DNA of 64,000 nucleotides, taken from a virus. Shown piece after piece: positions 1-64,000 of this stretch. A program made the translations under genes and the position numbers. The stretch's first letter is position 1. Each line of letters begins with the position of its first letter. Location of the stretch: positions 1 through 64,000 of IMG/VR virus record IMGVR_UViG_3300049435_000061; one strand, given 5' to 3'. The notes under the pieces are model-generated. The model searched no databases, had not been told where the DNA came from, and saw only the letters and a list, made by a program, of their open reading frames with translations.

Positions 1-992
1 ATGGCGCGCCCATAGTCGAGCTGTTTACGCCAGGTGATCAGCTGCATAGACCACTGTGCGGCCTTCCAGCCGTGGCGGATGTCGAATTCGTGCAGCGTGC
101 CCACCTGTTCGGTGTTGTCGACCAGCAGAACATAGGCAACGTCGTGGTCCAATTCTGCTGGCATGGTGTGCCATTCGGTGATTTCGACGTCACCGCTTTG
201 CGGTTTAATCATGCTGACCAACGGCGCATTGTTGTACATGGCTAGCTGCGCACCGGTTGAATGTGGATATTTGACGGCGTTTTCACCGGATTTCAGGTCG
301 ACCAAAACGACTCTGCCGTCAGCGGTTTCAAACGCCAACACCGCGTCGAACCGTCCCGCAATGATGTGTTCGGGATAGATGATGAACTGTTCGGCCAACT
401 CGGTGCGCGGCGTCAACCGGTAGCGGTCTAGGGTGCGTTCCAGAATGGCGGCGTCTTGGCGTTGCTGGTCGGTGATGAGCCGGTCTTTCTGGCCGGTCAA
501 AATCAGTTCCAGCACCCGGTGTTTCTGTGTGCCACGGTCGGCGGCGAAATGGGCCATCGCGATCTTTTTGGCTTGCTCGCAAAAATCTTCCAGTGCATCC
601 TTGTCGTCGGCGAACGCGGCCACATTTTCCCGCAGGTTGCGACCTTGCGGTTCAACAGTCAACCCGAGAGCCACCATGCGCTCATGCCACAGTTGGATGT
701 TGCGGTTGTCGGCGGCAATTTTGGCAACCGACGAAACCCCGGTGGCCCGTCTCGACTTGTCTTCGCCACGCTTCATGTAGTAACGGTGGCTGCGATCCCG
801 GTAGGTCAACGACAGCAGCTCAGGTGCGTCATTTGACGCAGCGGTGTCACCCAGTGGGGGTGGTGCCGGGTGGGTGGAAACCTGACGGTTGGCGCTGTCC
901 TCCTGGGATTTGCCCGAACCCGGTTCATCATTCCCACCCGACACCACGTTTCGGCGGTGCTTGCCGCAGGTGCAGCCGTCAGGGCATTTCAC
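1..992 (-). CDS. RecB/Cas4-like PD-(D/E)XK exonuclease, partial at left edge
   Basis: About 330 codons are visible before the gene leaves the window. The GTG start at 992 overlaps the TGA of the preceding gene (GTGA). A cysteine-rich N-terminus (CPDGCTCGKH) is followed near residues 200-235 by a PD-(D/E)XK nuclease core: D216 in GRFDAVLAF and the D-x-K of VDLKSG (D232, K234). This family degrades DNA ends and is common in actinophage early regions, where it probably serves recombination or replication. It is the last visible gene of a five-gene overlapping operon led by the cro-like gene. A Cas4-type Fe-S cluster cannot be judged because the C-terminus is missing. Confidence 0.8.
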   Translation of the reverse strand, partial: MKCPDGCTCGKHRRNVVSGGNDEPGSGKSQEDSANRQVSTHPAPPPLGDTAASNDAPELLSLTYRDRSHRYYMKRGEDKSRRATGVSSVAKIAADNRNIQLWHERMVALGLTVEPQGRNLRENVAAFADDKDALEDFCEQAKKIAMAHFAADRGTQKHRVLELILTGQKDRLITDQQRQDAAILERTLDRYRLTPRTELAEQFIIYPEHIIAGRFDAVLAFETADGRVVLVDLKSGENAVKYPHSTGAQLAMYNNAPLVSMIKPQSGDVEITEWHTMPAELDHDVAYVLLVDNTEQVGTLHEFDIRHGWKAAQWSMQLITWRKQLDYGRA

Positions 993-1099
993 GCTGCTCC
1001 CTCTTTCACCAGCTTGAAGTGTTCGTCGCAGAAGTATTCGTCGCCATCGCGTTCAGTAGCCAGGTCACCGCAAAACCAACAGCGTTGCAGCATAATCAT
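989..1099 (-). CDS. Small zinc-finger protein, 36 aa
   Basis: Short ORF starting ATGATTATG and overlapping its neighbours by ATGA (upstream) and GTGA (downstream). The protein has CWFC near residue 7 and CDEH near residue 24, a four-ligand spacing typical of a treble-clef or zinc-ribbon knuckle. No enzymatic residues are visible. Its position directly before the exonuclease suggests co-translation. The function is unknown; a DNA-binding or assembly factor is only a guess. Confidence 0.65.
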   Translation of the reverse strand: MIMLQRCWFCGDLATERDGDEYFCDEHFKLVKEGAA

Positions 1100-1275
1100 T
1101 TTCGGTCCCAGCCTTCCGACTGTGAAGTCCACACCGCGTGCAGCCGTGGCTTGCGGGGTGGCATTTTGCGGTCACGATGTTTGCGTGCCCGATAGGTGCC
1201 GGGCATCATCAACTGTTCGGTCTCCCGGTTGTCGGGTGCGTCAGCACCGTCATCGAGGGAGCGTTGGATGGTCAA
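1096..1275 (-). CDS. Basic hypothetical protein, 59 aa
   Basis: The frame opens after the preceding gene and can start at a TTG at 1275 that overlaps that gene's TGA (TTGA), or at an internal ATGATG about 20 codons in. The C-terminal half is strongly basic (YRARKHRDRK then PPRKPR), which suggests nucleic-acid binding. The stop overlaps the ATG of the 36-aa zinc protein. I do not recognise a family; the start is uncertain. Confidence 0.5.
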   Translation of the reverse strand: MTIQRSLDDGADAPDNRETEQLMMPGTYRARKHRDRKMPPRKPRLHAVWTSQSEGWDRK

Positions 1276-1616
1276 GCCCGCCGCTGCCGATCCACATTGC
1301 GGGCGGCTTTCACCCCGGTCGGGTCCAGATACCCCAGCAGGGATCGCAGGCCGGTGTCGGCGGCGAACACCCGGTTGCGGCTGGTCTGGTCGGTCAGAAA
1401 CTCGTGGAAGCTCACGTGGGTGCGGGCCAAAGTCTGCTCGAACCGGCGCAACAGATTGGTGATTTTCGACGGGGACACTTCACCCGTATCCAGCATCCGG
1501 CGCTGGGCAGCCAAGAGCACCAGCTGTAGTTGACGTCCGGTAGGCGCGTTGCGGCGTGTTGTGGAGTTACCGGCCCCGTTGTGCGGCGCTTGCGCCGCTG
1601 ATACCGGCGTACTCAT
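1272..1616 (-). CDS. Hypothetical early protein, 114 aa
   Basis: The ATG at 1616 overlaps the TGA of the cro-like gene (ATGA), so it is probably translationally coupled to it. The N-terminal 30 residues are polar and low complexity. The rest is predicted helical with many Arg and Leu residues and no cysteines. No known domain is recognised. Position two in the lytic operon suggests an early lytic function. Confidence 0.65.
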   Translation of the reverse strand: MSTPVSAAQAPHNGAGNSTTRRNAPTGRQLQLVLLAAQRRMLDTGEVSPSKITNLLRRFEQTLARTHVSFHEFLTDQTSRNRVFAADTGLRSLLGYLDPTGVKAARNVDRQRRA

Positions 1617-1927
1617 CCGCTGCCGCCGCTGGCTGCATACGGTGTGGGTTTGCGCCGCTGTGTGCGCCGCTGACGGCTTTTGGCGGATGCGGGGGCCTCG
1701 GGGGCCTCGGGTACCACGCGCAGCCGGGGCGCGTACAGGGAGGCCACCGAGACGTCGAAGTAGGCGGCGACGGTGCCCACCTCGTGGTCACGGAACGGGG
1801 TTTCCCCGCGAAGGCGGCGGCTCATGGATGAGTGGGTCAAACCCAACAGTTGTGCCAGCTCAGCCTGCGTTTCATCGCGGGCGGCAAGTTCACCTCGGAT
1901 GTTGGCTGCGACTGTGGAGCCAGGCAT
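1613..1927 (-). CDS. Cro-like helix-turn-helix regulator
   Basis: 104 aa. Residues ~10-65 form a Cro/C1-type HTH: QAELAQLLGLTHSSMSRRLR is the two-helix core, followed by a basic, Ala/Pro-rich tail. It is transcribed divergently from the plus-strand repressor with 233 bp between them, the classic lysis-lysogeny switch layout. A promoter (TTGCAC at 1958-1963, TAGAAT at 1934-1939, 18-bp spacer, minus strand) would start RNA almost exactly at the ATG, so the transcript may be leaderless; no Shine-Dalgarno is seen. It likely represses rep and favours lytic growth. Confidence 0.8.
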   Translation of the reverse strand: MPGSTVAANIRGELAARDETQAELAQLLGLTHSSMSRRLRGETPFRDHEVGTVAAYFDVSVASLYAPRLRVVPEAPEAPASAKSRQRRTQRRKPTPYAASGGSG

Positions 1928-2160
1928 GGTGGGATTCTATGCCGCTAGGCGGCAGCTGTGCAACGATAGCGGGAAAACTTTCCGGCGTGTGTCCATCCGT
2001 ACCACCTGGCACGGATGTACCGTGTCCTGTTTGCGAAGCACCAAGGTCCAGGTAACGAATGTGTGAACCAATCCCACTAGGGTTGCACAATTCCCGATCA
2101 CCGGGAATCATCGAGGTTGTGGTTTAACAGAGCAACACAGACAGAAGGACGAGATATCCC
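1928..2160 (+). promoter_or_regulatory. Divergent immunity control region with operator-like palindromes
   Basis: Gene-free region between cro and rep. It contains a 19-bp palindrome at 2090-2108 (ATTCCCG-ATCAC-CGGGAAT), the likely main operator. A weaker related symmetry lies at 1969-1985 (CGGGAAA..TTTCCGG), and CACGG-ATGTA-CCGTG lies near 2018-2032. The cro promoter is at 1934-1963 on the minus strand. A weak plus-strand promoter (TTGCAC near 2084) overlaps the 2090 palindrome, so Rep could control its own expression. Site functions are inferred from symmetry and position only. Confidence 0.6.
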
Positions 2161-2625
2161 ATGACAACAGCCAAAATGCCGCTGCACGTAGCAGTTGGCA
2201 AACGTTTGGCAGGGAAACTTCGTGAACACGGAATTACCTACGAACAGCTCGGCGAGACCTGTGGCTGGTCGACGTCTTCGATCAGTCGCCGGATTCGCGG
2301 CGAAACCGCCCTGTCACTGTCCGACCTGGAATGCATCGAGGCAGCAACCGGTATCAGCGTCTCGACTTTACTCGGTGATCAGGCGGAACCCTTGATTACC
2401 AGCATTGGTGGGCAGAAGCAGCAACACCCTTTTCGGAGCGGTGGCGACAGTGGAGCGAGCAATACAGCACCTTCCTCGCCGACTGGGAGGACCGCCAACA
2501 ACAATGGGCAGCCCAATGACAATCTGCGAAAATTTGGTGGCTACAGTTTGCTGCTCCCCCGGCTGGACTCGAACCAGCAACCCTTCGGTTTACGACAGCT
2601 GCTACAGCGGTACGCCGCCGCTTGA
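2161..2625 (+). CDS. rep: Immunity repressor with attP inside its 3' end
   Basis: 154 aa. Residues ~15-65 are a HTH of the XRE type (ITYEQLGETCGWSTSSISRR). The middle is polar and probably disordered. The last ~25 codons are translated from a tRNA-like sequence (reverse complement of a tRNA T-arm and acceptor end at 2553-2590), so the attachment core lies inside the gene. The viral-form protein ends -LLQRYAAA, resembling the actinobacterial ssrA tag ending (-YALAA). This is the architecture of integration-dependent immunity known in mycobacteriophages such as BPs: integration replaces the 3' end and removes the degradation tag. AGAAGGACGAG precedes the ATG as ribosome site. Confidence 0.85.
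   Translation: MTTAKMPLHVAVGKRLAGKLREHGITYEQLGETCGWSTSSISRRIRGETALSLSDLECIEAATGISVSTLLGDQAEPLITSIGGQKQQHPFRSGGDSGASNTAPSSPTGRTANNNGQPNDNLRKFGGYSLLLPRLDSNQQPFGLRQLLQRYAAA
2551..2600 (-). other. Candidate attP core: 3' half of a host tRNA
   Basis: Read on the minus strand this is a tRNA 3' half: 5-bp T-stem with TTCGAGT loop (forward 2562-2578) followed by an acceptor strand CGGGGGAGC. The 5' half of a tRNA is absent, so it is not a functional tRNA gene but an integrase crossover region that would restore the host tRNA after integration. Resemblance is greatest to Asn- or Thr-type actinobacterial tRNAs; the exact isotype is uncertain. It sits between the rep HTH and the integrase, as expected. 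Confidence 0.75.
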
Positions 2626-2685
2626 TATCGCCCCTGTTCACACCCCAAAATTCTGCCAGTGCCCACTGGGCCAGTGCGCAGTGAA

Positions 2686-2716
2686 CGTTAACCATGAATT
2701 GACAAGTCGTTAACCA
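2686..2716 (+). repeat. Two 9-bp direct repeats between attP core and int
   Basis: CGTTAACCA occurs at 2686-2694 and again at 2708-2716, 22 bp apart (two helical turns). Placement beside the core fits integrase arm-type or directionality-factor sites. The second copy overlaps the terminator stem. Function is inferred. Confidence 0.4.
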
Positions 2717-2735
2717 GCGGTTTGCTGGTTTTTAA
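2712..2735 (+). terminator. Intrinsic terminator after rep
   Basis: AACCAGC/GCTGGTT 7-bp stem, short loop and a TTTTT run on the plus strand, 87 bp beyond the rep stop and 30 bp before int. It would end rep transcripts and separate them from int. Confidence 0.65.
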
Positions 2736-2765
2736 CCGGGATGCTCGCCAGCCTTCCATCAGGGG

Positions 2766-3743
2766 ATGATCAGAAAAATGTCTGATAAGTCTTGTTATTT
2801 ACACCTGCGACTATTATCCTCAACACCTGTGAGCAGGGGTTACACCCTGCCTGGGGGCTGGGAAAAAGCTATCGGGGGATGGCTCGACTGGCTGCGCCTG
2901 CAGGGCCACCGAGACACCACGTTACGGACGCGGCGCGGACAGGTGCGTTCGCTGGCCCGCCAAAGCGGTGTTCGCCACCCCGCCGAAGTCGACGTCGCCT
3001 GCCTGGTGCGCCTGTGCAGTCGACCGGGCGTCAGTTCCGATCACCGGCACGGCCAGCGGGCGGCGCTGATCAGCTTCTACGACTGGTGTGTCGCCAACGC
3101 GGTCACCACCCACAACCCGGCTGCGGCGCTGCCCAAAGTGAAGCCGTCCAAACCCCGTCCCCGGCCCACACCCGACGAGGTGTGGAAACAGTTGGTGGCG
3201 TGCGCACCGCCGCGCGAGACGCTGATGGCCGTGCTGGCGTGCGAGGCCGGTTTGCGGCGTGCCGAGGTGGCCGCACTGCACTACGACGACCTGGTGCGCG
3301 ACCACACCGGGTGGCTGCTGATCATCAACGGTAAAGGCGGCAAACAGCGCGCCGTGCCGATCAACAACCGGCTGGCGCGGGTGCTGCGCACCCACTGTCG
3401 TGGCGGGTATGTGTTTCCCGGCAAAATCGACGGGCACCTGTCACCGGACGCGGTGGGGCGTGTCATATCACGGTTGATGCCGCCAGGGTGGACGATGCAC
3501 AAGTTGAGACACAGGTTCGCCACCAAAGGTTTCAACGGAACCCACAATCTGCTGGCCGTCAAAGAGGCGCTGGGGCATTCCAGTGTCGCGACCACGCAGC
3601 TGTACACGGCGATCAACCTCAGCGATGTTCGCTCGGTTTGTGACGCCGCAACCGAAGATTGGAGTGAATGTGACGATGGACCGGACCAAACTGCGGGGGC
3701 ACACAGAGTTCGAGCTACGACTGGCGTTACGCCAGGAACGTAA
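2766..3743 (+). CDS. int: Tyrosine integrase
   Basis: 325 aa from the ATG at 2766; an ATG at 2778 is an equally plausible start, with AGGGG just upstream. An N-terminal SAM-like core-binding domain (residues ~35-125) precedes the catalytic domain. Catalytic residues are visible: R164 (AGLRRAE), K190/K193 (NGKGGK), H245 and R248 (HKLRHRF), H271 (LGHSS) and nucleophile Y280 (QLYTAI). It should recombine attP in rep with a host tRNA gene. The last ~22 codons overlap the next small gene. Confidence 0.93.
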   Translation: MIRKMSDKSCYLHLRLLSSTPVSRGYTLPGGWEKAIGGWLDWLRLQGHRDTTLRTRRGQVRSLARQSGVRHPAEVDVACLVRLCSRPGVSSDHRHGQRAALISFYDWCVANAVTTHNPAAALPKVKPSKPRPRPTPDEVWKQLVACAPPRETLMAVLACEAGLRRAEVAALHYDDLVRDHTGWLLIINGKGGKQRAVPINNRLARVLRTHCRGGYVFPGKIDGHLSPDAVGRVISRLMPPGWTMHKLRHRFATKGFNGTHNLLAVKEALGHSSVATTQLYTAINLSDVRSVCDAATEDWSECDDGPDQTAGAHRVRATTGVTPGT

Positions 3744-3858
3744 CACACTCATGATTGAACGGTCCGATTTGATACCAAAGATTAGACGGCTCAACGAGAT
3801 TGAGGATCGGCTCAACGAGATTGAGAAAGCCGAATACCTGCTCGACAACTACGGCTAA
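3676..3858 (+). CDS. Small coiled-coil protein overlapping int
   Basis: 60 aa from ATG 3676 (in-frame GTG codons exist slightly upstream). The sequence is highly charged with heptad-like Leu/Ile spacing (IRRLNEIEDRLNEIEKAEYL), including a duplicated RLNEIE unit, indicating a coiled coil. It overlaps the int 3' end by 68 bp. No HTH of an excisionase type is evident, so assignment as a directionality factor is not supported. Confidence 0.5.
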   Translation: MDRTKLRGHTEFELRLALRQERNTLMIERSDLIPKIRRLNEIEDRLNEIEKAEYLLDNYG

Positions 3859-3924
3859 CCGACGAGGGGCGGGCCAGGAACTTTGCCCAGCGCCCGGCCC
3901 GCCCCAACCTTAAAACGGCAACAA

Positions 3925-3976
3925 AAAACCCGCCGACCAGTGCACGATTGGAGTAGTGCACCGGCCAGCGGGTTTT
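3925..3976. terminator. Strong bidirectional terminator between int and accessory module
   Basis: A 20-bp interrupted stem: AAAACCCGCCGACCAGTGCA pairs with the arm ending CCAGCGGGTTTT around a short loop, giving U-runs on both strands. It separates the plus-strand int operon from the minus-strand accessory operon that converge here. Confidence 0.85.
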
Positions 3977-3987
3977 GTTGTGTAGCA

Positions 3988-4001
3988 AGAATAGTCTCCT
4001 C
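3988..4001 (+). repeat. Left copy of 14-bp inverted repeat bounding accessory module
   Basis: AGAATAGTCTCCTC on the plus strand, just outside the last accessory gene. Its exact inverse copy lies at 11581-11594, just outside the first accessory gene. See findings. Confidence 0.5.
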
Positions 4002-4007
4002 GTTTTT

Positions 4008-4211
4008 TCACCCTTTCATTCGTTTGTGCACACCGATCAGCCGCGTGATGATTCGGCGCATCTCGTCTTCTATCGGTCCGTCGTCGGCGTAGCCTTCCAG
4101 GAAGTCGCGCACCAGCTTTGACGGCGTGGTGCCCTCCCGTTGGGCTTTCGACGCGGCTTTATGCCAGATGTCGTGGGGCACGCGGACATAGTGTTTTGGC
4201 GTTTCAGCCAC
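4008..4211 (-). CDS. Ribbon-helix-helix-like small protein
   Basis: 67 aa from a GTG at 4211 that overlaps the 3' end of the DUF3846 gene by 8 nt. The N-terminus (HYVRVPHDIWHKAASKAQRE then GTTPSKLVRDFL) fits the beta-strand, helix A, turn, helix B order of Arc/CopG-type regulators. It is the last gene of the accessory operon, followed by the 3925 terminator. It might regulate the module; the family call is from pattern only. Confidence 0.6.
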   Translation of the reverse strand: MAETPKHYVRVPHDIWHKAASKAQREGTTPSKLVRDFLEGYADDGPIEDEMRRIITRLIGVHKRMKG

Positions 4212-4554
4212 CGTCGATCACCTCCTGCAAGACATCGAGATAGGGCACGTCGCTCAACTCTTCACCGTCAACCGTGTTGACGCCGACCGGTCCACAAAAG
4301 ATGTCACCAGGCAACAACTGTGCGCCGCCCAATGCGTACCACAGGCGTGTAGCCACATGGTTGGGTGGCAAGCCTTTGAACTTGCCCTCCTCGTCCATGC
4401 TGAATACGAATCGCCTGTCGTCTATCAACGTATACATGGCCTGCACATACCCGCCACCCAGCACCGCCTGGTTGAACGCCGGATATTCTATTGGCACGTC
4501 ACGGATTTCAAACGTACCGTCCGACTGGATGACCAGTGTCTTTGCCGTCTTCAT
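4204..4554 (-). CDS. DUF3846-family protein
   Basis: 116 aa. The start MKTAKTLV at 4554 is set by the leader motif and GGAG 11 nt upstream; an in-frame earlier ATG lies inside the stem-loop and is unlikely. The GGYVQAMYTL, EEGKFKGLPPN and GDIFCGPV blocks match the DUF3846 pattern common in phages and plasmids of Actinobacteria. Its biochemical role is unknown. It shares the mRNA with the ribbon-helix-helix gene. Confidence 0.75.
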   Translation of the reverse strand: MKTAKTLVIQSDGTFEIRDVPIEYPAFNQAVLGGGYVQAMYTLIDDRRFVFSMDEEGKFKGLPPNHVATRLWYALGGAQLLPGDIFCGPVGVNTVDGEELSDVPYLDVLQEVIDGG

Positions 4555-4588
4555 TGTTGTGTCTCCAATCTTGGTTGTTGTTTTTGGT

Positions 4589-4653
4589 CTGAACAGACCA
4601 GGATGCACACCCCAGGAGCAAAGCTCCTGTGATGTGCACCCCTACCTGTTCAG
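4589..4653 (-). promoter_or_regulatory. Intergenic stem-loop 1 (core A)
   Basis: RNA outer stem CUGAACAG/CUGUUCAG with the UGA stop of the upstream gene inside the 5' arm; core GGUAGGG opposite CCUGGU; inner stem GUGCACA/UGUGCAU then AGGAGC/GCUCCU. The next leader follows. Confidence 0.85.
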
Positions 4654-5126
4654 GTCACAACGACCGTTGCTTGCGGTGGGTAGGGCCGCAGTGCCTTGGC
4701 GTGCGCAAACACCTGACGCGGGTTGAACATGGTGTTTCTCGCGTACATCGAATGTGGGTCACGCCACGGTCGACCGTTCACTTTGAACCATTCCCGGCCT
4801 TCATGCTCATCGAACCAAAGCGCCATGCCGTGGCAGAAGTCGTAGAAGTCTTCAACTGTTTCCACGAACGTCGGAATCGGTTGATGCATGTGCAATTCCG
4901 TGATCTGGTTGGGGTGGTAGGTGTTGGGCACGTTCAACAGGTAGTCGATGCACGCTTCGCGAACCCGAACGTTTTGCACGTTGAAACCGCAGTAGTAGCT
5001 CGGTGTGTGCACCGACATGGACAGGCCGGGTCGCCACGACACGACGGTCAGCAGCCCGTTGAAGTCTTCGACTGTCATGCCGTCGATGCTGGCTTGCAGG
5101 TCTGGTTGGTTTGATACCGTTTCCAT
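4650..5126 (-). CDS. Hypothetical accessory protein, 158 aa
   Basis: ATG at 5126 preceded by the conserved leader. The protein is soluble, acidic to neutral and rich in aromatic and His residues, with no recognisable domain, signal peptide or membrane segment. Its TGA is embedded in stem-loop 1. Judged a real gene from the leader, the stop context and uniform coding character. Confidence 0.75.
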   Translation of the reverse strand: METVSNQPDLQASIDGMTVEDFNGLLTVVSWRPGLSMSVHTPSYYCGFNVQNVRVREACIDYLLNVPNTYHPNQITELHMHQPIPTFVETVEDFYDFCHGMALWFDEHEGREWFKVNGRPWRDPHSMYARNTMFNPRQVFAHAKALRPYPPQATVVVT

Positions 5127-5181
5127 TTCTCTGTCTCCAATCTTGTTTTACCGCTTCGCGATACGCCGCTAAGCGGCTGGT

Positions 5182-5259
5182 CTAAACAGACCGGGCACCA
5201 CAGTGGCCCAGGTGCGACACATGTCGCACCTGAAACACCGTGGCACCCTACCTGTTCAG
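5182..5259 (-). promoter_or_regulatory. Intergenic stem-loop 2 (core A, with nested palindrome)
   Basis: Outer stem CUGAACAG/CUGUUUAG (one G-U pair) holds the UGA of the ASCH gene; core GGUAGGG opposite CCCGGU; the apex is a perfect 22-bp palindrome at 5210-5231 centred on GGTGCGAC-ACAT-GTCGCACC. A second small hairpin (CCGCTTAGCGG) lies before the leader. Confidence 0.85.
5210..5231. repeat. Dispersed palindrome, copy 1
   Basis: GGTGCGACACATGTCGCACC (5211-5230), a perfect inverted repeat extended by A/T flanks. Related sites lie at 12194, 36723, 52767 and 59873. Confidence 0.6.
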
Positions 5260-5648
5260 GTCCTTTCTAGTATTCGTCGTTCCCGTTCCGACATGAGTCG
5301 CGCGTCCGGCACCCACAACCCCTGCTGCCCACGGCACTGGATCGGGCGATCCAGGGGTCGTGGATTGGACAGCAGCCAGTGATACTGCCCACGTGCAGCC
5401 CAGCGGCTTCGGCTGTTGTCGACCACGCCGACCAGGTCGACCACGCCGACAATCACGCCACCTGGCATACCGACCAGCAGGTCATAGCCTCGTTTTTCCA
5501 AGACTCGGCCACCCTCATAGTCGAAGGTTTTCCCGGCGTGAATCGCTAGCGGCCCACGGTATTCTGTGGTCCACGTGCGGTTTTCGACGTCCTTCCCGAA
5601 CGCGATGATGGCATGCGCCCATGGCTGTCTGACGGTGAGGGCATACAT
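5256..5648 (-). CDS. ASCH-domain protein
   Basis: 130 aa. MYALTVRQPWAHAII at the start plus GKDVENRTW and the GPLAIHAGK strand are diagnostic of the ASCH fold, a PUA-like RNA-binding beta-barrel. The start ATG at 5648 shares a base with the TAA of the preceding gene (TAATG), so translation is coupled and no leader is present. Phage ASCH proteins are thought to bind RNA or modified nucleotides; the partner here is unknown. Confidence 0.85.
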   Translation of the reverse strand: MYALTVRQPWAHAIIAFGKDVENRTWTTEYRGPLAIHAGKTFDYEGGRVLEKRGYDLLVGMPGGVIVGVVDLVGVVDNSRSRWAARGQYHWLLSNPRPLDRPIQCRGQQGLWVPDARLMSERERRILERT

Positions 5649-5821
5649 TATGCGAACTCCCATCTGCCGCAGCGGTTGCCGTTGACGTCGAAGACACGTC
5701 CGACGCCACTGTCGTCAACGTTGATGTCGTCGGCGACTTTGTGCAGGATGCGTTGCAGCTCACCGATAGGATCATCGGTGAAAGCTGACCCGTGGTCGGT
5801 GTACACGGTGAGAGTGAACAT
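5648..5821 (-). CDS. Hypothetical 57-aa protein
   Basis: The ATG at 5821 overlaps the TGA of the upstream gene (ATGA) and its TAA overlaps the ASCH start, so it is the middle gene of a three-gene coupled unit. MFTLTVYTDHG then GELQRILHKVADDI suggests a small alpha/beta protein. No family recognised. Confidence 0.65.
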   Translation of the reverse strand: MFTLTVYTDHGSAFTDDPIGELQRILHKVADDINVDDSGVGRVFDVNGNRCGRWEFA

Positions 5822-6255
5822 CACACACCCACCAATACAACCTCGTGCCATTGCAGGTCGGCCCACTTGGTGTCCCAGTGCGCTGCCCAGCGCAGAATCC
5901 CTTGCGGATTCAGCACATAGACATATTCGGTATCCCAATACTCATGGGCGTCTTCAGGTGTGGCGTAGTGCTCATTGCCTTGCTCACCGATGTACCGAAC
6001 ACCGAACCCTGCCACTAGCTCAAAGCGGTCAGGGTCGGTGGGATACATCTCACCAGTGGGGTTGCCGTCGAACGATGACCACCCTGCCGGTGTATGTAAC
6101 AAGGTGCTCACTACGCGGTCGATACCATGGGTGGCAATCAACCGTTGCAGTGTTTGCACCTTGCCCCACTGACCATCTGGGTAGCCATCGCTGTGGACAT
6201 AGACCAGTCGGATGCCGGAATCGGTTTCTGCACCGATAAGGCTTCTGGTACTCAT
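5821..6255 (-). CDS. Conserved-type hypothetical protein, 144 aa
   Basis: Starts MSTRSLIG at 6255 just after the leader. Tyr, Trp and His are frequent, with no signal peptide, membrane segment or cysteine motif. Proteins beginning MSTRSLIG with HSDGYPDG are familiar from phages and plasmids, but no activity is known to me. First gene of a coupled trio with the 57-aa and ASCH proteins. Confidence 0.7.
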   Translation of the reverse strand: MSTRSLIGAETDSGIRLVYVHSDGYPDGQWGKVQTLQRLIATHGIDRVVSTLLHTPAGWSSFDGNPTGEMYPTDPDRFELVAGFGVRYIGEQGNEHYATPEDAHEYWDTEYVYVLNPQGILRWAAHWDTKWADLQWHEVVLVGV

Positions 6256-6322
6256 TGTTGTCTCCAATCTTGTTTCATTGGCGCAAGCACCAACTACCGG
6301 CTACGCCGGTCGGATGTTCAGG

Positions 6323-6385
6323 CTGAACAACCGTGGAAGCCAACACCGCTGCTAGGCAGCGGAATTGGCAACCATGACGGTTCAG
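6323..6385 (-). promoter_or_regulatory. Intergenic stem-loop 3 (variant core)
   Basis: Outer stem CUGAAC/GUUCAG contains the UGA of the 33-aa membrane gene; inner GCCAA/UUGGC and CCGCUGC/GCAGCGG stems. The core differs from A and B (ccgu/acgg). A further hairpin (ACCGGCGTAGCCGGT) and then the leader follow. Confidence 0.75.
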
Positions 6386-6483
6386 TGCATTGTCATGCTG
6401 GTCTCAGCGATCAGGAACAGCACAACCACGTACAGAACAACGAGCAGAAACAGCTCGGCTACAACCAGTCCGGTGTAGCCCAC
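6382..6483 (-). CDS. Small single-pass membrane protein, 33 aa
   Basis: A GTG at 6483 opens a frame that overlaps the last 25 nt of the clamp gene and continues beyond its stop. Residues ~6-26 (LVVAELFLLVVLYVVVLFLI) form one hydrophobic helix; the tail is AETSMTMH. The stop is embedded in stem-loop 3, as for the well-supported genes of this module, which argues that it is translated. Function unknown. Confidence 0.6.
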   Translation of the reverse strand: MGYTGLVVAELFLLVVLYVVVLFLIAETSMTMH

Positions 6484-7187
6484 TGACGTGGGTCGTCGTC
6501 GCCGAATTTGACCGGCATCACCAGGCCTACGAAGTCGTCGCCGATGGTGACAGTCAACGGCTTCTGGCCATACCCGTATGCACTGTCGTGGGCATAGACG
6601 AAGATCCGGCTGGCCCGGTCGCCGGTGCCTTTCACCTTGCCGAACGATGCGAGATATTCGGCGGTGAAAGCCGTTGCGTGACGCGACTTGGCGAGCACGT
6701 CACGCATGTTTTGCGCGGTTTGTGCCGTCACCTTGGCCGTTGAATCCGGCGCTGGCAGCGGCGGCAACGACACCGACTTGGGGAACAGTCCACGGAACTT
6801 CGGGAAGTCGACGTCGGCGATCCTCGCCGCAGCCAAGCTGCCGTCGTTGAATGTGAACTGCACCGACTTGCCATCCGATGTGACATCGACGGCACGCCAG
6901 CCCTCTTCTGCACGCTTTGTCTTGGCGGATTGGATGAGCCGCTTGACGTCGTCCAGATAGAGTGACATTGACACCTCGTCGCCGTCGAGCACCTTGGCCC
7001 GTGAAACGCCCAACCGGAACCTGTCGGTAGCGATTGCGAGAACCTGGTCTTTGTCGAATTCAAGGCGCACCACGTTGATGCCGGGCAGTGTCACGTCCGT
7101 GGACGCAAACAGGCTCGCGTCGCTGAGGATTCGGTGCAGATCGACCGATTGAACCGTGCCCAACTTAAGGGTGGTTGCTGTACTCAT
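6459..7187 (-). CDS. DnaN-like sliding clamp homologue (short)
   Basis: 242 aa; start MSTATTLKL at 7187 is fixed by the leader. LAIATDRFRLGVSRA corresponds to the conserved ATDRYRLA block of bacterial beta clamps, and FNDGSLAAARIADVDFPKFR to the strand leading to the second domain. Bacterial DnaN is about 370 aa, so roughly one domain is missing, as in several phage clamp homologues. It may load onto the replication machinery or decoy the host clamp. Upstream is stem-loop 4. Confidence 0.75.
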   Translation of the reverse strand: MSTATTLKLGTVQSVDLHRILSDASLFASTDVTLPGINVVRLEFDKDQVLAIATDRFRLGVSRAKVLDGDEVSMSLYLDDVKRLIQSAKTKRAEEGWRAVDVTSDGKSVQFTFNDGSLAAARIADVDFPKFRGLFPKSVSLPPLPAPDSTAKVTAQTAQNMRDVLAKSRHATAFTAEYLASFGKVKGTGDRASRIFVYAHDSAYGYGQKPLTVTIGDDFVGLVMPVKFGDDDPRQWATPDWL

Positions 7188-7264
7188 TTTTGTGTCTCCA
7201 ATCTTGTTTGACCTGTTCAACACCGGCACTTTGCCGGTGTGACCGGTCGACAGACCGGTTGGTT

Positions 7265-7319
7265 CTGAACAGACCAGGCTACCCACAACTTGTGGTTGTG
7301 GGCACCCCTACCGGTTCAG
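7265..7319 (-). promoter_or_regulatory. Intergenic stem-loop 4 (core A)
   Basis: Outer stem CUGAAC/GUUCAG with the stop UGA inside; core GGUAGGGG opposite CCUGGUCU; inner stem CCCACAA/UUGUGGG. Two more hairpins (ACCGGTC.GACCGGT and CACCGGC.GCCGGTG) lie between it and the clamp leader. Confidence 0.85.
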
Positions 7320-7726
7320 TCGAGTGTGACGAAGCTTTGCCACGGCAATGGGTCAGCCCATTGGCGCTTGACGCTTTCGGCGTGTTCACGCGCCTCGGAT
7401 TCCGTTGCGAACCAGTAGGCCCGCAGGTCGTGCTGGTCGTCGCCGATCCAGTCGTGCTCGGGTTTGAAATTGTCGACCGGCACCCAACACTGTGGATCGC
7501 TGCTGCTGTCGACGTCGAACGGAACACACAACGTTTGACCGCCAAGCAGTTTGACGGTTTGGCCGGTGATGCGTGCCACGCCGACCTCGATGTCGACTAT
7601 CCGGTCAGGGTCGGGTTCATCGTCGCCCGCACATATCGGGAGAACGCTGACACCCCACCCTTGATGGAAGGTGAAACGCACCGACAGATCCAACCACCGT
7701 TCCGCCGCTTCATATGTGTCACTCAT
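7316..7726 (-). CDS. Hypothetical acidic protein, 136 aa
   Basis: Start MSDTYEAAERW at 7726, after a leader with one substitution. Strongly acidic, Trp-rich, ending in a helix-rich tail (EAREHAESVKRQW). No domain recognised. Its stop lies in stem-loop 4 and stem-loop 5 precedes it, so it is a monocistronic-like unit within the module. Confidence 0.7.
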   Translation of the reverse strand: MSDTYEAAERWLDLSVRFTFHQGWGVSVLPICAGDDEPDPDRIVDIEVGVARITGQTVKLLGGQTLCVPFDVDSSSDPQCWVPVDNFKPEHDWIGDDQHDLRAYWFATESEAREHAESVKRQWADPLPWQSFVTLD

Positions 7727-7751
7727 GTTTGTCTCCAATCCTGTTGTGGTC

Positions 7752-7805
7752 CTAAACAGACCAGGCAACCACCCGCTGCCCCGGGTGGCTCCCCTACCGG
7801 TTTAG
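7752..7805 (-). promoter_or_regulatory. Intergenic stem-loop 5 (core A)
   Basis: Outer stem CUAAAC/GUUUAG: relative to stem-loop 4 the third pair has changed from G-C to A-U, which turns the embedded stop from UGA to UAA. Core GGUAGGGG opposite CCUGGUCU; inner CCACCCG/CGGGUGG stem. Confidence 0.9.
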
Positions 7806-8008
7806 TCGCGGAGTCGTTCTATCTTGTCGTCGCATCGTTGGCAGATGGGTACCTGCCCCAACACGGGGTGGTCGCGCAACCCGTTGGCGGGGTTGGTGCA
7901 CTTGGCGAACCATTCGCACAGTGCGTACCCGTACCCATATCTCCGATGTTGTTCCAGCAGTGCATCGCCGGTTTGTTGCACCCGGTCGTCAATGTTGAGG
8001 CGGCTCAT
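7802..8008 (-). CDS. Small zinc-binding protein, 68 aa
   Basis: ATG at 8008 overlaps the preceding TGA (ATGA). A Cys pair (CEWFAKC) and a CQRC pair near the C-terminus give a plausible four-Cys zinc site. The N-terminal half is helical. Likely co-translated with the 168-aa gene. Function unknown. Confidence 0.65.
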   Translation of the reverse strand: MSRLNIDDRVQQTGDALLEQHRRYGYGYALCEWFAKCTNPANGLRDHPVLGQVPICQRCDDKIERLRD

Positions 8009-8511
8009 TTCGGTGCCACCTCACTGCACTGCCACACCCGCACGTTGACGTCGACATGCACGGCGTTGTGTGCCGTCCAGTGGTCGCGGTGGAAAAACCA
8101 GAACCGGGTGGGACGTGTCTCACCTGTGTCAGTCAACGTGTTGACTGGCACCGAACCGTACAGCCCACCGGAAAAGTTTCCGTTGCCACTGGATTGCAAG
8201 TGCCACGAGCCACCGTTGATCCGGCGTCCACGATCCGATGTGGCATCCGACGTTTGTACGCCGCCACTCGGTGGATGGGATTGTGCGTCGCCGAACCACA
8301 CGTAGCTGATTCGGCGCGTCACGCCATCGGCGAACTCGACCCAATCGCCTTCCAGTGGGAGCGGGTTGGCGAGACGTTTGGTTTGACGTTCATTAAGCAA
8401 CCCAATGTCTTTCGGGTCGGGTGTGAACACCGGGTGCTCACCGCTGAAATTCCAGCAGCGCCACACCTCACTGTCCGCCGAGACGATGCGCGGTACTTCT
8501 GTTGTGTTCAT
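8005..8511 (-). CDS. Hypothetical protein, 168 aa
   Basis: Start MNTTEVPRI at 8511, fixed by the leader. Contains a long Gly/Ser-rich central stretch and several Trp/Phe clusters (TRFWFFHRDHW). No recognised domain. First gene of a two-gene coupled unit with the small zinc protein. Confidence 0.7.
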   Translation of the reverse strand: MNTTEVPRIVSADSEVWRCWNFSGEHPVFTPDPKDIGLLNERQTKRLANPLPLEGDWVEFADGVTRRISYVWFGDAQSHPPSGGVQTSDATSDRGRRINGGSWHLQSSGNGNFSGGLYGSVPVNTLTDTGETRPTRFWFFHRDHWTAHNAVHVDVNVRVWQCSEVAPK

Positions 8512-8534
8512 TGTGTCTCCAATCTTGTTGTGGT

Positions 8535-8589
8535 CTAAGCAGACCAGGCAACCACCCGCTTACAACGGGTGGCTCCCCTACCGGCTTAG
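8535..8589 (-). promoter_or_regulatory. Intergenic stem-loop 6 (core A)
   Basis: Outer stem CUAAGC/GCUUAG: pairs three and five both differ from stem-loop 4 yet still pair, clear covariation; UAA stop embedded. Core GGUAGGGG opposite CCUGGUCU; inner CCACCCG/CGGGUGG stem. Confidence 0.9.
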
Positions 8590-8834
8590 TCCCTTTCGGC
8601 GGTGATTGCTTTGGCCGGGACTATCACTGTTGTGGTGTTGTCGTCGTCGGCGAGTACGGCGAACGCGCGGTGAAATTCCCGCGTGGTGAGTCGCACCACA
8701 CGCCCGAATCGGCGTGGTTCGCCGTCGAACTGCCACGACACCCGGTCACCACGTTCGATACGGTCTGTTGCATCGAGTATGGTCTTGCTTGGCGGGCAGG
8801 CAATGTCCAGCGGCTTGTGCTGTTTGATACCCAT
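8586..8834 (-). CDS. Hypothetical 82-aa protein, small beta-barrel-like
   Basis: Start MGIKQHKPL at 8834 after the leader. The order ERGDRVSWQFDGEPRRFG, RVVRLTT, AFAVLADDD, TTVIVPAKAI suggests an SH3-like or KOW-like beta-barrel, as in small nucleic-acid-binding proteins. That fold call is by eye. Flanked by stem-loops 6 and 7. Confidence 0.65.
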   Translation of the reverse strand: MGIKQHKPLDIACPPSKTILDATDRIERGDRVSWQFDGEPRRFGRVVRLTTREFHRAFAVLADDDNTTTVIVPAKAITAERD

Positions 8835-8861
8835 TTCTTGTCTCCAATCTTGTTACGGTGT

Positions 8862-8918
8862 TTGAACACACCAGCCCCCACACAGGCACGGATGTCTGTG
8901 TGGGAGAGTCATGTTCAA
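8862..8918 (-). promoter_or_regulatory. Intergenic stem-loop 7 (core B)
   Basis: Outer stem UUGAAC/GUUCAA (first pair U-A in place of C-G), UGA embedded; core AUGACUC opposite GCUGGUGU; inner CCCACACAG/CUGUGUGGG stem with loop shared with stem-loop 9. Confidence 0.85.
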
Positions 8919-9250
8919 CTGATGTAGGTTCCGACGACGACACTGTCATAGTCGTATCGGGTTTCGACACGGCCACGGTCGTCTTCGATAACAGGCCAAC
9001 GGAACACAACACCGGAATAGAACGAATCCGACTGGTACAAATCCCAGTCGGTGATCCCGATGTTGCGTGCCAGTCCATCGCAGTCGGTGGTGTCATACCA
9101 GCGATTGCGATACTGGACGAAACGCGGTGAGAATTCATCCTCGCCGGTCACGTAGTCGAAGTCTTTGCGAGCCTCAACCGGCAGCTGGTCAAACGCCACC
9201 AGCTCACGCCAGTGGTAGTTGGTCGTGATTTTCACGTGCTTGTCCATCAT
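8915..9250 (-). CDS. Hypothetical protein, 111 aa
   Basis: Opens with ATGATG at 9250/9247, one base from the stop of the upstream gene, so it is coupled rather than leader-driven. Rich in Tyr, Asp and Trp (WDLYQSDSFYSGVVFRW). No recognised domain. Ends in stem-loop 7. Confidence 0.65.
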   Translation of the reverse strand: MMDKHVKITTNYHWRELVAFDQLPVEARKDFDYVTGEDEFSPRFVQYRNRWYDTTDCDGLARNIGITDWDLYQSDSFYSGVVFRWPVIEDDRGRVETRYDYDSVVVGTYIS

Positions 9251-9523
9251 TCACTTCCCAACGGGGTATTCTTCGACAAGTTTGCGCAGGCCGAACATGC
9301 TGTCAGACGGCAGTTCCCGCACATAATGTGTGAGCACGGATGCCTGACCGACATCCTGCCCGTCAATCAGCACCCGCGCCGTCTTGTGGTCGCGGGCACC
9401 GGCAGGCATTAGCTCTGCGCGACCTTCGCGGGCCGCTGTGAGCACCATGCGGCGCGCTGCCGAATAGTTGTGCACGGCCAGCGCGTCACGGACCTGCGCG
9501 ACGAGGGTGATTGTGTTACCCAT
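9251..9523 (-). CDS. Hypothetical 90-aa protein
   Basis: Start MGNTITLVAQV at 9523 set by the leader. N-terminal helices (VRDALAVHNYSAARRMVLTA) and a more polar C-terminal half. No domain recognised. First of two coupled genes between stem-loops 8 and 7. Confidence 0.65.
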   Translation of the reverse strand: MGNTITLVAQVRDALAVHNYSAARRMVLTAAREGRAELMPAGARDHKTARVLIDGQDVGQASVLTHYVRELPSDSMFGLRKLVEEYPVGK

Positions 9524-9571
9524 TGTTGTCTCCAATCTTGTTGGCGCGCAGCGCGTTGCTACGCAATGGTG

Positions 9572-9629
9572 CTGAACACACCAGCAGCTCACACGGACGC
9601 GAACGCCCGTGTGGCTGAGTCATGTTCAG
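9572..9629 (-). promoter_or_regulatory. Intergenic stem-loop 8 (core B)
   Basis: Outer stem CUGAAC/GUUCAG with embedded UGA of the ArdC-like gene; core AUGACUCAGC opposite GCUGCUGGUGU; inner CACACGG/CCGUGUG stem. A GC-rich hairpin follows before the leader. Confidence 0.85.
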
Positions 9630-10549
9630 TTGTAGTCGGGTTCCAGCTGGTCGTAGTGCGACTTGCGTCCCGCCACCAGAATTTTGTCGGTGACACTGAA
9701 GATGGATCGCACCACGTTGTCGTTGACGGCCAAGTTGCCGTCATCGTCCAGGTAGTCGACGGTACTGCCTTTCAACCACCCTTGGATGTACGCACGGCTG
9801 CTGGCGGCGTCGAACTGTTCGACGTCCAGTTCTGTGCAGACCAGCAGTGCGACGGCCTCGGCTTGGAACTCCCGAATGTCGCGCGGGTGCTCTTTTTTGG
9901 TGCCGTGGTCTTCGGTGTGGCCCAACAGAATGTGCGCCCACTCATGGATCATTGTTTTGAACGGCGACACAGCTACCGGGTTGAGCGCAAACTTGCGGTC
10001 AACACTGTAGCCTTGCACGTTGCCGTCGTGATGGCTGAACCGGGTTTCGGTCACATCCAACACGTCGGCGGCCTGCTTGCGATCCCAGCTGGGCAACGTC
10101 GGCATCGGCAGATCGGGTCCTTCCGTTTGGAACAGCTGGAACACTGAGGCTTTCGGGTAGAACCCGACAACCTTCATCTCTGCTTTACCGTTGGCTTTGA
10201 GGATCGTGTTGCCGTCGTGGTCACGTAGCGGCGCGAACTGCGGGTGGTTCACCCACAGCGCGGAGCCGGGTCCGCTGATCACTTTGCGGTCCAACGACTG
10301 CCATTTGCGGAACGTTGCTATCGGCTCAAACTGCCCGGTCTGCATAAGCACCAGGAGAATGTTGAGCATCGAGTAGCGGTGAAACCGGTTGTAGCAGTTC
10401 GACAACCTTCCCGGCGCTGTCAGCGCGAACTGAAGAACCGCGACCAGATCAATCTTGCCGTTGTCGTGCAACGGCAGGTCAGACTTGGTGACGTCGCGGC
10501 GACCTTTGCTCGGCTTGGACGCCTTGCGGGTTTGGGTTGCTGTTGTCAT
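9626..10549 (-). CDS. ArdC-like antirestriction protein with zincin peptidase domain
   Basis: 307 aa; start MTTATQTRK at 10549 after a leader variant. The N-terminal half (YSMLNILLVLMQTG, FRKWQSLDRKV, GSALWV) matches the ArdC single-stranded-DNA-binding domain. The C-terminal half is a gluzincin-like metallopeptidase: H202-E203-x-x-H206 in IHEWAHILLGH with a likely third ligand E231 in REFQAEAVALL. ArdC proteins protect incoming DNA from restriction. Its place in a small-gene module supports a counter-defence role, although no restriction target can be inferred. Confidence 0.85.
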   Translation of the reverse strand: MTTATQTRKASKPSKGRRDVTKSDLPLHDNGKIDLVAVLQFALTAPGRLSNCYNRFHRYSMLNILLVLMQTGQFEPIATFRKWQSLDRKVISGPGSALWVNHPQFAPLRDHDGNTILKANGKAEMKVVGFYPKASVFQLFQTEGPDLPMPTLPSWDRKQAADVLDVTETRFSHHDGNVQGYSVDRKFALNPVAVSPFKTMIHEWAHILLGHTEDHGTKKEHPRDIREFQAEAVALLVCTELDVEQFDAASSRAYIQGWLKGSTVDYLDDDGNLAVNDNVVRSIFSVTDKILVAGRKSHYDQLEPDYN

Positions 10550-10576
10550 TTTGAGTCTCCAATCTTGTTTTTGGTG

Positions 10577-10634
10577 CTGAACACACCAGCAGCACACACA
10601 GGCACGGATGTCTGTGTGGCTGAGTCATGTTCAG
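10577..10634 (-). promoter_or_regulatory. Intergenic stem-loop 9 (core B)
   Basis: Outer stem CUGAAC/GUUCAG; the upstream UAA stop directly abuts the stem. Core AUGACUCAGC opposite GCUGCUGGUGU; the apical stretch CACAGACATCCGTGCCTGTG is identical to that of stem-loop 7. Confidence 0.85.
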
Positions 10635-10967
10635 TTAGTCGCCAATGGCGTAGCCGTCGATGCCGCCGCAGCGACTACATTCGACGGCGTCATGCCAGGC
10701 GTGTTGCCGATATACGGCGTCGTCTTCACTGTGGCAGTAACGGCAGCGCACTTTCGGCGAAACATAGTGCGCCGCTTTAGGTATTGTCGGGTCAGCGTGA
10801 AGCCATTCACCCATGCCGTATGATCCACCGTTCGGATCGTAAACGAGCTGTTCATCACATGTCTTGCAGTGGTGAACGTCTGGCAGTATTTCAACGTCAA
10901 TGGTGGGAAGTGTGCAGTAGTTGCCTCGTTTGGCATCCGCAAACATCTCTAACGTTGTGCTCATCAT
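10635..10967 (-). CDS. Multi-zinc-ribbon protein, 110 aa
   Basis: Opens ATGATG at 10967 after the leader. Three CxxC pairs are visible (CKTC, CRYC, CSRC) with nearby His residues, giving probably two zinc sites, one in the middle and one at the C-terminus. No catalytic motif. Possibly nucleic-acid binding. Its UAA immediately precedes stem-loop 9. Confidence 0.7.
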   Translation of the reverse strand: MMSTTLEMFADAKRGNYCTLPTIDVEILPDVHHCKTCDEQLVYDPNGGSYGMGEWLHADPTIPKAAHYVSPKVRCRYCHSEDDAVYRQHAWHDAVECSRCGGIDGYAIGD

Positions 10968-10987
10968 TGTCTCCAATCTTGGTTGGG

Positions 10988-11082
10988 CTGAGATACCCAG
11001 TGGCGCAGTCAGACGCAACTGTAAGCGTCGCCAGGGGCGGCGAGATGCGCTGTTGGCGTCTGACTGGCCAAGTGTTTCTCAG
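10988..11082 (-). promoter_or_regulatory. Intergenic stem-loop 10 (long variant)
   Basis: Outer stem CUGAGA/UCUCAG (pairs five and six changed but complementary); inner CAGUCAGACGC/GCGUCUGACUG 11-bp stem with a branched apex. The UGA of the 49-aa membrane gene lies 2 nt before the stem. Confidence 0.75.
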
Positions 11083-11083
11083 A

Positions 11084-11233
11084 TCAGTGCGTATGTTCGT
11101 ACAAGGCAATCATTGTCGCTACTGTCACAACGACAACGAGTAGGCACAGCATGATGTGAACAACGAGCAGCGCGGCGGATGTCGCGCCAATCATCATCAC
11201 GGCGATGCGCAGGGCATCGAGTGCGGCGTTCAC
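11084..11233 (-). CDS. Small membrane protein, 49 aa
   Basis: GTG at 11233 overlaps the TGA of the upstream gene (GTGA). Residues ~18-44 form a long hydrophobic stretch (AALLVVHIMLCLLVVVV and onwards), enough for one long or two short helices; the tail is YEHTH. The frame ends just before stem-loop 10. Function unknown; it parallels the 33-aa membrane gene at 6382. Confidence 0.6.
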   Translation of the reverse strand: MNAALDALRIAVMMIGATSAALLVVHIMLCLLVVVVTVATMIALYEHTH

Positions 11234-11457
11234 AGTGCGGCCCACCAGAAGCGGCGGACGGCGCGGTCAAACTCGTGTTGTGCGTGCATACGGTCAATCA
11301 CATTCTCACGCTGCGGCTTTTGTGTCGGCACGAAACGTATTGTGGTGACCGGTGCGACCGGGTGGCTTGATTGCTTGTCGAAGGCGAGTCGCACGATATG
11401 GAACTCGGGCGGACGCGGCGGCACGACGTTCAGCTTTGGGCTTCCAGGTACATGCAT
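11230..11457 (-). CDS. Hypothetical basic protein, 75 aa
   Basis: First gene of the accessory module. ATG at 11457 follows a shortened leader. Basic and Pro-rich, ending in FDRAVRRFWWAAL. No recognised domain. It is coupled to the 49-aa membrane protein by GTGA. Confidence 0.6.
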   Translation of the reverse strand: MHVPGSPKLNVVPPRPPEFHIVRLAFDKQSSHPVAPVTTIRFVPTQKPQRENVIDRMHAQHEFDRAVRRFWWAAL

Positions 11458-11478
11458 TGCGATTCTCCAATCTTGTTG

Positions 11479-11497
11479 CTAGTGAAAAGCGCACTAG
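11479..11497 (-). promoter_or_regulatory. Short hairpin before the first accessory leader
   Basis: CTAGTG/CACTAG 6-bp stem with a 7-nt loop, directly upstream of the leader of the 11457 gene; a minimal version of the module's stem-loops with no upstream stop codon. Confidence 0.6.
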
Positions 11498-11532
11498 CAC
11501 GCGGTCGAGGACATCTATAAATCCCCGTGAAA

Positions 11533-11559
11533 CCCAACCAGTCGGTGAGACTGGTTGGG
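11533..11559. terminator. Perfect 11-bp hairpin, terminator or attenuator
   Basis: CCCAACCAGTC/GACTGGTTGGG around 5 nt; followed by TTT on the minus strand only, so a weak terminator for leftward RNA entering the accessory module, or a protective 5' structure. Confidence 0.45.
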
Positions 11560-11580
11560 AATCATGGAAATTCAAGATTA

Positions 11581-11594
11581 GAGGAGACTATTCT
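11581..11594 (-). repeat. Right copy of 14-bp inverted repeat bounding accessory module
   Basis: Minus strand AGAATAGTCTCCTC, exact inverse of 3988-4001. Confidence 0.5.
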
Positions 11595-12193
11595 CAACTA
11601 TTACAGCTCACTACAATTTCACGGTGCGGGTCGCGGGACACAAGTCTCAGATAAATGTTCTCGCAGAAGCTTCATCAGCATGACACGCACTTAAGTCGGA
11701 TACTCTCGTGGGCTGCATTCGTCTCTATAGGGCATATGTTCATTGCGCGTAGACGGTTTCGGTCACTCTTGAGTGGTCGCTGGTCGTCTCGGTCGTTGGG
11801 CGCGGCTTCGGGCTTTGCACTGATCAACGGTGGTCGTAGCGCGTCTCATATGTCTGTGTCTCTCGGGCTGGTTCACGGAGTGGGTTCAGGCGCGGAAGCG
11901 GCTGCTGGTCAAACGGTGTCCCTGGGACTTGTTTTGATCGGTATGTACTTGTACATCCGATCATAGTAAGACGGGTGTACGGAAGTCAAGTAAAACAAGC
12001 AGTTAGCCAGGAGTCACAGTAAACTCACATACGTGCAGCTCAGAGCACTGCCGACCATGGTTGATCTTGTTTGCTTAGTTGCCAGAAATGTGGCGAATGT
12101 GGACGGTGTTAAACCGGTCAACACATGTGGTGAAAGTGCAGGATCAGAATGCACAAAACGTGATCTTTCCACTGGGACAACACATCTCGCCCA

Positions 12194-12213
12194 GGTGCGA
12201 CTATTGTCGCAGC
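12194..12213. repeat. Dispersed palindrome, copy 2
   Basis: GGTGCGAC-TATT-GTCGCAGC, 27 bp before the lipoprotein start; it could be an operator for that gene, as TATTGT in the centre could serve as a -10 box. Confidence 0.5.
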
Positions 12214-12239
12214 TCACAGCGTCGGCGTAGCATGTCGAC

Positions 12240-12689
12240 ATGGGTGAGCACAACACAGCATTCCCGACGCCCACAGCGACGCTGGGACACGACCAACATC
12301 CCCGACGTGCAATCACACGGTCGGCCACAGCAGCGGCAGCAGGGGCGCTGTCAGCGCTTGTTTTGTCCGCGTGCACCGCGACCGGCACAGGCGACGTCGG
12401 ACACCACGTGCCACCGATGCGCTCGGACGGCACCTTCTGGTTCATCGACTCAACAGAAGCGGGCACATGGGAAACAGCCGGGTCGGCGCGGGTCAACGGC
12501 AACGACTGCTCGTGGAACCTGTTTCTCAACCCGCCCGGCGAGATGGAGCAGAGCTTCAAAGACACCGACTGGGCCGAGTATCAGATCAGCCGTGGCGATG
12601 TGGCGGTCGGACAGCCCGCCCGTGTGACGCTGGCTGACGGGCAGTTTTTTACTTCCAACGGCTGCGCCGACTGGCAGCGCGTCGACTAG
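12240..12689 (+). CDS. Lipoprotein, candidate lysogenic-conversion or superinfection-exclusion factor
   Basis: 149 aa. A Thr/Ala-rich start is followed by a signal peptide with lipobox LSAC, giving a lipidated Cys45. The mature part is Trp-rich and acidic with one likely disulfide (C~72, C~145). It is the only plus-strand gene between 4 and 64 kb and faces the late operon, the usual position of prophage-expressed genes. Phage lipoproteins of this kind often block superinfection; that role is inferred. Its TAG and the TAG of the convergent next gene share the four bases CTAG. No clear Shine-Dalgarno is seen. Confidence 0.75.
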   Translation: MGEHNTAFPTPTATLGHDQHPRRAITRSATAAAAGALSALVLSACTATGTGDVGHHVPPMRSDGTFWFIDSTEAGTWETAGSARVNGNDCSWNLFLNPPGEMEQSFKDTDWAEYQISRGDVAVGQPARVTLADGQFFTSNGCADWQRVD

Positions 12690-12985
12690 ACGACGGCGTT
12701 GACGTCTATGGGAATCACCTCGGCCAACTGGTCGACCGCCTGTCGGCGTCCCAGCACATACGCCGCACCCGCAAACATCCACGCCCACGGGTCAGCCCAT
12801 CTCGGCCAACGCCGCGACAGGTGCGCCGCTGTCAAAAGGATCGCCGCGTCGGTGAGAATGGGCTGTGTCGCGCGGTAACGATCCATCGCATCGCAAAGCT
12901 GTTCACGCTGGTAGGCAACAGCCCAAATGTTGTGCACGACAGCCGCGACCGGTACGGCTGCCCAAAAAACGTTGGACGGCTTCAC
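12686..12985 (-). CDS. Membrane protein, 99 aa, end of late operon
   Basis: GTG start at 12985. Two hydrophobic helices (FWAAVPVAAVVHNIWAVAY, and WAWMFAGAAYVLG near residue 70) flank a basic stretch (LSRRWPRW). It is the last gene of the long minus-strand late operon, next to other membrane genes, and could act in lysis. The stop overlaps that of the lipoprotein on the other strand. Confidence 0.7.
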   Translation of the reverse strand: MKPSNVFWAAVPVAAVVHNIWAVAYQREQLCDAMDRYRATQPILTDAAILLTAAHLSRRWPRWADPWAWMFAGAAYVLGRRQAVDQLAEVIPIDVNAVV

Positions 12986-12991
12986 TGATGA

Positions 12992-13573
12992 TCACCTACT
13001 TGTAAGGACGTTCATTACTATAATGACGGCGGTCAAAACAAGACCGAGCACGCCGACCAGGTATCCCCAATTTTCTTTCCCGGTGACCTGTCGGGTGGTG
13101 GCCGCCTGAAACCCTTTGTCGATGGTCGACTGTATCCGTTTGACATGTTCGTCCAGCCCTGTGAATCGAGCATTGAATTTTTCATCTAAAGCACGGAACT
13201 GGGTGTCGGCTTCAACGCGCGAAATCAGTGTGGACTGAATGTCGGCCAGCTGTCCACGAAACTCGTTGACATTCTCAAACCGCTTCTCGTTGGCGGTGTT
13301 CGCTTTCTCCACAGCCTCTTTCGCAGCCAGAAGGGCTGCCTGCACAGCCTCTTTGTCGGCAGCTCGTGCGGTTTTCATCGCCTCCTGCTGGGACACGAAA
13401 GCCGCGTCGAGTGCTTTGGTTTGCGTCGTGTATCGCTCATCCAGCATTCTGCTAAGAGCATCTATCTGCGTTGCGGTCAAAGCGTTGGCGGCAGCCTGTT
13501 GCGTTCGCAGATGCAGAAACAGCAGGTCGGGTGTCCAACCGGACGGCTGCTGTTCGGTTTCACCAGACATCAT
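12992..13573 (-). CDS. Coiled-coil protein with C-terminal membrane anchor
   Basis: 193 aa, starting ATGATG at 13573. Residues ~30-150 are a long heptad-rich, Ala/Glu-rich coiled coil. The last 25 residues are one membrane helix (WGYLVGVLGLVLTAVIIVMNV). This tail-anchored topology near the holin is typical of actinophage lysis-region proteins, which may bridge membrane and wall like spanins. The start overlaps the previous stop. Confidence 0.7.
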   Translation of the reverse strand: MMSGETEQQPSGWTPDLLFLHLRTQQAAANALTATQIDALSRMLDERYTTQTKALDAAFVSQQEAMKTARAADKEAVQAALLAAKEAVEKANTANEKRFENVNEFRGQLADIQSTLISRVEADTQFRALDEKFNARFTGLDEHVKRIQSTIDKGFQAATTRQVTGKENWGYLVGVLGLVLTAVIIVMNVLTSR

Positions 13574-14043
13574 CGCTCCTGGTCTTCGGATTGCCTGGTC
13601 GTCTTGAGTGTTTGATCTTCTGCTTGCCGCTGTCGGGCATTCGCCTGCTGTTGAGCCAAAATGTCGTCGTCTTCACGGTTTCTGACTTGCATCAACTCCC
13701 GATCCTGCCTGTCCCGTTCCTCCCGATCCGGCCTGGGGCGAATGGTGGGCGGGCGGGGAAAGTCGGGCCGCTCGACGTGGATAATCTCATACGCACTGCG
13801 CATCCACGGCCCAATCTCGTCTTGCAGCAGCGACCACAGATAGTCAACATCTTGTGTGGTTGCCTGCCAGCGGTCACGCAGCTCCTCGTTTCGGTCATCG
13901 TCTGCCAGTTTACGTTTCAGCTCCAACCCGCGCAGCTGTTCATCGTTGAGCCGCTGCGTGCGCCTACTGGTTAGAACGGGAACGACGATGACGCCAAGCA
14001 ATGAGATGAACGCCACCACAAGGGGTATCCACCACGTGGTCAT
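13570..14043 (-). CDS. N-terminally anchored coiled-coil protein
   Basis: 157 aa from ATG 14043 (ATGA overlap; an upstream in-frame ATG is less likely). One N-terminal helix (IPLVVAFISLLGVIVVPVL) is followed by a charged Arg/Asp/Gln-rich coiled coil. The opposite anchoring to the neighbouring 193-aa protein suggests that the two could form a complex across the envelope. Confidence 0.65.
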   Translation of the reverse strand: MTTWWIPLVVAFISLLGVIVVPVLTSRRTQRLNDEQLRGLELKRKLADDDRNEELRDRWQATTQDVDYLWSLLQDEIGPWMRSAYEIIHVERPDFPRPPTIRPRPDREERDRQDRELMQVRNREDDDILAQQQANARQRQAEDQTLKTTRQSEDQER

Positions 14044-14555
14044 TGCTTCGCCCAATGCTCACATTCGGGATGGTTTTTGTAGTGCTGTATCCGCCAAATC
14101 TCTTTGATCACAACAGTGTCTATGTGGATCAGCGCGAAAAATATTCCAAACGACAAACCCAACGCCATCAGTTGCGGCCACAAAAGGTGGGCAACAAACG
14201 TCAACCGGTACAGGTAGAACCCGAGACTTGTCACCACCGACAGCTGCCCGAAAACACCGCAGCCGTACGGTGTGCGAAGATCCACGTTGGCGTCACGGAA
14301 AAATTTCCCGACACCCATGCAGCACGCTATCAGGCACAGACCCGATCCCCATACTATGAGCAGACCCAAAATCCTGTTGGCGTCCGGTGAAAGCAGGGGC
14401 AGCCCAACCATTGCTGGCCGCAACACGATAGCCAAACCGACCACCGACAAACCGAGGTGGACCCACACATACATCCGCGAATGGTCGATGCGCACCGGGA
14501 ACGACTTGTGTGCCCAACGGATATACCAGTCGCGCACACGGGTTTTCAGGTTCAT
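14040..14555 (-). CDS. Multi-pass membrane protein, 171 aa
   Basis: About four hydrophobic helices (starting near residues 28, 60, 100 and 125) and a basic N-terminus. Overlaps both neighbours by ATGA. Located in the lysis cluster; it could be a second holin or a membrane regulator. No family recognised. Confidence 0.7.
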   Translation of the reverse strand: MNLKTRVRDWYIRWAHKSFPVRIDHSRMYVWVHLGLSVVGLAIVLRPAMVGLPLLSPDANRILGLLIVWGSGLCLIACCMGVGKFFRDANVDLRTPYGCGVFGQLSVVTSLGFYLYRLTFVAHLLWPQLMALGLSFGIFFALIHIDTVVIKEIWRIQHYKNHPECEHWAKQ

Positions 14556-15007
14556 GGCAGCGGCACCTCCGGTACCGACACTGACGGCACCCCAATCGAC
14601 GGGTCCACAACAACTATGATCGGCGGAACCGTAACCAGTGGTGGCGACGCCGGATTGGTGGATGTTACGGTGCGCGGCGCGTCCTCCACCGGGGGCGACA
14701 CAACAACGGTGGCAGTCATGTTGCCCAACGGACCTGGCGGTACAACGGGCGTGCCAGGCGGCGTACCAGTTGGCGACGGCGGCAGGCGGCGGTCAACAAC
14801 AGCAGACGGTGACGCTGGCCCCACCATCGGAAGCACAACGCCGGGAGCGCCGAAGGCGGGCGCACCAGGCGGTAGCTGGTTTTCATTGGATGCGCCCAGC
14901 GTTGCCCATGAAACACCGACCAAAGTGAGGATTCCCGCCAACAGTACAGTCATGTCGTACCTAAACCTTTGCTGCTCAAGGCTTCTTGTTTCGACCTGCC
15001 GGTGCAT
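14552..15007 (-). CDS. Proline/valine-rich anchored protein
   Basis: Up to 151 aa. The ATG at 15007 directly follows the holin stop; an internal ATG at 14953 has a better ribosome site (AGGTACGAC). One N-terminal helix (MTVLLAGILTLVGVSWATLG) precedes a low-complexity extracellular Pro/Val/Thr/Ser-rich region to the end. It could span the cell wall. Start uncertain. Confidence 0.6.
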   Translation of the reverse strand: MHRQVETRSLEQQRFRYDMTVLLAGILTLVGVSWATLGASNENQLPPGAPAFGAPGVVLPMVGPASPSAVVDRRLPPSPTGTPPGTPVVPPGPLGNMTATVVVSPPVEDAPRTVTSTNPASPPLVTVPPIIVVVDPSIGVPSVSVPEVPLP

Positions 15008-15280
15008 TTATTTCTCGTGACGACCAGCGGTCCCGGTGGTGACCAGGGATGGGCTGTCGGAGCTACCGAGCGGGATGGAACCCAACGACGTCGCCACCGA
15101 CAGCACCGCGCCGGAAAGTGCAGCGCCGACAATGATCTTCCAGTCCAGGCTGTAGGCGTTGGCCACCGGTCCGACATGGTCGGCGACGACGACACCGGCA
15201 ACAAACTGGCCCGCCGTCTTGACGGCACGTTCTGCGACCTGCTTCCAAAAAATAAGTGTGAACATGGTGTTGCCTTTCAT
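15008..15280 (-). CDS. Holin, r1t-like
   Basis: 90 aa from ATG 15280 (ATGA overlap), or MFTLIF at 15265. FWKQVAERAVKTAGQFVAG, then a second helix WKIIVGAALSGAVLSVATSL matches the phage r1t holin pattern with two membrane segments and a short charged tail. It would make the membrane lesions that release or activate the lysins encoded at 21.8-23.0 kb. Confidence 0.8.
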   Translation of the reverse strand: MKGNTMFTLIFWKQVAERAVKTAGQFVAGVVVADHVGPVANAYSLDWKIIVGAALSGAVLSVATSLGSIPLGSSDSPSLVTTGTAGRHEK

Positions 15281-17241
15281 GGTGTTGCCGGGTTGTCCCG
15301 GTCGTCTTTGGGACGCTTGAAGATTCGGTTGTCGTCGGGTGTCCACAGGCGGTCGCCGCTGCGCACCGTCCCGCTGTTGGTGTCAACGGCGAAAGCGACA
15401 CGCCCACCGGGTCCAACTTTGAATGTGCGTGACGACGGAATGATCGGTCGTGCACCGCCGATGACGACGGGCACACCGAACACCAGCTCCGAGACGATGC
15501 TGGCGGGGGCGACGTCCTGGTTGAGCAGAAACAGGATGAACTGGCCGAACCGTTGGCCACTGTCGATGCCTGCCGGTGCGACAATGTAGGCCAGCGTTGC
15601 ATGGCCCGCCCGGTCGCTCGCCGGAATCGAGTGGGCGGCAACAATTGTTCCCAGCGTGACACCGCCCAACAACTCTGTTGAACCGATGCCTGCTGGCGTG
15701 ACAGTGACCGCGCCGGGCGTGGCGGCAGCCGCACCGAACGCCTCGACGCTGACAACGCCTGTGGGGCTGACTGTGACGGTGCCCGGTGTGACGGTGGGTG
15801 TGCCGAACCGGTCGACACCAGGAATCCCTGTCGGTGCGATGATGACCGCAGCTGTGACCGCTGGCGTGCCGAACCACTCATCGGATCGGATGCCTGCTGG
15901 CGTGACGGTGACGGTGCCCGGTGTGACGACTGTGCCGCCCAACGTTTCACCACTGACAATGCCGTGCAGGCTGAGGTTGACCACGCCAGGTGTGACGATG
16001 GGTGTGCCGAAACGGTCGACACCGGGAATGCCTGCCGGTGCAATGATGACAGTGAACGTAACTGCTGGCGTCCCGAACCGCTCATCAGGTCGAATGCCCG
16101 CTGGCGAGATGGTGACCGCGCCCGGTGTGATGACCTGTACACCGAACGCTTCGACGCTGACAATGCCTGTGGGGCCGACTGTGACGGTGCCCGGTGTGAC
16201 AATGGGTGTGCCGAACCGCTCGACACCGGGAATGGACGCCGGTGCGATGATGGACACGCCGGTCACCACCGATGGCCCACCCAAAAGTTCGCCTGTAGCA
16301 ATGCCCGCCGATGTGACATACAGGACGGTGGTGGGAACACCGATCTGCTCGACGCCGCCGATGCCGTTGGGTGCCACAATGTACGCGGTCGCCACCGACC
16401 CGAGCGCGGAGCCGCCGTCGATGCTGGCGGGCATCACCGCAAAGCCGAGTGCCGCGCTACCCAACTGTTGTGCGCTCGCGATACCGACCGGTGAGATTGT
16501 GACCGCACCCGGTGTGACGGCTAGTGCACCAGCGGCTTCGGTGCTGACAATGCCTGTCGGTGTGACAGTGACCGTACCGGGTGTGACAGTTGACGCACCT
16601 GGTCGTTCGTCGCTGGCAATGCCTGCTGCTGTGATGGCCACGCCAAGTGCGGTGCCACCCAGCCGTTCACCGCTGGCAACGCCTGTCGGTGCGACGTCTA
16701 TGGTGCCGGTGGTTGCGCCCAACCGTTCAGCACTTGCGATGGCTGCTGGGGCAACCGTGACCACACCGGGCGTGACTGTTTGCGCACCAGCGGTTTCCGC
16801 TGACGGGATGCCTGTCGGTGTGACGGTGGCCGTACCGGGTGCGACAGTTGGCGCACCTGCCCGTTCAGCGGTGGCAATGCCTGCCGGTGTGACAGTGACA
16901 GTGCCCGGTGTGACTGTTTGCGCACCAACGGCTTCCGTGCTGGCGATGCCTGCCGGTGTGACGTTGACGGTGCCGGTGGTTGCGCCTAAACGTTCGGCGG
17001 TGGGGATGCCTGTTGGTGCGACGGTGACAACGTTGGTCTGGGTGGCTACACCTAAACGTTCACCGCTGGCAATACCTGTTGGCGCGATGGTGACGGTGCC
17101 AGGTGTAACAGTCTGTACACCAGCGGCTTCCGCGCTCGCGATGCCTGCTGGTGCAATCGTCTGCGGCGGCCCACTCGTCGCGACAGGCCCAACAAGCGGC
17201 TTGTACGACGCTACTGGGTATGACCGCCCAGCGCGGGCCAT
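15277..17241 (-). CDS. Large 26-repeat structural protein
   Basis: 654 aa. From residue ~27 to ~590 it consists of about 26 tandem units of 20-23 residues with consensus xPxGIxSxExxGxxTVTPGTVTV, in which Gly-Ile, an acidic residue and a final beta-strand are the most constant. The regular period suggests a beta-solenoid or fibre. The C-terminal ~50 residues are basic and non-repetitive. Units vary between TVTPGTVTV and shorter spacers, implying unequal duplication. It lies between the lysins and holin with other appendage genes, so a host-contacting fibre or capsid/tail decoration is the best guess. Confidence 0.7.
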   Translation of the reverse strand: MARAGRSYPVASYKPLVGPVATSGPPQTIAPAGIASAEAAGVQTVTPGTVTIAPTGIASGERLGVATQTNVVTVAPTGIPTAERLGATTGTVNVTPAGIASTEAVGAQTVTPGTVTVTPAGIATAERAGAPTVAPGTATVTPTGIPSAETAGAQTVTPGVVTVAPAAIASAERLGATTGTIDVAPTGVASGERLGGTALGVAITAAGIASDERPGASTVTPGTVTVTPTGIVSTEAAGALAVTPGAVTISPVGIASAQQLGSAALGFAVMPASIDGGSALGSVATAYIVAPNGIGGVEQIGVPTTVLYVTSAGIATGELLGGPSVVTGVSIIAPASIPGVERFGTPIVTPGTVTVGPTGIVSVEAFGVQVITPGAVTISPAGIRPDERFGTPAVTFTVIIAPAGIPGVDRFGTPIVTPGVVNLSLHGIVSGETLGGTVVTPGTVTVTPAGIRSDEWFGTPAVTAAVIIAPTGIPGVDRFGTPTVTPGTVTVSPTGVVSVEAFGAAAATPGAVTVTPAGIGSTELLGGVTLGTIVAAHSIPASDRAGHATLAYIVAPAGIDSGQRFGQFILFLLNQDVAPASIVSELVFGVPVVIGGARPIIPSSRTFKVGPGGRVAFAVDTNSGTVRSGDRLWTPDDNRIFKRPKDDRDNPATP

Positions 17242-17244
17242 CGG

Positions 17245-17736
17245 TTATTCTTCCCAGACGATGTAGCAGACGGCGTTGATGGCCACGGCGGTGTTCATTC
17301 GGATACGACAAATGTCGTTGGCCGCAACACCGGGTTCACGGTCGAGCGGGAACTGTTTCGAGTACGACTGTGCCCACTGTTCGGAGAAATCCAGAATCCT
17401 TGTGGCGGTGATAGTTCCCTCGGCGGACGCGGTGAAACCGGTTGCCGTCGTACCCAACGATGCAAGGGATGCAGCGCCACCCGAATCGTCATATTTCATA
17501 ACGTCGTTGGCACCGGCAGCGGTGACGGTGGCTGCCACGGTGCCAGATGTCATGAGACCAACCTCCACAACCGCCGTGGGGACGGTGGCGAAGCTGTAGC
17601 CCCATTCGATGATGGCGATAGGTGTGGTCGGTTTCAGTTGAAGCATCGTCTTCAAAACGGTGCCGGTGGTGACCGGCGTGAAGTTGCCCGTGGTAGGCAT
17701 CGCCTGGTTCCACAGGATGAAACGTCTACGTGCCAT
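17245..17736 (-). CDS. Structural beta-rich protein, 163 aa
   Basis: ATG at 17736. Thr/Ala/Val-rich with alternating strands and no cysteine cluster; ends CYIVWEE. Resembles virion appendage or decoration subunits in composition. It is 3 nt upstream of the 26-repeat gene. No family recognised. Confidence 0.6.
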   Translation of the reverse strand: MARRRFILWNQAMPTTGNFTPVTTGTVLKTMLQLKPTTPIAIIEWGYSFATVPTAVVEVGLMTSGTVAATVTAAGANDVMKYDDSGGAASLASLGTTATGFTASAEGTITATRILDFSEQWAQSYSKQFPLDREPGVAANDICRIRMNTAVAINAVCYIVWEE

Positions 17737-17748
17737 TCATGTTCTCCC

Positions 17749-18453
17749 TCAATAGTTTAGGGACCGTGCGATCGCAATGGACAGTTGATTGTCAACGGCG
17801 GGCACCGATGATGCCGGTGGTATCGGAAGCAGCGCACCCAGCCAGGCTCCCGCCGATGTGTTGGTGGCAATGGTGGATGTTATCGAGCCGGACGCACCTG
17901 CCGCCGCCTTAACCAACGTGTCGACTGCCATGTTGCCGTTGAGGTCGCCACCGTCATAGCGTTCCGTCATACCGGTGGCGGCGGTGTATTGACCACCACC
18001 GAACCCTGAACCCGACCAGACGAGAAGTCGGTCGGTACCTGTGGTGGTGACCGACACTGCCGGGATACTGCCATCGGCGGTGGTTGTTTTTATCGCCGAG
18101 TTAAGCACGTCGAACGGGACGCCCGTTTTAATGCAACCGGTGAAACGAAGGGCCACCCCGTTGCGCCACGCCGCTGCGGTCTGGATGGTGAAATTGTATG
18201 TGCCAGAATCGGCTCCGGTTGCCCGCTTCCAAAAGATGTGCATGTTGTGCGCTTGGGTTCCGGTGACCACCACTGGTGAGTTGGTGACTTGCGTGAACCC
18301 GCTTGGCATGGTGACAGCGTTGGTGTTTTCTTTGTACAGAAACGCCAAGATAATGTCGTCAACAGCGACACTGGCGGGAACCGGAATGTTGCTTGCGGTG
18401 GCACTTGCACCACCCAGTTCCGTTCCGGCACTGCCGAAGGCGGGTGCTGCCAC
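17749..18453 (-). CDS. Beta-sandwich virion appendage protein, 234 aa
   Basis: GTG at 18453 overlaps the stop of the secreted protein gene. The order VDDIILAFLYKE, GFTQVTNSPV, MHIFWKRATGADSGTYNFT and DRLLVWSGSG is a jelly-roll-like pattern found in many phage minor tail/appendage proteins. Function inferred from composition and position. Confidence 0.65.
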   Translation of the reverse strand: MAAPAFGSAGTELGGASATASNIPVPASVAVDDIILAFLYKENTNAVTMPSGFTQVTNSPVVVTGTQAHNMHIFWKRATGADSGTYNFTIQTAAAWRNGVALRFTGCIKTGVPFDVLNSAIKTTTADGSIPAVSVTTTGTDRLLVWSGSGFGGGQYTAATGMTERYDGGDLNGNMAVDTLVKAAAGASGSITSTIATNTSAGAWLGALLPIPPASSVPAVDNQLSIAIARSLNY

Positions 18454-19146
18454 CTACGGTACCCGGCACACGCCGTTGCTCATCAACGGACGCAGATCGA
18501 CCGGCCTGTTGGGATCAGGATTTTTGATGATGGTCTCACTAGAGCCGTTGGGTAGAGCGTTCTCACATTGAGCCACTTGTTGATTGGTACCTGACGGCTC
18601 AAGCCACAAATCCACATGGTTGCCCGAAAAGTTGCAGCCACAAAAATCTTCCATGATGTAGTACCGCTGCAACTTTGGTACATAGATGCGGGTACCGGGC
18701 GGGAAAACGCTGGTGTCCTCGGTGGCGAAGGTCTGCGGGTCTTGATATGTCCCCGTGCCCCCTGCCTGCTGATGTCGTGGCGGCGAACCAGGGTAGGCGA
18801 TGGCACGCGACCCTGGCGGATCATTGTCGGGTGCCGAATACCAGGTGATCCGACCGGACAACGTCGTGCCGCTCGACGGCACCGTGGTCGTCGTCGTTGT
18901 CGTCGGTACCGTGGTCGTCGTGGTCGTTGTCGACGGCGTCGTGGTGGTTGTCGTGGTAGTGGTTGACGGCCGCGTGGTCGACGTCGTGGTGGTTGTTGAC
19001 GGCGGCGTGGTCGGCGTTGGTGTGGCGCACAGGCGCGGGAACCAAATGCAGTACCAGGGTGCAGCACTGGCAGATGGTGTGCACAACACCAACCCAACCG
19101 CGACAACAATCGCCGTGAACGCGGCAAGCAACCGTGCCCTACTCAC
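18454..19146 (-). CDS. Secreted protein with Thr-rich linker and RlpA/expansin-like domain
   Basis: 230 aa from GTG 19146. Signal peptide (residues 1-28, cleavage near ASA-AP), CIWFPRLC pair, a ~50-residue almost pure Thr/Ser/Pro linker, then from ~residue 98 a double-psi beta-barrel-like domain: ITWYSAPDNDPPGSRAIAY, FPPGTRIYV and YYIMEDFCGCN with HVDLWL. The Thr run is low-complexity DNA (GTGGTCGTC-type repeats). Such domains bind or cleave peptidoglycan. A secreted, not virion, location is suggested by the signal peptide. Confidence 0.7.
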   Translation of the reverse strand: MSRARLLAAFTAIVVAVGLVLCTPSASAAPWYCIWFPRLCATPTPTTPPSTTTTTSTTRPSTTTTTTTTTPSTTTTTTTVPTTTTTTTVPSSGTTLSGRITWYSAPDNDPPGSRAIAYPGSPPRHQQAGGTGTYQDPQTFATEDTSVFPPGTRIYVPKLQRYYIMEDFCGCNFSGNHVDLWLEPSGTNQQVAQCENALPNGSSETIIKNPDPNRPVDLRPLMSNGVCRVP

Positions 19147-20009
19147 AGCTTGAAAATCTTGTTAACGCCGGTATCCCAGGTGACGCTGATGTTGCCGCCG
19201 TTTGGTGTGACCGGCAGACCGGCCCCGGTGGCGGGTGCGTCTGCGCGGGAACCGGCTGTGACGATGGCAGCCAAAGCAGTGACCGTCACGGTGCGGTCAC
19301 CCGCATTGGCCAGGGCGGACAGTGTGGCGCTGGCACCGTTAGAAAATGTCAGCACAGTGCCGTTGGGGATACCGGCTGACAGACGTTCCACGGCGATGGT
19401 GGTGGCCGATGCTGCCGCCTGCGCGGCGCAGGTGACGATGTGGCGTCCGTCGATGAGTGCCACCATGCGGGAGGTTGAGGGGGTGCCGGTGTCCCGATAG
19501 AGGCCAACAGCTTCCACGGTGGCACCCGACACGGTCGGGAATGTCAGGTTGCCTGCGCTGGCCACGCCAGAGGTCACACCGGGTGTGGCGATGGCCTGTC
19601 CGGTGCCGACGTTGCAGGCGTCGAAGTCGTCCCAGTTGTCACCGGCTGCGGACGGCCCGAGGCACACCGCATAGCCGCCGCTGGTGTAGGCGGCTGAACC
19701 GACAACGTTGGTGCCGATGATCGGGTCTGTCAGCTCCATTGTGTTGGCGGCGACGTTGGCGATTTTCCACAAGCCGTTGGCTGCCAGGTTGCCGCCGACA
19801 CCGCCGATCACAACGAGGTCGCCGTTGGCGAAACCGTGTGCGGTGGCGGTGATGACGATGGGTGTAGCATTGGTCGCCGCCGTGACCGCTTTCACGCCCG
19901 TGTCGGCGGTGTTGAGGTCCATCAGCGCGCCTTTGAACGCCTGCGTATCCCAGTCGAGTGTTCCATCCAGAAAGCCTTCACGGCCTTTCTCGAACAGTGC
20001 GTTGGCCAT
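19143..20009 (-). CDS. Virion structural protein, 288 aa
   Basis: Begins MANALFEKGREGFLDGTLDW, a typical start of actinophage minor structural proteins, with ITATAHGFANGDLVVIGGVGG, an internal module seen in tail fibre-type proteins. Beta-rich and Gly/Thr/Ala-rich throughout. Overlaps the secreted protein gene by 4 nt. Confidence 0.65.
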   Translation of the reverse strand: MANALFEKGREGFLDGTLDWDTQAFKGALMDLNTADTGVKAVTAATNATPIVITATAHGFANGDLVVIGGVGGNLAANGLWKIANVAANTMELTDPIIGTNVVGSAAYTSGGYAVCLGPSAAGDNWDDFDACNVGTGQAIATPGVTSGVASAGNLTFPTVSGATVEAVGLYRDTGTPSTSRMVALIDGRHIVTCAAQAAASATTIAVERLSAGIPNGTVLTFSNGASATLSALANAGDRTVTVTALAAIVTAGSRADAPATGAGLPVTPNGGNISVTWDTGVNKIFKL

Positions 20010-20291
20010 CTATGTCTCCGAAATTAGTAGGATCAGGGTTTGATCGTCTTGCTCCCCGTTGGCCGTGGTGATGTGGCAGGGGATCAAGTATTCGACGCCA
20101 GCTGTGGCACCGGCTGCGGACAGGCGCACAACCGATGCCGTATCGGTGTGCGACTCTGAAATCTTGGTGATACCGGCAGGCGGTGTCCACACTGACGTCG
20201 CAATAGTGTCGTCGGTCGACAGGTCAGCTGACCAGTCGATGTCGAAATCTCGGACTGCGTTGCGGTCCATCACTTTTGCGAACACCGCCAC
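20010..20291 (-). CDS. Small beta-sandwich structural protein, 93 aa
   Basis: GTG 20291 is preferred because AGGAGG lies just upstream; longer in-frame starts would overlap the previous gene. DIDWSADLSTDDTIATSVW and AGVEYLIPCHITTANG resemble the Ig-like domain often used in phage appendages. Adjacent to the 288-aa structural gene. Confidence 0.65.
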   Translation of the reverse strand: MAVFAKVMDRNAVRDFDIDWSADLSTDDTIATSVWTPPAGITKISESHTDTASVVRLSAAGATAGVEYLIPCHITTANGEQDDQTLILLISET

Positions 20292-20305
20292 CGGAATCTT
20301 TCCTC

Positions 20306-20491
20306 CTATTTCACGGGGTCGAGCAGGCGGGTTGCCCACTCCCCCACTGTTTCTGTGGGTGCCGCCACCGCGTGTTTGCAGTGCAGAAACGGCGGGTCAC
20401 CCGGCTCGCTGTGCATCCAAACGGTCTGGCCGTCCGCATCTTTCAGCAGAAGCAGCCGAACCCCACAGCCTTTGTTTTTGCACCGTTTCAC
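20306..20491 (-). CDS. Small zinc-binding protein, 61 aa
   Basis: GTG 20491 overlaps the TGA of the hydrolase gene. CKNKGC near the start and LHCKH further on give a Cys3/His-type zinc site. Function unknown. Confidence 0.6.
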   Translation of the reverse strand: MKRCKNKGCGVRLLLLKDADGQTVWMHSEPGDPPFLHCKHAVAAPTETVGEWATRLLDPVK

Positions 20492-21312
20492 GGCACTAGC
20501 GCGTCCGGCACTGGTGGGTTGACCACCGGATTGTCAGCTGGCGGAACAACACCGGGAAGCGGGTCACCGTAGAAATTGTTGGTGACATTGTTCTCATCGA
20601 CGTAGCTGCCGGTGATCGGCCCGTTCGGCACGTTGTGCTGCGGCGGAATGTCTTGCACCCCGTCACCATTAGTGTCTGCACCGTTGATGGTGGACAGCTG
20701 CGTAATCTCAGCCCACGGCGGCTGACCACCGTTGGACCCGTACGCATCGTTGACGTCGTTGCGGTTCTCACTGTTGGGCACCACCGGAAGGTTCGCCGGG
20801 ACACCGATAACCGCAGCGCCGACATTGATGCCCACACCAATCGGACCTGGTGTCGGCCCGAAAACGCCAGGGTCACCCCAGGCGTTGCCGTTGGTGATCA
20901 GGCGGGTGTTGCTACCCGGCTGGTCAGCGCCGACATCACTGGCGACCTGAATCGCCGGGGCGTCGCCGTAGGAGAACCCTTCGATCACGCACCGACTACC
21001 ATTTGCACAATGCTGATCCCAGGCGGCTCGCGTGGCGGCAACCCCTTGATTGAAGGCATCGTTGGGTGTGGTGCTGCCCGAGAACGGTGCAAAGTCGCCG
21101 TCACAGGTGCCGTAGGCAACCGGTACCGGGTCACCCTGCAAGCGGCCTTGGGCCGCAATAGTGTTGGCCAGCCCTTGACTTGTGCAGTCGGTGTTGCCAC
21201 CGACGATGATGTGGGTGTCGGCACTGGCGAAGCCTGAACCGAACAGCAGGCACGCCAGTGCGGCGAGGCCCGCCAGTAGTACGCCGAAACCGGCGCGTCT
21301 GACTGCGTTCAC
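20488..21312 (-). CDS. Secreted serine hydrolase, PE-PPE/cutinase-like (possible LysB analogue)
   Basis: 274 aa from GTG 21312 with AAGGAAAAC upstream. A clear signal peptide (FGVLLAGLAALACLLFGSG, cleavage near ASA-D). The alpha/beta-hydrolase nucleophile elbow G-F-S-Y-G lies near residue ~112 (EGFSYGDAPA). The C-terminus is Pro/Asp-rich. Similar folds are PE-PPE-domain and cutinase-like esterases that act on mycolate or wax esters, so it may help disrupt a mycolic outer membrane. Catalytic Asp and His cannot be assigned with certainty. Isolated by the 21371 terminator. Confidence 0.7.
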   Translation of the reverse strand: MNAVRRAGFGVLLAGLAALACLLFGSGFASADTHIIVGGNTDCTSQGLANTIAAQGRLQGDPVPVAYGTCDGDFAPFSGSTTPNDAFNQGVAATRAAWDQHCANGSRCVIEGFSYGDAPAIQVASDVGADQPGSNTRLITNGNAWGDPGVFGPTPGPIGVGINVGAAVIGVPANLPVVPNSENRNDVNDAYGSNGGQPPWAEITQLSTINGADTNGDGVQDIPPQHNVPNGPITGSYVDENNVTNNFYGDPLPGVVPPADNPVVNPPVPDALVP

Positions 21313-21370
21313 TGTGTTTTCCTTACCTTTAACTGCTCCACCCGACGTGGGCGGATGATCTGTGCACACC

Positions 21371-21407
21371 AAAAAGCCCGACCCCTCTTTGTGTGAAGGC
21401 CGGGCTT
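21371..21407 (-). terminator. Intrinsic terminator after the 110-aa gene
   Basis: Minus strand AAGCCCG/CGGGCTT stem with a 20-nt loop followed by TTTTTGG. It would end or attenuate transcripts leaving the lysin cluster. Confidence 0.75.
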
Positions 21408-21422
21408 GGGTGTTGCTGCGGT

Positions 21423-21755
21423 TTAACCTGTTTGGTTCATCCGCTTCTGTACAGACTTGAAGATTCCCACGGCGAACGCATCGTTGGCCGGAAGTTTGCC
21501 TGCCGCACCAAGGTTCACCGTTTCCACCGAGAACGGGTCGTGACATTCCACCGCAAGCCAGAAGATGAGGTGGTCGTAGGCGTGGCCGTTGGTGAACAAC
21601 GCCATACCGGTGGTGTCGTCGACACCGTCGTTGGTGCGGCGACACGTGGCACGCGAAATCCACTTGCCACCCTGAGTGATTCCGGGGATGTCGCCGATGT
21701 TTTTGTACGACGTTGTCTTGTCGTACATTTCGTTGAACATGTCTTGGTTGCTCAT
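21423..21755 (-). CDS. Hypothetical protein, 110 aa
   Basis: Start MSNQDMFNEMYD at 21755 with GAAAGGC upstream. Mixed alpha/beta, soluble, one Cys pair far apart. Located directly after the C39 lysin subunit and before a terminator, so a lysis accessory or virion role is possible. No family recognised. Confidence 0.65.
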   Translation of the reverse strand: MSNQDMFNEMYDKTTSYKNIGDIPGITQGGKWISRATCRRTNDGVDDTTGMALFTNGHAYDHLIFWLAVECHDPFSVETVNLGAAGKLPANDAFAVGIFKSVQKRMNQTG

Positions 21756-21772
21756 TTGACTGCCTTTCGTTT

Positions 21773-22378
21773 TCAGATGTACAGATCGGGTACGCCGGGG
21801 ATCAACAGCTCACCAACGACGACAGCGTTGGCCCATGCGTAGCCTTTCGGCGGGATCAGGGTGGCGGTCTGGTCGAAAGCCTCCCAGTATCCGTAGGGCC
21901 GAAAGCCGCTGTCGGCCACCCACACTGCGCCACCAGGAAAGTCGGTGTCGTAGCCCATGATGGCGCGGTAGTGAAAGATGGTGCCGCCGCCGTATGCCGG
22001 GTCCGGTGATCCCATCACGCCGCGTGGATAGTTGGATGACGGCGCAACAATGTTGTTGCTCACCCCGTACCCGGCGTCAATCGAATGAAGGATGTGTTGC
22101 CACAGATGGTTTTTCTGAACTTCGCTCATCGGGTCTTGTTCGCACAGAACAGGTTCGAAGTGAGCGTCGGGCAGATAGCGGTTGAGCACCGGGGTAATCA
22201 TTCCCACCCAGGCGGTGCCGTCTTGGGTGGTGCCGATTTGGTTAGCCAGGTCTTGTTCGCTCACAACGATTCCGCGCGATTGCAGAATCATCTGTGTGGA
22301 CGCCGGACCGCACCAGAAGTAGGTGTCCTGTTTGTCGAATGCTGGGTTGCGGTCGTAGTCGAGAATCTTTTGGGTCAT
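21773..22378 (-). CDS. Lysin A subunit, C39-like cysteine peptidase
   Basis: 201 aa. Catalytic Cys in FWCGPASTQM (~residue 23), His in IFHYRAIMGYD (~136), and Asp in VADSG follow the Peptidase_C39_2 pattern. No signal peptide, as expected for a holin-dependent endolysin. The C-terminus ends ELLIPGVPDLYI, which shares LLIPGV with the GH25 subunit encoded just upstream. It should cut peptidoglycan stem peptides. Confidence 0.85.
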   Translation of the reverse strand: MTQKILDYDRNPAFDKQDTYFWCGPASTQMILQSRGIVVSEQDLANQIGTTQDGTAWVGMITPVLNRYLPDAHFEPVLCEQDPMSEVQKNHLWQHILHSIDAGYGVSNNIVAPSSNYPRGVMGSPDPAYGGGTIFHYRAIMGYDTDFPGGAVWVADSGFRPYGYWEAFDQTATLIPPKGYAWANAVVVGELLIPGVPDLYI

Positions 22379-23007
22379 GCGGGCAGCCCTTCCACGCCGG
22401 GGATCAGCAGCGGGCTGCCCATGCCTAACGCCGCCGCCAGATCGGCTTTGGTACCGCGAAACGCGTTGACATCCAACGCCAAACCAGCGACCAGGCCGTC
22501 ATCACCGTATTGGAGTATGCCGACGTCTTTGCCGCCGTAGCCGTTCCAGTTGGGGTGGTTGTCACCAGGGTAGGTGTGGGTGTATTCGGACCGCACCAAC
22601 AAACCGGGGATGTCCCGAAGGGTCGGCTTACCAATCCGCTCCCAATACCAGTCGGGTAGGTAGGACACCACTGTCGGTATGCCGAGAGCCGCGAACGCAT
22701 TCACGCAAGCCCAGTAGTTGTTGAGGTCACCGGAGCCGTCCTCGAAGTCCAGCATCACCCGTTCACCACCGCCGTTGTCACGGAAGTTGCGGGCCTGGGC
22801 ATTCGGGTCGTCAGTTTTGACGTAGTGATAACCGACGCACAACAGCCCGCGCTGTGCACACCAATCGCGTGTTCGTGGCCAGAACTTGTCCTTAAACCCT
22901 GACCCTTCACTGACCTTGGCGAAAACGAAAGCGTAGCCCTCGTCGGCAACCCGGTCGATGTTGACGGTGCCGTTGTTGTTGGAGATGTCGGGTCCGAAGA
23001 TGGTCAT
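22375..23007 (-). CDS. Lysin A subunit, GH25 muramidase
   Basis: 210 aa from ATG 23007 (TAATG overlap). DISNNNG at the N-terminus, GYHYVKT and the catalytic DFE of VMLDFEDG are diagnostic of glycoside hydrolase 25 lysozymes, which cut the MurNAc-GlcNAc bond. It overlaps the C39 subunit by ATGA, so the two halves of the endolysin are co-translated. The C-terminus PLLIPGVEGLPA carries the shared LLIPGV motif. Confidence 0.9.
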   Translation of the reverse strand: MTIFGPDISNNNGTVNIDRVADEGYAFVFAKVSEGSGFKDKFWPRTRDWCAQRGLLCVGYHYVKTDDPNAQARNFRDNGGGERVMLDFEDGSGDLNNYWACVNAFAALGIPTVVSYLPDWYWERIGKPTLRDIPGLLVRSEYTHTYPGDNHPNWNGYGGKDVGILQYGDDGLVAGLALDVNAFRGTKADLAAALGMGSPLLIPGVEGLPA

Positions 23008-23930
23008 TAAATGATCCTCTCGACTGTGGCCGTCTCCACCTTCAAAATGTTTGTGGCGCTCGACGTTGCCCACTGTGCGGTCAGTTTCACCACGGGTGTA
23101 GCGGCGGTGGTGTCAACGACTGCCGTAGTGGCGATGGTGGTGGTAAGGATGACCGCCGTCGCAAACTCGATACGCCCGAAACCGTTGGCAACGTATGTGC
23201 CGCTGGCACCGACTGTGCGAACGGTGATGTCCACTTCCAGGTTGAAGGCGACCGGGCCAGCTGCGGTGCCCTGTGACGCCATCTGGAAGGTCTCGGTGCT
23301 GACGTTGGCACCCAGATATGGCCGAAACGTCAGTGTGCCGCTGGTCGCTTGTACCTGCACCGTGCCGCGCACTTTGAGGCGAAACGTTGAACCGGCCACA
23401 AGCGATCCGGTCGGGAGTGTGAACGTGATGACAGACGTTTCGGTGGTCGACGTATTCAGGTTCACCTGAGCCGTGTTGGCCGTCAAACCACCGGCCAACT
23501 CTGGTGCGCTCGCCGCTGCCGGTGCGGCTAGCGCGGAGTAGACGCCGCCCGCCACACGCACCAGGCCGGTGCCGCTGAGAAACGTTGCACCCTCCGGTGT
23601 GCCACACATGGTGACTTTCCAGTATTTGGTGGATGACACGGTGACCACTTGCAGCACCGCCCATGAACCTGTGCGGCCCAGAACGTAGTTGGTAGTCCCG
23701 TCCTGAAATGTGTCGCTGCCACTGCGGGTGAAGGTGACTGTGTTGGTGGTGACGTCGAGCGGGTCTTTCTGGATCACCATTGAAACGCCATCGGTAAGAC
23801 CGGACAATGCCGGAAGCGATGGCGTTAGGTTGCCTGCTGATGCGTTGTAGGTGTTGATCGAACCGATGGTGGGTGCGGTGGATGCCGAGATGACGGCGGC
23901 ACCATTGAGTGTTGCTGCGAGCACTGACAT
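23007..23930 (-). CDS. Tail appendage protein, 307 aa
   Basis: Thr/Val/Ala-rich, beta-rich throughout. The second half (VNLNTSTTETSVITFTLPTGSLVAGSTFRLKV is split over positions ~155-185) is a typical C-terminal jelly-roll of phage fibre proteins. Follows the tail module directly and precedes the lysins. Host receptor binding is plausible. Confidence 0.65.
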   Translation of the reverse strand: MSVLAATLNGAAVISASTAPTIGSINTYNASAGNLTPSLPALSGLTDGVSMVIQKDPLDVTTNTVTFTRSGSDTFQDGTTNYVLGRTGSWAVLQVVTVSSTKYWKVTMCGTPEGATFLSGTGLVRVAGGVYSALAAPAAASAPELAGGLTANTAQVNLNTSTTETSVITFTLPTGSLVAGSTFRLKVRGTVQVQATSGTLTFRPYLGANVSTETFQMASQGTAAGPVAFNLEVDITVRTVGASGTYVANGFGRIEFATAVILTTTIATTAVVDTTAATPVVKLTAQWATSSATNILKVETATVERII

Positions 23931-23963
23931 TTTAGGTCACCCCAGCCATCCTTCGGCCTACCA

Positions 23964-24128
23964 TCAAGGCGTCACCTCATTTTTGGTTTGTGCGTACAAG
24001 CTGATGTACCCCCGTGCAATATCTGCCCAACCCGACGCCAAGGGGCCACTGCTGTTGCCTGCTGCGGTCTTGCCCTTCGTCAAAGCGCTTTCGGCCTCGG
24101 CGCGGTACTGGTCAGCTGTTAGTGCCAT
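23964..24128 (-). CDS. Hypothetical 54-aa protein
   Basis: ATG 24128 with AAAGGAG 7 nt upstream. MALTADQYRAEAESALTKG and ADIARGYISLYAQT are helical; a short soluble protein frequently found beside tail appendage genes. Between its stop and the next gene there is only a 10-codon ATG frame, not accepted. Confidence 0.6.
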   Translation of the reverse strand: MALTADQYRAEAESALTKGKTAAGNSSGPLASGWADIARGYISLYAQTKNEVTP

Positions 24129-24130
24129 CG

Positions 24131-24301
24131 TTACTCCTTTGGTGCAGTTGATATTTCAGCGACGATCCGCGTCAATGCGGTCACCGCTGCCGCTGCTGCG
24201 GTCCACAGGTGGGTGATGTCGCCGTCGCGCTGCGAGTCCTCCACAGCCTGGGCAAGGGACTGCTCGATCAGTGCGCATTTGTGCTGCCGGATGAGGTCCA
24301 T
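24131..24301 (-). CDS. Hypothetical helical protein, 56 aa
   Basis: ATG 24301 shares a base with the TAA of the preceding gene (TAATG). Ala/Gln-rich helices (AVEDSQRDGDITHLWTAAAA). Its stop is 2 nt before the next gene, whose AAAGGAG is formed by its last codons. No family recognised. Confidence 0.6.
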   Translation of the reverse strand: MDLIRQHKCALIEQSLAQAVEDSQRDGDITHLWTAAAAAVTALTRIVAEISTAPKE

Positions 24302-24597
24302 TAGGCGGTGGTGTAGCCCAACTCACGAATGACATCATCGAGGGTGCCGTGGTCAATGTTGTCGATAGGCTGCATAATGCGCTGCTCAAAACCACCCTCG
24401 GCGTTAGATGGATAGATGAAAACGATGTCCTCGCTAGCGCTTTGAGCAATCGACTGGATATGAATTGCGACATACCCATAACTAACCCTCTCGCCACGCG
24501 GGGTAAACCGTTGCAGAGGCGGCGACAAACTGACCAGAGTCGTCGTCGGTGGCCAGTGCTGCATTGATGTGTCGAGAATTGTTGCGGTAGATGCCAT
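24301..24597 (-). CDS. Hypothetical tail-region protein, 98 aa
   Basis: ATG 24597 with GAGGAC upstream. Soluble alpha/beta (GYVAIHIQSIAQSASEDIVFI), ending in IRELGYTTA. Position between minor tail genes and appendage genes suggests a virion or assembly function. No family recognised. Confidence 0.6.
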   Translation of the reverse strand: MASTATILDTSMQHWPPTTTLVSLSPPLQRFTPRGERVSYGYVAIHIQSIAQSASEDIVFIYPSNAEGGFEQRIMQPIDNIDHGTLDDVIRELGYTTA

Positions 24598-24615
24598 TTC
24601 AGTCCGTCCTCTTTT

Positions 24616-25470
24616 CTAGCTGATGATGTAGAGACAGCCAACGGCCCCGACACCGCCGTTGGCCACTGAGCCGGTAGCAGCTGACACGCCGCCGCCGCCA
24701 CCGCCGCCGCCAGGAGCACCACCCGCACCGCCCGCAAACCCTGCGCTATTGTTGGCACCGCCGCCGCCACCGCCCGCACCGCCCGCTGGAATACCTGACG
24801 GCGCTGCCGCGCCATCCCCACCGACAGCACCCATACCGGCCTGCCCAGACGCCGAGAATGCGCCGGGCACGCCGTCAGTGTTGGGTATCGACCAGTTGTT
24901 GGTACCGGTGAACAGTTGACCACCCATGCCGCCGTCACCGGGTGGCACCGTCACCGCGTAGGTACCGTCCGCTTTATAGACAGCGCCGACACCGGGGCTG
25001 CCTACGCAGTAGCTGCCGAAACTGGTGCTGCCGCCGAGCGTTCCACGCCCCACCGAACTGGCACCGGCACCGCCTGTGCCGATGGTGATAGCAACAGTTG
25101 ACGGCAACTCATTAGTGTAGAGCTGCTGACTTACATAGCCACCGGAACGACCGGGCAGCGGAGGAACAAACGTCGTCGTGCTGCCCTTACCACCGCCCTG
25201 CCCACCACAAATGGCAATGACAGTGATTAGGTTGTGCTCCGTCGGTGTGGGGTTGGTCCACGTTTGCGACGTATTGTATTGCGTTAACGTGCCCCCGCCC
25301 TCCAATGCTGTAATCCGATTTTGATAGTTCGCTATGACAGTTTCAACGTCTGTCGTTGAGTGCCCCAAACCGGTGAACAAGGTTGATGCTGTCGCGATTG
25401 CATCAATAGTTGCCTGATTTTTCTGAACCCATTGCAGGGCCAGATCATAGAGTCCACCACCGTCGCTCAT
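24616..25470 (-). CDS. Glycine-rich minor tail protein
   Basis: 284 aa from ATG 25470 (ATGA overlap). A helical N-terminus (ALQWVQKNQATIDAIATAS) is followed by a beta-rich, extremely Gly-rich domain; the region from ~residue 215 contains runs such as GGGGGGANN and PGGGGGGGG, a polyglycine-sandwich pattern known in receptor-binding tail tips. Likely distal tail or adhesin. Confidence 0.75.
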   Translation of the reverse strand: MSDGGGLYDLALQWVQKNQATIDAIATASTLFTGLGHSTTDVETVIANYQNRITALEGGGTLTQYNTSQTWTNPTPTEHNLITVIAICGGQGGGKGSTTTFVPPLPGRSGGYVSQQLYTNELPSTVAITIGTGGAGASSVGRGTLGGSTSFGSYCVGSPGVGAVYKADGTYAVTVPPGDGGMGGQLFTGTNNWSIPNTDGVPGAFSASGQAGMGAVGGDGAAAPSGIPAGGAGGGGGGANNSAGFAGGAGGAPGGGGGGGGVSAATGSVANGGVGAVGCLYIIS

Positions 25471-26984
25471 CCTGAAGCCGTCCACTGCCGCAGTCCACCC
25501 GGTGGACAGTTCGCCAAGAATTGCTGCTCACATCTGCCGCCCAGGCCGCGTCGTCGGTATGTCGGCCCCATCTGCGAGCCTGTTCCCGGTTCGAGATAGC
25601 CGTTCATAAACCCAACGCCGTCGAGCTGGCCGGTGAACGCACGACCTTTCGCGAAAAATGTAAACGACTTGCCCGCAACAGCTGTCGAGGTGGTGCCAGA
25701 TGTCAAGTTGGTGCCGACGCCGTTGATGAAGTAGTCGAGTGACCATGCGCCGTTGGCTTTCAACCGGAGCCGGACCCCGGTACGGGTGGCCCAGCTGGTG
25801 AAGGTGTTCATCCGAATCCATAGATCGTTGAAGCCGAAGTTGATCGGAATTAGGATCGGCGACGATCCGGCTGCACCATTGAAAATGCATGACACCGTCT
25901 GGTCGTCTGTGGATGCGGTGACACCGTTTCGGAAACCAACGTAATCACCTGTGGTGGAACTTTTTACGGTGAGATTGTGGCCGTCCGGGATGGCGACAGT
26001 TACACCGGCGGTGGAGTAAAACATGCTCCATGCCGAACCGGGGTCGACGGTGGTAATCCGCTCGAAGGCGTCACTGTCGGTGGTGCCGGTTGAAAACGCT
26101 GCCTGCAACTGTGCGATCTGTGCAGCCTGTCCAGCGAGGGCACCGGACTGGGACAGCACCGCCGCACCCATCTGGGAGTTGTTGGCCCCGAACCCGTTTA
26201 AGCCGGTGATGCCGGTCCACAGACTGTCCACCGCCGACTGTAGGTCGGTGGAATGTTGCAACCGAATATCCGGAAGTGACTGCGGCGAAACAGCTATCGG
26301 CGTTATAGGAATGGTGGCTGTGCCGTTGTTGTTGATGCTCAATGGGAACTGTGCGTCAGTTAGGTATGAAGCTGTGCCATTGTTGTTAATGGTGATCGAA
26401 GACGTTGACGGCGACGGCGTTGCAGTGCCGTTGTTGTTGAGTATCGCCGTGGGGAAAATGCTGAGCCAGCCGGTGAGCAGGCCGAGGATTTGACCCAACG
26501 GCAAGTTCGGTATGAACGGCAGACCAACTTGTGTACCACCACCGGCAGAAAGCAAGCCGCCCAACAATGGTATCGACGTCGGAGCGGGCAGCCCTGGCGT
26601 ACCAGATCCCAGATTGGTTGGGTTGCCAAGGACGCTGGTGATGTCGGTAAAAATCGAACCCAGCCCGGCCATCCCGCTCAAACCGGGTATCGCATTGGTG
26701 AACAACGCGATCAGGGTTGCGGGCGATACGCTGCCGCCAAACAGGCCGCTCAACTGGAACAGGCCGGTACCACTGAACGGGTTGAAGAAGCCTTGCACCG
26801 CAGTAACAACCGCACGACTGATCATTTCGATGAACTGCGCCCGCACTGCGGCGAGCTGTTCTGCACTCATCGGCGGCGCAGGGGTACTGTTCGGCGTCGT
26901 CGGGGTTACATACCCAAGCGGCGCTTCGCTGGGCATCGTCGGATCGGTGGGCCACGACTTCGACGCAAAAACAGGGAAACTCAC
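25467..26984 (-). CDS. Minor tail protein with NNNGTA repeats
   Basis: 505 aa. N-terminal Pro-rich part, helical segment (AAVRAQFIEMISRAVVTAV), then residues ~190-230 with four copies of INNNGTA, helical stretch and C-terminal beta-rich domain (YSTAGVTVAIPDGHNLTV onwards) like a carbohydrate-binding jelly-roll. Between the 295-aa and Gly-rich tail genes. Likely tail fibre or baseplate component. Confidence 0.75.
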   Translation of the reverse strand: MSFPVFASKSWPTDPTMPSEAPLGYVTPTTPNSTPAPPMSAEQLAAVRAQFIEMISRAVVTAVQGFFNPFSGTGLFQLSGLFGGSVSPATLIALFTNAIPGLSGMAGLGSIFTDITSVLGNPTNLGSGTPGLPAPTSIPLLGGLLSAGGGTQVGLPFIPNLPLGQILGLLTGWLSIFPTAILNNNGTATPSPSTSSITINNNGTASYLTDAQFPLSINNNGTATIPITPIAVSPQSLPDIRLQHSTDLQSAVDSLWTGITGLNGFGANNSQMGAAVLSQSGALAGQAAQIAQLQAAFSTGTTDSDAFERITTVDPGSAWSMFYSTAGVTVAIPDGHNLTVKSSTTGDYVGFRNGVTASTDDQTVSCIFNGAAGSSPILIPINFGFNDLWIRMNTFTSWATRTGVRLRLKANGAWSLDYFINGVGTNLTSGTTSTAVAGKSFTFFAKGRAFTGQLDGVGFMNGYLEPGTGSQMGPTYRRRGLGGRCEQQFLANCPPGGLRQWTASG

Positions 26985-27868
26985 GGCAGCGGTTGCACTC
27001 TCACCCAGAACGTGGTGTCAGGTGACGCTGGCGTAGCCCAGTTGGAGGTGGAAGAGTTTTTCTGCTCAGCGCGCAGATGCACACTGACACCGCCATCGGT
27101 GGTCAACACTTTGCCGAAGTTGGTTTCACCGGACAGTGCTGCCGGGATCAACGTTGTGGGAATGCCTGCCGGATTCGACCCGATCAACCCTTTACCGAAA
27201 CCAACCTGGTTGCCGGTGGAGGCGTCGCCGACGCGCGCCACCAAATCGACACGGGTGGGTGTGGCACCATCAGTACCGGTGACAACGGTCTGCGCGAACG
27301 CCAACGGACGCCAGTTCCACGGCTGCGCCGGAATCGCAATGCTGGCCAGCAGGCGCGGTGACGTGTTGCCTGAGGCTGTCGCGCCAATAGATGTGGCGAC
27401 ATAATCGCTACCCACTTTGACGGCGGACAAAACAAACTTGCCATCAGAGTTGCGGTAGGTGAGTTGAAACCCGTCGACAGCCGAGCCGAGCGCTGGTGCG
27501 CCCGCTGTGCCATCGTGCAGAAAATCACTTGACCCGCTTATGCTTGGCGAACCGGTCAGGCCGGTGATGCCCTGGTTGATGTGAAACTCCAAGGCATACT
27601 TGGCTGGCAGCCCAGCACCACCGGGGTCGATGAGGGTTTTCACCGGGTTCGGTGACGGCAGTGTGGCACCGGCAGGCTCTTGCACAAGTGTGATGTCAAA
27701 CAGGGTGGGCTGACCGGGTAAGCCTTGCGCCATGAACGGCAACGCACCGACGCCGCCTTCGGGTGTAATGATGATGTATGACACACCGGATTCGGGGTTG
27801 GCTCCGTTGATAATCTCGATGGTTGCGTTGGTGATGACAATGCTGTTTCCGTTGATGCTCACGCCCAC
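26981..27868 (-). CDS. Minor tail protein, 295 aa
   Basis: GTG 27868. Beta-rich with a central Gly/Ala/Ser region and no cysteines. Follows the 574-aa tail protein in the order of siphovirus baseplate genes. No enzymatic motif. The family is not recognised beyond tail position. Confidence 0.7.
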   Translation of the reverse strand: MGVSINGNSIVITNATIEIINGANPESGVSYIIITPEGGVGALPFMAQGLPGQPTLFDITLVQEPAGATLPSPNPVKTLIDPGGAGLPAKYALEFHINQGITGLTGSPSISGSSDFLHDGTAGAPALGSAVDGFQLTYRNSDGKFVLSAVKVGSDYVATSIGATASGNTSPRLLASIAIPAQPWNWRPLAFAQTVVTGTDGATPTRVDLVARVGDASTGNQVGFGKGLIGSNPAGIPTTLIPAALSGETNFGKVLTTDGGVSVHLRAEQKNSSTSNWATPASPDTTFWVRVQPLP

Positions 27869-27878
27869 AATGGAACTC

Positions 27879-29603
27879 CTAGTATGTAGCTAAAGTCAGA
27901 ACGTTGATCGCCTCTTGGAATTTGACGATGTTGCGATACGTCTTCACAGAGGCCGGTTCCTCGGCGATGCCGTCGCCGATCTGCACCTCACAGTTGACGG
28001 CGTCGCGCTGGTCTGTGATGACAATGTTCTCGACGAAATCGGTGTATATCCTGCTGCGCCTGATAATCGAGGCGAGGCTGCCGGGGAACAGGTCGCGCCC
28101 AACCTCATACGGATAGCCGTTGGTGAAATTGACTATGCCGCTGACGTATCCGCGTGTGTTCCACTGTTCACGCTTCAGCGCAAAGAGGGCGTCGATGTTG
28201 TAGGGCGCACTGTTGGTCGGTGTGAACCATTCCGGGTATCCGTATGGCCCAAGTTTGATTCGGCGTTTCATGTTGTCTGCCAACTGAAATGCCAACAGGA
28301 TGTCGTTGAACAAACCGTCAAGAATGTTGGATGGCAACCCTGTGAATCCAACGACAATCATCAGCATGTCAAGGAAATACGCCAGGGTGGCATTGATCAA
28401 ATCGTTCATCCACTTCGGCGAATGCCCGCCGATCACCGTCCTCCAAGCAAGGGGGTGGTGGTGGGCCATTTCGCCCCAACAGCCCGACAGTGGATGGTCA
28501 GCGTTGAAGATTGCCCACGGTGGAATCCAGTTGAGACCCAGCGCTGGCGCTATGTTGAAACCTTCCGGCGCTGGCAGCCCATCAGGGTTCAGGAACGGCT
28601 GGGTGACCTCACCAAAGACGCTGTCCTGCAAGTCAACAACGGTACGCAGGATGCCGTCGAGGAAAGTACCGGTCGGACCGACAATACCCATGCGGTCTTT
28701 GACGTCAACGACGATGGTGGGCACCGTCAACGGGAACATCATGTTGTCGTCGGGCTGCGGATCACCGGGACGCCACAGTTTGACCTCAACAACGAGACCG
28801 TTGTCTTTGACAATCTGGTCGATCAGTTCGTAAATCTTGTCCATCCGCCAGTTCACCGATATGAAAGGTGAAGTGTCGGTGAGGACATCGAGCAAGCCCA
28901 TACGAACATAGATCGGCGTGCGCAACATTCGCATGACGTCGGAGACGTCGAACTGGCCATCCGGCCCTAGCGGGTCGCTCTGCATAAGCAACGTGCCGAA
29001 CCAGCTGCGCCAGTCCAGGTTTAGGCTGCCCAGGTTGTTGATGAGGTCCCACAAACCGGACTGCAAACGGAACGTCTGGGTGGCGACAATCCATTTGATG
29101 ACAGTGATGGCCGGACCGATCGCCACGCCGCGTGGCGGAAACTGCACCTGGATCGGAAGCAGAAAGTTGGGCCACGCAAGGATTTTCATGAGCCAGGCGC
29201 GGTCGCCTTCAAGCTCACAGATGACGGTGTCGGCTTCATCTTTCCAACCGAACCGATCTTTCGCCACCTTGATACGGCCAGACCAAAGCAGGTGCCCTAT
29301 CTCGATGGTGACCGGCACAACCTCGTCGTGACACAGCAGTGCAGCTGGTGCCAACGAGTCTTCGCCTTTCATTACCAGCTGGCCGGTCTCCACCTGGTGG
29401 CGGGGGAAGGCTGCTTGCAAACTGACGTAGTCGTTGCATTCGCCGCGAACGTTGTAGACCTTGTCGTAGATGGTGACCAGAATGTCTGTGGGTGAAGCCA
29501 ACTCGGCAGCAGCCATCATGTCGGCGGCGCTTACGGCGGTGCGTGCATCTGATTGCAGCTTGGCCCGGAGGGCTTCAGGGTTGGCGAAGTCTACTCTGGC
29601 CAT
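27879..29603 (-). CDS. Baseplate/minor tail protein, Tal-like (Gp37-type)
   Basis: 574 aa. N-terminal strands (TDILVTIYDKVYNVRGEC, VPVTIEIGHLLWSGRIKVAKD) and the long helical/beta middle match the second large tail protein after the tape measure in actinobacterial siphoviruses, thought to form the tail hub. Trp-rich. Overlaps the Dit-like gene by 13 nt. Confidence 0.8.
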   Translation of the reverse strand: MARVDFANPEALRAKLQSDARTAVSAADMMAAAELASPTDILVTIYDKVYNVRGECNDYVSLQAAFPRHQVETGQLVMKGEDSLAPAALLCHDEVVPVTIEIGHLLWSGRIKVAKDRFGWKDEADTVICELEGDRAWLMKILAWPNFLLPIQVQFPPRGVAIGPAITVIKWIVATQTFRLQSGLWDLINNLGSLNLDWRSWFGTLLMQSDPLGPDGQFDVSDVMRMLRTPIYVRMGLLDVLTDTSPFISVNWRMDKIYELIDQIVKDNGLVVEVKLWRPGDPQPDDNMMFPLTVPTIVVDVKDRMGIVGPTGTFLDGILRTVVDLQDSVFGEVTQPFLNPDGLPAPEGFNIAPALGLNWIPPWAIFNADHPLSGCWGEMAHHHPLAWRTVIGGHSPKWMNDLINATLAYFLDMLMIVVGFTGLPSNILDGLFNDILLAFQLADNMKRRIKLGPYGYPEWFTPTNSAPYNIDALFALKREQWNTRGYVSGIVNFTNGYPYEVGRDLFPGSLASIIRRSRIYTDFVENIVITDQRDAVNCEVQIGDGIAEEPASVKTYRNIVKFQEAINVLTLATY

Positions 29604-31645
29604 CGCCTCAGCGGCGTCAGTGCCGCAACGATTTTCGAGTCCGCGTTACCACCCTCGATAGTGCAGGCTATTGCATAGGTGTCTGGTGGGCCACCGGTTG
29701 GCTTGGGTGGCAACGGCTTGTTGAACCGACCTTTCAACAGCGAATACAACTGGCCTTGTGGCGGTCTCATGCCGAGCAACGATTCAAACCACGACAGCAG
29801 CGGCGGCGTGTTGTTGTTCTGGGCGAGACCCAACAGCTTGTTGAAAAAATCGAGAAAGCCACTGGTCTGTTCCTGCGTGAACGGCGATGATGGTTGACCG
29901 GGTGACAAGTCAACAACGCCACGCAACCTGGGTATCGTTGTGAGCAACGCGATTTGGTTGTCACCGAGCGGGCCGAAAGTCACCATGTCGGTCGCGTTGG
30001 GGCCGTTGGCAATACTTACTTTAGTGAACGGACCGTACACCAGATAGCGCCCGTAGCCGTCCTGGTCGCCGAAGTTTGTCAGGTTGAGATGACCGGACTG
30101 GGTGGCGGTGATGTTGCTGTTGACGTTGAACTCGTCAATGGACGGCGGGACGCCCTGTGCGCTAGTGCCTGCGGCGGCTTTCATCCCAAAACCGCTGCCA
30201 CGATTGGACGATCCCACGACTGAACCGGTCCCGGTTTCTTTGAAAAGGAACGGCTTGTTGTTGACGTCGGGAATAGGAAACCCGTTTCGCAACACCTTGA
30301 ACCATCGAGTGTTGGTGTCTACACCGCATACAAGAGTCCAGTTCTCCCACCATGTTGGTTTGAGGGGAAGCTGATGTGTGTACATAACCGTTTCGGTTCC
30401 GGCGTTGAAGCGGGACAACACAATCGAGTCCGCGCCAATACGGGCGCGAACAGCGGTCGGGCTTGCGTCACTGCCATTCCACCTACCCCAGATGTCGATG
30501 AATGCGCCTGCCGGGATCGGCCATTCATGGATGTCGCCAAGACGTACGGTGACGACCTGATTGTCACTGCTGGTGGAAGGTCCCGAACCGTCGACAGCTG
30601 TGCCAATCATCACCGAGGTTGCGGTGCCACCCGGTGTGAGTGACGCACCCGACGCCGACGCCGTAATGTTGGTGAACGCGAGTGCACCACCAAACACAAC
30701 CGTGTAAAACACACCGGCTGTGCCGGTTACGGTCACATCGCCGGGGGCAACGTTGGACAACGCCTCTAGGGCCGTCTGCACCGTCGCTGGCGCGGCGTTG
30801 AAGGCGATGCCAGCTGTGGTCTGTCCGTTGACGGTGTAGGTCCATGTGCCACCCGTGAACGCACCGTTGATGTAAACGGTTTGTATCTCGTTGATGCCCA
30901 GAAACCGGTTGCGAACTTCACGTGCAGCTGTGCCACTAGGGAACCAACGCACCCGCCCGTTGTCGGTCTCACATGTGCCGCCTGTGCCAATATAGGTTTG
31001 CGCCCACTGCGGTCCCAGATTGCCGACGTCGTCACGGTTGAACAGGTCACGCACCTTGCCGGGCACGAGGCTGTTTGAGATGTGGAACGTCGACACCGAG
31101 TCGACGCCCCTCCAAAACGCTTCATCGTTGCGGATCGTCCAGGTGTATTTCTGACGCAACCGCCGAGCTTGTGCCCTGAACTGCCTTTCCGGTGGTGACT
31201 TCAAAAGCCTTGGCGCGCAATACCAACAACCCTGATCAGGAGTGATGTATTGCAACTTGCCCGGTTTGCGGGGGTCCCACGAAGCCATCCAGTCCCGCAG
31301 GACGCGGCGGATCGCCGATGCCGCCAACTCTGGCCGAGCGTTGTTGGGTGTGGCGGTAAACTCAACCTCCATGTCGTATTCGGCAGGCTCATAAACGGTG
31401 TGTTGCCACGAAACACCGTCCTGCCGTGCGCCTTTCAGCTCGACATGCTTGAACGACGGGAACAAACCGCTGATCCCGTCAGCAAGTGCAGCACCCTCCT
31501 GTACGCCCAACTGCGGCTCCAAGCCGCCACACAAACCCCACTGAATGCCCTCGTCTTGACTGGTATAGATGATCAGCGGTTCGATCCGGTCTTTGAGGGT
31601 CTGTGCGCCTTTCCGGGTTACCAGGCCGGGCGGGTAAAACTTCAT
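29591..31645 (-). CDS. Distal tail (Dit-like) minor tail protein
   Basis: 684 aa, first gene after the tape measure. N-terminal ~220 residues (VSWQHTVYEPAEYDMEVEFTA is split at ~85-105, RDWMASWDPRKPGKLQYIT is near 125) fit a Dit domain; the centre holds an inserted Ig/beta domain and a jelly-roll (QLPLKPTWWENWTLVCGVD). It should join tail tube and hub. Confidence 0.8.
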   Translation of the reverse strand: MKFYPPGLVTRKGAQTLKDRIEPLIIYTSQDEGIQWGLCGGLEPQLGVQEGAALADGISGLFPSFKHVELKGARQDGVSWQHTVYEPAEYDMEVEFTATPNNARPELAASAIRRVLRDWMASWDPRKPGKLQYITPDQGCWYCAPRLLKSPPERQFRAQARRLRQKYTWTIRNDEAFWRGVDSVSTFHISNSLVPGKVRDLFNRDDVGNLGPQWAQTYIGTGGTCETDNGRVRWFPSGTAAREVRNRFLGINEIQTVYINGAFTGGTWTYTVNGQTTAGIAFNAAPATVQTALEALSNVAPGDVTVTGTAGVFYTVVFGGALAFTNITASASGASLTPGGTATSVMIGTAVDGSGPSTSSDNQVVTVRLGDIHEWPIPAGAFIDIWGRWNGSDASPTAVRARIGADSIVLSRFNAGTETVMYTHQLPLKPTWWENWTLVCGVDTNTRWFKVLRNGFPIPDVNNKPFLFKETGTGSVVGSSNRGSGFGMKAAAGTSAQGVPPSIDEFNVNSNITATQSGHLNLTNFGDQDGYGRYLVYGPFTKVSIANGPNATDMVTFGPLGDNQIALLTTIPRLRGVVDLSPGQPSSPFTQEQTSGFLDFFNKLLGLAQNNNTPPLLSWFESLLGMRPPQGQLYSLLKGRFNKPLPPKPTGGPPDTYAIACTIEGGNADSKIVAALTPLRRWPE

Positions 31646-34600
31646 CGACCACCGCCCGCACCGTATGCACGTATCTGCCGGTCGATGTCACGCGCGATCT
31701 GCTGACTGTCGGACGGGCTGGTGACATGCATCTCGCCGATCAGCGGTGCCTGACCGGGCTGGGATGCCGGTCCCCCAGGGCCGGGCTGCCCGCCCTGGCC
31801 CACGTGGGTCTCCTGCTGTTGGATCGGTGCCTGCGAGCCAGCGGTGTTCGGGCCTGCCGCCCGCACCTGCGATATGCCTTGCAAACCTCTGCCCAACCAG
31901 CTGGCCCCAGGATCGCCGAGAGGTGAACCGTTGGGCAGAAACGTTTCCATCAACCCTTGCCCGCCAATGGCCATCAGCTGGCCACCAAACTTGGCGGTCC
32001 GTGTGGCTAGCTGAGCCATAACCCCGCCACCGGGGAACATGCCCGCCGCCGCACCGATCACACCGCCACCGCCGCCACCGCTCTGCTGACCGGTGCCGGG
32101 CAGACCTTGACCGGGGGCACGACCGGTAGGCGCTGCCGAATCCGGCATGGGCACACCACCGCCTGGTGGTGGTGCGCCGCCCTGCTGCTGTTGCTGATGT
32201 TGGCGGGCGATGTCGATACCCATTTGGGCGAACGAAGCACCCAGACCAACCCAGCCGCCCTGCTGCTGCATTCCGCCGAGCATTGCGCCAGCCATCTGAC
32301 TGCCGGGGTCGTTGGGGTCGAGCGGGTTTCCCACGCCGACCGGCCCACCAAACTGGTAGTGCCCGTAGTTGTTTTTTCCGAGAATTGTGTCCCAGTCGGG
32401 CCCCATGAAAGTGTGTGGCAGGCCAGGCGACAGTGTGTGCCCGCCAGGGAATTGCATCTTTGTGTGGGGACCACCGAACCACCCACCGGTTCCGGTGTGC
32501 CAACCGCCGCCCTCACCAGGCGTGCCTTCAGGCTTCCATTTGCCTTTGCCTTTGTCACCGCTACCGGCTATAGCAGCAAGAGACCAGTCGGCAGGACCGC
32601 CAGCGTCGCGGTGCAATGCGCTTCGCAAGGCGTAAACAGCTGAGTGCCCGCCTAATGCGTCCACATCTTCGACGGTGAGCACATGTTCGCCACGCGTCAA
32701 AAGTGAAGGGACATCATCTTTCATGCCAGCGCCGCCGCGTGCTGGCCCACCAGTCTCATACCCCGGCATAAACCAGTAGTGCTCAGGGAACTGCTTGCCC
32801 ATTGCGCCGGGGCCACTGTCATAGGACACACCACCGCTTGAACCGCCCGACTCAATGTTGACGCCGTTGGGCAGCGTGGCTGCCATGTGACCGCTTTGAC
32901 CGGCCAACGGAAGAACGCCGATGTTCAAAGCGCCTGGCATGTAACCTTTATGGAAGCCGAGGGCTTCAAAGTTTGCCGTCGTTGTGAAACTAACGTTGTG
33001 GCCAACCATTGCGCTGTAAACATCCGAAACGTAACCGGAACAATCGGTTCGTGCCGCCGCACCACCGAGACCCACGCCGGGGACCGGGCTATTACTGTAT
33101 GGAAGCCCGTTCAACGCTTGGGCTTTCGCTATAGCAGCCATGGCTGCCGGTGAAGGCACGTTCTGCAAACCAACACCGGAGGCACCGCCGCCGATGTTGG
33201 GACCGAGCGGCGCATAACCCATTGGACCGGCATTGCCGCCGCGTGGAACGTTGGGGCCACGTACGCCCGCAGCGCCACCGCCGATGCCCAATGCATTGGG
33301 ACCGCCACCCGGCCCTGTGGGGATGCCACCACCACCATTGCCGGTCATGACACCCAAAGGGTTTGGACCAGCAGGTGCCTGATCGGTTGGTATCACGTTG
33401 CCGAAAGGATCCAACGTGGCCGGTCCGCTTGGACCTTCCGGTGGTCTAATGCCCTGGAAGTCTTTTATCAGGTCGTTGAATTCACGGAACGGTCGGATCA
33501 GGTATTGGTCGATCATGTTGCTGATCGCTTTGAAGGTGATGTCAGCTGCCGGTTGCAGTTCGGTAGAAATCTCGTTTTTCAGCTTTTGGAAATCCTCATG
33601 CCACGTGTGTGTTCGTTCCCTGTCCTTTTCGATTGAGGCACCAGTGTTTTTGACCGACGTGTCAAGAGCGTCGGCTTCCAGCTTGTTCCGATGGATCGCG
33701 TCGGCAATCTGGGTCCAGCTTCTACCGAAAGCCGACCTAGCCAGATCGTTGGCTGCCAACTCCAACGTCTTGTTGTTGGTGTTTTCGGCCTCGTTGTACA
33801 TGTTGTGCAGCTGGGTGATGATGTCACCGAACCGCTGGTTAACATCTTTGCCGCCTTCACCTTTCAGAAATTTGTCGAGCAGACTGCCTTTCGGCCCTTC
33901 CTCTTTCGACAGGTTAGATATCGCAACCCGCAACCCTTTGATGGCGGCGTCGCCGTCGATGCCCGCCTTTCGCATTGTCGTAAGAAAGTTGGCAGCCTCA
34001 CCGATGTCCATGCCCAGACCACGGAACTGTGGCCCTGCGGTGGCGATACTGGCCAACAAATCGTTCACCGACTTGCCGCTCTGCTTGTGCATGTCGTAGA
34101 ACTGATCCAAGGTCTTGCTTGTGTCGGTCACCTCAATACCGAACCCGCGCATCGTCTTTACCAGGTCGGGAATGTTCAGCTTCTCACCGGTCAACTCGTT
34201 GAGGTCGGAGATTTGATGGGTCAACTGTTCCAGTGGTTGCCCGGTGAGACCGAACGCGCGGTGCAGCCGCGTCGCAACATCGGCAATGTCTTCGATGGGT
34301 GCAGCAGTGTCTTGGGCTGTCGATTTAATATCCTCGATCAAACCTTTGACTTGGGTGTCGGTGTCGGTGGTGTTGGTGATGATACTTTTGGTGATGTTGT
34401 GCCACTCTTCACCCACCTTGTACAGCTCAGTGATGACACCGGTTGCGGCAAGGCCGATTCCACCAACCGCAAGTGCTGCCGCCCCGGCGTTGGACGTTAT
34501 GCCTTTGACAACAGTTGAAAACGCATTGCCCATCGGACCGAACATTGACGAAACGTCAGAGACGGCAGTGTTGAGTCTGTTCCGCAAACCCTGGTGAAAC

Positions 34601-34785
34601 TCGTTTCCCACCTGGTCGCCGATGCGTCGACCCGACCCGACCATCCCAGCTGTGAGGTCACGCTCAAAGTCACCGGAGATGTTGCGACCGGTGTTCCTGA
34701 AATGCGTTCGGACCTCATCAGCCGCCGTCCCTAACGACTGACGGTTGATATGTGTCACGATGTCAATTGGGATCGGCACAGCCAC
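31642..34785 (-). CDS. Tape measure protein with embedded NlpC/P60-like domain
   Basis: 1047 aa from GTG 34785. Long helical N-terminal half, a hydrophobic patch (SNAGAAALAVGGIGLAATG) and the TMP signature region (LNELTGEKLNIPDLVKTMRG, ATAGPQFRGLGMD). A Gly/Pro-rich linker leads to a papain-like domain at ~565-690: catalytic Cys in TDCSGYVSDVY, His in SGHMAATLPNG. The C-terminal third is Gly/Pro/Gln-rich. It sets tail length and may locally open peptido­glycan during DNA entry. Confidence 0.9.
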   Translation of the reverse strand: MAVPIPIDIVTHINRQSLGTAADEVRTHFRNTGRNISGDFERDLTAGMVGSGRRIGDQVGNEFHQGLRNRLNTAVSDVSSMFGPMGNAFSTVVKGITSNAGAAALAVGGIGLAATGVITELYKVGEEWHNITKSIITNTTDTDTQVKGLIEDIKSTAQDTAAPIEDIADVATRLHRAFGLTGQPLEQLTHQISDLNELTGEKLNIPDLVKTMRGFGIEVTDTSKTLDQFYDMHKQSGKSVNDLLASIATAGPQFRGLGMDIGEAANFLTTMRKAGIDGDAAIKGLRVAISNLSKEEGPKGSLLDKFLKGEGGKDVNQRFGDIITQLHNMYNEAENTNNKTLELAANDLARSAFGRSWTQIADAIHRNKLEADALDTSVKNTGASIEKDRERTHTWHEDFQKLKNEISTELQPAADITFKAISNMIDQYLIRPFREFNDLIKDFQGIRPPEGPSGPATLDPFGNVIPTDQAPAGPNPLGVMTGNGGGGIPTGPGGGPNALGIGGGAAGVRGPNVPRGGNAGPMGYAPLGPNIGGGASGVGLQNVPSPAAMAAIAKAQALNGLPYSNSPVPGVGLGGAAARTDCSGYVSDVYSAMVGHNVSFTTTANFEALGFHKGYMPGALNIGVLPLAGQSGHMAATLPNGVNIESGGSSGGVSYDSGPGAMGKQFPEHYWFMPGYETGGPARGGAGMKDDVPSLLTRGEHVLTVEDVDALGGHSAVYALRSALHRDAGGPADWSLAAIAGSGDKGKGKWKPEGTPGEGGGWHTGTGGWFGGPHTKMQFPGGHTLSPGLPHTFMGPDWDTILGKNNYGHYQFGGPVGVGNPLDPNDPGSQMAGAMLGGMQQQGGWVGLGASFAQMGIDIARQHQQQQQGGAPPPGGGVPMPDSAAPTGRAPGQGLPGTGQQSGGGGGGVIGAAAGMFPGGGVMAQLATRTAKFGGQLMAIGGQGLMETFLPNGSPLGDPGASWLGRGLQGISQVRAAGPNTAGSQAPIQQQETHVGQGGQPGPGGPASQPGQAPLIGEMHVTSPSDSQQIARDIDRQIRAYGAGGGR

Positions 34786-34797
34786 ACCGCCTTTCGT

Positions 34798-35118
34798 TTA
34801 TAGATCCGACATTTCTAGTGGCGCACCAGTGATCTGCGCTTTGGTTTCGGCTCGCGCCAAACGTTCCTCCGCAGCGATCTGTTCGGCTTCAATCTCGGCG
34901 TAGTCGCGTCGAATAACTTTGGCGTACCAGCCGTCTGTTGTGGCAAGCAGGCCATCCAGGTACAACAGGAATTTGCGGCTGCTCATCTTCCCGCTGAACC
35001 AATCGGCGATGTCGCGCTGCCGGTAAACCTCTAGGTCGTGCTCAATCTCGCGGGCGTAGTACAGCCAAAGGTGTAGTGCCTCAGCTACTTTTGGAGTCTG
35101 ACGCGGCCCTCTTTTCAA
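34798..35118 (-). CDS. Tail assembly chaperone, frameshift extension
   Basis: About 106 codons open from 35118, overlapping the upstream chaperone ORF by 38 nt in the +1 (equivalently -2) frame. No good ribosome site precedes its TTG, so it is probably made as a fusion by programmed frameshifting near 35090-35115, where the sequence contains AAAAGAGGG and CCAAAAG. Helical and charged like lambda gpT-type products. Confidence 0.75.
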   Translation of the reverse strand: MKRGPRQTPKVAEALHLWLYYAREIEHDLEVYRQRDIADWFSGKMSSRKFLLYLDGLLATTDGWYAKVIRRDYAEIEAEQIAAEERLARAETKAQITGAPLEMSDL

Positions 35119-35521
35119 TCTGTCGGCGCATCCGCTCCCACGTCAAACGCACCAGGCCGGGGGGGCCACCCGCTGCGATGAAACGGTCATACTGTTCTTG
35201 GCCCCACAAGGCCACCGAGACATGCTCGTCCAAGTCGAATATCTCACCGTCTTTTTCGCGCGGCTCTTTGAACGGACCTTTGATGGTCTGCTTGTTGCCT
35301 TCGGTGTCGGTGTATTCGACGTCGTGGCGGTCGCAGTGCTCGTAGTCGCTGTAGACCTGTTCGACCCGCTTTTTGGTGGGCGCGTCCAACAGTTCCCGGT
35401 AATAAATGTCGAGCACTTCTGCGTCACTGATCCGAATGCGGTCGCACAGGTCGAACCCGAAAAATTCGGCGTTCTGCTCCATTGCCGCCTTGATGGACAG
35501 GACGGGGCGTTCCTCTGCCAT
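35081..35521 (-). CDS. Tail assembly chaperone
   Basis: 146 aa. Acidic, helical protein (DLDEHVSVALWGQEQYDRF) between the major tail protein and the tape measure, the fixed position of the gpG-like chaperone that coats the tape measure. ATG 35521 has AAGAGGATC upstream. The 3' end overlaps the frameshift extension. Confidence 0.85.
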   Translation of the reverse strand: MAEERPVLSIKAAMEQNAEFFGFDLCDRIRISDAEVLDIYYRELLDAPTKKRVEQVYSDYEHCDRHDVEYTDTEGNKQTIKGPFKEPREKDGEIFDLDEHVSVALWGQEQYDRFIAAGGPPGLVRLTWERMRRQIEKRAASDSKSS

Positions 35522-35566
35522 GACTGTGATCCTCTTTCACGAAAACGACTGTGGGACTGTGTTAGA

Positions 35567-35605
35567 CCCGCCGAGGACAGCCACAGTCAAACCATCCTCG
35601 ACGGG
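35567..35605 (-). terminator. Hairpin after major tail gene
   Basis: CCCGTCGAGGA/TCCTCGGCGGG 11-bp stem (one G-U pair) without a U-run. Likely lowers transcription past the highly expressed tail gene or stabilises its mRNA end. Confidence 0.6.
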
Positions 35606-35613
35606 GGCTTGAT

Positions 35614-36648
35614 TTAGGCGATGCCTGTGACGGAGTTGGATACCAACGAATTCGTCTGCAACAGGTTGGTGCCGGTTGCGCGCACACGGAAGATCCAGCT
35701 GCCACCCGTGGCGACGCCGGTTACCTGTGCAGTAACAGTCGAACCCGCAACCGTGGGGAAACCGGTGTCGAACGCCGCTGTCGTCCAGGTGGACCCGGCG
35801 TTGTTGGACTTCTCAACAATCAATGTAAACGGTGCCGCACGACCGGACGGCTGTGCGAACACAATGCTGGCTTTCTGGCCAGCGACCGCCGTAGCAATCG
35901 GCGCTGGTGCCGGGAAGCTGGCGTATCCACCGGTCGCGCGCCACGCTGCGCCGTCGTAGTGCTCAAGCACCGGCTTGTTCACGTACGGGCAGGGCAGGAT
36001 CATAAAGGTGAGGTGAACACCGGTACCGGACTTGCCTTCACGTGCCCACTTGAACTCGGCCACCTTGGTCTTGGCGCAACGGGGAATGGTGCGTGCAAAC
36101 ACGTGTCCACCGTCGAAGCCAAACAGAATGAACTGGCGTTCAACGATGGTGGCTTCCATCGGCTTGGCGATGGTGAGGTTGGCCGCGCCCAAGTCGGGGA
36201 TGCCAATGAGCGGTATCTCGTTGACCAGATACCGGATGAGCGGCGTCTGCTCCAACGCGACAATCTCGAAAGTCTCACCCTCTTTGGTGATGTCGACGCG
36301 CGCCGGTCGCAGCGACTGTGCAGTCGGCACCTCTTCCATGTCAGTGTTGGGGTTGTAGGCGATACCTTCAGCACCGAGTTGACCTGCGTGCCAGAACCCG
36401 AGGTTGGCCGACGTCTTCATAGACCAGTCGATGTTGTGGATGAGCAGGTCGCTACGGACCTGGCCGTCCTGTGCGTACGGGCTGAAATACCCGTCCGTGC
36501 CCAGGCCAACCGAGGGGTCGGCGAGGCTGGTGGTCGCCTGCTGATAGTCACGGAAAAACGCATCGGTGATGACACCTTTGCGCACTGTCAGCGGGTTTGT
36601 GCCGCCGAAAATAGCTGGGTATGTTCCGCCAGTGGTGGGCAGAGCCAT
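35614..36648 (-). CDS. Major tail protein with C-terminal Ig-like domain
   Basis: 344 aa. The first ~245 residues form the tail tube subunit; residues ~250-344 are a separate Ig/fibronectin-like domain (APFTLIVEKSNNAGSTW, GGSWIFRVRATGTN), a frequent surface decoration of siphovirus tails. Preceded by GAAGGAG. Followed by a hairpin. Confidence 0.85.
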   Translation of the reverse strand: MALPTTGGTYPAIFGGTNPLTVRKGVITDAFFRDYQQATTSLADPSVGLGTDGYFSPYAQDGQVRSDLLIHNIDWSMKTSANLGFWHAGQLGAEGIAYNPNTDMEEVPTAQSLRPARVDITKEGETFEIVALEQTPLIRYLVNEIPLIGIPDLGAANLTIAKPMEATIVERQFILFGFDGGHVFARTIPRCAKTKVAEFKWAREGKSGTGVHLTFMILPCPYVNKPVLEHYDGAAWRATGGYASFPAPAPIATAVAGQKASIVFAQPSGRAAPFTLIVEKSNNAGSTWTTAAFDTGFPTVAGSTVTAQVTGVATGGSWIFRVRATGTNLLQTNSLVSNSVTGIA

Positions 36649-36660
36649 AGTGATACTCCT

Positions 36661-36732
36661 TCAATTTGAGAGAGTGCCCTGGATTAGCAAGGCGGACAAC
36701 AACGGTGACTGTGTAAAACTGTGGTGCGACAT
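36661..36732 (-). CDS. Possible 23-aa leader peptide before major tail gene
   Basis: ATG 36732 lies inside the dispersed palindrome at 36723 and reads 23 codons to a TGA overlapping the ribosome-site region of the major tail gene. No clear Shine-Dalgarno. Evidence is weak; listed because the same palindrome also contains a start codon at 52776. Confidence 0.2.
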   Translation of the reverse strand: MSHHSFTQSPLLSALLIQGTLSN

Positions 36733-36743
36733 TTTGTCGCAGC
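36723..36743. repeat. Dispersed palindrome, copy 3
   Basis: GGTGCGAC-ATTTT-GTCGCAGC; the right end overlaps the stop codon of the tail terminator gene, in the gap before the major tail gene. Confidence 0.5.
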
Positions 36744-37171
36744 TAGACGAATCGCCAATCAATGTCGTATTCAGTGATGAATCGCTCGGCAGAACCGTCT
36801 TCGGCGTATTTCTCCCAGGCCGGTGACATCTTCGTTTCCACCCGGTCAGGCGTAACCGGTTTACCGTTAGACAACGTCACCCACTGTTGCGGCACCAGCG
36901 GTGGGCCGAACATGAGTATCCGCTGCCACGCCAAACGTGAAGCCAGGTAGGCGTTTCGGATGGCCGACACACCGTCGTGCGCGACGTCGAACGAATGCAC
37001 CCGGTAGTGGGCGAAATGGGTGATCTTGTCATCGTCACCAGGCAATTCGGTGATCATGTGAAACGGGTACACACCAACAGGTTTGGTCGCTCCCGCCTGA
37101 CCAATCTCGGACACCCAAATCTGTAGCGCCTCAACACCATCCGGTGGCATCCAAGGCAACAACAGTGTCAT
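36743..37171 (-). CDS. Tail terminator protein
   Basis: 142 aa. Starts MTLLLPWMPPDGVEALQIWV; the alpha/beta pattern with LPGDDDKITHFAHYRVHSFD corresponds to the tail terminator/tube-capping family placed between neck proteins and the major tail protein. Overlaps the gp10-like gene by 4 nt. Confidence 0.8.
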   Translation of the reverse strand: MTLLLPWMPPDGVEALQIWVSEIGQAGATKPVGVYPFHMITELPGDDDKITHFAHYRVHSFDVAHDGVSAIRNAYLASRLAWQRILMFGPPLVPQQWVTLSNGKPVTPDRVETKMSPAWEKYAEDGSAERFITEYDIDWRFV

Positions 37172-37509
37172 ATCAGATACTTGCCTTTGTTGCCGAACTC
37201 TTGGGCAATCTTGGCACGAATCATGTGTTCGTCGGTGTCTTCTGACCCGTACTCCACAATGTGGGCGTACGGCGCATAGTCACCCACCCGCCGCGCCGGG
37301 TGACCGTGCTTGTCCACAATCTTTTTCACCTGAATGTCGGCGACATATTCGCCGGTAACCACAGGTGCCCTGCCGTGCCAGGACGACACAACGTCGTTGG
37401 CGATTTTGTCGAGGCCGGATTCGATTTGGTCGTCAGCCTCGGCGTAAATGTCACTCTCGGAAATGCCAAGCTCTTTCAGCGCTTCCGAGAGGTCGGCATC
37501 CTCAGCCAC
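37168..37509 (-). CDS. HK97 gp10-like tail completion protein
   Basis: 113 aa from GTG 37509 that shares a base with the previous TAG. APVVTGEYVADIQV, ARRVGDYAPYAHIVEYGSED match the HK97-gp10 neck/tail-completion pattern. In correct order within the connector genes. Confidence 0.85.
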   Translation of the reverse strand: MAEDADLSEALKELGISESDIYAEADDQIESGLDKIANDVVSSWHGRAPVVTGEYVADIQVKKIVDKHGHPARRVGDYAPYAHIVEYGSEDTDEHMIRAKIAQEFGNKGKYLI

Positions 37510-37784
37510 TAGCTGCTGCGGCCTTTACGTGGCTTCGACCCGCCCTCATCGGCGGGCGGCACATTGGGGTCGGGTGTCTCGCCAGACCGAACAGCCGTGT
37601 CGGGTACCTCGTCAACGCGTGACTCGGCTACCGGCTCCAAAAAGCCACCGGCCACCAAAGCGTCGGCCTGATCCTTGTTGGGGACCACCACCTCTTTGCC
37701 GAATTCCCGTTCCAGCACTGTGCTTTCGCCATCAGCAGATGTGATGGCGCACGGCGACAGAACCTTATATTTCGCTGCACTCAT
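37509..37784 (-). CDS. Small head-tail region protein, 91 aa
   Basis: Start MSAAKYKVLS at 37784 (AAAGGG upstream). N-terminal SH3-like strands (KYKVLSPCAITSADGES, EVVVPNKDQADALVAGGFL) and a disordered Pro/Asp tail. Similar small proteins lie in this place in many actinophages. Role unknown. Confidence 0.65.
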   Translation of the reverse strand: MSAAKYKVLSPCAITSADGESTVLEREFGKEVVVPNKDQADALVAGGFLEPVAESRVDEVPDTAVRSGETPDPNVPPADEGGSKPRKGRSS

Positions 37785-37800
37785 GGTTTCCCTTTCATTC

Positions 37801-38157
37801 TCACGAGATGTCTTTCTGCTGACGCTTGCAGACAGCTTCCACATAGAACACTGAACCGGAGGCGTCTTTGATCTTGCCGATGCCGCCCCAGATTTCGTAC
37901 GTGACCCCGTCCTGGCGTATCTGACTGTCCGCCTTGGCAGCCAACAGTGCCGCTATCGGCGGCGCTATCAAATGCCAGAACTCGCCGGACTGGTCGGTGA
38001 GTGCAACCACCTCTTGGGTCGACATCTGCTCAAACTGACAGTTGCGCACAGTGGTTGGCGATTCAATCGGAAGCGCCTCACCCCAAGGATCTTTGGTCGC
38101 GCTTTGGGTGAAGTTGACGACCGTGACCGTATCGCCACCGAAAGACAGACTGCTCAC
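37801..38157 (-). CDS. Head-closure (stopper) protein
   Basis: 118 aa from GTG 38157. Order and beta-barrel pattern (DTVTVVNFTQS, EFWHLIAPPIAALLAAKADS, VTYEIWGGIGKIKD) fit the head-closure family following the adaptor. Function by synteny mainly. Confidence 0.7.
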   Translation of the reverse strand: MSSLSFGGDTVTVVNFTQSATKDPWGEALPIESPTTVRNCQFEQMSTQEVVALTDQSGEFWHLIAPPIAALLAAKADSQIRQDGVTYEIWGGIGKIKDASGSVFYVEAVCKRQQKDIS

Positions 38158-38732
38158 ATCGGCGCTTTCAACCGGAACGGTTCAACCAGGTGTGTGTTGA
38201 AAATTTCGGAAGCGTTTTCATACCAGTCACGCTCGACGTCGCGCACCTTGTACCGCTTCAACCCGGCGACGCCGACTTGCAAAGCGAACCTGTCGCACGC
38301 ATCGAGTACAGCCAACCGCCAATCCTCGGCCTCGGCTTCGGTGAATCCGTGTGTCATGGTGACAACGATGGAACTGTAGTCACACGACCACCGTGTCTGC
38401 GACGCCGCCCACCCGATGTTTCCGGTAGTCCACTTTTTGCGCAGCACAACCGGTTTGGTCTGCGAGGCACGCAGATCGGCAACATTCAACGCCACGCCGT
38501 CCTCCACCACGCTTGTCAATGTCACCAACTTTTGGGTGGGCAACATCAGCATCCGCTGACCCGACCCGTCGAGTGTCACAACGTCGCCGGTCTTGACTGG
38601 CGTTACATGCCATTCGCAGTAGCTGCGCAACGCCCGCAAAGCGCGTTGCAGGATACGGTTGGTCTCAACCTCGTTGGCCGGTAACCGACCGTTGGTGTAC
38701 AGGTCGAGGTCGGCGGGCGTTAGCTCTGCCAT
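38154..38732 (-). CDS. Head-to-tail adaptor
   Basis: 192 aa. N-terminal helices (NRILQRALRALRSYCEWHV) followed by strands and DACDRFALQVG match the gp6/adaptor family (the YCEWHV block is typical). Joins portal to stopper. Overlaps the next gene by 4 nt. Confidence 0.8.
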   Translation of the reverse strand: MAELTPADLDLYTNGRLPANEVETNRILQRALRALRSYCEWHVTPVKTGDVVTLDGSGQRMLMLPTQKLVTLTSVVEDGVALNVADLRASQTKPVVLRKKWTTGNIGWAASQTRWSCDYSSIVVTMTHGFTEAEAEDWRLAVLDACDRFALQVGVAGLKRYKVRDVERDWYENASEIFNTHLVEPFRLKAPM

Positions 38733-39131
38733 CTAGGACCGATCAATGTATCCCGCCACACTGTAGGTAATGCTGTTGGCATTGCCGTGTGTGACGGTGA
38801 CCCGCATGACAGGTGGAAGTACGTCAGCCACAGCGACGTTGGCGATGGTCGTGATGCCGGGCCGGACACGCAGCACTGTGGTGCCGACCGCCGTGATAGC
38901 CGCCGACGTGATGATGTCCCACGTCTTGCCGCTGATCAGGTCAACACCTTGAAGTTTGACGGTAATGCTTGGCGCAGTGACAATCGCCGTCACATCGACC
39001 ACGATGATGACGCCGACCGCTTTCGCCAGGTCTTCAAACTCCATGCTGTTGGGATCAGCGGTGCGCGCCGCAGACGGCAACACTGGAAACATGTCGGCAC
39101 CGGGGCCGACATATCCGGTGGTAATAGGCAT
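38733..39131 (-). CDS. Head structural protein, 132 aa
   Basis: Beta-rich with VIIVVDVTAIVTAPSITVKLQG, typical of a jelly-roll minor head or decoration protein. Located two genes after the capsid. Exact role unknown. Confidence 0.65.
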   Translation of the reverse strand: MPITTGYVGPGADMFPVLPSAARTADPNSMEFEDLAKAVGVIIVVDVTAIVTAPSITVKLQGVDLISGKTWDIITSAAITAVGTTVLRVRPGITTIANVAVADVLPPVMRVTVTHGNANSITYSVAGYIDRS

Positions 39132-39135
39132 GTGC

Positions 39136-39549
39136 TTATGACCTCAGAACCGGGTGCGCATTACCGTTGCCACACACGGCTACCGCCATGTACACACCAC
39201 CTGTGGTTGTGCCGGTGATGGTGGACACCAGCCGCACATATCGCTTGGTCGGCCTAGCACCCACCTGCGCCACCGTATTGCTGTTGGCAGACGTCAATGT
39301 CGGTGCGGTGCCCTGAACGCGCGACGCATCGACGGCGGCATAACCAGAGCCGGACACATCCGATTCCTCAATGCTCAAAACATGGTTCCCATCGGTGATG
39401 GTGCCGATGGCAACAACGAACAGAACATCTTTGAACTGGTTGTTGAACTGGTTAAGGTCGACCGCCACACCGTTGACGGTGCCGTTCACTCGCGCAGTCG
39501 CACCCGTCAATGCGGGCTGGGCAAATACGTTGTTACCCGTTGTGATCAC
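39136..39549 (-). CDS. Beta-rich head protein, 137 aa
   Basis: GTG 39549 overlaps the preceding TGA. DVLFVVAIGTITDGNHVLSI then a series of strands ending VYMAVAVCGNGNAHP; similar in design to its downstream neighbour, suggesting related head decoration proteins. Inferred from composition and position. Confidence 0.65.
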   Translation of the reverse strand: MITTGNNVFAQPALTGATARVNGTVNGVAVDLNQFNNQFKDVLFVVAIGTITDGNHVLSIEESDVSGSGYAAVDASRVQGTAPTLTSANSNTVAQVGARPTKRYVRLVSTITGTTTGGVYMAVAVCGNGNAHPVLRS

Positions 39550-39929
39550 TTTGCATCACCTTTCGGGGTAGCACCGTGACCGCCGTGACCGGGAAAGCTG
39601 GTCGTTTTGATTCCACCGGTCGGCTTGGTTTCTGGCTTGGTATCGGATACCGACTTGGTGTCCGATGCCGACTTCTGCTTGGACGCTGTTGACTTGGCGG
39701 TGGACACCGAACGTTTGGCGTTGGGTTCCGCCGTAGCGTCTTCGACGCCCCTGCCTGATCGCACCGCTTTTTCGGTCCTCAACCGATCCTCCAATGGCTC
39801 GAAAAAACTTTCACGGCCCTTGTAACCGGGGTCGTCACTTGAGACGAGCTTGCCCGGTGTAACGACTACGGGTACACCGCTTTCGTCGTTGTACGAGAAC
39901 GCTTCACGCGCTCTGAAAATCTCTGCCAC
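39546..39929 (-). CDS. Head-region protein with disordered basic tail
   Basis: 127 aa from GTG 39929, preferred since AAAGG precedes it; an upstream TTG would add 5 codons. N-terminal ~55 residues (REAFSYNDESGVPVVVTPGK) are SH3-like; the rest is Lys/Ser/Thr-rich and disordered. First gene after the capsid hairpin. Confidence 0.65.
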   Translation of the reverse strand: MAEIFRAREAFSYNDESGVPVVVTPGKLVSSDDPGYKGRESFFEPLEDRLRTEKAVRSGRGVEDATAEPNAKRSVSTAKSTASKQKSASDTKSVSDTKPETKPTGGIKTTSFPGHGGHGATPKGDAK

Positions 39930-39959
39930 GTCACTGCCTTTCAAAGAGGTTGGTGACAG

Positions 39960-39995
39960 AACTGCGGCGCACCCCGAGGAAAGTGCGCCGCAGTT
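39960..39995 (-). terminator. Stable hairpin after capsid gene
   Basis: AACTGCGGCGCA/TGCGCCGCAGTT 12-bp perfect stem with a 12-nt loop, no U-run. Probably limits read-through or protects capsid mRNA. Confidence 0.65.
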
Positions 39996-40007
39996 CCGCC
40001 CGTCTTG

Positions 40008-41630
40008 TTAGACGTTGAGCAACCGGAAGGCGTTAGCGTTGACGACGCCAGAGCCCACCCGGTAGTAGGCGAACCAACCACGCTGGCCAGTCGGTCGCCG
40101 GTTCGCACCCACCAGGTGGGGGATGAACTCGACGGCCATGCCGAGACGGTCGGTGATAACGAAGTTCTCGAAATCGCCGAACGCCAGCGCGTAGTTGGTA
40201 CCGGTGACAGAGCCGGTCAGACCGGCCATCGCCTCTGCCTCCAACGCATCGCGACCCAACAGTTGGGGCGGACGGTCGTAGGCCAGCGTGGTCCACAGAC
40301 CGGCACCACCAGCGGTGTCGAACTGGCGAATACGGTTGTAGACCAGGTTGTTGGCGAGCCACGAGGCGTTCTGCCGGAACCGTGCTGGCAGTGAACCTTG
40401 CAGCGCATACACATCCGACAGCGCGAACGTGTTGTCGACGCCTGCCGCGACGACGGTGGAACCACCAGCCGCCACCAGGGCGGTGATGAGTCCGGTCGGC
40501 TCGTTGGTGCCGGAACCAACAATGAGCTTGTTGCCTTCCAGCTCGTCTTTGCCGCCCGCCAACAGCCGTCCAACCTGCTGCGCGACGTTCTGCTCATCCA
40601 TCAAAGCCTCGATGGAGATGGGCACGAAACCGCGAGCCATGTAGTTGGGGATTGCCGGACCGGCGAACGACGGCGAGTCGTCGGAAACTTCCGTCGCCTC
40701 TGGATCGAACGACCACGACACGTTGGCCGAGGACACACCGTTCCACACGTCACCGGTCGCAATGACGGTGCGTGCTTTCTGCCGAATGTCGCTGCGAACA
40801 CCGGAACTGGTGATGATCAGCGTCGGGTCCAGCTGGAAGGGCACAAGGTAACCACCTTGTGCATCCGACAGCGACATGGCACGGAACTCTTCGACCTCCG
40901 AAATTGCCCGCTGCTCATCAGGGGTGATCGAGTGCGACTTGCCGCAGGCCAGCTTGGACCAGGCCCGCAGATACGCAGGCTGCGACGTCACCAGCGCGTG
41001 GCGGGACAGACGGGCATCCTTGGTGTCGTACTCCTCGATGATGTGGGTTGCCGCCTTGCGGATGTTGTCGCTGCAACCCTGCATCCGCTCGATGGCCGCG
41101 AGCGCACGGGAACGGTACTCACCGGCAACAGCTCCCGGCTCGCGCCCGTAGGTGCGCATCTCGTTCATGTTCCACGGGTCCTTGTACCGCCCGTTTTCCA
41201 CGCTGTCGGGTTCCAGAATCGAGTCACGGTCGAAGGTGTCGCCACCGCCGCCGCCCTTCGTGGTTCCCGGCACGATGCGAAGCCCGCGAAGCGACTGATC
41301 CACACCGTCGTCGGCACGCTCGATGCGGGCCAGCGCATGACGCCGTTCCAGCTTCTTGCGGTGCTTGTCGACGGTGTCGAACTCGTCGGTGAGCTGGCGG
41401 AAATACGACTCGTCCTCGTTGGACATCTCGTCCAACTCGGTGAGCCGCGTCAGCTCGGAACGAATGTCGTGCAGCCGATTGACGGCCTGTGAATGGGTCA
41501 GTGTGGGGCCGTCGTCGCGACTGTCATCGTCGTCGGGGGCACCACCCATCACTGGCCAAATGGGTCCGCGCTTGCCGACCCCGATAGCCCGCACCCCGGT
41601 AAACGGGTGCACTGGCAGATCGTTGCTCAT
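40008..41630 (-). CDS. Major capsid protein, HK97 fold
   Basis: 540 aa. A ~200-residue N-terminal region with coiled coil (LTRLTELDEMSNEDESYFRQ) acts as scaffold-like delta domain and precedes the HK97 fold: AMSLSDAQGGYLVPFQLDP, FVPISIEALMDE, LIVGSGTNEPTGLI and the C-terminal FAYYRVGSGVVNANAFRLLN. The unusually long delta region should be cut by the upstream protease. Overlaps the protease gene by 4 nt. Confidence 0.92.
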   Translation of the reverse strand: MSNDLPVHPFTGVRAIGVGKRGPIWPVMGGAPDDDDSRDDGPTLTHSQAVNRLHDIRSELTRLTELDEMSNEDESYFRQLTDEFDTVDKHRKKLERRHALARIERADDGVDQSLRGLRIVPGTTKGGGGGDTFDRDSILEPDSVENGRYKDPWNMNEMRTYGREPGAVAGEYRSRALAAIERMQGCSDNIRKAATHIIEEYDTKDARLSRHALVTSQPAYLRAWSKLACGKSHSITPDEQRAISEVEEFRAMSLSDAQGGYLVPFQLDPTLIITSSGVRSDIRQKARTVIATGDVWNGVSSANVSWSFDPEATEVSDDSPSFAGPAIPNYMARGFVPISIEALMDEQNVAQQVGRLLAGGKDELEGNKLIVGSGTNEPTGLITALVAAGGSTVVAAGVDNTFALSDVYALQGSLPARFRQNASWLANNLVYNRIRQFDTAGGAGLWTTLAYDRPPQLLGRDALEAEAMAGLTGSVTGTNYALAFGDFENFVITDRLGMAVEFIPHLVGANRRPTGQRGWFAYYRVGSGVVNANAFRLLNV

Positions 41631-42841
41631 GTGTTTTCCTTTCTTGGATGTTCGAGCAACACGGCACGTGTACGTTGCATAACCTCCGCAATGTCGGATT
41701 GCGAAAGCTTGTGCTGTGCCGGTTCTTTCGGTTTCGACGGGTGCTCCCCGGCGCGCGACTGGTCAGGGTCACGGGTGGTTTGCGGCGCGTCGTTCTTCGT
41801 CGGTGAGTGCTTTCCGGCAGAACCTTTCGGCTCTGTGGATCGCGGCGCACCGGAAGTTTTTTCGGCAGAATTGGTTTCGTCTGCCTCGTCATCATCTGGA
41901 TCATCGATGCCCATTGCTTCCAGCAAGGCATCTGCGGTGGTCTCGGCAGCAACAAGCAGGTTGAGTGCCTGCGCCACGTCGGGTGGGAGCGTCGCAAAGT
42001 CGACGCCGGAAACCAGTTCGACAGCCTCGTCAAGCGTGGCGTCGAGTGCGCCAGCTAATGCTGCGGCGTCGTCGTCGGCGTCGGTGGCCCTGGTGTCCAA
42101 CTCGCCGCCATCGTCTTTACGCTCAGCTTCGTCGGCGATAAACACCGCACGGGCCAACAGCTTCCGCTGTTGGGGGTCGTTGCGCTTCAGCCGTCCGAGA
42201 TCGATGATCCGGCTGCGCACACCCACCGATGTGTCGACGTAGGCGGGCCAGACAACCGGGCCAATCTCGGGTACCCGCACCTCCTGCAAAGTACGAATCG
42301 GCAGTTCAGCTTCCGGCACATCGCCCGACCATGTTTCGCGCAGGACTTTCATCAACTCTTCGTCATTTTTGATCGTCTTGCCGTCGAACGTCTCCCATTT
42401 TTCCCGCACAACCTCGAAGCGAAACGACATGCCTTTAATCGCTTGGGCCGCTATCGCATCACGCAACGGCTCGATCAACCAGTTGCGGCTCATGTTGGCA
42501 ATCACATGCGCGCCGCCGTCCGGTGCCAACTCGGGATCGACTTCCTCCCTTGCACTTACCAACTCGCCGACCGGTATCGAACCGATCAAAGGGTGACGAC
42601 CGTGGTCGAACTGAACTATCGGCGGGCTTTCCCGAAACGACTTGGTCATCGATCGGTTGGCCAGCTTCTCGCGAAACACACCCTCCCAGGAGTCAATCGT
42701 GGTGAGCCGGTTGAACACTGCGCCGTAGCCGTCCAACGTCCAGCCGTCACCGGTTGCCCCGTCAGCGCTACGCAACTTGAAGGGTGCCTGCCGGACACCG
42801 GCTGCCGGTCGCTCCGCGCGACGTTCAATTGTTGGTGGCAT
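41627..42841 (-). CDS. Prohead protease (HK97 family) with disordered tail
   Basis: 404 aa from ATG 42841 (GGAGG upstream). The catalytic domain lies in residues ~20-220: VFNRLTTIDSWEGVF, VQFDHGRHPLIGS with the catalytic His, and AIKGMSFRFEV with the Ser. The second half is a long acidic/basic low-complexity region, longer than usual for this family; it may act as internal scaffold. Overlaps the portal gene by 17 nt. Confidence 0.88.
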   Translation of the reverse strand: MPPTIERRAERPAAGVRQAPFKLRSADGATGDGWTLDGYGAVFNRLTTIDSWEGVFREKLANRSMTKSFRESPPIVQFDHGRHPLIGSIPVGELVSAREEVDPELAPDGGAHVIANMSRNWLIEPLRDAIAAQAIKGMSFRFEVVREKWETFDGKTIKNDEELMKVLRETWSGDVPEAELPIRTLQEVRVPEIGPVVWPAYVDTSVGVRSRIIDLGRLKRNDPQQRKLLARAVFIADEAERKDDGGELDTRATDADDDAAALAGALDATLDEAVELVSGVDFATLPPDVAQALNLLVAAETTADALLEAMGIDDPDDDEADETNSAEKTSGAPRSTEPKGSAGKHSPTKNDAPQTTRDPDQSRAGEHPSKPKEPAQHKLSQSDIAEVMQRTRAVLLEHPRKENT

Positions 42842-44273
42842 TAGAGTTTCCTCCGTTGTTGTGTGCAGCATCGACCGCCGCGATGGCATCGTCTAACTGT
42901 TTCTGCTGGTCGTTTTTGCTGTTGTCACCGGGCTTGGTCAACTGCACACTGGTTAAACCGGTGTGGCTCAGCAGACGCCAATCTTGTGCGAGCACAGCGT
43001 TGACGATGCTGTCCGGCTCGTATCCGGCTGTGATCAACGTGTTGATGGTTGTGCCTTGAATCTGCTGGATGAGTGCGGCGTCTTTCTCATCTTCGCGCAG
43101 AAACGGCACATTGGTGGCGTCATACCAAAGTCGTTGTGCCGCGTCGGGAAGTTCAAGCACCGACTCTAAACTGCCAGCGGCATTCTGCCACAACGGGTGC
43201 ATGGTGCCATCGGCGAAGCGGCGACGCGCTTGACTGTAGTTTGCATACGTCGCCGCTTCCAGTCCCTCCGAGAACCCCGCGATCACAGGAGGAACGCCTG
43301 CCGCCGCAGCGATGCGGGTCTCGCCACCGCCGCGAACACTTTTGAAGTCAATATCTTTCAGGTTGGTACCGACCGGAACGGGGTCGGCACCGGGTGCGAG
43401 ATGCAATGTCTTGTACGCATTCTCGATGCCCTCGTGCTTGTCTTTGAACAACTCTCGGAACGCCTCAATCGTCTTGAGCTGCGTGCCGCGCTCGTATTTC
43501 ACAATCATGTTGACGGTCGCGCCGTTGTCGAAAAACTTGCGCTGGTGCTTAGTCATCGCCCTGTCGGCAGCAATCTCCATGAGTATCGGTGTCAACCAGG
43601 ACATCCCACGGTAGGTCGCCAATGGATCAGGGTTGGGGTGGAAGTGTGCGACCTCGGTGGTGTCGAGAAACACTGGCTCATATTGCGACCCGTAGCCGCC
43701 TTCGGTGTAGACGAACCCCAGTTTGCGCCACCCGATGCACCCGCCACCAGCCTCACCGACGCCACCCCGGTAGGACCGTTCCGCCAGAACAATGTCAACC
43801 CAGTCGGGTCGTAGGCGTACCAGCTCGTTTGCGTCGGCGTCGTAGGTGATGTAGGCATTTCCGGCCAGGTCGGCATCCAGAATCATGCGGATCAACAAGT
43901 CTTGGGTGGTGGCGTTGGCCCACGGTCGTTGCAGTATCCGCAGCTGAGGATCGTTGGCCCAGATGTCGCTTGGCGCACCGTCAAGCATTCTCTGCCAGGT
44001 GAACCGCACGCTGGAAAACACCGACATGCGCACCAGCTCGCACGCGAAGATGGGGCCGTTCGACTTGTACGCCTGGTTGACATGGCCGACAAACGTCGGG
44101 GCTGGCGGCTCAGTGATGCGCCCGCCCAATGTGGATTGGATTGCGGGTGCGCCCATGTTGAAGCCGTAGGCCATGCCGTTGTAGTAGAAACTGTTCAGCA
44201 GTTCCGCGTAGTCATCGACCGTTTCGATAGACCGCTGTTTCGGGAACACGCGATCCACCCAACGTGGTGCCAC
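42825..44273 (-). CDS. Portal protein
   Basis: 482 aa from GTG 44273. HK97/phage portal features: GNAYITYDADANELVRLRPD, EVAHFHPNPDP, GMSWLTPI, RKFFDNGATVNMIV and VPPVIAGFSEGLEAATYANY. Gln/Asn-rich C-terminus. Forms the dodecameric DNA entry ring. Confidence 0.92.
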   Translation of the reverse strand: MAPRWVDRVFPKQRSIETVDDYAELLNSFYYNGMAYGFNMGAPAIQSTLGGRITEPPAPTFVGHVNQAYKSNGPIFACELVRMSVFSSVRFTWQRMLDGAPSDIWANDPQLRILQRPWANATTQDLLIRMILDADLAGNAYITYDADANELVRLRPDWVDIVLAERSYRGGVGEAGGGCIGWRKLGFVYTEGGYGSQYEPVFLDTTEVAHFHPNPDPLATYRGMSWLTPILMEIAADRAMTKHQRKFFDNGATVNMIVKYERGTQLKTIEAFRELFKDKHEGIENAYKTLHLAPGADPVPVGTNLKDIDFKSVRGGGETRIAAAAGVPPVIAGFSEGLEAATYANYSQARRRFADGTMHPLWQNAAGSLESVLELPDAAQRLWYDATNVPFLREDEKDAALIQQIQGTTINTLITAGYEPDSIVNAVLAQDWRLLSHTGLTSVQLTKPGDNSKNDQQKQLDDAIAAVDAAHNNGGNSNATNN

Positions 44274-44572
44274 TAGCGCTTGACCACCCTGCCGTCGCGC
44301 CGGATCTTGCCGTGATCGTCAACCTCGTAGTGTTGTGGTGTCTTCTGCTCCCAAGGCTTGTCAGCCACCGACACACCGCGACGGCGCATCCGTGGCCTGA
44401 TGGCACGCTCACGCTGCGCCGTACGGTTAGGTACGGTGCGCAGGCCTGCGGTCAACGACCGGTTCGCCACCTCACGGGGCGTCGCCAGTACACCGTCAGG
44501 GTCGAAGTTCTCCGGTATCTCAGCGCCCATCATGTTCTTGCGCAACGTGATTCGGTTGTCTCGAAACCTCAT
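44273..44572 (-). CDS. Basic hypothetical protein between terminase and portal
   Basis: 99 aa, ATG 44572 next to the terminase TAA. Arg-rich centre (RTAQRERAIRPRMRRRG). No family recognised; small basic proteins here could bind DNA during packaging. Its stop shares a base with the portal GTG. Confidence 0.6.
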   Translation of the reverse strand: MRFRDNRITLRKNMMGAEIPENFDPDGVLATPREVANRSLTAGLRTVPNRTAQRERAIRPRMRRRGVSVADKPWEQKTPQHYEVDDHGKIRRDGRVVKR

Positions 44573-46378
44573 TTACATCCACACTCCCCAAACCTCTTGA
44601 TTGTCCGGCTGGTTGGCCAGCGTGCGACCCAAGCCCATGATCAGCGCAACAACGCCGTCGATCTTGTCTCCCGCATTCGCCTTGTCTGGCTTGACGTTTC
44701 CCGCCTCATCCATCGCCACTGCGAAGTTGTCAACCTGCCAACGCAGACACGGGTTGCCGCCGTGACGCACAACCGGGTGAATCGGCGCACCAGTCTTGTC
44801 GAGCCGTGAACCCATCTTGATAAGCCGCTGAGTGTCTTTGGTGGGTGCCGAAATCGACGCATAGCCTTGACGCATGGTCACCATCGGCGCACCGTCGTTG
44901 ACTAAATCGTTCACCAATTCCTGTGCGTGCCAAGGGTCGTAGGCTATTTCCTGCACGTCGAAATCTTCCAAGTCTTGGTCGATTTGAGCTTTGATGAAGT
45001 GATAGTCGGTGACGTTGCCGGGCGTGGTGCGCAGCCAGCCGTTCGGTATCCATTCGGTGGATGCAGCTTTCGCCGTGCGGTCGTCCAGGTTTTCAACGTT
45101 TTCTTCCGGCGTCCAAAACCGCGCCAGTACATCGAACCCGCCGCGATCCTCGTCGGGGAACACCCACACCAGCGCCGTGAGGTCGGAGGTGGAACCCAAG
45201 TCGAGACCGCCGTAGCAGGCTCGGCCTTTCAGCCGCTCGACGTCGACTATCGAGGCGTTGGCGTCCCACTCGTCCACGTCGATGTAGCGGAAAGCCTGCT
45301 TGGTGCGAATACCCAGGTGCAGCCGCAGATACCGGGCGTATTCGACCGGCGACTCTTTGGCTTTCTCCGCTTCACCTTTCAGGTAGCGGATGGTGGGTGA
45401 CACGCCGTAGCCGGGGTTGGCTTTCTTCAATGTGGCCACCGAGAACGGGTTGTCGCCTTTGATCAGCTTGCCGTCCTCGTAGACCGGCTTTTCGGCAGCC
45501 CAGATCACGCCGTAGGTGGTGATGTCTTTGAGCACACCGCTGGCGATCTGCTCGACGCGGTGACGGCGGCGGTCGTATGGGGTGTTGCGTTTACCGGAGT
45601 CGGCGGTGGTGATGAACATGATGAGCGGCTGAGTGCGACTGCCAGTGCCAGTCTCTAGCGCGTCGATCAGCTCCATGTTTTTGTGCAGGTGCAACTCGTC
45701 TATCACCGCACCGTGAATGTCCGCGCCGTGCTGTGCATCACCGGCATTGGCTATCGGCTTGAAGTAGCTTCCCGAGGCGGGGTGGCTGATCTTGTATTTG
45801 TACGGCTTGAGGTAGGCGCGCAGACCGGATTTGATAACCAGCTCGCGCATCGGCTCGAACACGAACGACGCCTGGTCTTTCTGGGTGGCAGCGGCAACCA
45901 CCTGCCCGCCGTGCTCGCCGTCCGCGCCGGTCAGATACAGCGCGATACCACCGGCCAAGGTGGTCTTACCGTTTTTGCGTGGCAGATCAACGTAGAGCAG
46001 CGTTATGACGCGCACCCATTCGCCACTGTCGGGCGATTTGATAACCCAACCGGCCCACGGTGCCAGCACGTAGGCAACCTGCCAGGTGTCGGGCTCGAAC
46101 ACGTGCCCGGCCATGTGACCTTTGGTGTGGCGCAGCTGGCGGAAAGTGTTGATGACTTTCTCGACGCGCGCCGGATCGAACCGGACTTTGCGCGCCTCAG
46201 CGGTTTTCGTGTAGCCCGGTTCGGGTGTCTTGATCAGGGGTGGACATTTCGGCGGCATGTAGCCGTGCGACTCTAGAAAGTCAGCAACTTCCGGTGAGAG
46301 TTTTAACGCATCGAGATCGGCGTTGTCCCAAGCTTTTTCGAGTCGGGTTTTACCCCGAACCGGCGAACGGGTTGTCAT
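44573..46378 (-). CDS. terL: Terminase large subunit
   Basis: 601 aa from ATG 46378. ATPase: Walker A-like PRKNGKTT (133-140), Walker B GAVIDELH (223-230), coupling motif FITTADS. Nuclease: acidic residues in GGLDLGSTSDLTAL and GDKIDGVVALIM at the C-terminus. Packages DNA through the portal. Overlaps the small subunit by 29 nt. Confidence 0.95.
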   Translation of the reverse strand: MTTRSPVRGKTRLEKAWDNADLDALKLSPEVADFLESHGYMPPKCPPLIKTPEPGYTKTAEARKVRFDPARVEKVINTFRQLRHTKGHMAGHVFEPDTWQVAYVLAPWAGWVIKSPDSGEWVRVITLLYVDLPRKNGKTTLAGGIALYLTGADGEHGGQVVAAATQKDQASFVFEPMRELVIKSGLRAYLKPYKYKISHPASGSYFKPIANAGDAQHGADIHGAVIDELHLHKNMELIDALETGTGSRTQPLIMFITTADSGKRNTPYDRRRHRVEQIASGVLKDITTYGVIWAAEKPVYEDGKLIKGDNPFSVATLKKANPGYGVSPTIRYLKGEAEKAKESPVEYARYLRLHLGIRTKQAFRYIDVDEWDANASIVDVERLKGRACYGGLDLGSTSDLTALVWVFPDEDRGGFDVLARFWTPEENVENLDDRTAKAASTEWIPNGWLRTTPGNVTDYHFIKAQIDQDLEDFDVQEIAYDPWHAQELVNDLVNDGAPMVTMRQGYASISAPTKDTQRLIKMGSRLDKTGAPIHPVVRHGGNPCLRWQVDNFAVAMDEAGNVKPDKANAGDKIDGVVALIMGLGRTLANQPDNQEVWGVWM

Positions 46379-46823
46379 TCGGCTCACCCGTACCGGCTGA
46401 CGGGCCAGCAAGTTTCATCTCGGCAGCTGGCGACAAACCGAACTCGGAGCACCACGACCGGAACTCTTTCGAGGCGTTGACCTCAATGCGAACCCAAGGT
46501 GCGATCACGAAACCGTAGTTGGTTTTGCTCACCGACCCGAGACGGTGGCGCTTGTCCACTGCATCACGCCACAGCGCGTACGCCTCACACAACATTTCCA
46601 GTGAGCTGCCGTCCAGCTCTTTGAGCAGGCCGAGGCGCGGCAGCTCGTCAACGATCCGATCCCACAACTCGGATGCGTGCTTGGACAGATGTTCAGGCTT
46701 CTCCGGTGGTATTCGGATGAAAGCTGGCGGCTTCGGGATTTTGCGCCCGCCGCTGTCACGCCCCTCGCTTCGACCTTCAACGAGTTTCAGGTTGGCGTGC
46801 CGGGATTTGCGTCCGGCAGTCAT
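46350..46823 (-). CDS. terS: Terminase small subunit, P27-like
   Basis: 157 aa. MTAGRKSRHANLKLVEGR, PKPPAFI and ASELWDRIVDELPRLGLL are the typical P27-family N-terminal pattern with a helical body. Recognises packaging sites. Start overlaps the stop of the ABC-GNAT gene (ATGA), so packaging and that gene are co-translated. Confidence 0.85.
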   Translation of the reverse strand: MTAGRKSRHANLKLVEGRSEGRDSGGRKIPKPPAFIRIPPEKPEHLSKHASELWDRIVDELPRLGLLKELDGSSLEMLCEAYALWRDAVDKRHRLGSVSKTNYGFVIAPWVRIEVNASKEFRSWCSEFGLSPAAEMKLAGPSAGTGEPNDNPFAGSG

Positions 46824-47914
46824 GGTGTCTCCTTTTTGGGTGGCTGATATTCAAATGATCGAACCAACAGCCGCCGTGCTTGCAGATTACTTTTAGTCAT
46901 CATCGACCGCTTGCCGCTGCTCAACTTTTTCTGCCTGCCGATTTCACGAAACCGGGGCGAACGGGTGTATATACCGATCATGGCGGGATGTGCTGTGGCA
47001 CTGCGGAAGCGGTAGCCCTGCTCAGACACATGCTGTCCAAGCCAATGAGCCAGCCGCGAGGCAATGCCCAACCCCTGGTAGTCGGGCAACACCACGACGC
47101 GGTGGCCGAACTTGATGTCTTTGACTTTCGGGTGTGGGAAGTGGAAGTAACTCACGAACCCGCACAACTCATCATCGACGGTGGCGACGAAACACTTTGC
47201 GGCAGTGTGCAGCTCGGGACTCATATAGTGGTGTCGAGCAAACACCGGCCATATTGTCTTGTCGGCCTCAAAGATTTGGTAGCGCAACCTGGGGCGGGGT
47301 TGAACCGACCTCCAAGTGAACGCCTGATGGGTGACGTCGTACACCCATTCAGGTTGCAACCAGTCGATTACATCGTAATGACAGGTCACAGCAACAAGTT
47401 TTCGTTTCGACCGCCGAATCGCTTTCTGCACACTGTTGGATGCGATGCGCGCCACCTGGCGGTCCACCACGGATGTGAACTCGTCAATGACAATGGTCTC
47501 GTCGTCGCCGGTCTCTGCGATGGCGCGTGCCATATCGGCGCGGAACCGCTCGCCGTTGGATAGCGTGGAGTAGGGCCGCAACCAGGCAGGCACAGTGCCA
47601 AGGCCCACACCAGTCAGCAGCGCCGTAATGTCGTGGATCGAGACATCCTTCGGGTACTGCTCGATGATGGGCCGGTCGGTCCAGTCGAACGACTCAAAAA
47701 CCCGGTCACCCCAGAACTCACGTGCCATCACAGACTTACCGGCACCGGACGCACCGACCACCAGGCCGATCTGCCAGTCCTGCTCCTCGATGGGCAGGTT
47801 GTGCTCCCATGTGGTGGACAACTTCTGGTCCAACGGCAGGTCGAACATGCCCGAGACTTGTTTGACACGCGCGCTTTTCGGCGGGTCATATTCTAGGACG
47901 ATTTCAGTTTTCAT
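46820..47914 (-). CDS. ABC-type ATPase fused to Mom-like GNAT acyltransferase
   Basis: 364 aa from ATG 47914 (ATGA overlap). Residues ~35-205: ABC ATPase with Walker A GASGAGKS (54-61), signature STLSNGERFR (117-126), Walker B IVIDE (141-145), H-loop His179, no membrane partner. Residues ~210-330: GNAT fold with HHYMSPELHTAAKCFVA and the acetyl-CoA loop VVVLPDYQGLGIAS. Resembles Mom, which modifies adenine in phage DNA, in a context already noted computationally for DNA-modification systems (ParB-like plus ABC plus acyltransferase). Probably modifies virion DNA before packaging and protects it from restriction. Confidence 0.8.
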   Translation of the reverse strand: MKTEIVLEYDPPKSARVKQVSGMFDLPLDQKLSTTWEHNLPIEEQDWQIGLVVGASGAGKSVMAREFWGDRVFESFDWTDRPIIEQYPKDVSIHDITALLTGVGLGTVPAWLRPYSTLSNGERFRADMARAIAETGDDETIVIDEFTSVVDRQVARIASNSVQKAIRRSKRKLVAVTCHYDVIDWLQPEWVYDVTHQAFTWRSVQPRPRLRYQIFEADKTIWPVFARHHYMSPELHTAAKCFVATVDDELCGFVSYFHFPHPKVKDIKFGHRVVVLPDYQGLGIASRLAHWLGQHVSEQGYRFRSATAHPAMIGIYTRSPRFREIGRQKKLSSGKRSMMTKSNLQARRLLVRSFEYQPPKKETP

Positions 47915-48126
47915 TGCGACATCCACCACCGCTTGACGTCCGCAAAAAACATCGTACACAACCCGGCGTCCCACTGGGCTTTTAGCAACTCCTCGGCGGC
48001 ATCCAAAACATCTGGCACTTCAGTGTTTTCGGCCAGCCACGTTGCGATCACCCCAAGGTCACGGGTTCGCACTTTAGGAGACTCCACCATCTGGGTCAAA
48101 ACCTCGGCCTGGTCTGCGGCGTTCAC
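47911..48126 (-). CDS. Small acidic protein between ParB-like and ABC-GNAT genes
   Basis: 71 aa from GTG 48126 (GTGA overlap with the ParB-like gene). Helical (EVLTQMVESPKVRTRDLGVI, LDAAEELLKAQWDAG). Coupled on both sides, so probably a partner of the modification proteins. No family recognised. Confidence 0.6.
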   Translation of the reverse strand: MNAADQAEVLTQMVESPKVRTRDLGVIATWLAENTEVPDVLDAAEELLKAQWDAGLCTMFFADVKRWWMSQ

Positions 48127-48767
48127 ATCAAAGCCCTAGTCGTAAAGCCTTCGCCCTCAAGCTGGTCGATCAACGCAACCTGCTGCGCCTCGGTCTCGCA
48201 CTCGACTATCACACCGAACACACGCGACTCAGCGGTGGTGTCAGCATCGCCTTCAATCACATTGTTGCCCAGAAGTTTTTCCAACTCTTCGGTGGTGTAG
48301 CCGGTGCCTTCCAAGTTGGGGATGGACGACAGCAGCTCGCCGAGGATTTCCTCGTCGTATTTGCCTTTGTCACCGATGCGATTGTCGGCGGCGACGATTC
48401 GCGCCGCCTCGACGTCATCCACATCCACCATGTGCACCAACGCGACCTGCCATAACTCAGGGTCCGCCTCAGCCAGTTCACGCAAAGCCATCACCGTGTG
48501 GTTTCCGGCCAACACTTCGTTTGGCCTGCCGGTTTTGCTGCCCCTGTTGACCACGACCGGCTTGTACTGGCTGTTGATCAGCAGGCTTTCCTTCAAGGCT
48601 TCCAGATCGCCTCTGCGCGGGTTCTTGTGGTAGAGCGACAGATCCGACAACGGCAGGCGTGGCGCGGGGGTGGCGAGAAACCTCTGCAAATCCTCGTTGA
48701 CGCCGGTCGGCTGGCTGGCCTCGGCGATCTCGGCGGCGACCTCAGGGTCGAACTTGGCGGCTTTCAT
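48123..48767 (-). CDS. ParB-like (sulfiredoxin-fold) protein
   Basis: 214 aa from ATG 48767. The ParB/Srx core: LPLSDLSLYHKNPRRGDLEA (residues 39-58) and EVLAGNHTVMALREL (84-98), where the GNHT replaces the usual GxHR. No C-terminal ParB HTH; instead an acidic helical region. Phage ParB-like proteins may be nucleases or NTP-dependent enzymes; adjacency to the Mom-like fusion suggests joint action in DNA modification. Confidence 0.8.
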   Translation of the reverse strand: MKAAKFDPEVAAEIAEASQPTGVNEDLQRFLATPAPRLPLSDLSLYHKNPRRGDLEALKESLLINSQYKPVVVNRGSKTGRPNEVLAGNHTVMALRELAEADPELWQVALVHMVDVDDVEAARIVAADNRIGDKGKYDEEILGELLSSIPNLEGTGYTTEELEKLLGNNVIEGDADTTAESRVFGVIVECETEAQQVALIDQLEGEGFTTRALM

Positions 48768-48973
48768 TTGCCCACCAGGTTTTTGGCTATCGACGTGAAG
48801 TAGGCCCGGTAAAAGTCTCGGTCGGTGGCGTAGGTCTGGAATCGTGGATCGGTTGGGACGACTGGCGCATCGTCGGCCAACCAGCGCCGTAGGTTGGCTA
48901 CCGCTGTAGCCATGTGTCGTCGCCATTCGGCGGCATCCTCACCGCTGAACTGGCGTGCCAGGTCTGGCATCAC
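48764..48973 (-). CDS. Hypothetical 68-69-aa protein
   Basis: GTG 48973 or ATG 48970. Helical, Arg/Ala-rich (EWRRHMATAVANLRRWLADD), ending YRAYFTSIAKNLVGK. Overlaps both neighbours by 4 nt, directly before the ParB-like gene. No family recognised. Confidence 0.6.
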   Translation of the reverse strand: MMPDLARQFSGEDAAEWRRHMATAVANLRRWLADDAPVVPTDPRFQTYATDRDFYRAYFTSIAKNLVGK

Positions 48974-49146
48974 TGCCCTCTCTGAGCTGCGAGCACCGAT
49001 TGCAGGGTGATGACAGCCTCATTGGCTCGGTCAACCCCGGCATCGACGTCGCCGCCGTCCTCGATGACAGCCAGCAAATCGTCAACAGCGGCTACCACAT
49101 CGAGTTTGGCGACGTTGAGTGGCAAAGTGACTGTGTTAGTGCACAT
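48970..49146 (-). CDS. Hypothetical 58-aa protein
   Basis: ATG 49146 with AAAGGTAG upstream. Acidic helical protein (LDVVAAVDDLLAVIEDGG). No family recognised. First of a coupled run leading to the ParB-like gene. Confidence 0.55.
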   Translation of the reverse strand: MCTNTVTLPLNVAKLDVVAAVDDLLAVIEDGGDVDAGVDRANEAVITLQSVLAAQRGQ

Positions 49147-49156
49147 TTCACTACCT

Positions 49157-49363
49157 TTACTTCGACTGTGTATAAAGATCAACCAAACCCATCTCATCAA
49201 CGATGCGCTCGGCGCGGTGACGCGACAACGTTGTGCCACCACCTGTGCCATACAGCTCCCTTTTGCAGTACATACACGATGAGCCATAGTCTTGAAGCTG
49301 ATGGGACGCAATGATTCTAGTTATTCGTTCCACCAGCTCGTCGCGCAGCTCAACTTTGTTCAC
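49157..49363 (-). CDS. Small zinc-binding protein, 68 aa
   Basis: GTG 49363. Helical start, then CMYCKRELYGTGGG and SRHRAERI, giving a possible Cys2His2 site. Function unknown. Confidence 0.6.
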   Translation of the reverse strand: MNKVELRDELVERITRIIASHQLQDYGSSCMYCKRELYGTGGGTTLSRHRAERIVDEMGLVDLYTQSK

Positions 49364-49369
49364 GGTCGG

Positions 49370-49594
49370 TCACGGTCCCACCGACGTCCGAGACAACGGC
49401 AGCCATTCGTTGTTGTACACCGTCGTCCAATTAGGTCCGAGCGTAGCGACAGTGTTCTCGAACATCTCTTGGTAGGAATACGATCCTGCGCCGTTCACCA
49501 GCAACCGCCACTGGATGTCCAACACTGTCAGCTGACCAGCACCCGGCTTGGCCTGGCCGAAACAGTTGCGAGCGACCATCGAATGATTGCCCAT
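49370..49594 (-). CDS. Hypothetical 74-aa protein
   Basis: ATG 49594 overlaps the preceding TGA (TGATG). Contains LTVLDIQWRLLVNGAGSYSY and a Trp-rich C-terminus. No family recognised. Confidence 0.55.
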   Translation of the reverse strand: MGNHSMVARNCFGQAKPGAGQLTVLDIQWRLLVNGAGSYSYQEMFENTVATLGPNWTTVYNNEWLPLSRTSVGP

Positions 49595-49767
49595 CAGCGC
49601 CGCTTGGTCAGGTCAACGATAGGGTCGTTTGGGAACTGCCTACGCGCCGCGCGCTTGGCATTCCACTTGCGTTTGTGCGACTCGCCTTGGGCGGTCACCG
49701 CACCGTTGAAAGCACGTCTATGCCAACGGTACTGACCGTTAACGTCCCGGTAAATCTCGATTTTCAC
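49594..49767 (-). CDS. DUF1508/YegP-like protein, 57 aa
   Basis: GTG 49767 (GTGA overlap). IEIYRDVNGQYRWHRRAFNG matches the single YegP-type repeat (yF-x-iy-kD-x-xG-x-yRWr), a small beta-alpha fold. Role unknown. Confidence 0.65.
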   Translation of the reverse strand: MKIEIYRDVNGQYRWHRRAFNGAVTAQGESHKRKWNAKRAARRQFPNDPIVDLTKRR

Positions 49768-50072
49768 GAGCCGACCACCGCACCATCCTCGGTCCAACGG
49801 AACTCACCGACAGGCCGATGCATTTGGCAGCCAGTGCAATAGGTGGCACCGTAGAACTTCGGGTCACGAGCATAGGTCTCGCACAACGCCTCACCCATCG
49901 TTGTCTGGGTACCGCACCCGTCAACGTGCATGTAACTGCGACGCACTGGCCGCACAAAGCCTTTGGCCCGTTCCTCATCCGACAGGATCAGGTAGGCGTC
50001 GGCCTGCGGACCGGGTTGTGTGTCGGCACCGTGGGTTAGGCGCGGGTCGTTGGGATCACTTGTGAGACTCAT
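49764..50072 (-). CDS. Conserved-type phage protein with CxxC, 102 aa
   Basis: ATG 50072. RRSYMHVDGCGTQTTMGEAL and YCTGCQMHRPVGEFRW form two halves of a metal site; this layout recurs in actinophage small proteins. Function unknown. Overlaps the membrane gene by 17 nt. Confidence 0.65.
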   Translation of the reverse strand: MSLTSDPNDPRLTHGADTQPGPQADAYLILSDEERAKGFVRPVRRSYMHVDGCGTQTTMGEALCETYARDPKFYGATYCTGCQMHRPVGEFRWTEDGAVVGS

Positions 50073-50334
50073 TGTTGCCTTCGGCTTTCTCGGTGGCGAT
50101 AGCGCTCTGAGCTGCACCTATGTGCTGGAAATAGACGGTCCACCATGAGATACCCATGATGATCCACACCGAATTGCGCAGGCCGGTAAGCATCACCACC
50201 AACGACAGCGACAGTGACAGCCAGAACAGGCATCGGTGGATGATGACGGCGCGTTTGCCGATGTGCAGCCAGTTGACCGGGTCGACCTTGTTGAAGCCGT
50301 TGACGACGACGCGCACCAGACCGGGGTGGATCAT
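50056..50334 (-). CDS. Two-helix membrane protein, 92 aa
   Basis: ATG 50334 (ATGA overlap). Two hydrophobic helices (HRCLFWLSLSLSLVVMLTGL and SVWIIMGISWWTVYF) and a polar C-terminus. Role unknown. Confidence 0.65.
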   Translation of the reverse strand: MIHPGLVRVVVNGFNKVDPVNWLHIGKRAVIIHRCLFWLSLSLSLVVMLTGLRNSVWIIMGISWWTVYFQHIGAAQSAIATEKAEGNNESHK

Positions 50335-50510
50335 TGCAGGCTGGACCGCAAAAACTGGCGCACCATATCGGCGGGCCATTTGCTGGCGTACCGCTCGGCG
50401 ACCTTCTCGGGGTCGAACGAGCAACCGTGGCCCCGGTGATCCTCGGGTGTCGAGCCGTCCAGCGCGCTCACGCGCGGCGCGTTTCCGCTGATAGGCGCGT
50501 TTTCCGGCAT
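50331..50510 (-). CDS. Hypothetical 59-aa protein
   Basis: ATG 50510. Disordered start (PENAPISGNAP) then FDPEKVAERYASKWPADMVR. Overlaps the membrane gene by ATGA. Too short for family recognition but has good coding character. Confidence 0.55.
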   Translation of the reverse strand: MPENAPISGNAPRVSALDGSTPEDHRGHGCSFDPEKVAERYASKWPADMVRQFLRSSLQ

Positions 50511-50527
50511 CGAGAGTGCTTGCGGCT

Positions 50528-50728
50528 CTAGCGCTTTGCCGGGCGCTGGTAACGCGGCACGGCAGCCTGATAATCGGCGAGGGCATCCTTCACCTTTGCC
50601 ACCGCCACACGGGTTACCGCGCCGGTAGCCTGGATGCCTGCGAGCAGGTCGGCGTGCGCCTGGTCCAGCTCATCTTTGGCATCGCCGAGGGAGGTAGCCT
50701 CTGCTGTGAGGTCACGTTTGTTGGCCAT
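50528..50728 (-). CDS. Helical protein, 66 aa
   Basis: ATG 50728 preceded by ACAAGATAGGAG, a relative of the accessory-module leader. Ala/Asp-rich helices (DAKDELDQAHADLLAGIQAT). Function unknown. Confidence 0.6.
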   Translation of the reverse strand: MANKRDLTAEATSLGDAKDELDQAHADLLAGIQATGAVTRVAVAKVKDALADYQAAVPRYQRPAKR

Positions 50729-50916
50729 TGGAACTCCTATCTTGTTGGTAGGCAAAGGGTTTGGCGGGCTTGCTAGCCACCAAAGCTGTTGTGCCACTCA
50801 ATATTTCGACAATTCTGAGACGGCATATGCCGGGACGCGGTGCGTTGACCGCCGGACGGCGGTTTCGCGCCTGCACCCCTCCCCCCATACTCGTTGCGGC
50901 GCAACAGGTTTGGCGG
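50729..50916. other. Short gene-free gap
   Basis: About 190 bp between the 66-aa and the 51-aa genes with no convincing ORF on either strand; no strong hairpin seen. The leader-like motif lies at its left end. Confidence 0.4.
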
Positions 50917-51072
50917 TCAGTACCAGTGATTGCGACCGCCGACGCTGTGCCCTGTCGACCCCGCGACAAACAGCACAGCACCAAGCACCAGCAGCGCCAC
51001 GCCGATCCAGAACAGGACCGGAATGCCGAACACGAGACCGAGCACGAGCAGGATCAATCCGAGAATAGCCAT
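50917..51072 (-). CDS. Small hydrophobic protein, DUF6131-like
   Basis: 51 aa. ATG 51072 with AAAGGGAGACAACAACG upstream. Two hydrophobic helices separated by a Gly-Ile-Pro turn, then HSVGGRNHWY; matches the general plan of the actinobacterial DUF6131 hydrophobic peptides. Confidence 0.65.
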   Translation of the reverse strand: MAILGLILLVLGLVFGIPVLFWIGVALLVLGAVLFVAGSTGHSVGGRNHWY

Positions 51073-51098
51073 CGTTGTTGTCTCCCTTTGGATTTGGT

Positions 51099-51368
51099 TT
51101 AGAATTTAGGTTTCGGATTTGGGCGGTCGGGGATGGTGACGGTGGTCATGGGCCATCCGGTGGCTGCCCTGCCATCGCCGCCGTGACCGAGAAGCCAGGC
51201 ACCGCCGCGACCGCCACCGCCACCAGGGCCACCAACGGCAGAGGTCCGCCAGGCAGGCGGATGATGATGGCTAATGGCATATGTCACGTTGGGTCGATTG
51301 TCTATGCGGGCAGCAAGCACCATCAGGTTGCGGGCTACACGCTGCCGCAACGGCTTCCGACCGCTCAC
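51099..51368 (-). CDS. Hypothetical Gly/Pro-rich protein, 89 aa
   Basis: GTG 51368 overlaps the preceding TGA. Basic start (SGRKPLRQRVARN), Gly-rich centre, Pro-rich end. Low complexity; coding status supported by overlap context only. Confidence 0.5.
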   Translation of the reverse strand: MSGRKPLRQRVARNLMVLAARIDNRPNVTYAISHHHPPAWRTSAVGGPGGGGGRGGAWLLGHGGDGRAATGWPMTTVTIPDRPNPKPKF

Positions 51369-51556
51369 TCGGCATCCTCTTCGAGCTGGTCGGGTGCCGG
51401 TCCGGCGTCGCTTGGCGGCTGTGTGTTGTCCGGTGCCGGTCCCTCATGGGATGGCCTGCCATCGTTGTCGGGTGCCGGTCCTGAATCCGATGGCGGTTGG
51501 CTGCCCTCATACTGCTTGTCGTGTGATGTGTTCGACTTGTGCTCTTTATCGGTCAT
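51365..51556 (-). CDS. Disordered repeat protein, 63 aa
   Basis: ATG 51556 with AAGATAAGGGAGACAAAC upstream. Contains three imperfect repeats around GPAPDN and QPPSD, giving an acidic Pro-rich disordered chain. No signal peptide. Function unknown. Confidence 0.6.
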   Translation of the reverse strand: MTDKEHKSNTSHDKQYEGSQPPSDSGPAPDNDGRPSHEGPAPDNTQPPSDAGPAPDQLEEDAE

Positions 51557-51581
51557 GTTTGTCTCCCTTATCTTTTGGGCG

Positions 51582-51983
51582 TTACGGGTTGATAGACACA
51601 ATCGGCACAGGCGTCACCAAGCCGTTAGCGACATTGAAGACCGGCGTCACCACTGGCACAACAATCGCCACCACCGGCGCTGTAACCGCCGCAACCACCG
51701 GCTGTGCGGGCGCTGTAACGACATTGGCTATCGGCTGTGCAGCCGCAACCGTTGACTGTTCAACACTTGCCACCTGCGACGACAGTGCCGCGACAGGTGC
51801 CACAACGGGTGAGCTGACGGTGGTGGCGGTGCTACCGACCGCCTGCGGAACCTGTGTTGCCACAACGGTTGTGGCGATGGCGGCGGTGCCAATCAACGGT
51901 GCCGCAACAGTGTCGGTCGGCAGCCCAACCGGGGTGAACGTCAGGACGGCACTCATCAGTGCCGCCAACAGTGAGGTGGGCAT
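51582..51983 (-). CDS. Secreted Ala/Val/Thr-rich protein, 133 aa
   Basis: ATG 51983 after AGATAAGGAGACCC. Signal peptide-like start (MPTSLLAALMSAVLTFTPVG) and then a monotonous Val/Ala/Thr/Pro chain with VVAxxxxPV repeats and no Cys. Looks like a wall- or membrane-associated repetitive peptide; role unknown. Confidence 0.6.
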   Translation of the reverse strand: MPTSLLAALMSAVLTFTPVGLPTDTVAAPLIGTAAIATTVVATQVPQAVGSTATTVSSPVVAPVAALSSQVASVEQSTVAAAQPIANVVTAPAQPVVAAVTAPVVAIVVPVVTPVFNVANGLVTPVPIVSINP

Positions 51984-51993
51984 ACGGGTCTCC

Positions 51994-52374
51994 TTATCTG
52001 AGGCGCGTCTTGCCTCGTTGCGCATCGAGCGCGTTCTTCTCATCGTTGTGGGTCTTGCACAACGATTGAAGGTTGGTGTAGGAGTAGCGCAGGTCGGGTG
52101 CCTCGGCTACCGGGATGATGTGGTCGACAAACGCTGCCGGTCTTTTACAGACAGGTGAACGTCCGACACCGGCTGTCGGCGTCTCCCACTGGCAGATCGG
52201 GTCGTTGGCGATTTTGGTGTTGCGCAGCCTGCGCCATTTACCACCGCCACCACCACCGGCATACGACGTTGACGAACCGTCGCGTGGCTTCCATGCCGGG
52301 TTGCATTGCGGGCAACGCCTTCCGGTGATCAGCCGTTGGCACCGTGGGCACACCCGTGGTGGTCTACTCGGCAT
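51994..52374 (-). CDS. HNH endonuclease
   Basis: 126 aa from ATG 52374. Two N-terminal CxxC pairs (CPRC, CPQC), a Gly-rich hinge and the HNH core: VDHIIPVAEAPDLRY, NLQSLCKTHNDEKN. HNH nucleases near terminase genes assist cos cleavage in cos-type phages; here it is 5 kb upstream of the terminase genes. Free-standing homing activity is an alternative. Confidence 0.88.
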   Translation of the reverse strand: MPSRPPRVCPRCQRLITGRRCPQCNPAWKPRDGSSTSYAGGGGGGKWRRLRNTKIANDPICQWETPTAGVGRSPVCKRPAAFVDHIIPVAEAPDLRYSYTNLQSLCKTHNDEKNALDAQRGKTRLR

Positions 52375-52669
52375 CGCGTATCGCCTGCATGGCCTGCGCC
52401 AGTGCGGCTTTGGCACTTGCCATCGCCGCATTCCATCGGTCGACAAAAAAGTCCGCCGCCGCTTGGGCCACCACCTCAGCCAAAGGGTCCACCGTTGGCG
52501 TCCAATACTGTGGAATCTGTTGCGGCTCACTAGTGATCGGCAGCATTGACCCGCCAACCACCACGCCGTCGACCACACGCTGTTCGGTAACGCTCCCATC
52601 AGCAGATATGCGACGCCGCACATACGATGCCGGAAGGTCGGTCATCCGTGCCCACGATGGGTTGTTCAC
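52364..52669 (-). CDS. Hypothetical helical protein, 101 aa
   Basis: GTG 52669 (GTGA overlap) or ATG 52645. The C-terminal half is an Ala-rich helix (VVAQAAADFFVDRWNAAMAS). Overlaps the HNH gene by 11 nt. No family recognised. Confidence 0.6.
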   Translation of the reverse strand: MNNPSWARMTDLPASYVRRRISADGSVTEQRVVDGVVVGGSMLPITSEPQQIPQYWTPTVDPLAEVVAQAAADFFVDRWNAAMASAKAALAQAMQAIRDAE

Positions 52670-52776
52670 CGTGCCACCAGCACCGCAATCACCGCCGCCA
52701 ACACCAAACCCCAGGTGCAGGCGAAGATGGCAGCCAAAGCGAATGCGCTGGACGGCTCGTGGCGTGGGTGCGGCAT
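52666..52776 (-). CDS. Small membrane protein, 36 aa
   Basis: ATG 52776 lies inside the dispersed palindrome at 52767. One helix (AAIFACTWGLVLAAVIAVLV) ending in Ala-Arg; basic His-rich N-terminus. The stop overlaps the next GTG. Function unknown. Confidence 0.55.
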   Translation of the reverse strand: MPHPRHEPSSAFALAAIFACTWGLVLAAVIAVLVAR

Positions 52777-52786
52777 TTGTCGCACC
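52767..52786. repeat. Dispersed palindrome, copy 4
   Basis: GGTGCGGC-ATTT-GTCGCACC; abuts the stop of the 96-aa gene and contains the ATG of the 36-aa membrane gene (minus strand). Confidence 0.55.
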
Positions 52787-53076
52787 TACTGCCGCTTGAA
52801 CAGTGGGTTGTCGGTGTACAGCAGCGGGTTGACGGTGCCGCCGTCGAACCGGACGGTGAACCCGGTGACATTGCCCTCGTTGAGCCGCTCGACCGTCAAA
52901 GCGTTCTGCTGGTCAGCCAAATGTTCCATCACCTGCGCCATGTGCTCGACAATCTTGGCGACCTCCGGTGGCGTCATCGTCTTCAACCGCGCAGCCACCG
53001 CCAGATCCTCTTTGGTGGGTGCGGTCATCCGTTCATACACCGACCGCATCCGCTGGCCGGGTTCAGGTTGGGTCAC
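52786..53076 (-). CDS. Hypothetical protein, 96 aa
   Basis: GTG 53076 overlaps the preceding TGA. Helical (PPEVAKIVEHMAQVMEHLAD) then strands. No family recognised; ends next to a dispersed palindrome. Confidence 0.6.
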   Translation of the reverse strand: MTQPEPGQRMRSVYERMTAPTKEDLAVAARLKTMTPPEVAKIVEHMAQVMEHLADQQNALTVERLNEGNVTGFTVRFDGGTVNPLLYTDNPLFKRQ

Positions 53077-53597
53077 TGTTGTTGTCCTTTACGGGCTTTG
53101 GTGCAGTTGTTGCACAAGCCGTCCTTTAGTGGGAGGTCTGCGACACCACACTCCGCACAGGTGGACTCATAGAACTGCCGCTCCATGTTGCGCCGCATAT
53201 CGTCGAGAGTTGTTGGTGCGTGCGGGCATTCACCGTTGAGTGAGGCCATCGAGCGGATGTAGCCTGGCGCATCGACACGCGCCGCGCCTTCGGTGACAGG
53301 CAAAACCACCAGTGTGTTGCCACAGCTTCGGCACAGCACAGCGACATCGCTGACCTGTGGCGCTGTATCGGTCTTGTCGCGCAGAAAACCGTGGGCGTCG
53401 AGCAGGCCAATGATGGCTTCGCTGGTGTGGCGTTTGATGGTGCGAACAGCGGCGCTGTCGTGGGCGAACGGCAGCATGTTGATGACGCCGTACTCGTCGT
53501 GGGGCAGCGAGGCCAGGTTGTTGTACAGAAGTTCGATGGCAGCCGCGTTAGGTTGCGGTTGCGGTTGTGGGTTTAACTCTGGGCTTGGGTTTGACAT
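53073..53597 (-). CDS. Zinc-ribbon protein, 174 aa
   Basis: ATG 53597, Pro/Gln-rich start. Zinc pairs CRSC (~residue 90) and C-terminal CAEC with CNNC; probably two sites. Helical middle. May bind nucleic acid. Overlaps the 66-aa gene by 50 nt. Confidence 0.65.
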   Translation of the reverse strand: MSNPSPELNPQPQPQPNAAAIELLYNNLASLPHDEYGVINMLPFAHDSAAVRTIKRHTSEAIIGLLDAHGFLRDKTDTAPQVSDVAVLCRSCGNTLVVLPVTEGAARVDAPGYIRSMASLNGECPHAPTTLDDMRRNMERQFYESTCAECGVADLPLKDGLCNNCTKARKGQQQ

Positions 53598-53748
53598 GAC
53601 TGTGTTGGTCTTCCCATTGGTTGAGTAGATCGTTGATCCGCATGTGGGTTTTGGCGGTGGCCCTCACCGCCTCATCGGGCGGCATGTCGGGCCGCACCAT
53701 GCGGAGGGTAGACAACTCGGCGGTGATAAGGTCCTCGATTGGGTCCAT
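53548..53748 (-). CDS. First gene of the late-side operon, 66 aa
   Basis: ATG 53748 with GAGGTGG upstream. Helical acidic protein (DPIEDLITAELSTLRMV) and basic tail. It follows a promoter-terminator pair by ~35 bp, so would be the first gene expressed on read-through. Confidence 0.6.
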   Translation of the reverse strand: MDPIEDLITAELSTLRMVRPDMPPDEAVRATAKTHMRINDLLNQWEDQHSHVKPKPRVKPTTATAT

Positions 53749-53780
53749 GAGAAACCACCTCTGAACTGGGTGGATGGTAC

Positions 53781-53811
53781 AAAAAACCCGCCCATACGTT
53801 TTTGGGCGGGT
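53781..53811 (-). terminator. Intrinsic terminator upstream of late operon
   Basis: Minus strand ACCCGCCC/GGGCGGGT 8-bp stem, 10-nt loop, TTTTTT run. It lies between the promoter at 53853 and the first downstream gene. Confidence 0.85.
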
Positions 53812-53852
53812 CCGGTTTTGGACATAGTTGTGGTCAAAACTCGATTACGCAA

Positions 53853-53880
53853 AATCTACCAGGATTCCTCTATGTGTCAA
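53853..53880 (-). promoter_or_regulatory. Sigma70-type promoter facing the terminator
   Basis: Minus strand TTGACA (53875-53880), 16-bp spacer, TAGATT (53853-53858). Transcription would run ~65 nt to the 53781 terminator, giving a short RNA unless antiterminated. Best -35/-10 match I see in the window. Confidence 0.65.
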
Positions 53881-53881
53881 A

Positions 53882-54374
53882 TTAATCTAGGGCCAAACGA
53901 ACAAGCTCATCACGTGACGGCACCAACGTGTCGATGAACCCCTTGAGACGTTCGGAAAGCCGAAAATCCTCACGCCTACCGATGCGTTCGGCGGCGAACT
54001 GTTGGTGACGCAAGCGTTCGACGTCGTAACGGCCATACTCAACTTGCTACCACATATTGCAGGTCCGCTCGCAGGGCATTAAGCCGTAGCTTCAAATTCG
54101 TTGTGGTACCGATCTTTACAGTCGACGGGCCGACCATCAGGTAATAGACAAAAGATGGCAATACTGGTGAATCAGTTTGCATATCAACGGAATCCGAATA
54201 GCGTTCCCACGCCGTATGGACACGGTGTGAAATAACAAACGCATGGACGACACAAACCGGCAATTCGTCAAACGGCATCTGATCACAATCGTGAAATGCA
54301 CATGACGGAACCGGCTCCAGCTCATCTGACCGGGGGAACCTACTAGCGTCTGGCCACATACGGTTACCCGTCAC
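53882..54374 (-). pseudogene. GIY-YIG (T5orf172/Mug113-like) nuclease with +1 frameshift
   Basis: From GTG 54374 the frame reads 111 codons: zinc motif CAFHDCDQ...CVVH, then FVYYLMVGPSTVKIGTTTNL, a GIY-YIG start. It stops at TGA 54039. The +1 frame continues without a stop to 53882 and encodes the expected rest of the domain, ERLRHQQFAAERIGRREDFR (E..H..F pattern). Either a disabling indel, an assembly error, or programmed +1 slippage at AGT-TGA. The full product would be ~163 aa. The listed span joins both parts. Confidence 0.7.
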
Positions 54375-54472
54375 CGGTCACACACCCGGCACACCCAGCC
54401 AGTGTTGGCGTGATACACCAACGGTTCGCCACACACCGGACACACCTGCTCGCCGTCATCGTCAACGGTCAT
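54371..54472 (-). CDS. Zinc-ribbon peptide, 33 aa
   Basis: ATG 54472, overlaps both neighbours. CPVC and CRVC pairs separated by 15 residues make a minimal rubredoxin-like zinc ribbon. Function unknown. Confidence 0.6.
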   Translation of the reverse strand: MTVDDDGEQVCPVCGEPLVYHANTGWVCRVCDR

Positions 54473-54902
54473 TGGCGGCAGCCTGGGCGTGACGGCGCAA
54501 CTCACGATCCGCCTGCACCGGGCCATCACCGGTGACCTGGAAGCCCGCTACCGGCCGCTCAGAGACCAGCTCAAGCCCTGGCGCGTCGAAGGTGTACTCA
54601 ACCACCCGGTGATCGATCAGTGTGCGCAGCGTGGCCCGTGGGCAACCGTGCTGGTGGAAGCACACCGATATGGCGACACCTTCAAAGCCGGTGCCGACGT
54701 CGCGGTACCGCTGGCCGGTTTCGACGGCAGCCTCGTAAACAAACGTCACCTGCGTTTTGATCGGCTTGTCGACAAACGTGCCGGACGCATCCTCGGTGTA
54801 GGCACGCAACTTGAGATAGCAGGCATCGTTTTCGGGGCGTTTACACTCATCAGACTCGGCTGCCCGGCACATCGGCACCTGACACAAACCTTTGAACATC
54901 AT
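54462..54902 (-). CDS. Hypothetical protein, 146 aa
   Basis: ATGATG at 54902, which overlaps the previous TGA; the repeated GGAGCCAACAGAA supplies the ribosome site. N-terminal Cys-rich part (CQVPMCRAAESDECKRPENDAC) could be a zinc knuckle; the rest is a beta-rich domain. No family recognised. Confidence 0.65.
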   Translation of the reverse strand: MMFKGLCQVPMCRAAESDECKRPENDACYLKLRAYTEDASGTFVDKPIKTQVTFVYEAAVETGQRYRDVGTGFEGVAISVCFHQHGCPRATLRTLIDHRVVEYTFDAPGLELVSERPVAGFQVTGDGPVQADRELRRHAQAAANDR

Positions 54903-55117
54903 TTCTGTTGGCTCCCTTCACGTGGAACCTCACCGCTGATCAGGTAGGTGGCGAAAACGTTGGCTGCCGACACAACCCGACCCACCGGCTGACCCCTATA
55001 GGCGTCGATGGCCAGTGATAACGCCTGCACACGAAGTCCCGGTGAAACCACCTTGGGCACCTCCTGTGCCAGTTTTACCTCATCACTCATTTCTATTGGC
55101 TCACTTCTGTCATTCAT
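54899..55117 (-). CDS. Hypothetical 72-aa protein with duplicated start signal
   Basis: Possible starts ATG 55117 and ATG 55090 are each preceded by GAGCCAAYAGAA, an internal duplication of the start region. Ala/Val-rich helices (VQALSLAIDAYRGQPVGRVV). It ends REGSQQK, as the previous protein ends TEGSQQK, because the ribosome-site repeat is translated at both 3' ends. Confidence 0.6.
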   Translation of the reverse strand: MNDRSEPIEMSDEVKLAQEVPKVVSPGLRVQALSLAIDAYRGQPVGRVVSAANVFATYLISGEVPREGSQQK

Positions 55118-56073
55118 TTCTGTTGGCTCCCTTCGGTTTTCATTGGCCGACCTCGCCGGCCTGGTTGAACACTGTTGTTACGCGCCCGACGCGCGTCCGA
55201 AACCCGGTACACCGGAATGTCTTTGACGTCTCTGTCGTCATATGACCACTTCGAGCTGCCGATGCGCCGGTTGTCGGGCCGCAGATAACCTGCCGGTCGC
55301 AGCTTGCCCACTTTCGGATTGGCCCAGTGATACAGGGTCCGCAGTTTCACCGGCTCGCCCAACATCCGCAAAACCCGATACATCTCCGGTATGGCGCAGC
55401 GGTAGTCGTCGGCACTTGCCAACAGATGGTTGACCAGTTTTTCCACCCGATGGGTAACCCCGCATGTGGGGCAGCGCACCTCCACAGCGCCCCGGCGTGC
55501 CATCAACCGGGTGGCGCACACGTGTGAACGTTTCCGGCAGGTGGGTGCGCCGTCAGCGTCAACACATTTGCGATGATCGGTGATGGTGGTGGGGCATGGC
55601 CCACAAAACTGCGGCGGTATCGCCCGGTTCACCAGATTCACCGACCGTTTCACGTATTGGCGCAGATCGGCGACCAGCTTGCCGATGTCAGGGTCTTTCG
55701 CTAGCAGGTCGGCGTGGCTGGCCAGAAACAGCGCAAAATCTTTGGTGGTGTAGCGGTATTCACTGATAGGCCGGTGCCAATTAACGGGCGGCATAGGCAC
55801 CAAGCCATATTTTCGGGCCATCGCCCGCGCCCACCGCCCGATGGTGGATTCTATTTCAACCAGCAGCGCCGACGCTTTCGGGTTGTAATGCAACGTCTCA
55901 GAGCGCACACCGCTGTGGCGTCCGCCCTCGCCCATTTTGGTGTCGCCTATAGCAGTGTCGTGCAGATAATCCAGCATTGTGGGCAGCCGCAACAACTGCC
56001 TTCGCAACTCAGTCGTGCACAGCGGGCACAAAAACAGGGTGGCACGGGCGTGGCATTTCTGGCATTCAATCAT
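55114..56073 (-). CDS. Zinc-finger/HTH DNA-binding protein, 319 aa
   Basis: N-terminal four-Cys ribbon (CQKCHARATLFLCPLC), central second zinc cluster (CGPC, then CRKRSHVC and CPTC), and a C-terminal helix-turn-helix-like part (VLRMLGEPVKLRTLYHWAN) that resembles regulators with MerR/excisionase-like wings. ATG 56073 overlaps the previous stop. Probably an early regulator or replication-associated protein. Confidence 0.65.
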   Translation of the reverse strand: MIECQKCHARATLFLCPLCTTELRRQLLRLPTMLDYLHDTAIGDTKMGEGGRHSGVRSETLHYNPKASALLVEIESTIGRWARAMARKYGLVPMPPVNWHRPISEYRYTTKDFALFLASHADLLAKDPDIGKLVADLRQYVKRSVNLVNRAIPPQFCGPCPTTITDHRKCVDADGAPTCRKRSHVCATRLMARRGAVEVRCPTCGVTHRVEKLVNHLLASADDYRCAIPEMYRVLRMLGEPVKLRTLYHWANPKVGKLRPAGYLRPDNRRIGSSKWSYDDRDVKDIPVYRVSDARRARNNSVQPGRRGRPMKTEGSQQK

Positions 56074-56342
56074 GCGACATCCCTTAAATTTTCAACGGTG
56101 AACACGTCATGCAAATGCAGTATTCGATGTTGGCAGCGTTTGCATTTGGCAACATCACCGAACCCCAAGTTTTCATACAGCATCGACAACGTCTCCAAAA
56201 CCCGATATGCGGTGGCGGCGGTGCAGGCCGGGCACAGTGCGAAACAACTGTTCGGCCCTGCCGGTGTGTTGCAGCGGTCTATACGATGCACAAAAACCCG
56301 ATAGGTGGGCATCATTGTGCACCGGGCGTGCCCTTCACACAT
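56070..56342 (-). CDS. Zinc-binding protein, 90 aa
   Basis: ATG 56342, overlapping the 26-aa gene by 8 nt. CALCPAC-type pair (CFALCPAC) and CKRC plus further Cys/His residues. Directly upstream of the large zinc-finger protein, to which it looks related in N-terminal style. Confidence 0.65.
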   Translation of the reverse strand: MCEGHARCTMMPTYRVFVHRIDRCNTPAGPNSCFALCPACTAATAYRVLETLSMLYENLGFGDVAKCKRCQHRILHLHDVFTVENLRDVA

Positions 56343-56415
56343 TGCCGTTGTCGCGCCAATCCAAGAGAATGCCCATGCCCACCAACACACCGACGCCGAA
56401 AGCCAGCAGTATCAT
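56335..56415 (-). CDS. Single-helix membrane peptide, 26 aa
   Basis: MILLAFGVGVLVGMGILLDW forms one helix, followed by RDNGNV. ATG 56415 overlaps the preceding TGA (ATGA). Glycine every 4-5 residues suggests helix packing with a partner, perhaps the 43-aa neighbour. Confidence 0.55.
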   Translation of the reverse strand: MILLAFGVGVLVGMGILLDWRDNGNV

Positions 56416-56543
56416 TGCAGGTTCCAAAGCAGGCGTCCGGTGAGCAGAAAGTAACCGCCGATATAGATAACGCCGATCACAAAAAGGTAGAGAACGGCCA
56501 CGCACAAAGCTTCCACCAAAAACCGTTTCCAATTGAACTTCAT
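56412..56543 (-). CDS. Small membrane protein, 43 aa
   Basis: ATG 56543 (ATGA overlap with the RusA-like gene). One helix in VEALCVAVLYLFVIGVIYIG between a basic N-terminus and short tail. Paired with the 26-aa membrane peptide. Confidence 0.6.
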   Translation of the reverse strand: MKFNWKRFLVEALCVAVLYLFVIGVIYIGGYFLLTGRLLWNLQ

Positions 56544-57076
56544 TTCACCTCCACGTTCGATGTCACCAACACAATCGCACCCGGTGACTCCTCGACGTCG
56601 GCATATCTTTTGCGGCAGTGAATTTCGACCACCTGTGTGTCGTCGTTCCACACAACGCCGGTCATCGAGTCACCAACAGCGCGCACCAGCTTGTCCAGGT
56701 CGGGGAATTTGGTGTGCGCCGTGCCTTCCCGTTTCGGCTTGGTTTTGGGCCGTTGACGAACAAAGGTGACGTCGAGCATGACCGGCCCGATGAAAACGTC
56801 CAATTGCAACGCACCATTGTCGCGTTTATACAACGGCTGCCGGTGCCGATAGTCGCCTCTCATGGCGACGGTGGCGGCACGGGTCACCATTTCCCGCCAC
56901 GGACGCAGCCCTTTCGTTTTGTCGTAAAGGTTTCCGTACTTGCCGGAAATGATGTTTCCCTGCTGGATTGGCTGGCCGGGAACAATGAATTCCAACGTCT
57001 GGTGCCGGGTGCCGTCGTCGGCGATCCACACACTGGCCGGTGCCCAATCGACCGGCACGTCCTCGAAACCTCTCAT
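56540..57076 (-). CDS. RusA-like Holliday-junction resolvase
   Basis: 178 aa from ATG 57076; longer ORFs would run into the origin-like repeats. FIVPGQPIQQGN, the acidic FPDLDKLVRAVGDSMTG and VVWNDDTQVVEIHCRKRYA are the RusA active-site blocks (D, D, DD, K). Resolves branched DNA in phage replication or before packaging. Confidence 0.85.
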   Translation of the reverse strand: MRGFEDVPVDWAPASVWIADDGTRHQTLEFIVPGQPIQQGNIISGKYGNLYDKTKGLRPWREMVTRAATVAMRGDYRHRQPLYKRDNGALQLDVFIGPVMLDVTFVRQRPKTKPKREGTAHTKFPDLDKLVRAVGDSMTGVVWNDDTQVVEIHCRKRYADVEESPGAIVLVTSNVEVK

Positions 57077-57160
57077 CGGCGGGACCCTGAAGAGGTGACC
57101 GGGAAGTGAAGCCTCCCAGCAGCGCTGCGCGCAACCACCGGTGTTTTGCTTTGCCCGTGT

Positions 57161-57345
57161 TGTGGACAAAATGTGGACATGTGGACCCATGTGGACCGGT
57201 GGCCTCCCCTCGCGCGCAGTAATGGGTCCAAAATATAGTTAGTTATACTAAAGCTCAGGTGATGATGAGACACGACTTCCGGTGCCGTCTCACCGATCAT
57301 GAAAAAGGTGGACCCCACTGGTCCACATGTCCACATGTCCACATT
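57161..57345. other. Candidate replication origin: DnaA-box arrays around AT-rich core
   Basis: Left array: TGTGGACAA (57161-57169, minus strand TTGTCCACA, the actinobacterial DnaA box), TGTGGACAT (57172) and two TGTGGACC units to 57198. Right array in opposite orientation: GGTCCACAT (57320), TGTCCACAT (57329) and TGTCCACAT (57337). Between them is an AT-rich stretch (57228-57255, AAATATAGTTAGTTATACTA). Flanked by RusA-like and helicase genes. No protein-coding signal. Origin function is inferred. Confidence 0.6.
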
Positions 57346-57364
57346 CACAACTGACGTTTGCTGA

Positions 57365-59047
57365 TCATTCGACCGCTACCCGAATCCAGCGGTTGCCTTC
57401 ACGTTTGACACGCCCGGTTCCTTCCAGCTTGTCGAGCGCCGCCGCCACATAGGGCCGGTCCCGGCCTTTGGCTCTGCGCGTCAAATCACCCTGTGTCATC
57501 GACCCTCCGTTCTCGTGCATTTTCTTTTCCGCCCACAAAGCAATCCGGCTCAACAATTTGTTGCGTTGATAGGCACGTTCTTCGTCGGCGGCATTGAAAG
57601 TCACACCCTGTAATCGGCCTTTATCTATTGCCTGGCTTTCTTGTGCCAACATCAGTTCCGACTTCACCCATGCCCGTGTGTGATCACTCACCCGCGAGGC
57701 AATACCGGACAGCCGCCAATCCTCCAACGTCATTTCATGCCGCCCATCGAGCACCGCTAAGGCGTAGGCGAATTTCTCCCGAATAAACAATGCGTGACCG
57801 TCGATGTCGTCGGCCTCGCCACGAACAATCCGAACCCGTTCATCGACTATCAGCTCGGTGGCCTCATACGGAATTTTCAGCTCGGTCGGAAACCGCCAAA
57901 CATTCGGTGAGGGCAGTTCGAGCGGCGCACCCATTGTCGGTCTTTCAGCGGTGATGCGGGAATCGCTGGCCGGAAACCACATGAACCGCTGCAATGTACC
58001 GCCGTAAATGTCATCCATCAGCGCGCCCGCTTTCGCTGGCTGGACACTCACCACCAACGTCATTCGGTAGGTGTGCTTGGCCAAATGTAGGCTGCTGGCT
58101 GTGCGGTAGGAGAACCCCAACGTGCCACCCGAGAAAGCACTACGCAGAATAGACGGCAGTGTGGCACCTGCGCGTTGGGACAGTGTTGCCATCGTGTCTA
58201 TCTCGTCGGCGACAAACATCACCGACTCGTGCAGCCCTGGCGGCTCCCCGGTTTCTTTGTTGGCCGGTTTCACATAGGCGTCGATCACACCTTCACCGGA
58301 CCCTAGATTGCGGGTCAACACATTCCGGTTGACCAGGTGATCGGCAACCGCCATCACAGAGTCTTTCCCGCCGCCTGATTTGGCCGCTATCGCCACAAAC
58401 CAGTTGAGCGACCCTTTCCCACCAATAATCGGCGGCAGTGTGACGTGCGGGTTAACCAATGCCAAAGCGCGTGCGGCACAATTGCCTAGCACCGCCCATG
58501 GTGAACACATTTGCGCCAGCGCCGACAGGTAGATGTTTTGCAACGATTCCCGCGACGTCCAAAACCCGCGTTCCAAAGACAAAACATCTTTCAGCTCAAC
58601 CGTTTCGACCGACGTGTCATCGAGCAGGATTGTGCGGCCCGCTTTGGTTCCCACATTGGACAGGTCGCGTGGATTGTCGAAGCCTTTCCGGCGTGCATTG
58701 CGCAGGGTGTCCTCAACCGATTTTTCGCCGTCATCCTGTTCCAACCGGTTGTCCCGGCAGGCGTCGCGCAAAGCGTTGTAGACGGTGGTTTCATCGAGTG
58801 CACCGGCAGCCACAATCTCGTACAGGTTGGCGGCAGCCGGGAACAGGGTTTTCTGCCGCTGCCCTTCCGGCGCGGCGCGGACTTTGGCTGTCTCCTCGTC
58901 AAAAGCCTTCCCGGCCCAAGACACCACCACCGCCGATTTCGGGTCACCACGGCGCGGCTGGGCGGCTGCAATCGCCTTTTGGGCGGCGTTGGCCCGGTCC
59001 ACATAGGGTTCGTCTTCCCACGGTGCACGGTTGGGCTTATCGGCCAT
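57365..59047 (-). CDS. Replicative helicase-like ATPase (DUF3987-like)
   Basis: 560 aa. Linker N-terminus; P-loop AKSGGGKDS (222-230), Walker B VMFVADEID (276-284), then a winged-helix C-terminus (GDLTRRAKGRDRPYVAAALDKLEG is split over ~525-550). Paired with the prim-pol directly upstream, as in primase-helicase modules. Likely the replication initiator/helicase acting at the adjacent origin. Confidence 0.8.
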   Translation of the reverse strand: MADKPNRAPWEDEPYVDRANAAQKAIAAAQPRRGDPKSAVVVSWAGKAFDEETAKVRAAPEGQRQKTLFPAAANLYEIVAAGALDETTVYNALRDACRDNRLEQDDGEKSVEDTLRNARRKGFDNPRDLSNVGTKAGRTILLDDTSVETVELKDVLSLERGFWTSRESLQNIYLSALAQMCSPWAVLGNCAARALALVNPHVTLPPIIGGKGSLNWFVAIAAKSGGGKDSVMAVADHLVNRNVLTRNLGSGEGVIDAYVKPANKETGEPPGLHESVMFVADEIDTMATLSQRAGATLPSILRSAFSGGTLGFSYRTASSLHLAKHTYRMTLVVSVQPAKAGALMDDIYGGTLQRFMWFPASDSRITAERPTMGAPLELPSPNVWRFPTELKIPYEATELIVDERVRIVRGEADDIDGHALFIREKFAYALAVLDGRHEMTLEDWRLSGIASRVSDHTRAWVKSELMLAQESQAIDKGRLQGVTFNAADEERAYQRNKLLSRIALWAEKKMHENGGSMTQGDLTRRAKGRDRPYVAAALDKLEGTGRVKREGNRWIRVAVE

Positions 59048-59198
59048 GAGCCTCGGGGTGACAGATGGTGCAGCGGCAACCGAAGTCTTGGCTGATCATC
59101 ACGCGGACCTTGTGTGCCCACACCGCGCCGCGCTGCTCGTAGGTGATCACCACATACAGCCACAGGATCGTGTTGGCGTAGAACGCGACGGAGTTCAT
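59037..59198 (-). CDS. Small protein, 53 aa, between prim-pol and helicase
   Basis: ATG 59198 overlaps the prim-pol TGA; ATG 59204 is an alternative. Hydrophobic start (VAFYANTILWLYVVITY) and C-terminal CRCTICHPEAH metal motif. Its TAA overlaps the helicase start. Confidence 0.6.
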   Translation of the reverse strand: MNSVAFYANTILWLYVVITYEQRGAVWAHKVRVMISQDFGCRCTICHPEAHGR

Positions 59199-59932
59199 CC
59201 GCATATCTCCGGTGACGGCAGACTCAGCCACATCCACGACTTGCCAAGCGGACCCAGCGTTGACGGCGGTGCCACCACATAGCCGCCGATGCCGCGATGA
59301 TCCACACCAGGCATCCAGCCCGCCCGGTTGCCAGACCCGGTGGGTTTGATGTAGAGGTGCAAACCGCCGCTGGCGGTCACAGCGATGCCGTGGATGTCGG
59401 GTAGCCGCCCGGCGTCGAGCAGTTGGTGCAGGCTGGCGATCCCGTTGTCTTTGACGTCGATGTCGACCACGTCGAAAAGGTGGCCGGTGGCCAGGCCAAC
59501 GTTGTGGTCCGGTGAGCGCTGCCATTGCCGGTGAACGTCTTCCGGCCTGGTGGTGGCGTCTTTAAATCCGTGCGAGCCCTCCAACGGCGCTTTCGGGCAT
59601 TGGCACAGCACGGCACATTTGTCCCCGCCCACACACGGTGTACCAACAGGTCGCAGCGGGAACACCGGCCAGCCCATGCGGGCATAGAACAGGGCACTCG
59701 CGGCCAGCTGGCGGGGTTTGCGTCCGTCGTATTCGGCGGCGGTCAGCGCCTCGGCTTCGCTATCACCGGCCAAGATGGTGGACAGCAGCCCACGGGCCAG
59801 TGCGTTGTCCGGTGTCGGCTCAGGTTGACACGTGGGGTGCACCGGCTCGTGCAGGTGCAGGACTTGCATGAGGGTGCGACATTTGGCGCACCTGCTGTAG
59901 ACGACAGGCTGGCCGTCGAACAGGATGCTCAC
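59195..59932 (-). CDS. Bifunctional primase/polymerase (AEP prim-pol)
   Basis: 245 aa from GTG 59932. N-terminal zinc pair CAKC (with CQP), then the prim-pol domain: AASALFYARMGWPVFPLRP, the PVGT..CQCPKAPL loop, GLATGHLFDVVDIDVKDNG with catalytic Asp pair, GIAVTASGGLHLYIKPTGSG and GIGGYVVAPPS. Synthesises primers for the helicase. It contains copy 5 of the dispersed palindrome. Confidence 0.88.
   Translation of the reverse strand: MSILFDGQPVVYSRCAKCRTLMQVLHLHEPVHPTCQPEPTPDNALARGLLSTILAGDSEAEALTAAEYDGRKPRQLAASALFYARMGWPVFPLRPVGTPCVGGDKCAVLCQCPKAPLEGSHGFKDATTRPEDVHRQWQRSPDHNVGLATGHLFDVVDIDVKDNGIASLHQLLDAGRLPDIHGIAVTASGGLHLYIKPTGSGNRAGWMPGVDHRGIGGYVVAPPSTLGPLGKSWMWLSLPSPEICG
59873..59892. repeat. 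Dispersed palindrome, copy 5 (inside prim-pol gene)
   Basis: GGTGCGAC-ATTT-GGCGCACC; one mismatched pair. It lies in codons for the zinc motif RCAKCR, so protein constraint may explain it. Confidence 0.4.
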
Positions 59933-60159
59933 GGCGTTTCCTCAACAGCCCACCTGGCCACCCATGGGGTTGCCCAGCGGATTCGTCCGGCAGGTGATTC
60001 GGGGTGCCATCGTTGTTCGGTGAGTTGGAGGGCTTCGACTATCCGCTCAGCCCAGTGCCGCGCTACCTGCCAACGCTTTTCGTCGTCGTCCTCAACCCCG
60101 TGCTCGTTCAGTTCAGCTTCCAGCACTTTGGTGATCCGATCAATCAACAGCACGCTCAC
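59929..60159 (-). CDS. Hypothetical early protein, 76 aa
   Basis: GTG 60159 (GTGA overlap). Helical acidic N-terminus (KVLEAELNEHGVEDDDEKRW) and Trp-rich tail. Coupled to prim-pol. No family recognised. Confidence 0.6.
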   Translation of the reverse strand: MSVLLIDRITKVLEAELNEHGVEDDDEKRWQVARHWAERIVEALQLTEQRWHPESPAGRIRWATPWVARWAVEETP

Positions 60160-60377
60160 CAGCAGTCCCCGTTGTGTTGCAGGTGGCACGTATCGCACAG
60201 CGGCGCTTGGCGGGCCACCGTCAGGCGGTCGTTGTAGACGGTGGCGGTGTTGGCGCAGGCGGCGTGCACGATTTCATCGTCGGTGTAGACACATTCGTCC
60301 CCGGCGTTGATCCGCCTGTCGCCGTAAGCGCAGTCGGGTGCGGCGCACCAGCCAGTGTATTTGGCGATGAAACTCAT
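60156..60377 (-). CDS. Zinc-binding protein, 73 aa
   Basis: ATG 60377 (ATGA overlap). YTGWCAAPDCAYGDRRINAG with AACANT and CDTCHLQH; pattern of a small treble-clef protein that recognises DNA ends or ribosomes. Role unknown. Confidence 0.65.
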   Translation of the reverse strand: MSFIAKYTGWCAAPDCAYGDRRINAGDECVYTDDEIVHAACANTATVYNDRLTVARQAPLCDTCHLQHNGDCW

Positions 60378-60568
60378 GGCAGCTTCACCAGCACAACGCA
60401 TCCCGGTACCGGGTCAGGGTCGGTGGGTACCATTATGGTCACCCTGTGAAGGCACAGGTGCTCTTTGTCAGCCGTGAAATGGGGCGAGCGCAACACTTTG
60501 CACAGCACATTGTCGACGGTGAGGCTGGCTTTTACAGGCGTGTGGCGTCCACGCCGGTAAACCCTCAC
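60374..60568 (-). CDS. Hypothetical basic protein, 64 aa
   Basis: GTG 60568 (GTGA overlap). Short beta-rich basic chain (VRVYRRGRHTPVKASLTV) with four Cys that could bind metal. No family recognised. Confidence 0.55.
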   Translation of the reverse strand: MRVYRRGRHTPVKASLTVDNVLCKVLRSPHFTADKEHLCLHRVTIMVPTDPDPVPGCVVLVKLP

Positions 60569-60747
60569 AGTGCACGCGCCCGATGCAGGGTTATGTTGCC
60601 GTCTTTGCGCAGCGGGTAGACACCACCGCAGTTGGTGCCGGTGCATAAGCCTCGCATCGTTTTTCCCTCAAACCACGGCTCGCCAAGCGGTGGTTTCCCA
60701 GCGCCGGGGCAGCCGATCAACCTGTTGGGGTTGTGTCCGTATCTCAC
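60565..60747 (-). CDS. Hypothetical Gly/Cys protein, 60 aa
   Basis: GTG 60747 with GGAGGACAA directly upstream, an excellent ribosome site. CPGAGKPP then CTGTNCGG: possible metal site. Contains GCPGAGK, which looks like a P-loop but lacks any ATPase context. Confidence 0.55.
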   Translation of the reverse strand: MRYGHNPNRLIGCPGAGKPPLGEPWFEGKTMRGLCTGTNCGGVYPLRKDGNITLHRARAL

Positions 60748-60914
60748 TTGTCCTCCAACAGGTTTCGGGTGTCGTCCAGTTGCAGGGTGAGGGCGTCGAC
60801 AATTTGAATGCCGGGAACATTGAGCAGCGCCGAGGTGATGTGCGGCTCCGCAGACGGTTGCAGCGCCGCCATGTCCACCTCGACTGTGGCGGTCAGTTTG
60901 CACCACATTCTCAT
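60744..60914 (-). CDS. Hypothetical 56-aa protein
   Basis: ATG 60914 (ATGA overlap). LTATVEVDMAALQPSAEPHI then LDDTRNLLEDK; small alpha/beta. No family recognised. Confidence 0.55.
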   Translation of the reverse strand: MRMWCKLTATVEVDMAALQPSAEPHITSALLNVPGIQIVDALTLQLDDTRNLLEDK

Positions 60915-61033
60915 TTGTTTTTCCGCCCCGCCTTGACCGCCGCTGCGGTGCACCGACATTCGCCACGGCACCGACCTGTCGTCTTGTGGTGTTTCGGTGT
61001 GTGCACGCAGGTGCAGCCTTTCAAACCGGCCAT
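60911..61033 (-). CDS. Cysteine/histidine-rich peptide, 40 aa
   Basis: ATG 61033 with AAGGAGACAGC upstream. CTCVHTPKHH and CRGECRC give six Cys and three His in 40 residues, a compact zinc-binding peptide with a Lys/Arg tail. Similar in style to the start of the 1-992 exonuclease (CTCGKH). Confidence 0.6.
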   Translation of the reverse strand: MAGLKGCTCVHTPKHHKTTGRCRGECRCTAAAVKAGRKNK

Positions 61034-61047
61034 GCTGTCTCCTTGCC

Positions 61048-61221
61048 CTAAATGATGTTGCCGTTTTCGTCGGTGTCGATGCACGCACCAACCTCAAGCT
61101 GGTCGGCCACCTGGCGCAGCAGCGTCGGAATCAGTGCCCGTGGAATACCGTCGAAAGTCATGTCGAAGGTGCTGTCGTGGCGGACCACCAGGTTGAGCAG
61201 GTCGGGCTGGTCGTCAGTCAA
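61048..61221 (-). CDS. Hypothetical 57-aa protein, TTG start
   Basis: TTG 61221 overlaps the preceding gene; SD-like GATTGG lies a little upstream. Acidic protein (LVVRHDSTFDMTFDGIPRAL, IDTDENGNII). No family recognised. Confidence 0.5.
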   Translation of the reverse strand: MTDDQPDLLNLVVRHDSTFDMTFDGIPRALIPTLLRQVADQLEVGACIDTDENGNII

Positions 61222-61480
61222 CGGGGTTGTCCAACCAGTCCTGCAGAAACCAGATGGCTTTTTCGATGTCTTCGCGGTCGTTGAATTTGCCGCCGAACGC
61301 CACCCGCCAAATGTATTTGACTGCGGTGAACAGTCTTCCGTCTTTGATGTGGCGGATAACCTCGATGCATTCGACGGTGTGCGGAATTGCCAGCCCGCCG
61401 CCCTCTAGCCTGAAGGTGATTTGCGGTCCACGGGTGTAGTGCGGCGGATGGTTCACCATGTCCGGTTGGTCAGTCGACAT
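61214..61480 (-). CDS. DUF3310-family protein
   Basis: 88 aa. VNHPPHYTRGP, VECIEVIRHI, AVKYIWRVAFGGK and EDIEKAIWFLQDWL are the DUF3310 blocks, often annotated as SaV-like or nucleotide kinase in phages. Actual activity not established. Confidence 0.85.
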   Translation of the reverse strand: MSTDQPDMVNHPPHYTRGPQITFRLEGGGLAIPHTVECIEVIRHIKDGRLFTAVKYIWRVAFGGKFNDREDIEKAIWFLQDWLDNPVD

Positions 61481-61760
61481 GGGTGACCTCGCTCACCAGG
61501 AAACGGTGCACACGGTCGTTGAGCCACCAGCGCCGGTTGAGCAGTTGCGCCGGGTCGACACCGGCAGGAACGTGTGACAGCTCGACAAACACGAGTCGGC
61601 AATCGTCGCGGCACCACCATGGTTCGCAGCCGCCAGCGCTGTGCTCCACTTTCCCGTAGGCACCGGCCAGTTCGCAGTTGACGATGGCCACCCGGTCGCC
61701 TACGGCGAAACCGTTGATGCGTTGCACCTCCGGTTGTTCGATGGCTGGCTGCTCGCTCAT
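61470..61760 (-). CDS. Hypothetical protein, 96 aa, SH3-like
   Basis: ATG 61760 (ATGA overlap). GFAVGDRVAIVNCELAGAYG resembles a KOW/SH3-like barrel; CEPWWCRDDC is a possible metal or disulfide cluster. No family recognised. Confidence 0.6.
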   Translation of the reverse strand: MSEQPAIEQPEVQRINGFAVGDRVAIVNCELAGAYGKVEHSAGGCEPWWCRDDCRLVFVELSHVPAGVDPAQLLNRRWWLNDRVHRFLVSEVTHVD

Positions 61761-62023
61761 ATCGCTATCACCGTCTTCACAAGTTGCTCGACGGTGCCGG
61801 GCGTTTTGCACCACCGGCACTGCCATTTCAGGTTGGGCTGTTCGCGGTGCATACGGCGGCACAGGCGGCACACGAATGTTGTGCCGCCGCAACACCGTTG
61901 GCGGTACAACCAGACTGCCGGGTGTGGGCACACCACCATAAACGGTCGGCACTCGCACTGTTTGGTGTCGCCAATCAGTGCTTCGATGTCAACGTCAGAT
62001 TGCGAAGCGGTGGAGGAAAGCAT
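61757..62023 (-). CDS. Zinc-ribbon protein, 88 aa
   Basis: ATG 62023. CECRPFMVVCPH, CRLCRRMH and CRWC supply at least two four-ligand zinc sites. Overlaps the previous gene by 29 nt. Probably nucleic-acid binding. Confidence 0.65.
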   Translation of the reverse strand: MLSSTASQSDVDIEALIGDTKQCECRPFMVVCPHPAVWLYRQRCCGGTTFVCRLCRRMHREQPNLKWQCRWCKTPGTVEQLVKTVIAI

Positions 62024-62351
62024 TTGCGGTCCTGATGGCGTGTTGTAGGGCATCGTCGTATTGCTTGTTGCGGCGCAACGCTTCGGCGTGGTCGACGTCC
62101 GGTCCCCAAATCTGGTGGCAGCCTTGCAGGGTGCGGTCACACGTGTCGGGGTAGATGCCCAGTCGTCCCGACCTGCGTATCGGGCACCGCCTGCGGGCCA
62201 CCAGTTTGTTGGCGTGCGCCAACGCTTCAGCCCACGTGTCGAAGTATTTGGCGGTCCTCGGTACCGGTTTGTCGCCGTACATTCCGTGGGCAAGCCAGCG
62301 GTCGGGTTGCGTGATTGACCGCTTCACTTTGGCGCGGGTCGGTTTAGGCAT
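61995..62351 (-). CDS. Basic protein, 118 aa
   Basis: ATG 62351. Arg/Lys-rich with WAEALAHANKLVARRRCPIR; C-terminal helices. May bind DNA. Overlaps the 61-aa gene by 8 nt. Confidence 0.6.
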   Translation of the reverse strand: MPKPTRAKVKRSITQPDRWLAHGMYGDKPVPRTAKYFDTWAEALAHANKLVARRRCPIRRSGRLGIYPDTCDRTLQGCHQIWGPDVDHAEALRRNKQYDDALQHAIRTANAFLHRFAI

Positions 62352-62529
62352 TGTCGGCTCCCAGGTCGGTTCTGATCCGTTCCAACCGAATCTCCATACC
62401 GATCAGCAGTTTCTGTATACCGATCAGCAGTTCCCGTGTGTCGCATTGGCCCGCAACGTCACATGTCGTGCACGGATCTGGATGCAGGTCTTTGAGCATG
62501 TCCAGATACCAGTCGATGCCGTTACGCAT
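62344..62529 (-). CDS. Hypothetical 61-aa protein
   Basis: ATG 62529 (overlap). CTTCDVAGQC then a coiled coil with a short internal repeat (LLIGIQKLLIGMEIRLERI). No family recognised. Confidence 0.6.
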   Translation of the reverse strand: MRNGIDWYLDMLKDLHPDPCTTCDVAGQCDTRELLIGIQKLLIGMEIRLERIRTDLGADNA

Positions 62530-62902
62530 GGTTGACCCCGTCTTTGGTTGGTTTGTCCGGCCAGCCGTCCACGGCGACATAGCGGACCGGCTCGTCCGGT
62601 TCGTCTATGTTGAACATGGGCACGTCAGCCGTCTCGGCTTTACCTCGCCGGATGACCGGTGGTTCCGGTTGGTGGGCGTTGCATTTGATGGTGCGCTCCA
62701 TCTCATCGGCGCGCGGCATCCGATCCCATTGCGGCGGTTTACGGTCCTCGCGCAACGCCTTCAACCAGATCGGGCACGCCGTGTTTTTGCCGTGCAGCCG
62801 CCGTGCCGCCTCGTCCGGTTGGAAACATGTGTGGCACCAACGCATCTGCCAGATGTCTCGGTGGGTGTTGTTGCGGAACAGTGTCATTGGCTTTGCTCGC
62901 AT
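62522..62902 (-). CDS. Hypothetical protein with zinc pair, 126 aa
   Basis: ATG 62902 (or 62887). RWCHTCFQPDEAARRLHG and CPIW form a possible zinc site; the C-terminal part is acidic. No family recognised. Confidence 0.6.
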   Translation of the reverse strand: MRAKPMTLFRNNTHRDIWQMRWCHTCFQPDEAARRLHGKNTACPIWLKALREDRKPPQWDRMPRADEMERTIKCNAHQPEPPVIRRGKAETADVPMFNIDEPDEPVRYVAVDGWPDKPTKDGVNHA

Positions 62903-62911
62903 AATTGCGCC

Positions 62912-63214
62912 TTACGTCAACCCGATGTTGCGGGGTGTCAATGTGTCGAGCGGTACCAACCGCTCCGACCCTCCGTCTACCCACAGCTTCACGGGAACGT
63001 CTTGATGTTCGGCCCATTGCGCCATGAGAATGCCGCGATCAAGGGCAGTGGAGTAGCGGCATTCCCGCAGATCAGTCCCGCTGTTTTTGCAGTCGTGCGA
63101 GTGCAGTATGTAGACCGTCTGTTCAGCCGAGACGGCCCGCCCGTAGTGCGCCGTCTGGTGTCGTTCGACGCCGACGATTCTTTCAATGTCCTCGGTCGGA
63201 ACTAGGTCGGTCAT
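62912..63214 (-). CDS. Hypothetical protein, 100 aa
   Basis: ATG 63214 with GAGGACACC upstream and ATGA overlap. TVYILHSHDCKNSGTDLREC and a strand-rich rest. No family recognised. Confidence 0.6.
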   Translation of the reverse strand: MTDLVPTEDIERIVGVERHQTAHYGRAVSAEQTVYILHSHDCKNSGTDLRECRYSTALDRGILMAQWAEHQDVPVKLWVDGGSERLVPLDTLTPRNIGLT

Positions 63215-63492
63215 GGTGTCCTCTCGTGTGCCGATAATGTTTCGACTGGCTCTAGGTAGCCGATGGATTGAAGGGCTTCTACGGCGACGTTCGCCATCTC
63301 GCATGCTTCGATCAATGCGTCCCAGGCGGCGTGGTTAGACCCGCCCCGTTCGTTGCTACAGTCCCAATCGTTGCCTTCGCGAAAGCACCCGCTGTTCTCG
63401 TGCGTCTGCTGCTTGGCGCACAAGACCTGCGTTTCTGTCCACCCGGTGTGCAGCATCCATGCGCGGGCTATGGCTTCAATCTCTGCGGCCAT
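63211..63492 (-). CDS. Hypothetical acidic protein, 93 aa
   Basis: ATG 63492 with AAGGAGTAAAC upstream. Helical, with Cys and His scattered (CFREGNDWDCSNERGG); end helix CEMANVAVEALQSIGYL. No family recognised. Confidence 0.6.
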   Translation of the reverse strand: MAAEIEAIARAWMLHTGWTETQVLCAKQQTHENSGCFREGNDWDCSNERGGSNHAAWDALIEACEMANVAVEALQSIGYLEPVETLSAHERTP

Positions 63493-63518
63493 TGTTTACT
63501 CCTTGCCGATAACCTGCG

Positions 63519-63695
63519 CTATGTCGTTTTCGGCGGGATGTGAATCAGCCGTGCCTCGCGGCGTTTTCGTTCGGCCTGCGCTGCTTTCACACCATCGGTG
63601 GGTTGCCGCCACCAGCTGTCGGTGTGTGGTGGTGCTTTGAATCTCGGGTCGCTGCGCTCCGGTTGCTGTTGGGCGCGACGGAATGCACTGTTCAT
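63519..63695 (-). CDS. Hypothetical basic protein, 58 aa
   Basis: ATG 63695 with AAAGGAGAACAGC upstream. Arg/Gln-rich (MNSAFRRAQQQPERSDPRFK) with WWRQPTDG and a Lys/Arg helix; probably nucleic-acid binding. No family recognised. Confidence 0.6.
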   Translation of the reverse strand: MNSAFRRAQQQPERSDPRFKAPPHTDSWWRQPTDGVKAAQAERKRREARLIHIPPKTT

Positions 63696-63707
63696 TGCTG
63701 TTCTCCT

Positions 63708-64000
63708 TTAAGGTGTTTCGATTTGCGACGGCGAAAGCTGCACAAGCCACGGGAAGCCCGCCTTGTTGTAGACCAACACCTCATATGTCTGGCCGTTGAA
63801 TCCTTGGACGGTGCCGAGGGTGTCACGCATCCAGCCGGGCTTTTTGTCGTCGGTGATCCGCACCCGGACACCTTTTTGGTGCGCAGCAGGTGCGTCGTCG
63901 TTGGCGTGCGGGTCGTGCGGGTCGCGGAACGGCTTGCCGCCCACACGGAACCATTCGCGGCACTCATGGGTTTCTATACGGATCAGCCGGTGTTGCAGCC
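63708..64000 (-). CDS. Hypothetical protein, partial at right edge
   Basis: The frame is open to the window edge; at least 97 codons seen (internal GTG at 63944). HECREWFRVGGKP, GVRVRITDDKKPGWMRDTLG and TYEVLVYNKAGFPW suggest an SH3/KOW-like small beta-barrel, as at 8586 and 61470. Its stop precedes the 58-aa gene by 12 nt. Confidence 0.6.
   Translation of the reverse strand, partial: LQHRLIRIETHECREWFRVGGKPFRDPHDPHANDDAPAAHQKGVRVRITDDKKPGWMRDTLGTVQGFNGQTYEVLVYNKAGFPWLVQLSPSQIETP

Follow-up and report, generated by a model that had tools for sequence, protein, structure and literature searches.

Intergenic RNA stem-loops selected for two mutually exclusive pairings in a leftward phage operon

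The operon and its intergenic elements

The window analysed here, a 64-kb stretch of viral DNA, contains a single leftward operon with ten stem-loops, E1 to E10, on the minus strand. All positions are numbered over the whole window, and the strand of the elements is the coding strand of the operon. Each gene group is led by a start repeat (SAS), and 10 of the 10 gaps between these groups hold one element, while no overlapping gene junction of the same operon has any. The earlier note had described long minus-strand stem-loops in every non-overlapping gap; all ten were recovered at the places it gave, one per gap, with folding energies of -28 to -58 kcal/mol that are far better than those of shuffled sequences (z -3.5 to -9.1; 200 dinucleotide shuffles each).

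The start repeat, AACAAGATTGGAGACA, occurs in 11 copies, one ahead of each gene group; outside those sites, a scan of both strands with at most one mismatch returned one chance match only. On the minus strand, the copies found by this repeat scan lie at 4562-4572 (AAGATTGGAGA), 5134-5144, 6261-6271, 7195-7205, 7732-7742 (AGGATTGGAGA), 8516-8526, 8841-8851, 9529-9539, 10556-10566, 10970-10980 and 11464-11474. The last of these belongs to the first gene of the operon and has no long element before it. Adjoining it, a small hairpin (GCUAGUG-CGCUUUU-CACUAGC; minus strand, 11478-11498) identified by folding occupies the place that an alternative hairpin, Palt, takes at the other repeats. Neither the 11-copy repeat nor Palt had been remarked upon in the earlier note.

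Transcription probably starts at TTGACT-N18-TATGAT (minus strand, 11960-11989), the sole promoter-like site found by a motif scan of the module's coding strand, such sites being no more numerous than in shuffles. The gaps holding elements contain no promoter-like site on that strand. At the other end of the operon (minus strand, about 3973-3920), a classic intrinsic terminator, GGCGGGTTTTTTGTT, can be read from the sequence, its stem followed by TTTTTTGTT.

In one state, each element is a long hairpin: an outer stem (P1) is followed by an internal loop, conserved and rich in wobble pairs, and then by a long stem (P2) of free sequence. In most cases the 5' arm of P1 includes the stop codon of the preceding gene. 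The invariant core proposed earlier did not hold up, as there are two main core types and two elements that deviate from both. Type A, GGUAGG/CUGGUC, comprises E1 (4653-4589; stop TGA at 4652-4650; dG -46.3 kcal/mol, z -9.1; 43.1 bits with covariance model R1), E2 (5259-5182; TGA at 5258-5256; dG -57.5, z -9.0), E4 (7319-7265; TGA; dG -30.7, z -4.7; covariance score 40 bits), E5 (7805-7752; TAA; dG -30.0, z -3.7; 40.4 bits) and E6 (8589-8535; TAA; dG -32.8, z -5.3; 40.5 bits), all with the stop codon inside the 5' arm. Type B, GACUC/CUGGUG, comprises E7 (8918-8862; dG -29.1, z -5.0) and E8 (9629-9572; dG -34.9, z -5.5; 25.8 bits), each with TGA inside the arm, and E9 (10634-10577; dG -27.6, z -3.5; 31.1 bits), in which TAA ends just 5' of it. 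E3 (6385-6323; dG -35.3, z -6.0) has TGA inside the arm and a third core type, CAUGG/CCACGG; E10 (11082-10988; dG -49.6, z -6.6) is divergent, its TGA lying 4 nt ahead of the arm. The stop codon is thus embedded in exactly eight of the ten arms, as had been reported, the exceptions being E9 and E10.

Compensatory changes at four outer-stem positions, also part of the earlier description, are visible in the sequence: C-G to U-A at position 1 (E7), G-C to A-U at position 3 (E5 and E6), A-U to G-C at position 5 (E6 and E10), and C-G to A-U at position 6 (E10). No Rfam family matched at gathering score within the 64-kb window. R1 missed E2, E3, E7 and E10 there, so its sensitivity is limited, and its E-values are rough.

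An alternative hairpin overlapping the outer stem

In the second state, P2 is kept, the stop codon is freed, and the 3' arm of P1 becomes the loop of Palt, a second small hairpin directly upstream of the next start repeat. Because P1 and Palt use common nucleotides, they are mutually exclusive. A pseudoknot containing both at once was rejected because its linker, which has to cross P1, is 0-1 nt long.

In the window, Palt lies on the minus strand at every element. RNAfold gave it as UGGUCU-GUUC-AGACCA in E1 (4585-4600; -7.3), GGUCU-GUUU-AGACC in E2 (5179-5192; -6.2), UGGUCU-GCUU-AGACCA in E6 (8531-8546; -7.0), UGGUG-UGUUCAG-CACCA in both E8 (9567-9583; -7.7) and E9 (10572-10588; -7.9), and UGGGU-loop-GCCCA in E10 (10984-10999; -6.8). 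For E4, UGGU-loop-ACCA (7260-7276), the value of -5.2 applies to the region, with the register shifted. A two-state scan gave UGGUC-UGUUUAG-GACCA in E5 (7747-7763; -7.5), and two further hairpins were read from the sequence: GGUGU-GUUCAA-ACACC in E7 (8857-8872) and a weak GGUU-GUUC-AGCC in E3 (6321-6332).

Selection on both pairings across phages

A wider set of 37 non-redundant elements from several phages was assembled, together with a separate second set of 21. Among the 37, Watson-Crick pairs fill 210 of 222 outer-stem positions, compared with 151 ± 6 after permutation (0/2000), a significance inflated by kinship among paralogous copies within a genome. MAFFT misplaced type B when given whole hairpins; P2 was therefore excised and the two arms were aligned without gaps. 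In the 36 rows of this alignment, where register is set by construction, 89.3% of cells are paired (control 72.1 ± 1.2%) and 105 cells show double changes (38 ± 6), with all slid registers far lower; fixed G-U pairs are also present.

The sense strand folds more stably than the antisense strand in 34 of the 37 elements, by 8.8 kcal/mol on average (p 2e-7), and in 17 of 21 in the separate set (p 9e-4). In 25 of 37 elements, the stop codon occupies arm positions 2-4 in register, and the 3' arm of P1 holds the anti-stop triplet (UCA, UUA or CUA) that corresponds to the stop in use; in about one third of elements, the stop lies outside the arm. The earlier note had described covarying stems. With covariation far above controls among 37 elements from several phages, and with the asymmetry between strands, the conclusion that these are coding-strand RNA stem-loops selected for pairing is now strongly supported.

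Palt is likewise under selection. It covaries with the 3' arm of P1 and is present in 21 of 21 elements of the independent set. Its mean energy is -7.2 in the 37-element set, compared with -4.4 ± 0.34 after tail swapping, and -6.6 in the independent set (n=21), compared with -3.4 ± 0.35 (0/500). The helix is also longer than in controls (5.8 versus 4.6 ± 0.17; 0/2000), with more than 25 distinct helices represented, and its loop varies in length. Among 80 background hairpins, the mean was -4.5 and 45% reached -4.8. GC-rich DNA often yields local hairpins, so it is covariation and the swap tests, rather than energy by itself, that carry the case for Palt.

State 1, with 20-37 pairs (mean 24), is the more stable by a mean of just 4.7 kcal/mol (-0.7 to -8.7), and Palt folds in all 37 elements once positions 1-13 are blocked.

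Distribution and relation to known systems

Cluster M mycobacteriophages carry these elements too, with both main core types and again ahead of start repeats. Further occurrences are a metagenomic relative, a 78.6-kb IMG/VR record, and the Gordonia phage Keelan, where the core resembles that of E3. A scan for the SAS over all fetched loci recovered the relative L099; two of its operon genes match genes of the window operon and its structural proteins are mostly 52-78% identical, indicating that the elements persist amid gene turnover. The covariance model was negative in phages Kudefre, Jeon, Weasels2, ValentiniPuff and Anaya. Exact-pattern hairpin scans of IMG/VR gave chance matches only, and an ArdC-like protein used as a query retrieved no relatives there. 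Relatives found through the portal protein carry neither repeat nor element by pattern or covariance model, and scanning GTDB for the Cluster M repeat returned only scattered single matches in unrelated bacteria.

The closest relatives of the window elements are the stem-loops upstream of the conserved repeats CR3/CR4 in the Cluster M phages Bongo, Rey, Estes and Aziz, reported in PMC7953290 with reference to a 2014 paper. Shared features include a site between leftward genes, a stop codon in the 5' arm, the cores GGUAGG/CUGGUC and GACUC/CUGGUG, an alternative hairpin, and a start repeat immediately following. The register of 6-nt arm, core, CUGSUS and 6-nt arm is common, without gaps, to the window and to Bongo, Estes, Rey, Reindeer and Nanosmite. 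The Cluster M phages are otherwise unrelated to the window at the DNA level; they possess an extra core, GGAGG/CUGCUG, and their start repeat is ACACGGAGAAGGGA rather than AACAAGATTGGAGACA. As the window has AACAAGATTGGAGACA in place of a CR3 or CR4 repeat, it belongs to this kind of stem-loop and not to the CR3/CR4 repeat families.

Cluster K SAS/ESAS, which the earlier note had named as nearest, prove more distant than the Cluster M stem-loops. They resemble the window in having a short start-codon repeat and, at about half of the sites, an upstream inverted repeat; however, the SAS sequence is unrelated to that of the window and Anaya is negative by covariance model. ESAS comprise 17-bp inverted repeats with a SigA-like promoter beside GGGATAGGAGCCC; no such promoter-like site was seen on the coding strand in the window gaps. 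RNA pairing of the ESAS repeats was not supported (PMC3203893), and the repeats, which overlap predicted SigA promoters, were later interpreted as SigA-like promoters (PMC11373665).

Two further systems offer partial parallels. The elements resemble overlapping, mutually exclusive helices in attenuators, although neither helix here is a terminator and the deciding position is the stop codon at a gene end, not a leader peptide. In attenuators and antiterminators, a ribosome can decide between such hairpins. Phage T7 places RNase III processing hairpins between genes, and these, too, are long hairpins with internal loops separating the cistrons of a phage operon. The host here is an actinobacterium, however, and cleavage is something we infer; we also know of no stop-codon pairing or alternative hairpin in T7. 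Measured against the duplex of about two helical turns that marks an RNase III site, the pairs of state 1 are long enough.

A two-state model and its rivals

We favour, at about even confidence, a two-state RNA in which RNase III-like cutting caps both resulting messages and makes each gene group independent. An RNase III-like activity would cut the long hairpin, most likely within its internal loop on the 3' strand. P2 would then stay on the upstream mRNA and cap its 3' end, while refolding to Palt would cap the 5' end of the downstream mRNA and leave the start repeat single-stranded; each gene group would thereby obtain its own stable message and be translated independently. While a ribosome is terminating, it would occupy P1 and the core as far as the base of P2; cutting would thus be delayed until upstream translation had ended. 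The first gene, with only a small hairpin ahead of its start repeat, was counted in favour of this model. In Cluster M operons the first genes, too, carry long hairpins, so a long hairpin between genes only is not a general rule. A design with two exclusive states looks new beside the Cluster M stem-loops already noted.

The main rival, which we consider unlikely, gives the ribosome a different part. Here, a ribosome at the embedded stop would mask P1 and the core and thereby select Palt, and P1 would form when the upstream gene is untranslated, so that the element would tune the next gene or read upstream translation. Terminating ribosomes have an established footprint, and P2 begins about 12 nt past the stop, near what would be its edge. 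The fixed register of the stop codon, the small energy difference between states and the response to blocking point the same way; against them stand those elements whose stop lies outside the arm. The start repeat, moreover, is single-stranded in either state, leaving such a sensor no clear output. That a phage or host protein reads the internal loop and start repeat, forming an operon-wide translational regulon, is less probable: conservation of the core beside a free P2, with two or three core types kept across phages, would suit it, but there is no candidate protein, the start repeat is wholly different among phages sharing a core, and Palt would be left unexplained.

Inverted repeats acting as DNA, whether operators, promoters or recombination sites, are a very improbable explanation despite the palindromic, dispersed character of the elements, the turnover of gene content around them and the ESAS precedent (PMC3203893; PMC11373665). 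Strong coding-strand asymmetry in stability, fixed G-U pairs and a Palt loop of variable length all argue for RNA, and the gaps lack promoter-like sites. The arms CTGAAC/GTTCAG do not fit the integron attC core sites RYYYAAC/GTTRRRY, and the sole integrase gene examined (2766-3743) encodes a tyrosine recombinase that matches Phage_integrase. Equally improbable are terminators or transcription pause sites, for which the GC-rich hairpins in the gaps would speak. The tails of all ten elements lack a 3' U-tract, which the true terminator of the operon has, and ten terminators in series would silence distal genes. Of the roles that the earlier note had suggested for each cistron, intrinsic termination is not supported, and processing or insulation, though inferred, still provides the best model.

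More tentatively, and at somewhat less than even confidence, we propose a widespread actinophage RNA family, absent from Rfam, that would act as a gene-end switch, in which a fold pairing stop with anti-stop would alternate with a cap for the next message and either termination or cutting would reset the junctions.

Implications

The role of the start-associated repeats and stem-loops of mycobacteriophages has been a standing question since 2011. One kind of stem-loop can now be recognised as a structured RNA, conserved among phages that infect different hosts, and the two-state design offers a testable idea of how such operons may be cut or insulated. An alignment and a covariance model are supplied, and the analysis predicts mRNA cut sites as well as mutations that would break and restore function. 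Such cassettes could be of use as intergenic insulators in actinobacterial genetics, and the elements may represent a general actinophage device by which many small early genes under one promoter are expressed independently.

A leftward operon punctuated by stem-loops

The source IMG/VR virus record spans 74.5 kb, of which the window covers 64 kb. Because its portal shares ~60% identity with the portals of Mycobacterium and Gordonia phages, and because it carries a Phage_integrase-family gene (2766-3743), the phage is probably a temperate actinophage. A leftward operon of small genes, encoding ArdC-like, sliding clamp, ASCH-like, and DUF3846 proteins, begins at a promoter-like TTGACT-N18-TATGAT (11989-11960) and ends in a classic terminator near 3973-3920. 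Elsewhere, 15277-17241 (minus strand) encodes a probable tail or surface protein of 654 aa, built from many degenerate copies of the repeat VTPAGIASxERxGA.

All ten minus-strand stem-loops that an earlier note had placed in this operon (4589-11082) were recovered, with z-scores of -3.5 to -9.1. Its description of them also held: each gap between gene groups carries one and overlapping genes carry none, the upstream stop codon is embedded in eight of the ten, and four stem positions show compensatory change. A search of Rfam returned no match to the stem-loops. Each is followed by the start repeat AACAAGATTGGAGACA, which contains a Shine-Dalgarno sequence and whose 11 copies in the window all lie at gene starts.

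In the leader of the first gene (11588-11573, minus strand; ~1745-1775 in L099, a metagenomic relative), GTCTCC..AATCTTG is complementary to the start repeat; it belongs to a segment that the two phages have conserved (AGTTGAGAAT), with GC-rich hairpins after it. This complement could hide the first start site, or it could work in trans on every start site. On its strand of the window the duplex (-16.7) ranks first, yet chance sites in other parts of the genome do at least as well. A possible attenuator of the operon lies at 11559-11533 (minus strand), between the promoter and the first gene: a strong hairpin of 11 bp, CCCAACCAGTC-TCACC-GACTGGTTGGG, accompanied by a short T-run (TTTC).

Evidence for RNA pairing

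Across 37 non-redundant elements, 210 of 222 pairs in the outer stem (P1) are Watson-Crick, vs 151 +- 6 with the 3' arms permuted, a significance inflated by the relatedness of copies within one genome, against which a separate set guards. The proposed covariation persisted in an ungapped alignment of 36 rows (score 0.51, vs 0.21 shuffled and <=0.23 slid), where 10 of 14 pairs show double changes. Moreover, the coding strand folds better than its complement by 8.8 kcal/mol on average (34 of 37 elements), and does so in 17/21 elements of the separate set. This asymmetry fits a G-U-tolerant RNA; a DNA palindrome would have no reason to show it. The stop codon is in register in 25 of the 37 elements, where its partner triplet matches the codon used (UGA-UCA, UAG-CUA, UAA-UUA) with one G-U exception.

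An alternative hairpin

The nucleotides just before and just after the P1 3' arm can also pair, leaving that arm as the loop of a small hairpin (Palt). Its two sides covary (GGUC/GACC, GGUG/CACC, GCUC/GAGC, GCUGC/GCAGC, CUGUAC/GUACAG, UGUGC/GCACA), and phages examined later added GAUGG/CCAUC, GGUUC/GAACC, and GGUUUC/GAAACC. Native stability is -7.2, vs -4.4 +- 0.34 with tails swapped between elements; for 21 elements outside the hypothesis-forming set, the values are -6.6 and -3.4 +- 0.35, and not one of 500 swaps reached the native value. Because the helices run in the order a, b, a', b' with only 0-1 nt between a' and b', P1 and Palt would be mutually exclusive, there being no room for both simultaneously. 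State 1 (P1 with the long inner stem P2) is favoured by 4.7 kcal/mol on average; when the first 13 nt are covered, Palt forms in 37/37 elements.

Relatives carrying the elements

The link to Cluster M mycobacteriophages came through a search for DUF3846. The cassette recurs in their rightmost leftward operon: a hairpin whose 5' arm contains the stop codon, then ACACGGAGAAGGGA, then ATG. The hairpin cores are GGUAGG/CUGGUC (type A), GACUC/CUGGUG (type B), or a third, GGAGG/CUGCUG. Stem-loops of this kind are already known from Cluster M, since a genome announcement describes those upstream of CR3 and CR4 repeats as characteristic of the cluster (PMC7953290). Elements also occur in L099 (13, with 14 start repeats), a 78.6-kb IMG/VR record (a few), and Gordonia phage Keelan, whose start repeat differs; the hairpin core is therefore common to phages with unrelated start repeats. 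The ArdC-like gene, one of those common to the operons of the window phage (10549-9626) and L099 (6573-7514), with 66% identity, is preceded by a type B element in the former and type A in the latter; thus, genes and elements reassort. In Rhodococcus phage Weasels2, leftward-operon gaps hold AT-rich, stop-codon-overlapping hairpins (around 25792, 27968, and 29178) that lack the known cores and may be yet another, distant variant.

New here are the assignment of the window phage and of L099 to this kind, its extension to a Gordonia phage, and the quantitative case for RNA, as are the arm opposite the stop codon and the alternative hairpin, although a 2014 Cluster M paper may hold earlier notice of these last two.

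Possible function

An RNase III-like activity may cut state 1, a duplex of 20-37 pairs, which would leave the upstream mRNA 3'-capped and the downstream mRNA 5'-capped. Such cutting would account for the free sequence of P2, the conserved internal loop, and the second hairpin, as well as for a small hairpin that, with no gene before it, immediately precedes the window operon's first start repeat. The principal alternative is that the element senses translation termination, consistent with P2 starting about where a ribosome on the stop codon would end. RNase III-like cutting and termination sensing are mutually compatible, and the element itself is an RNA with two exclusive folds, one of them holding the stop codon, at the gene junctions of polycistronic operons.
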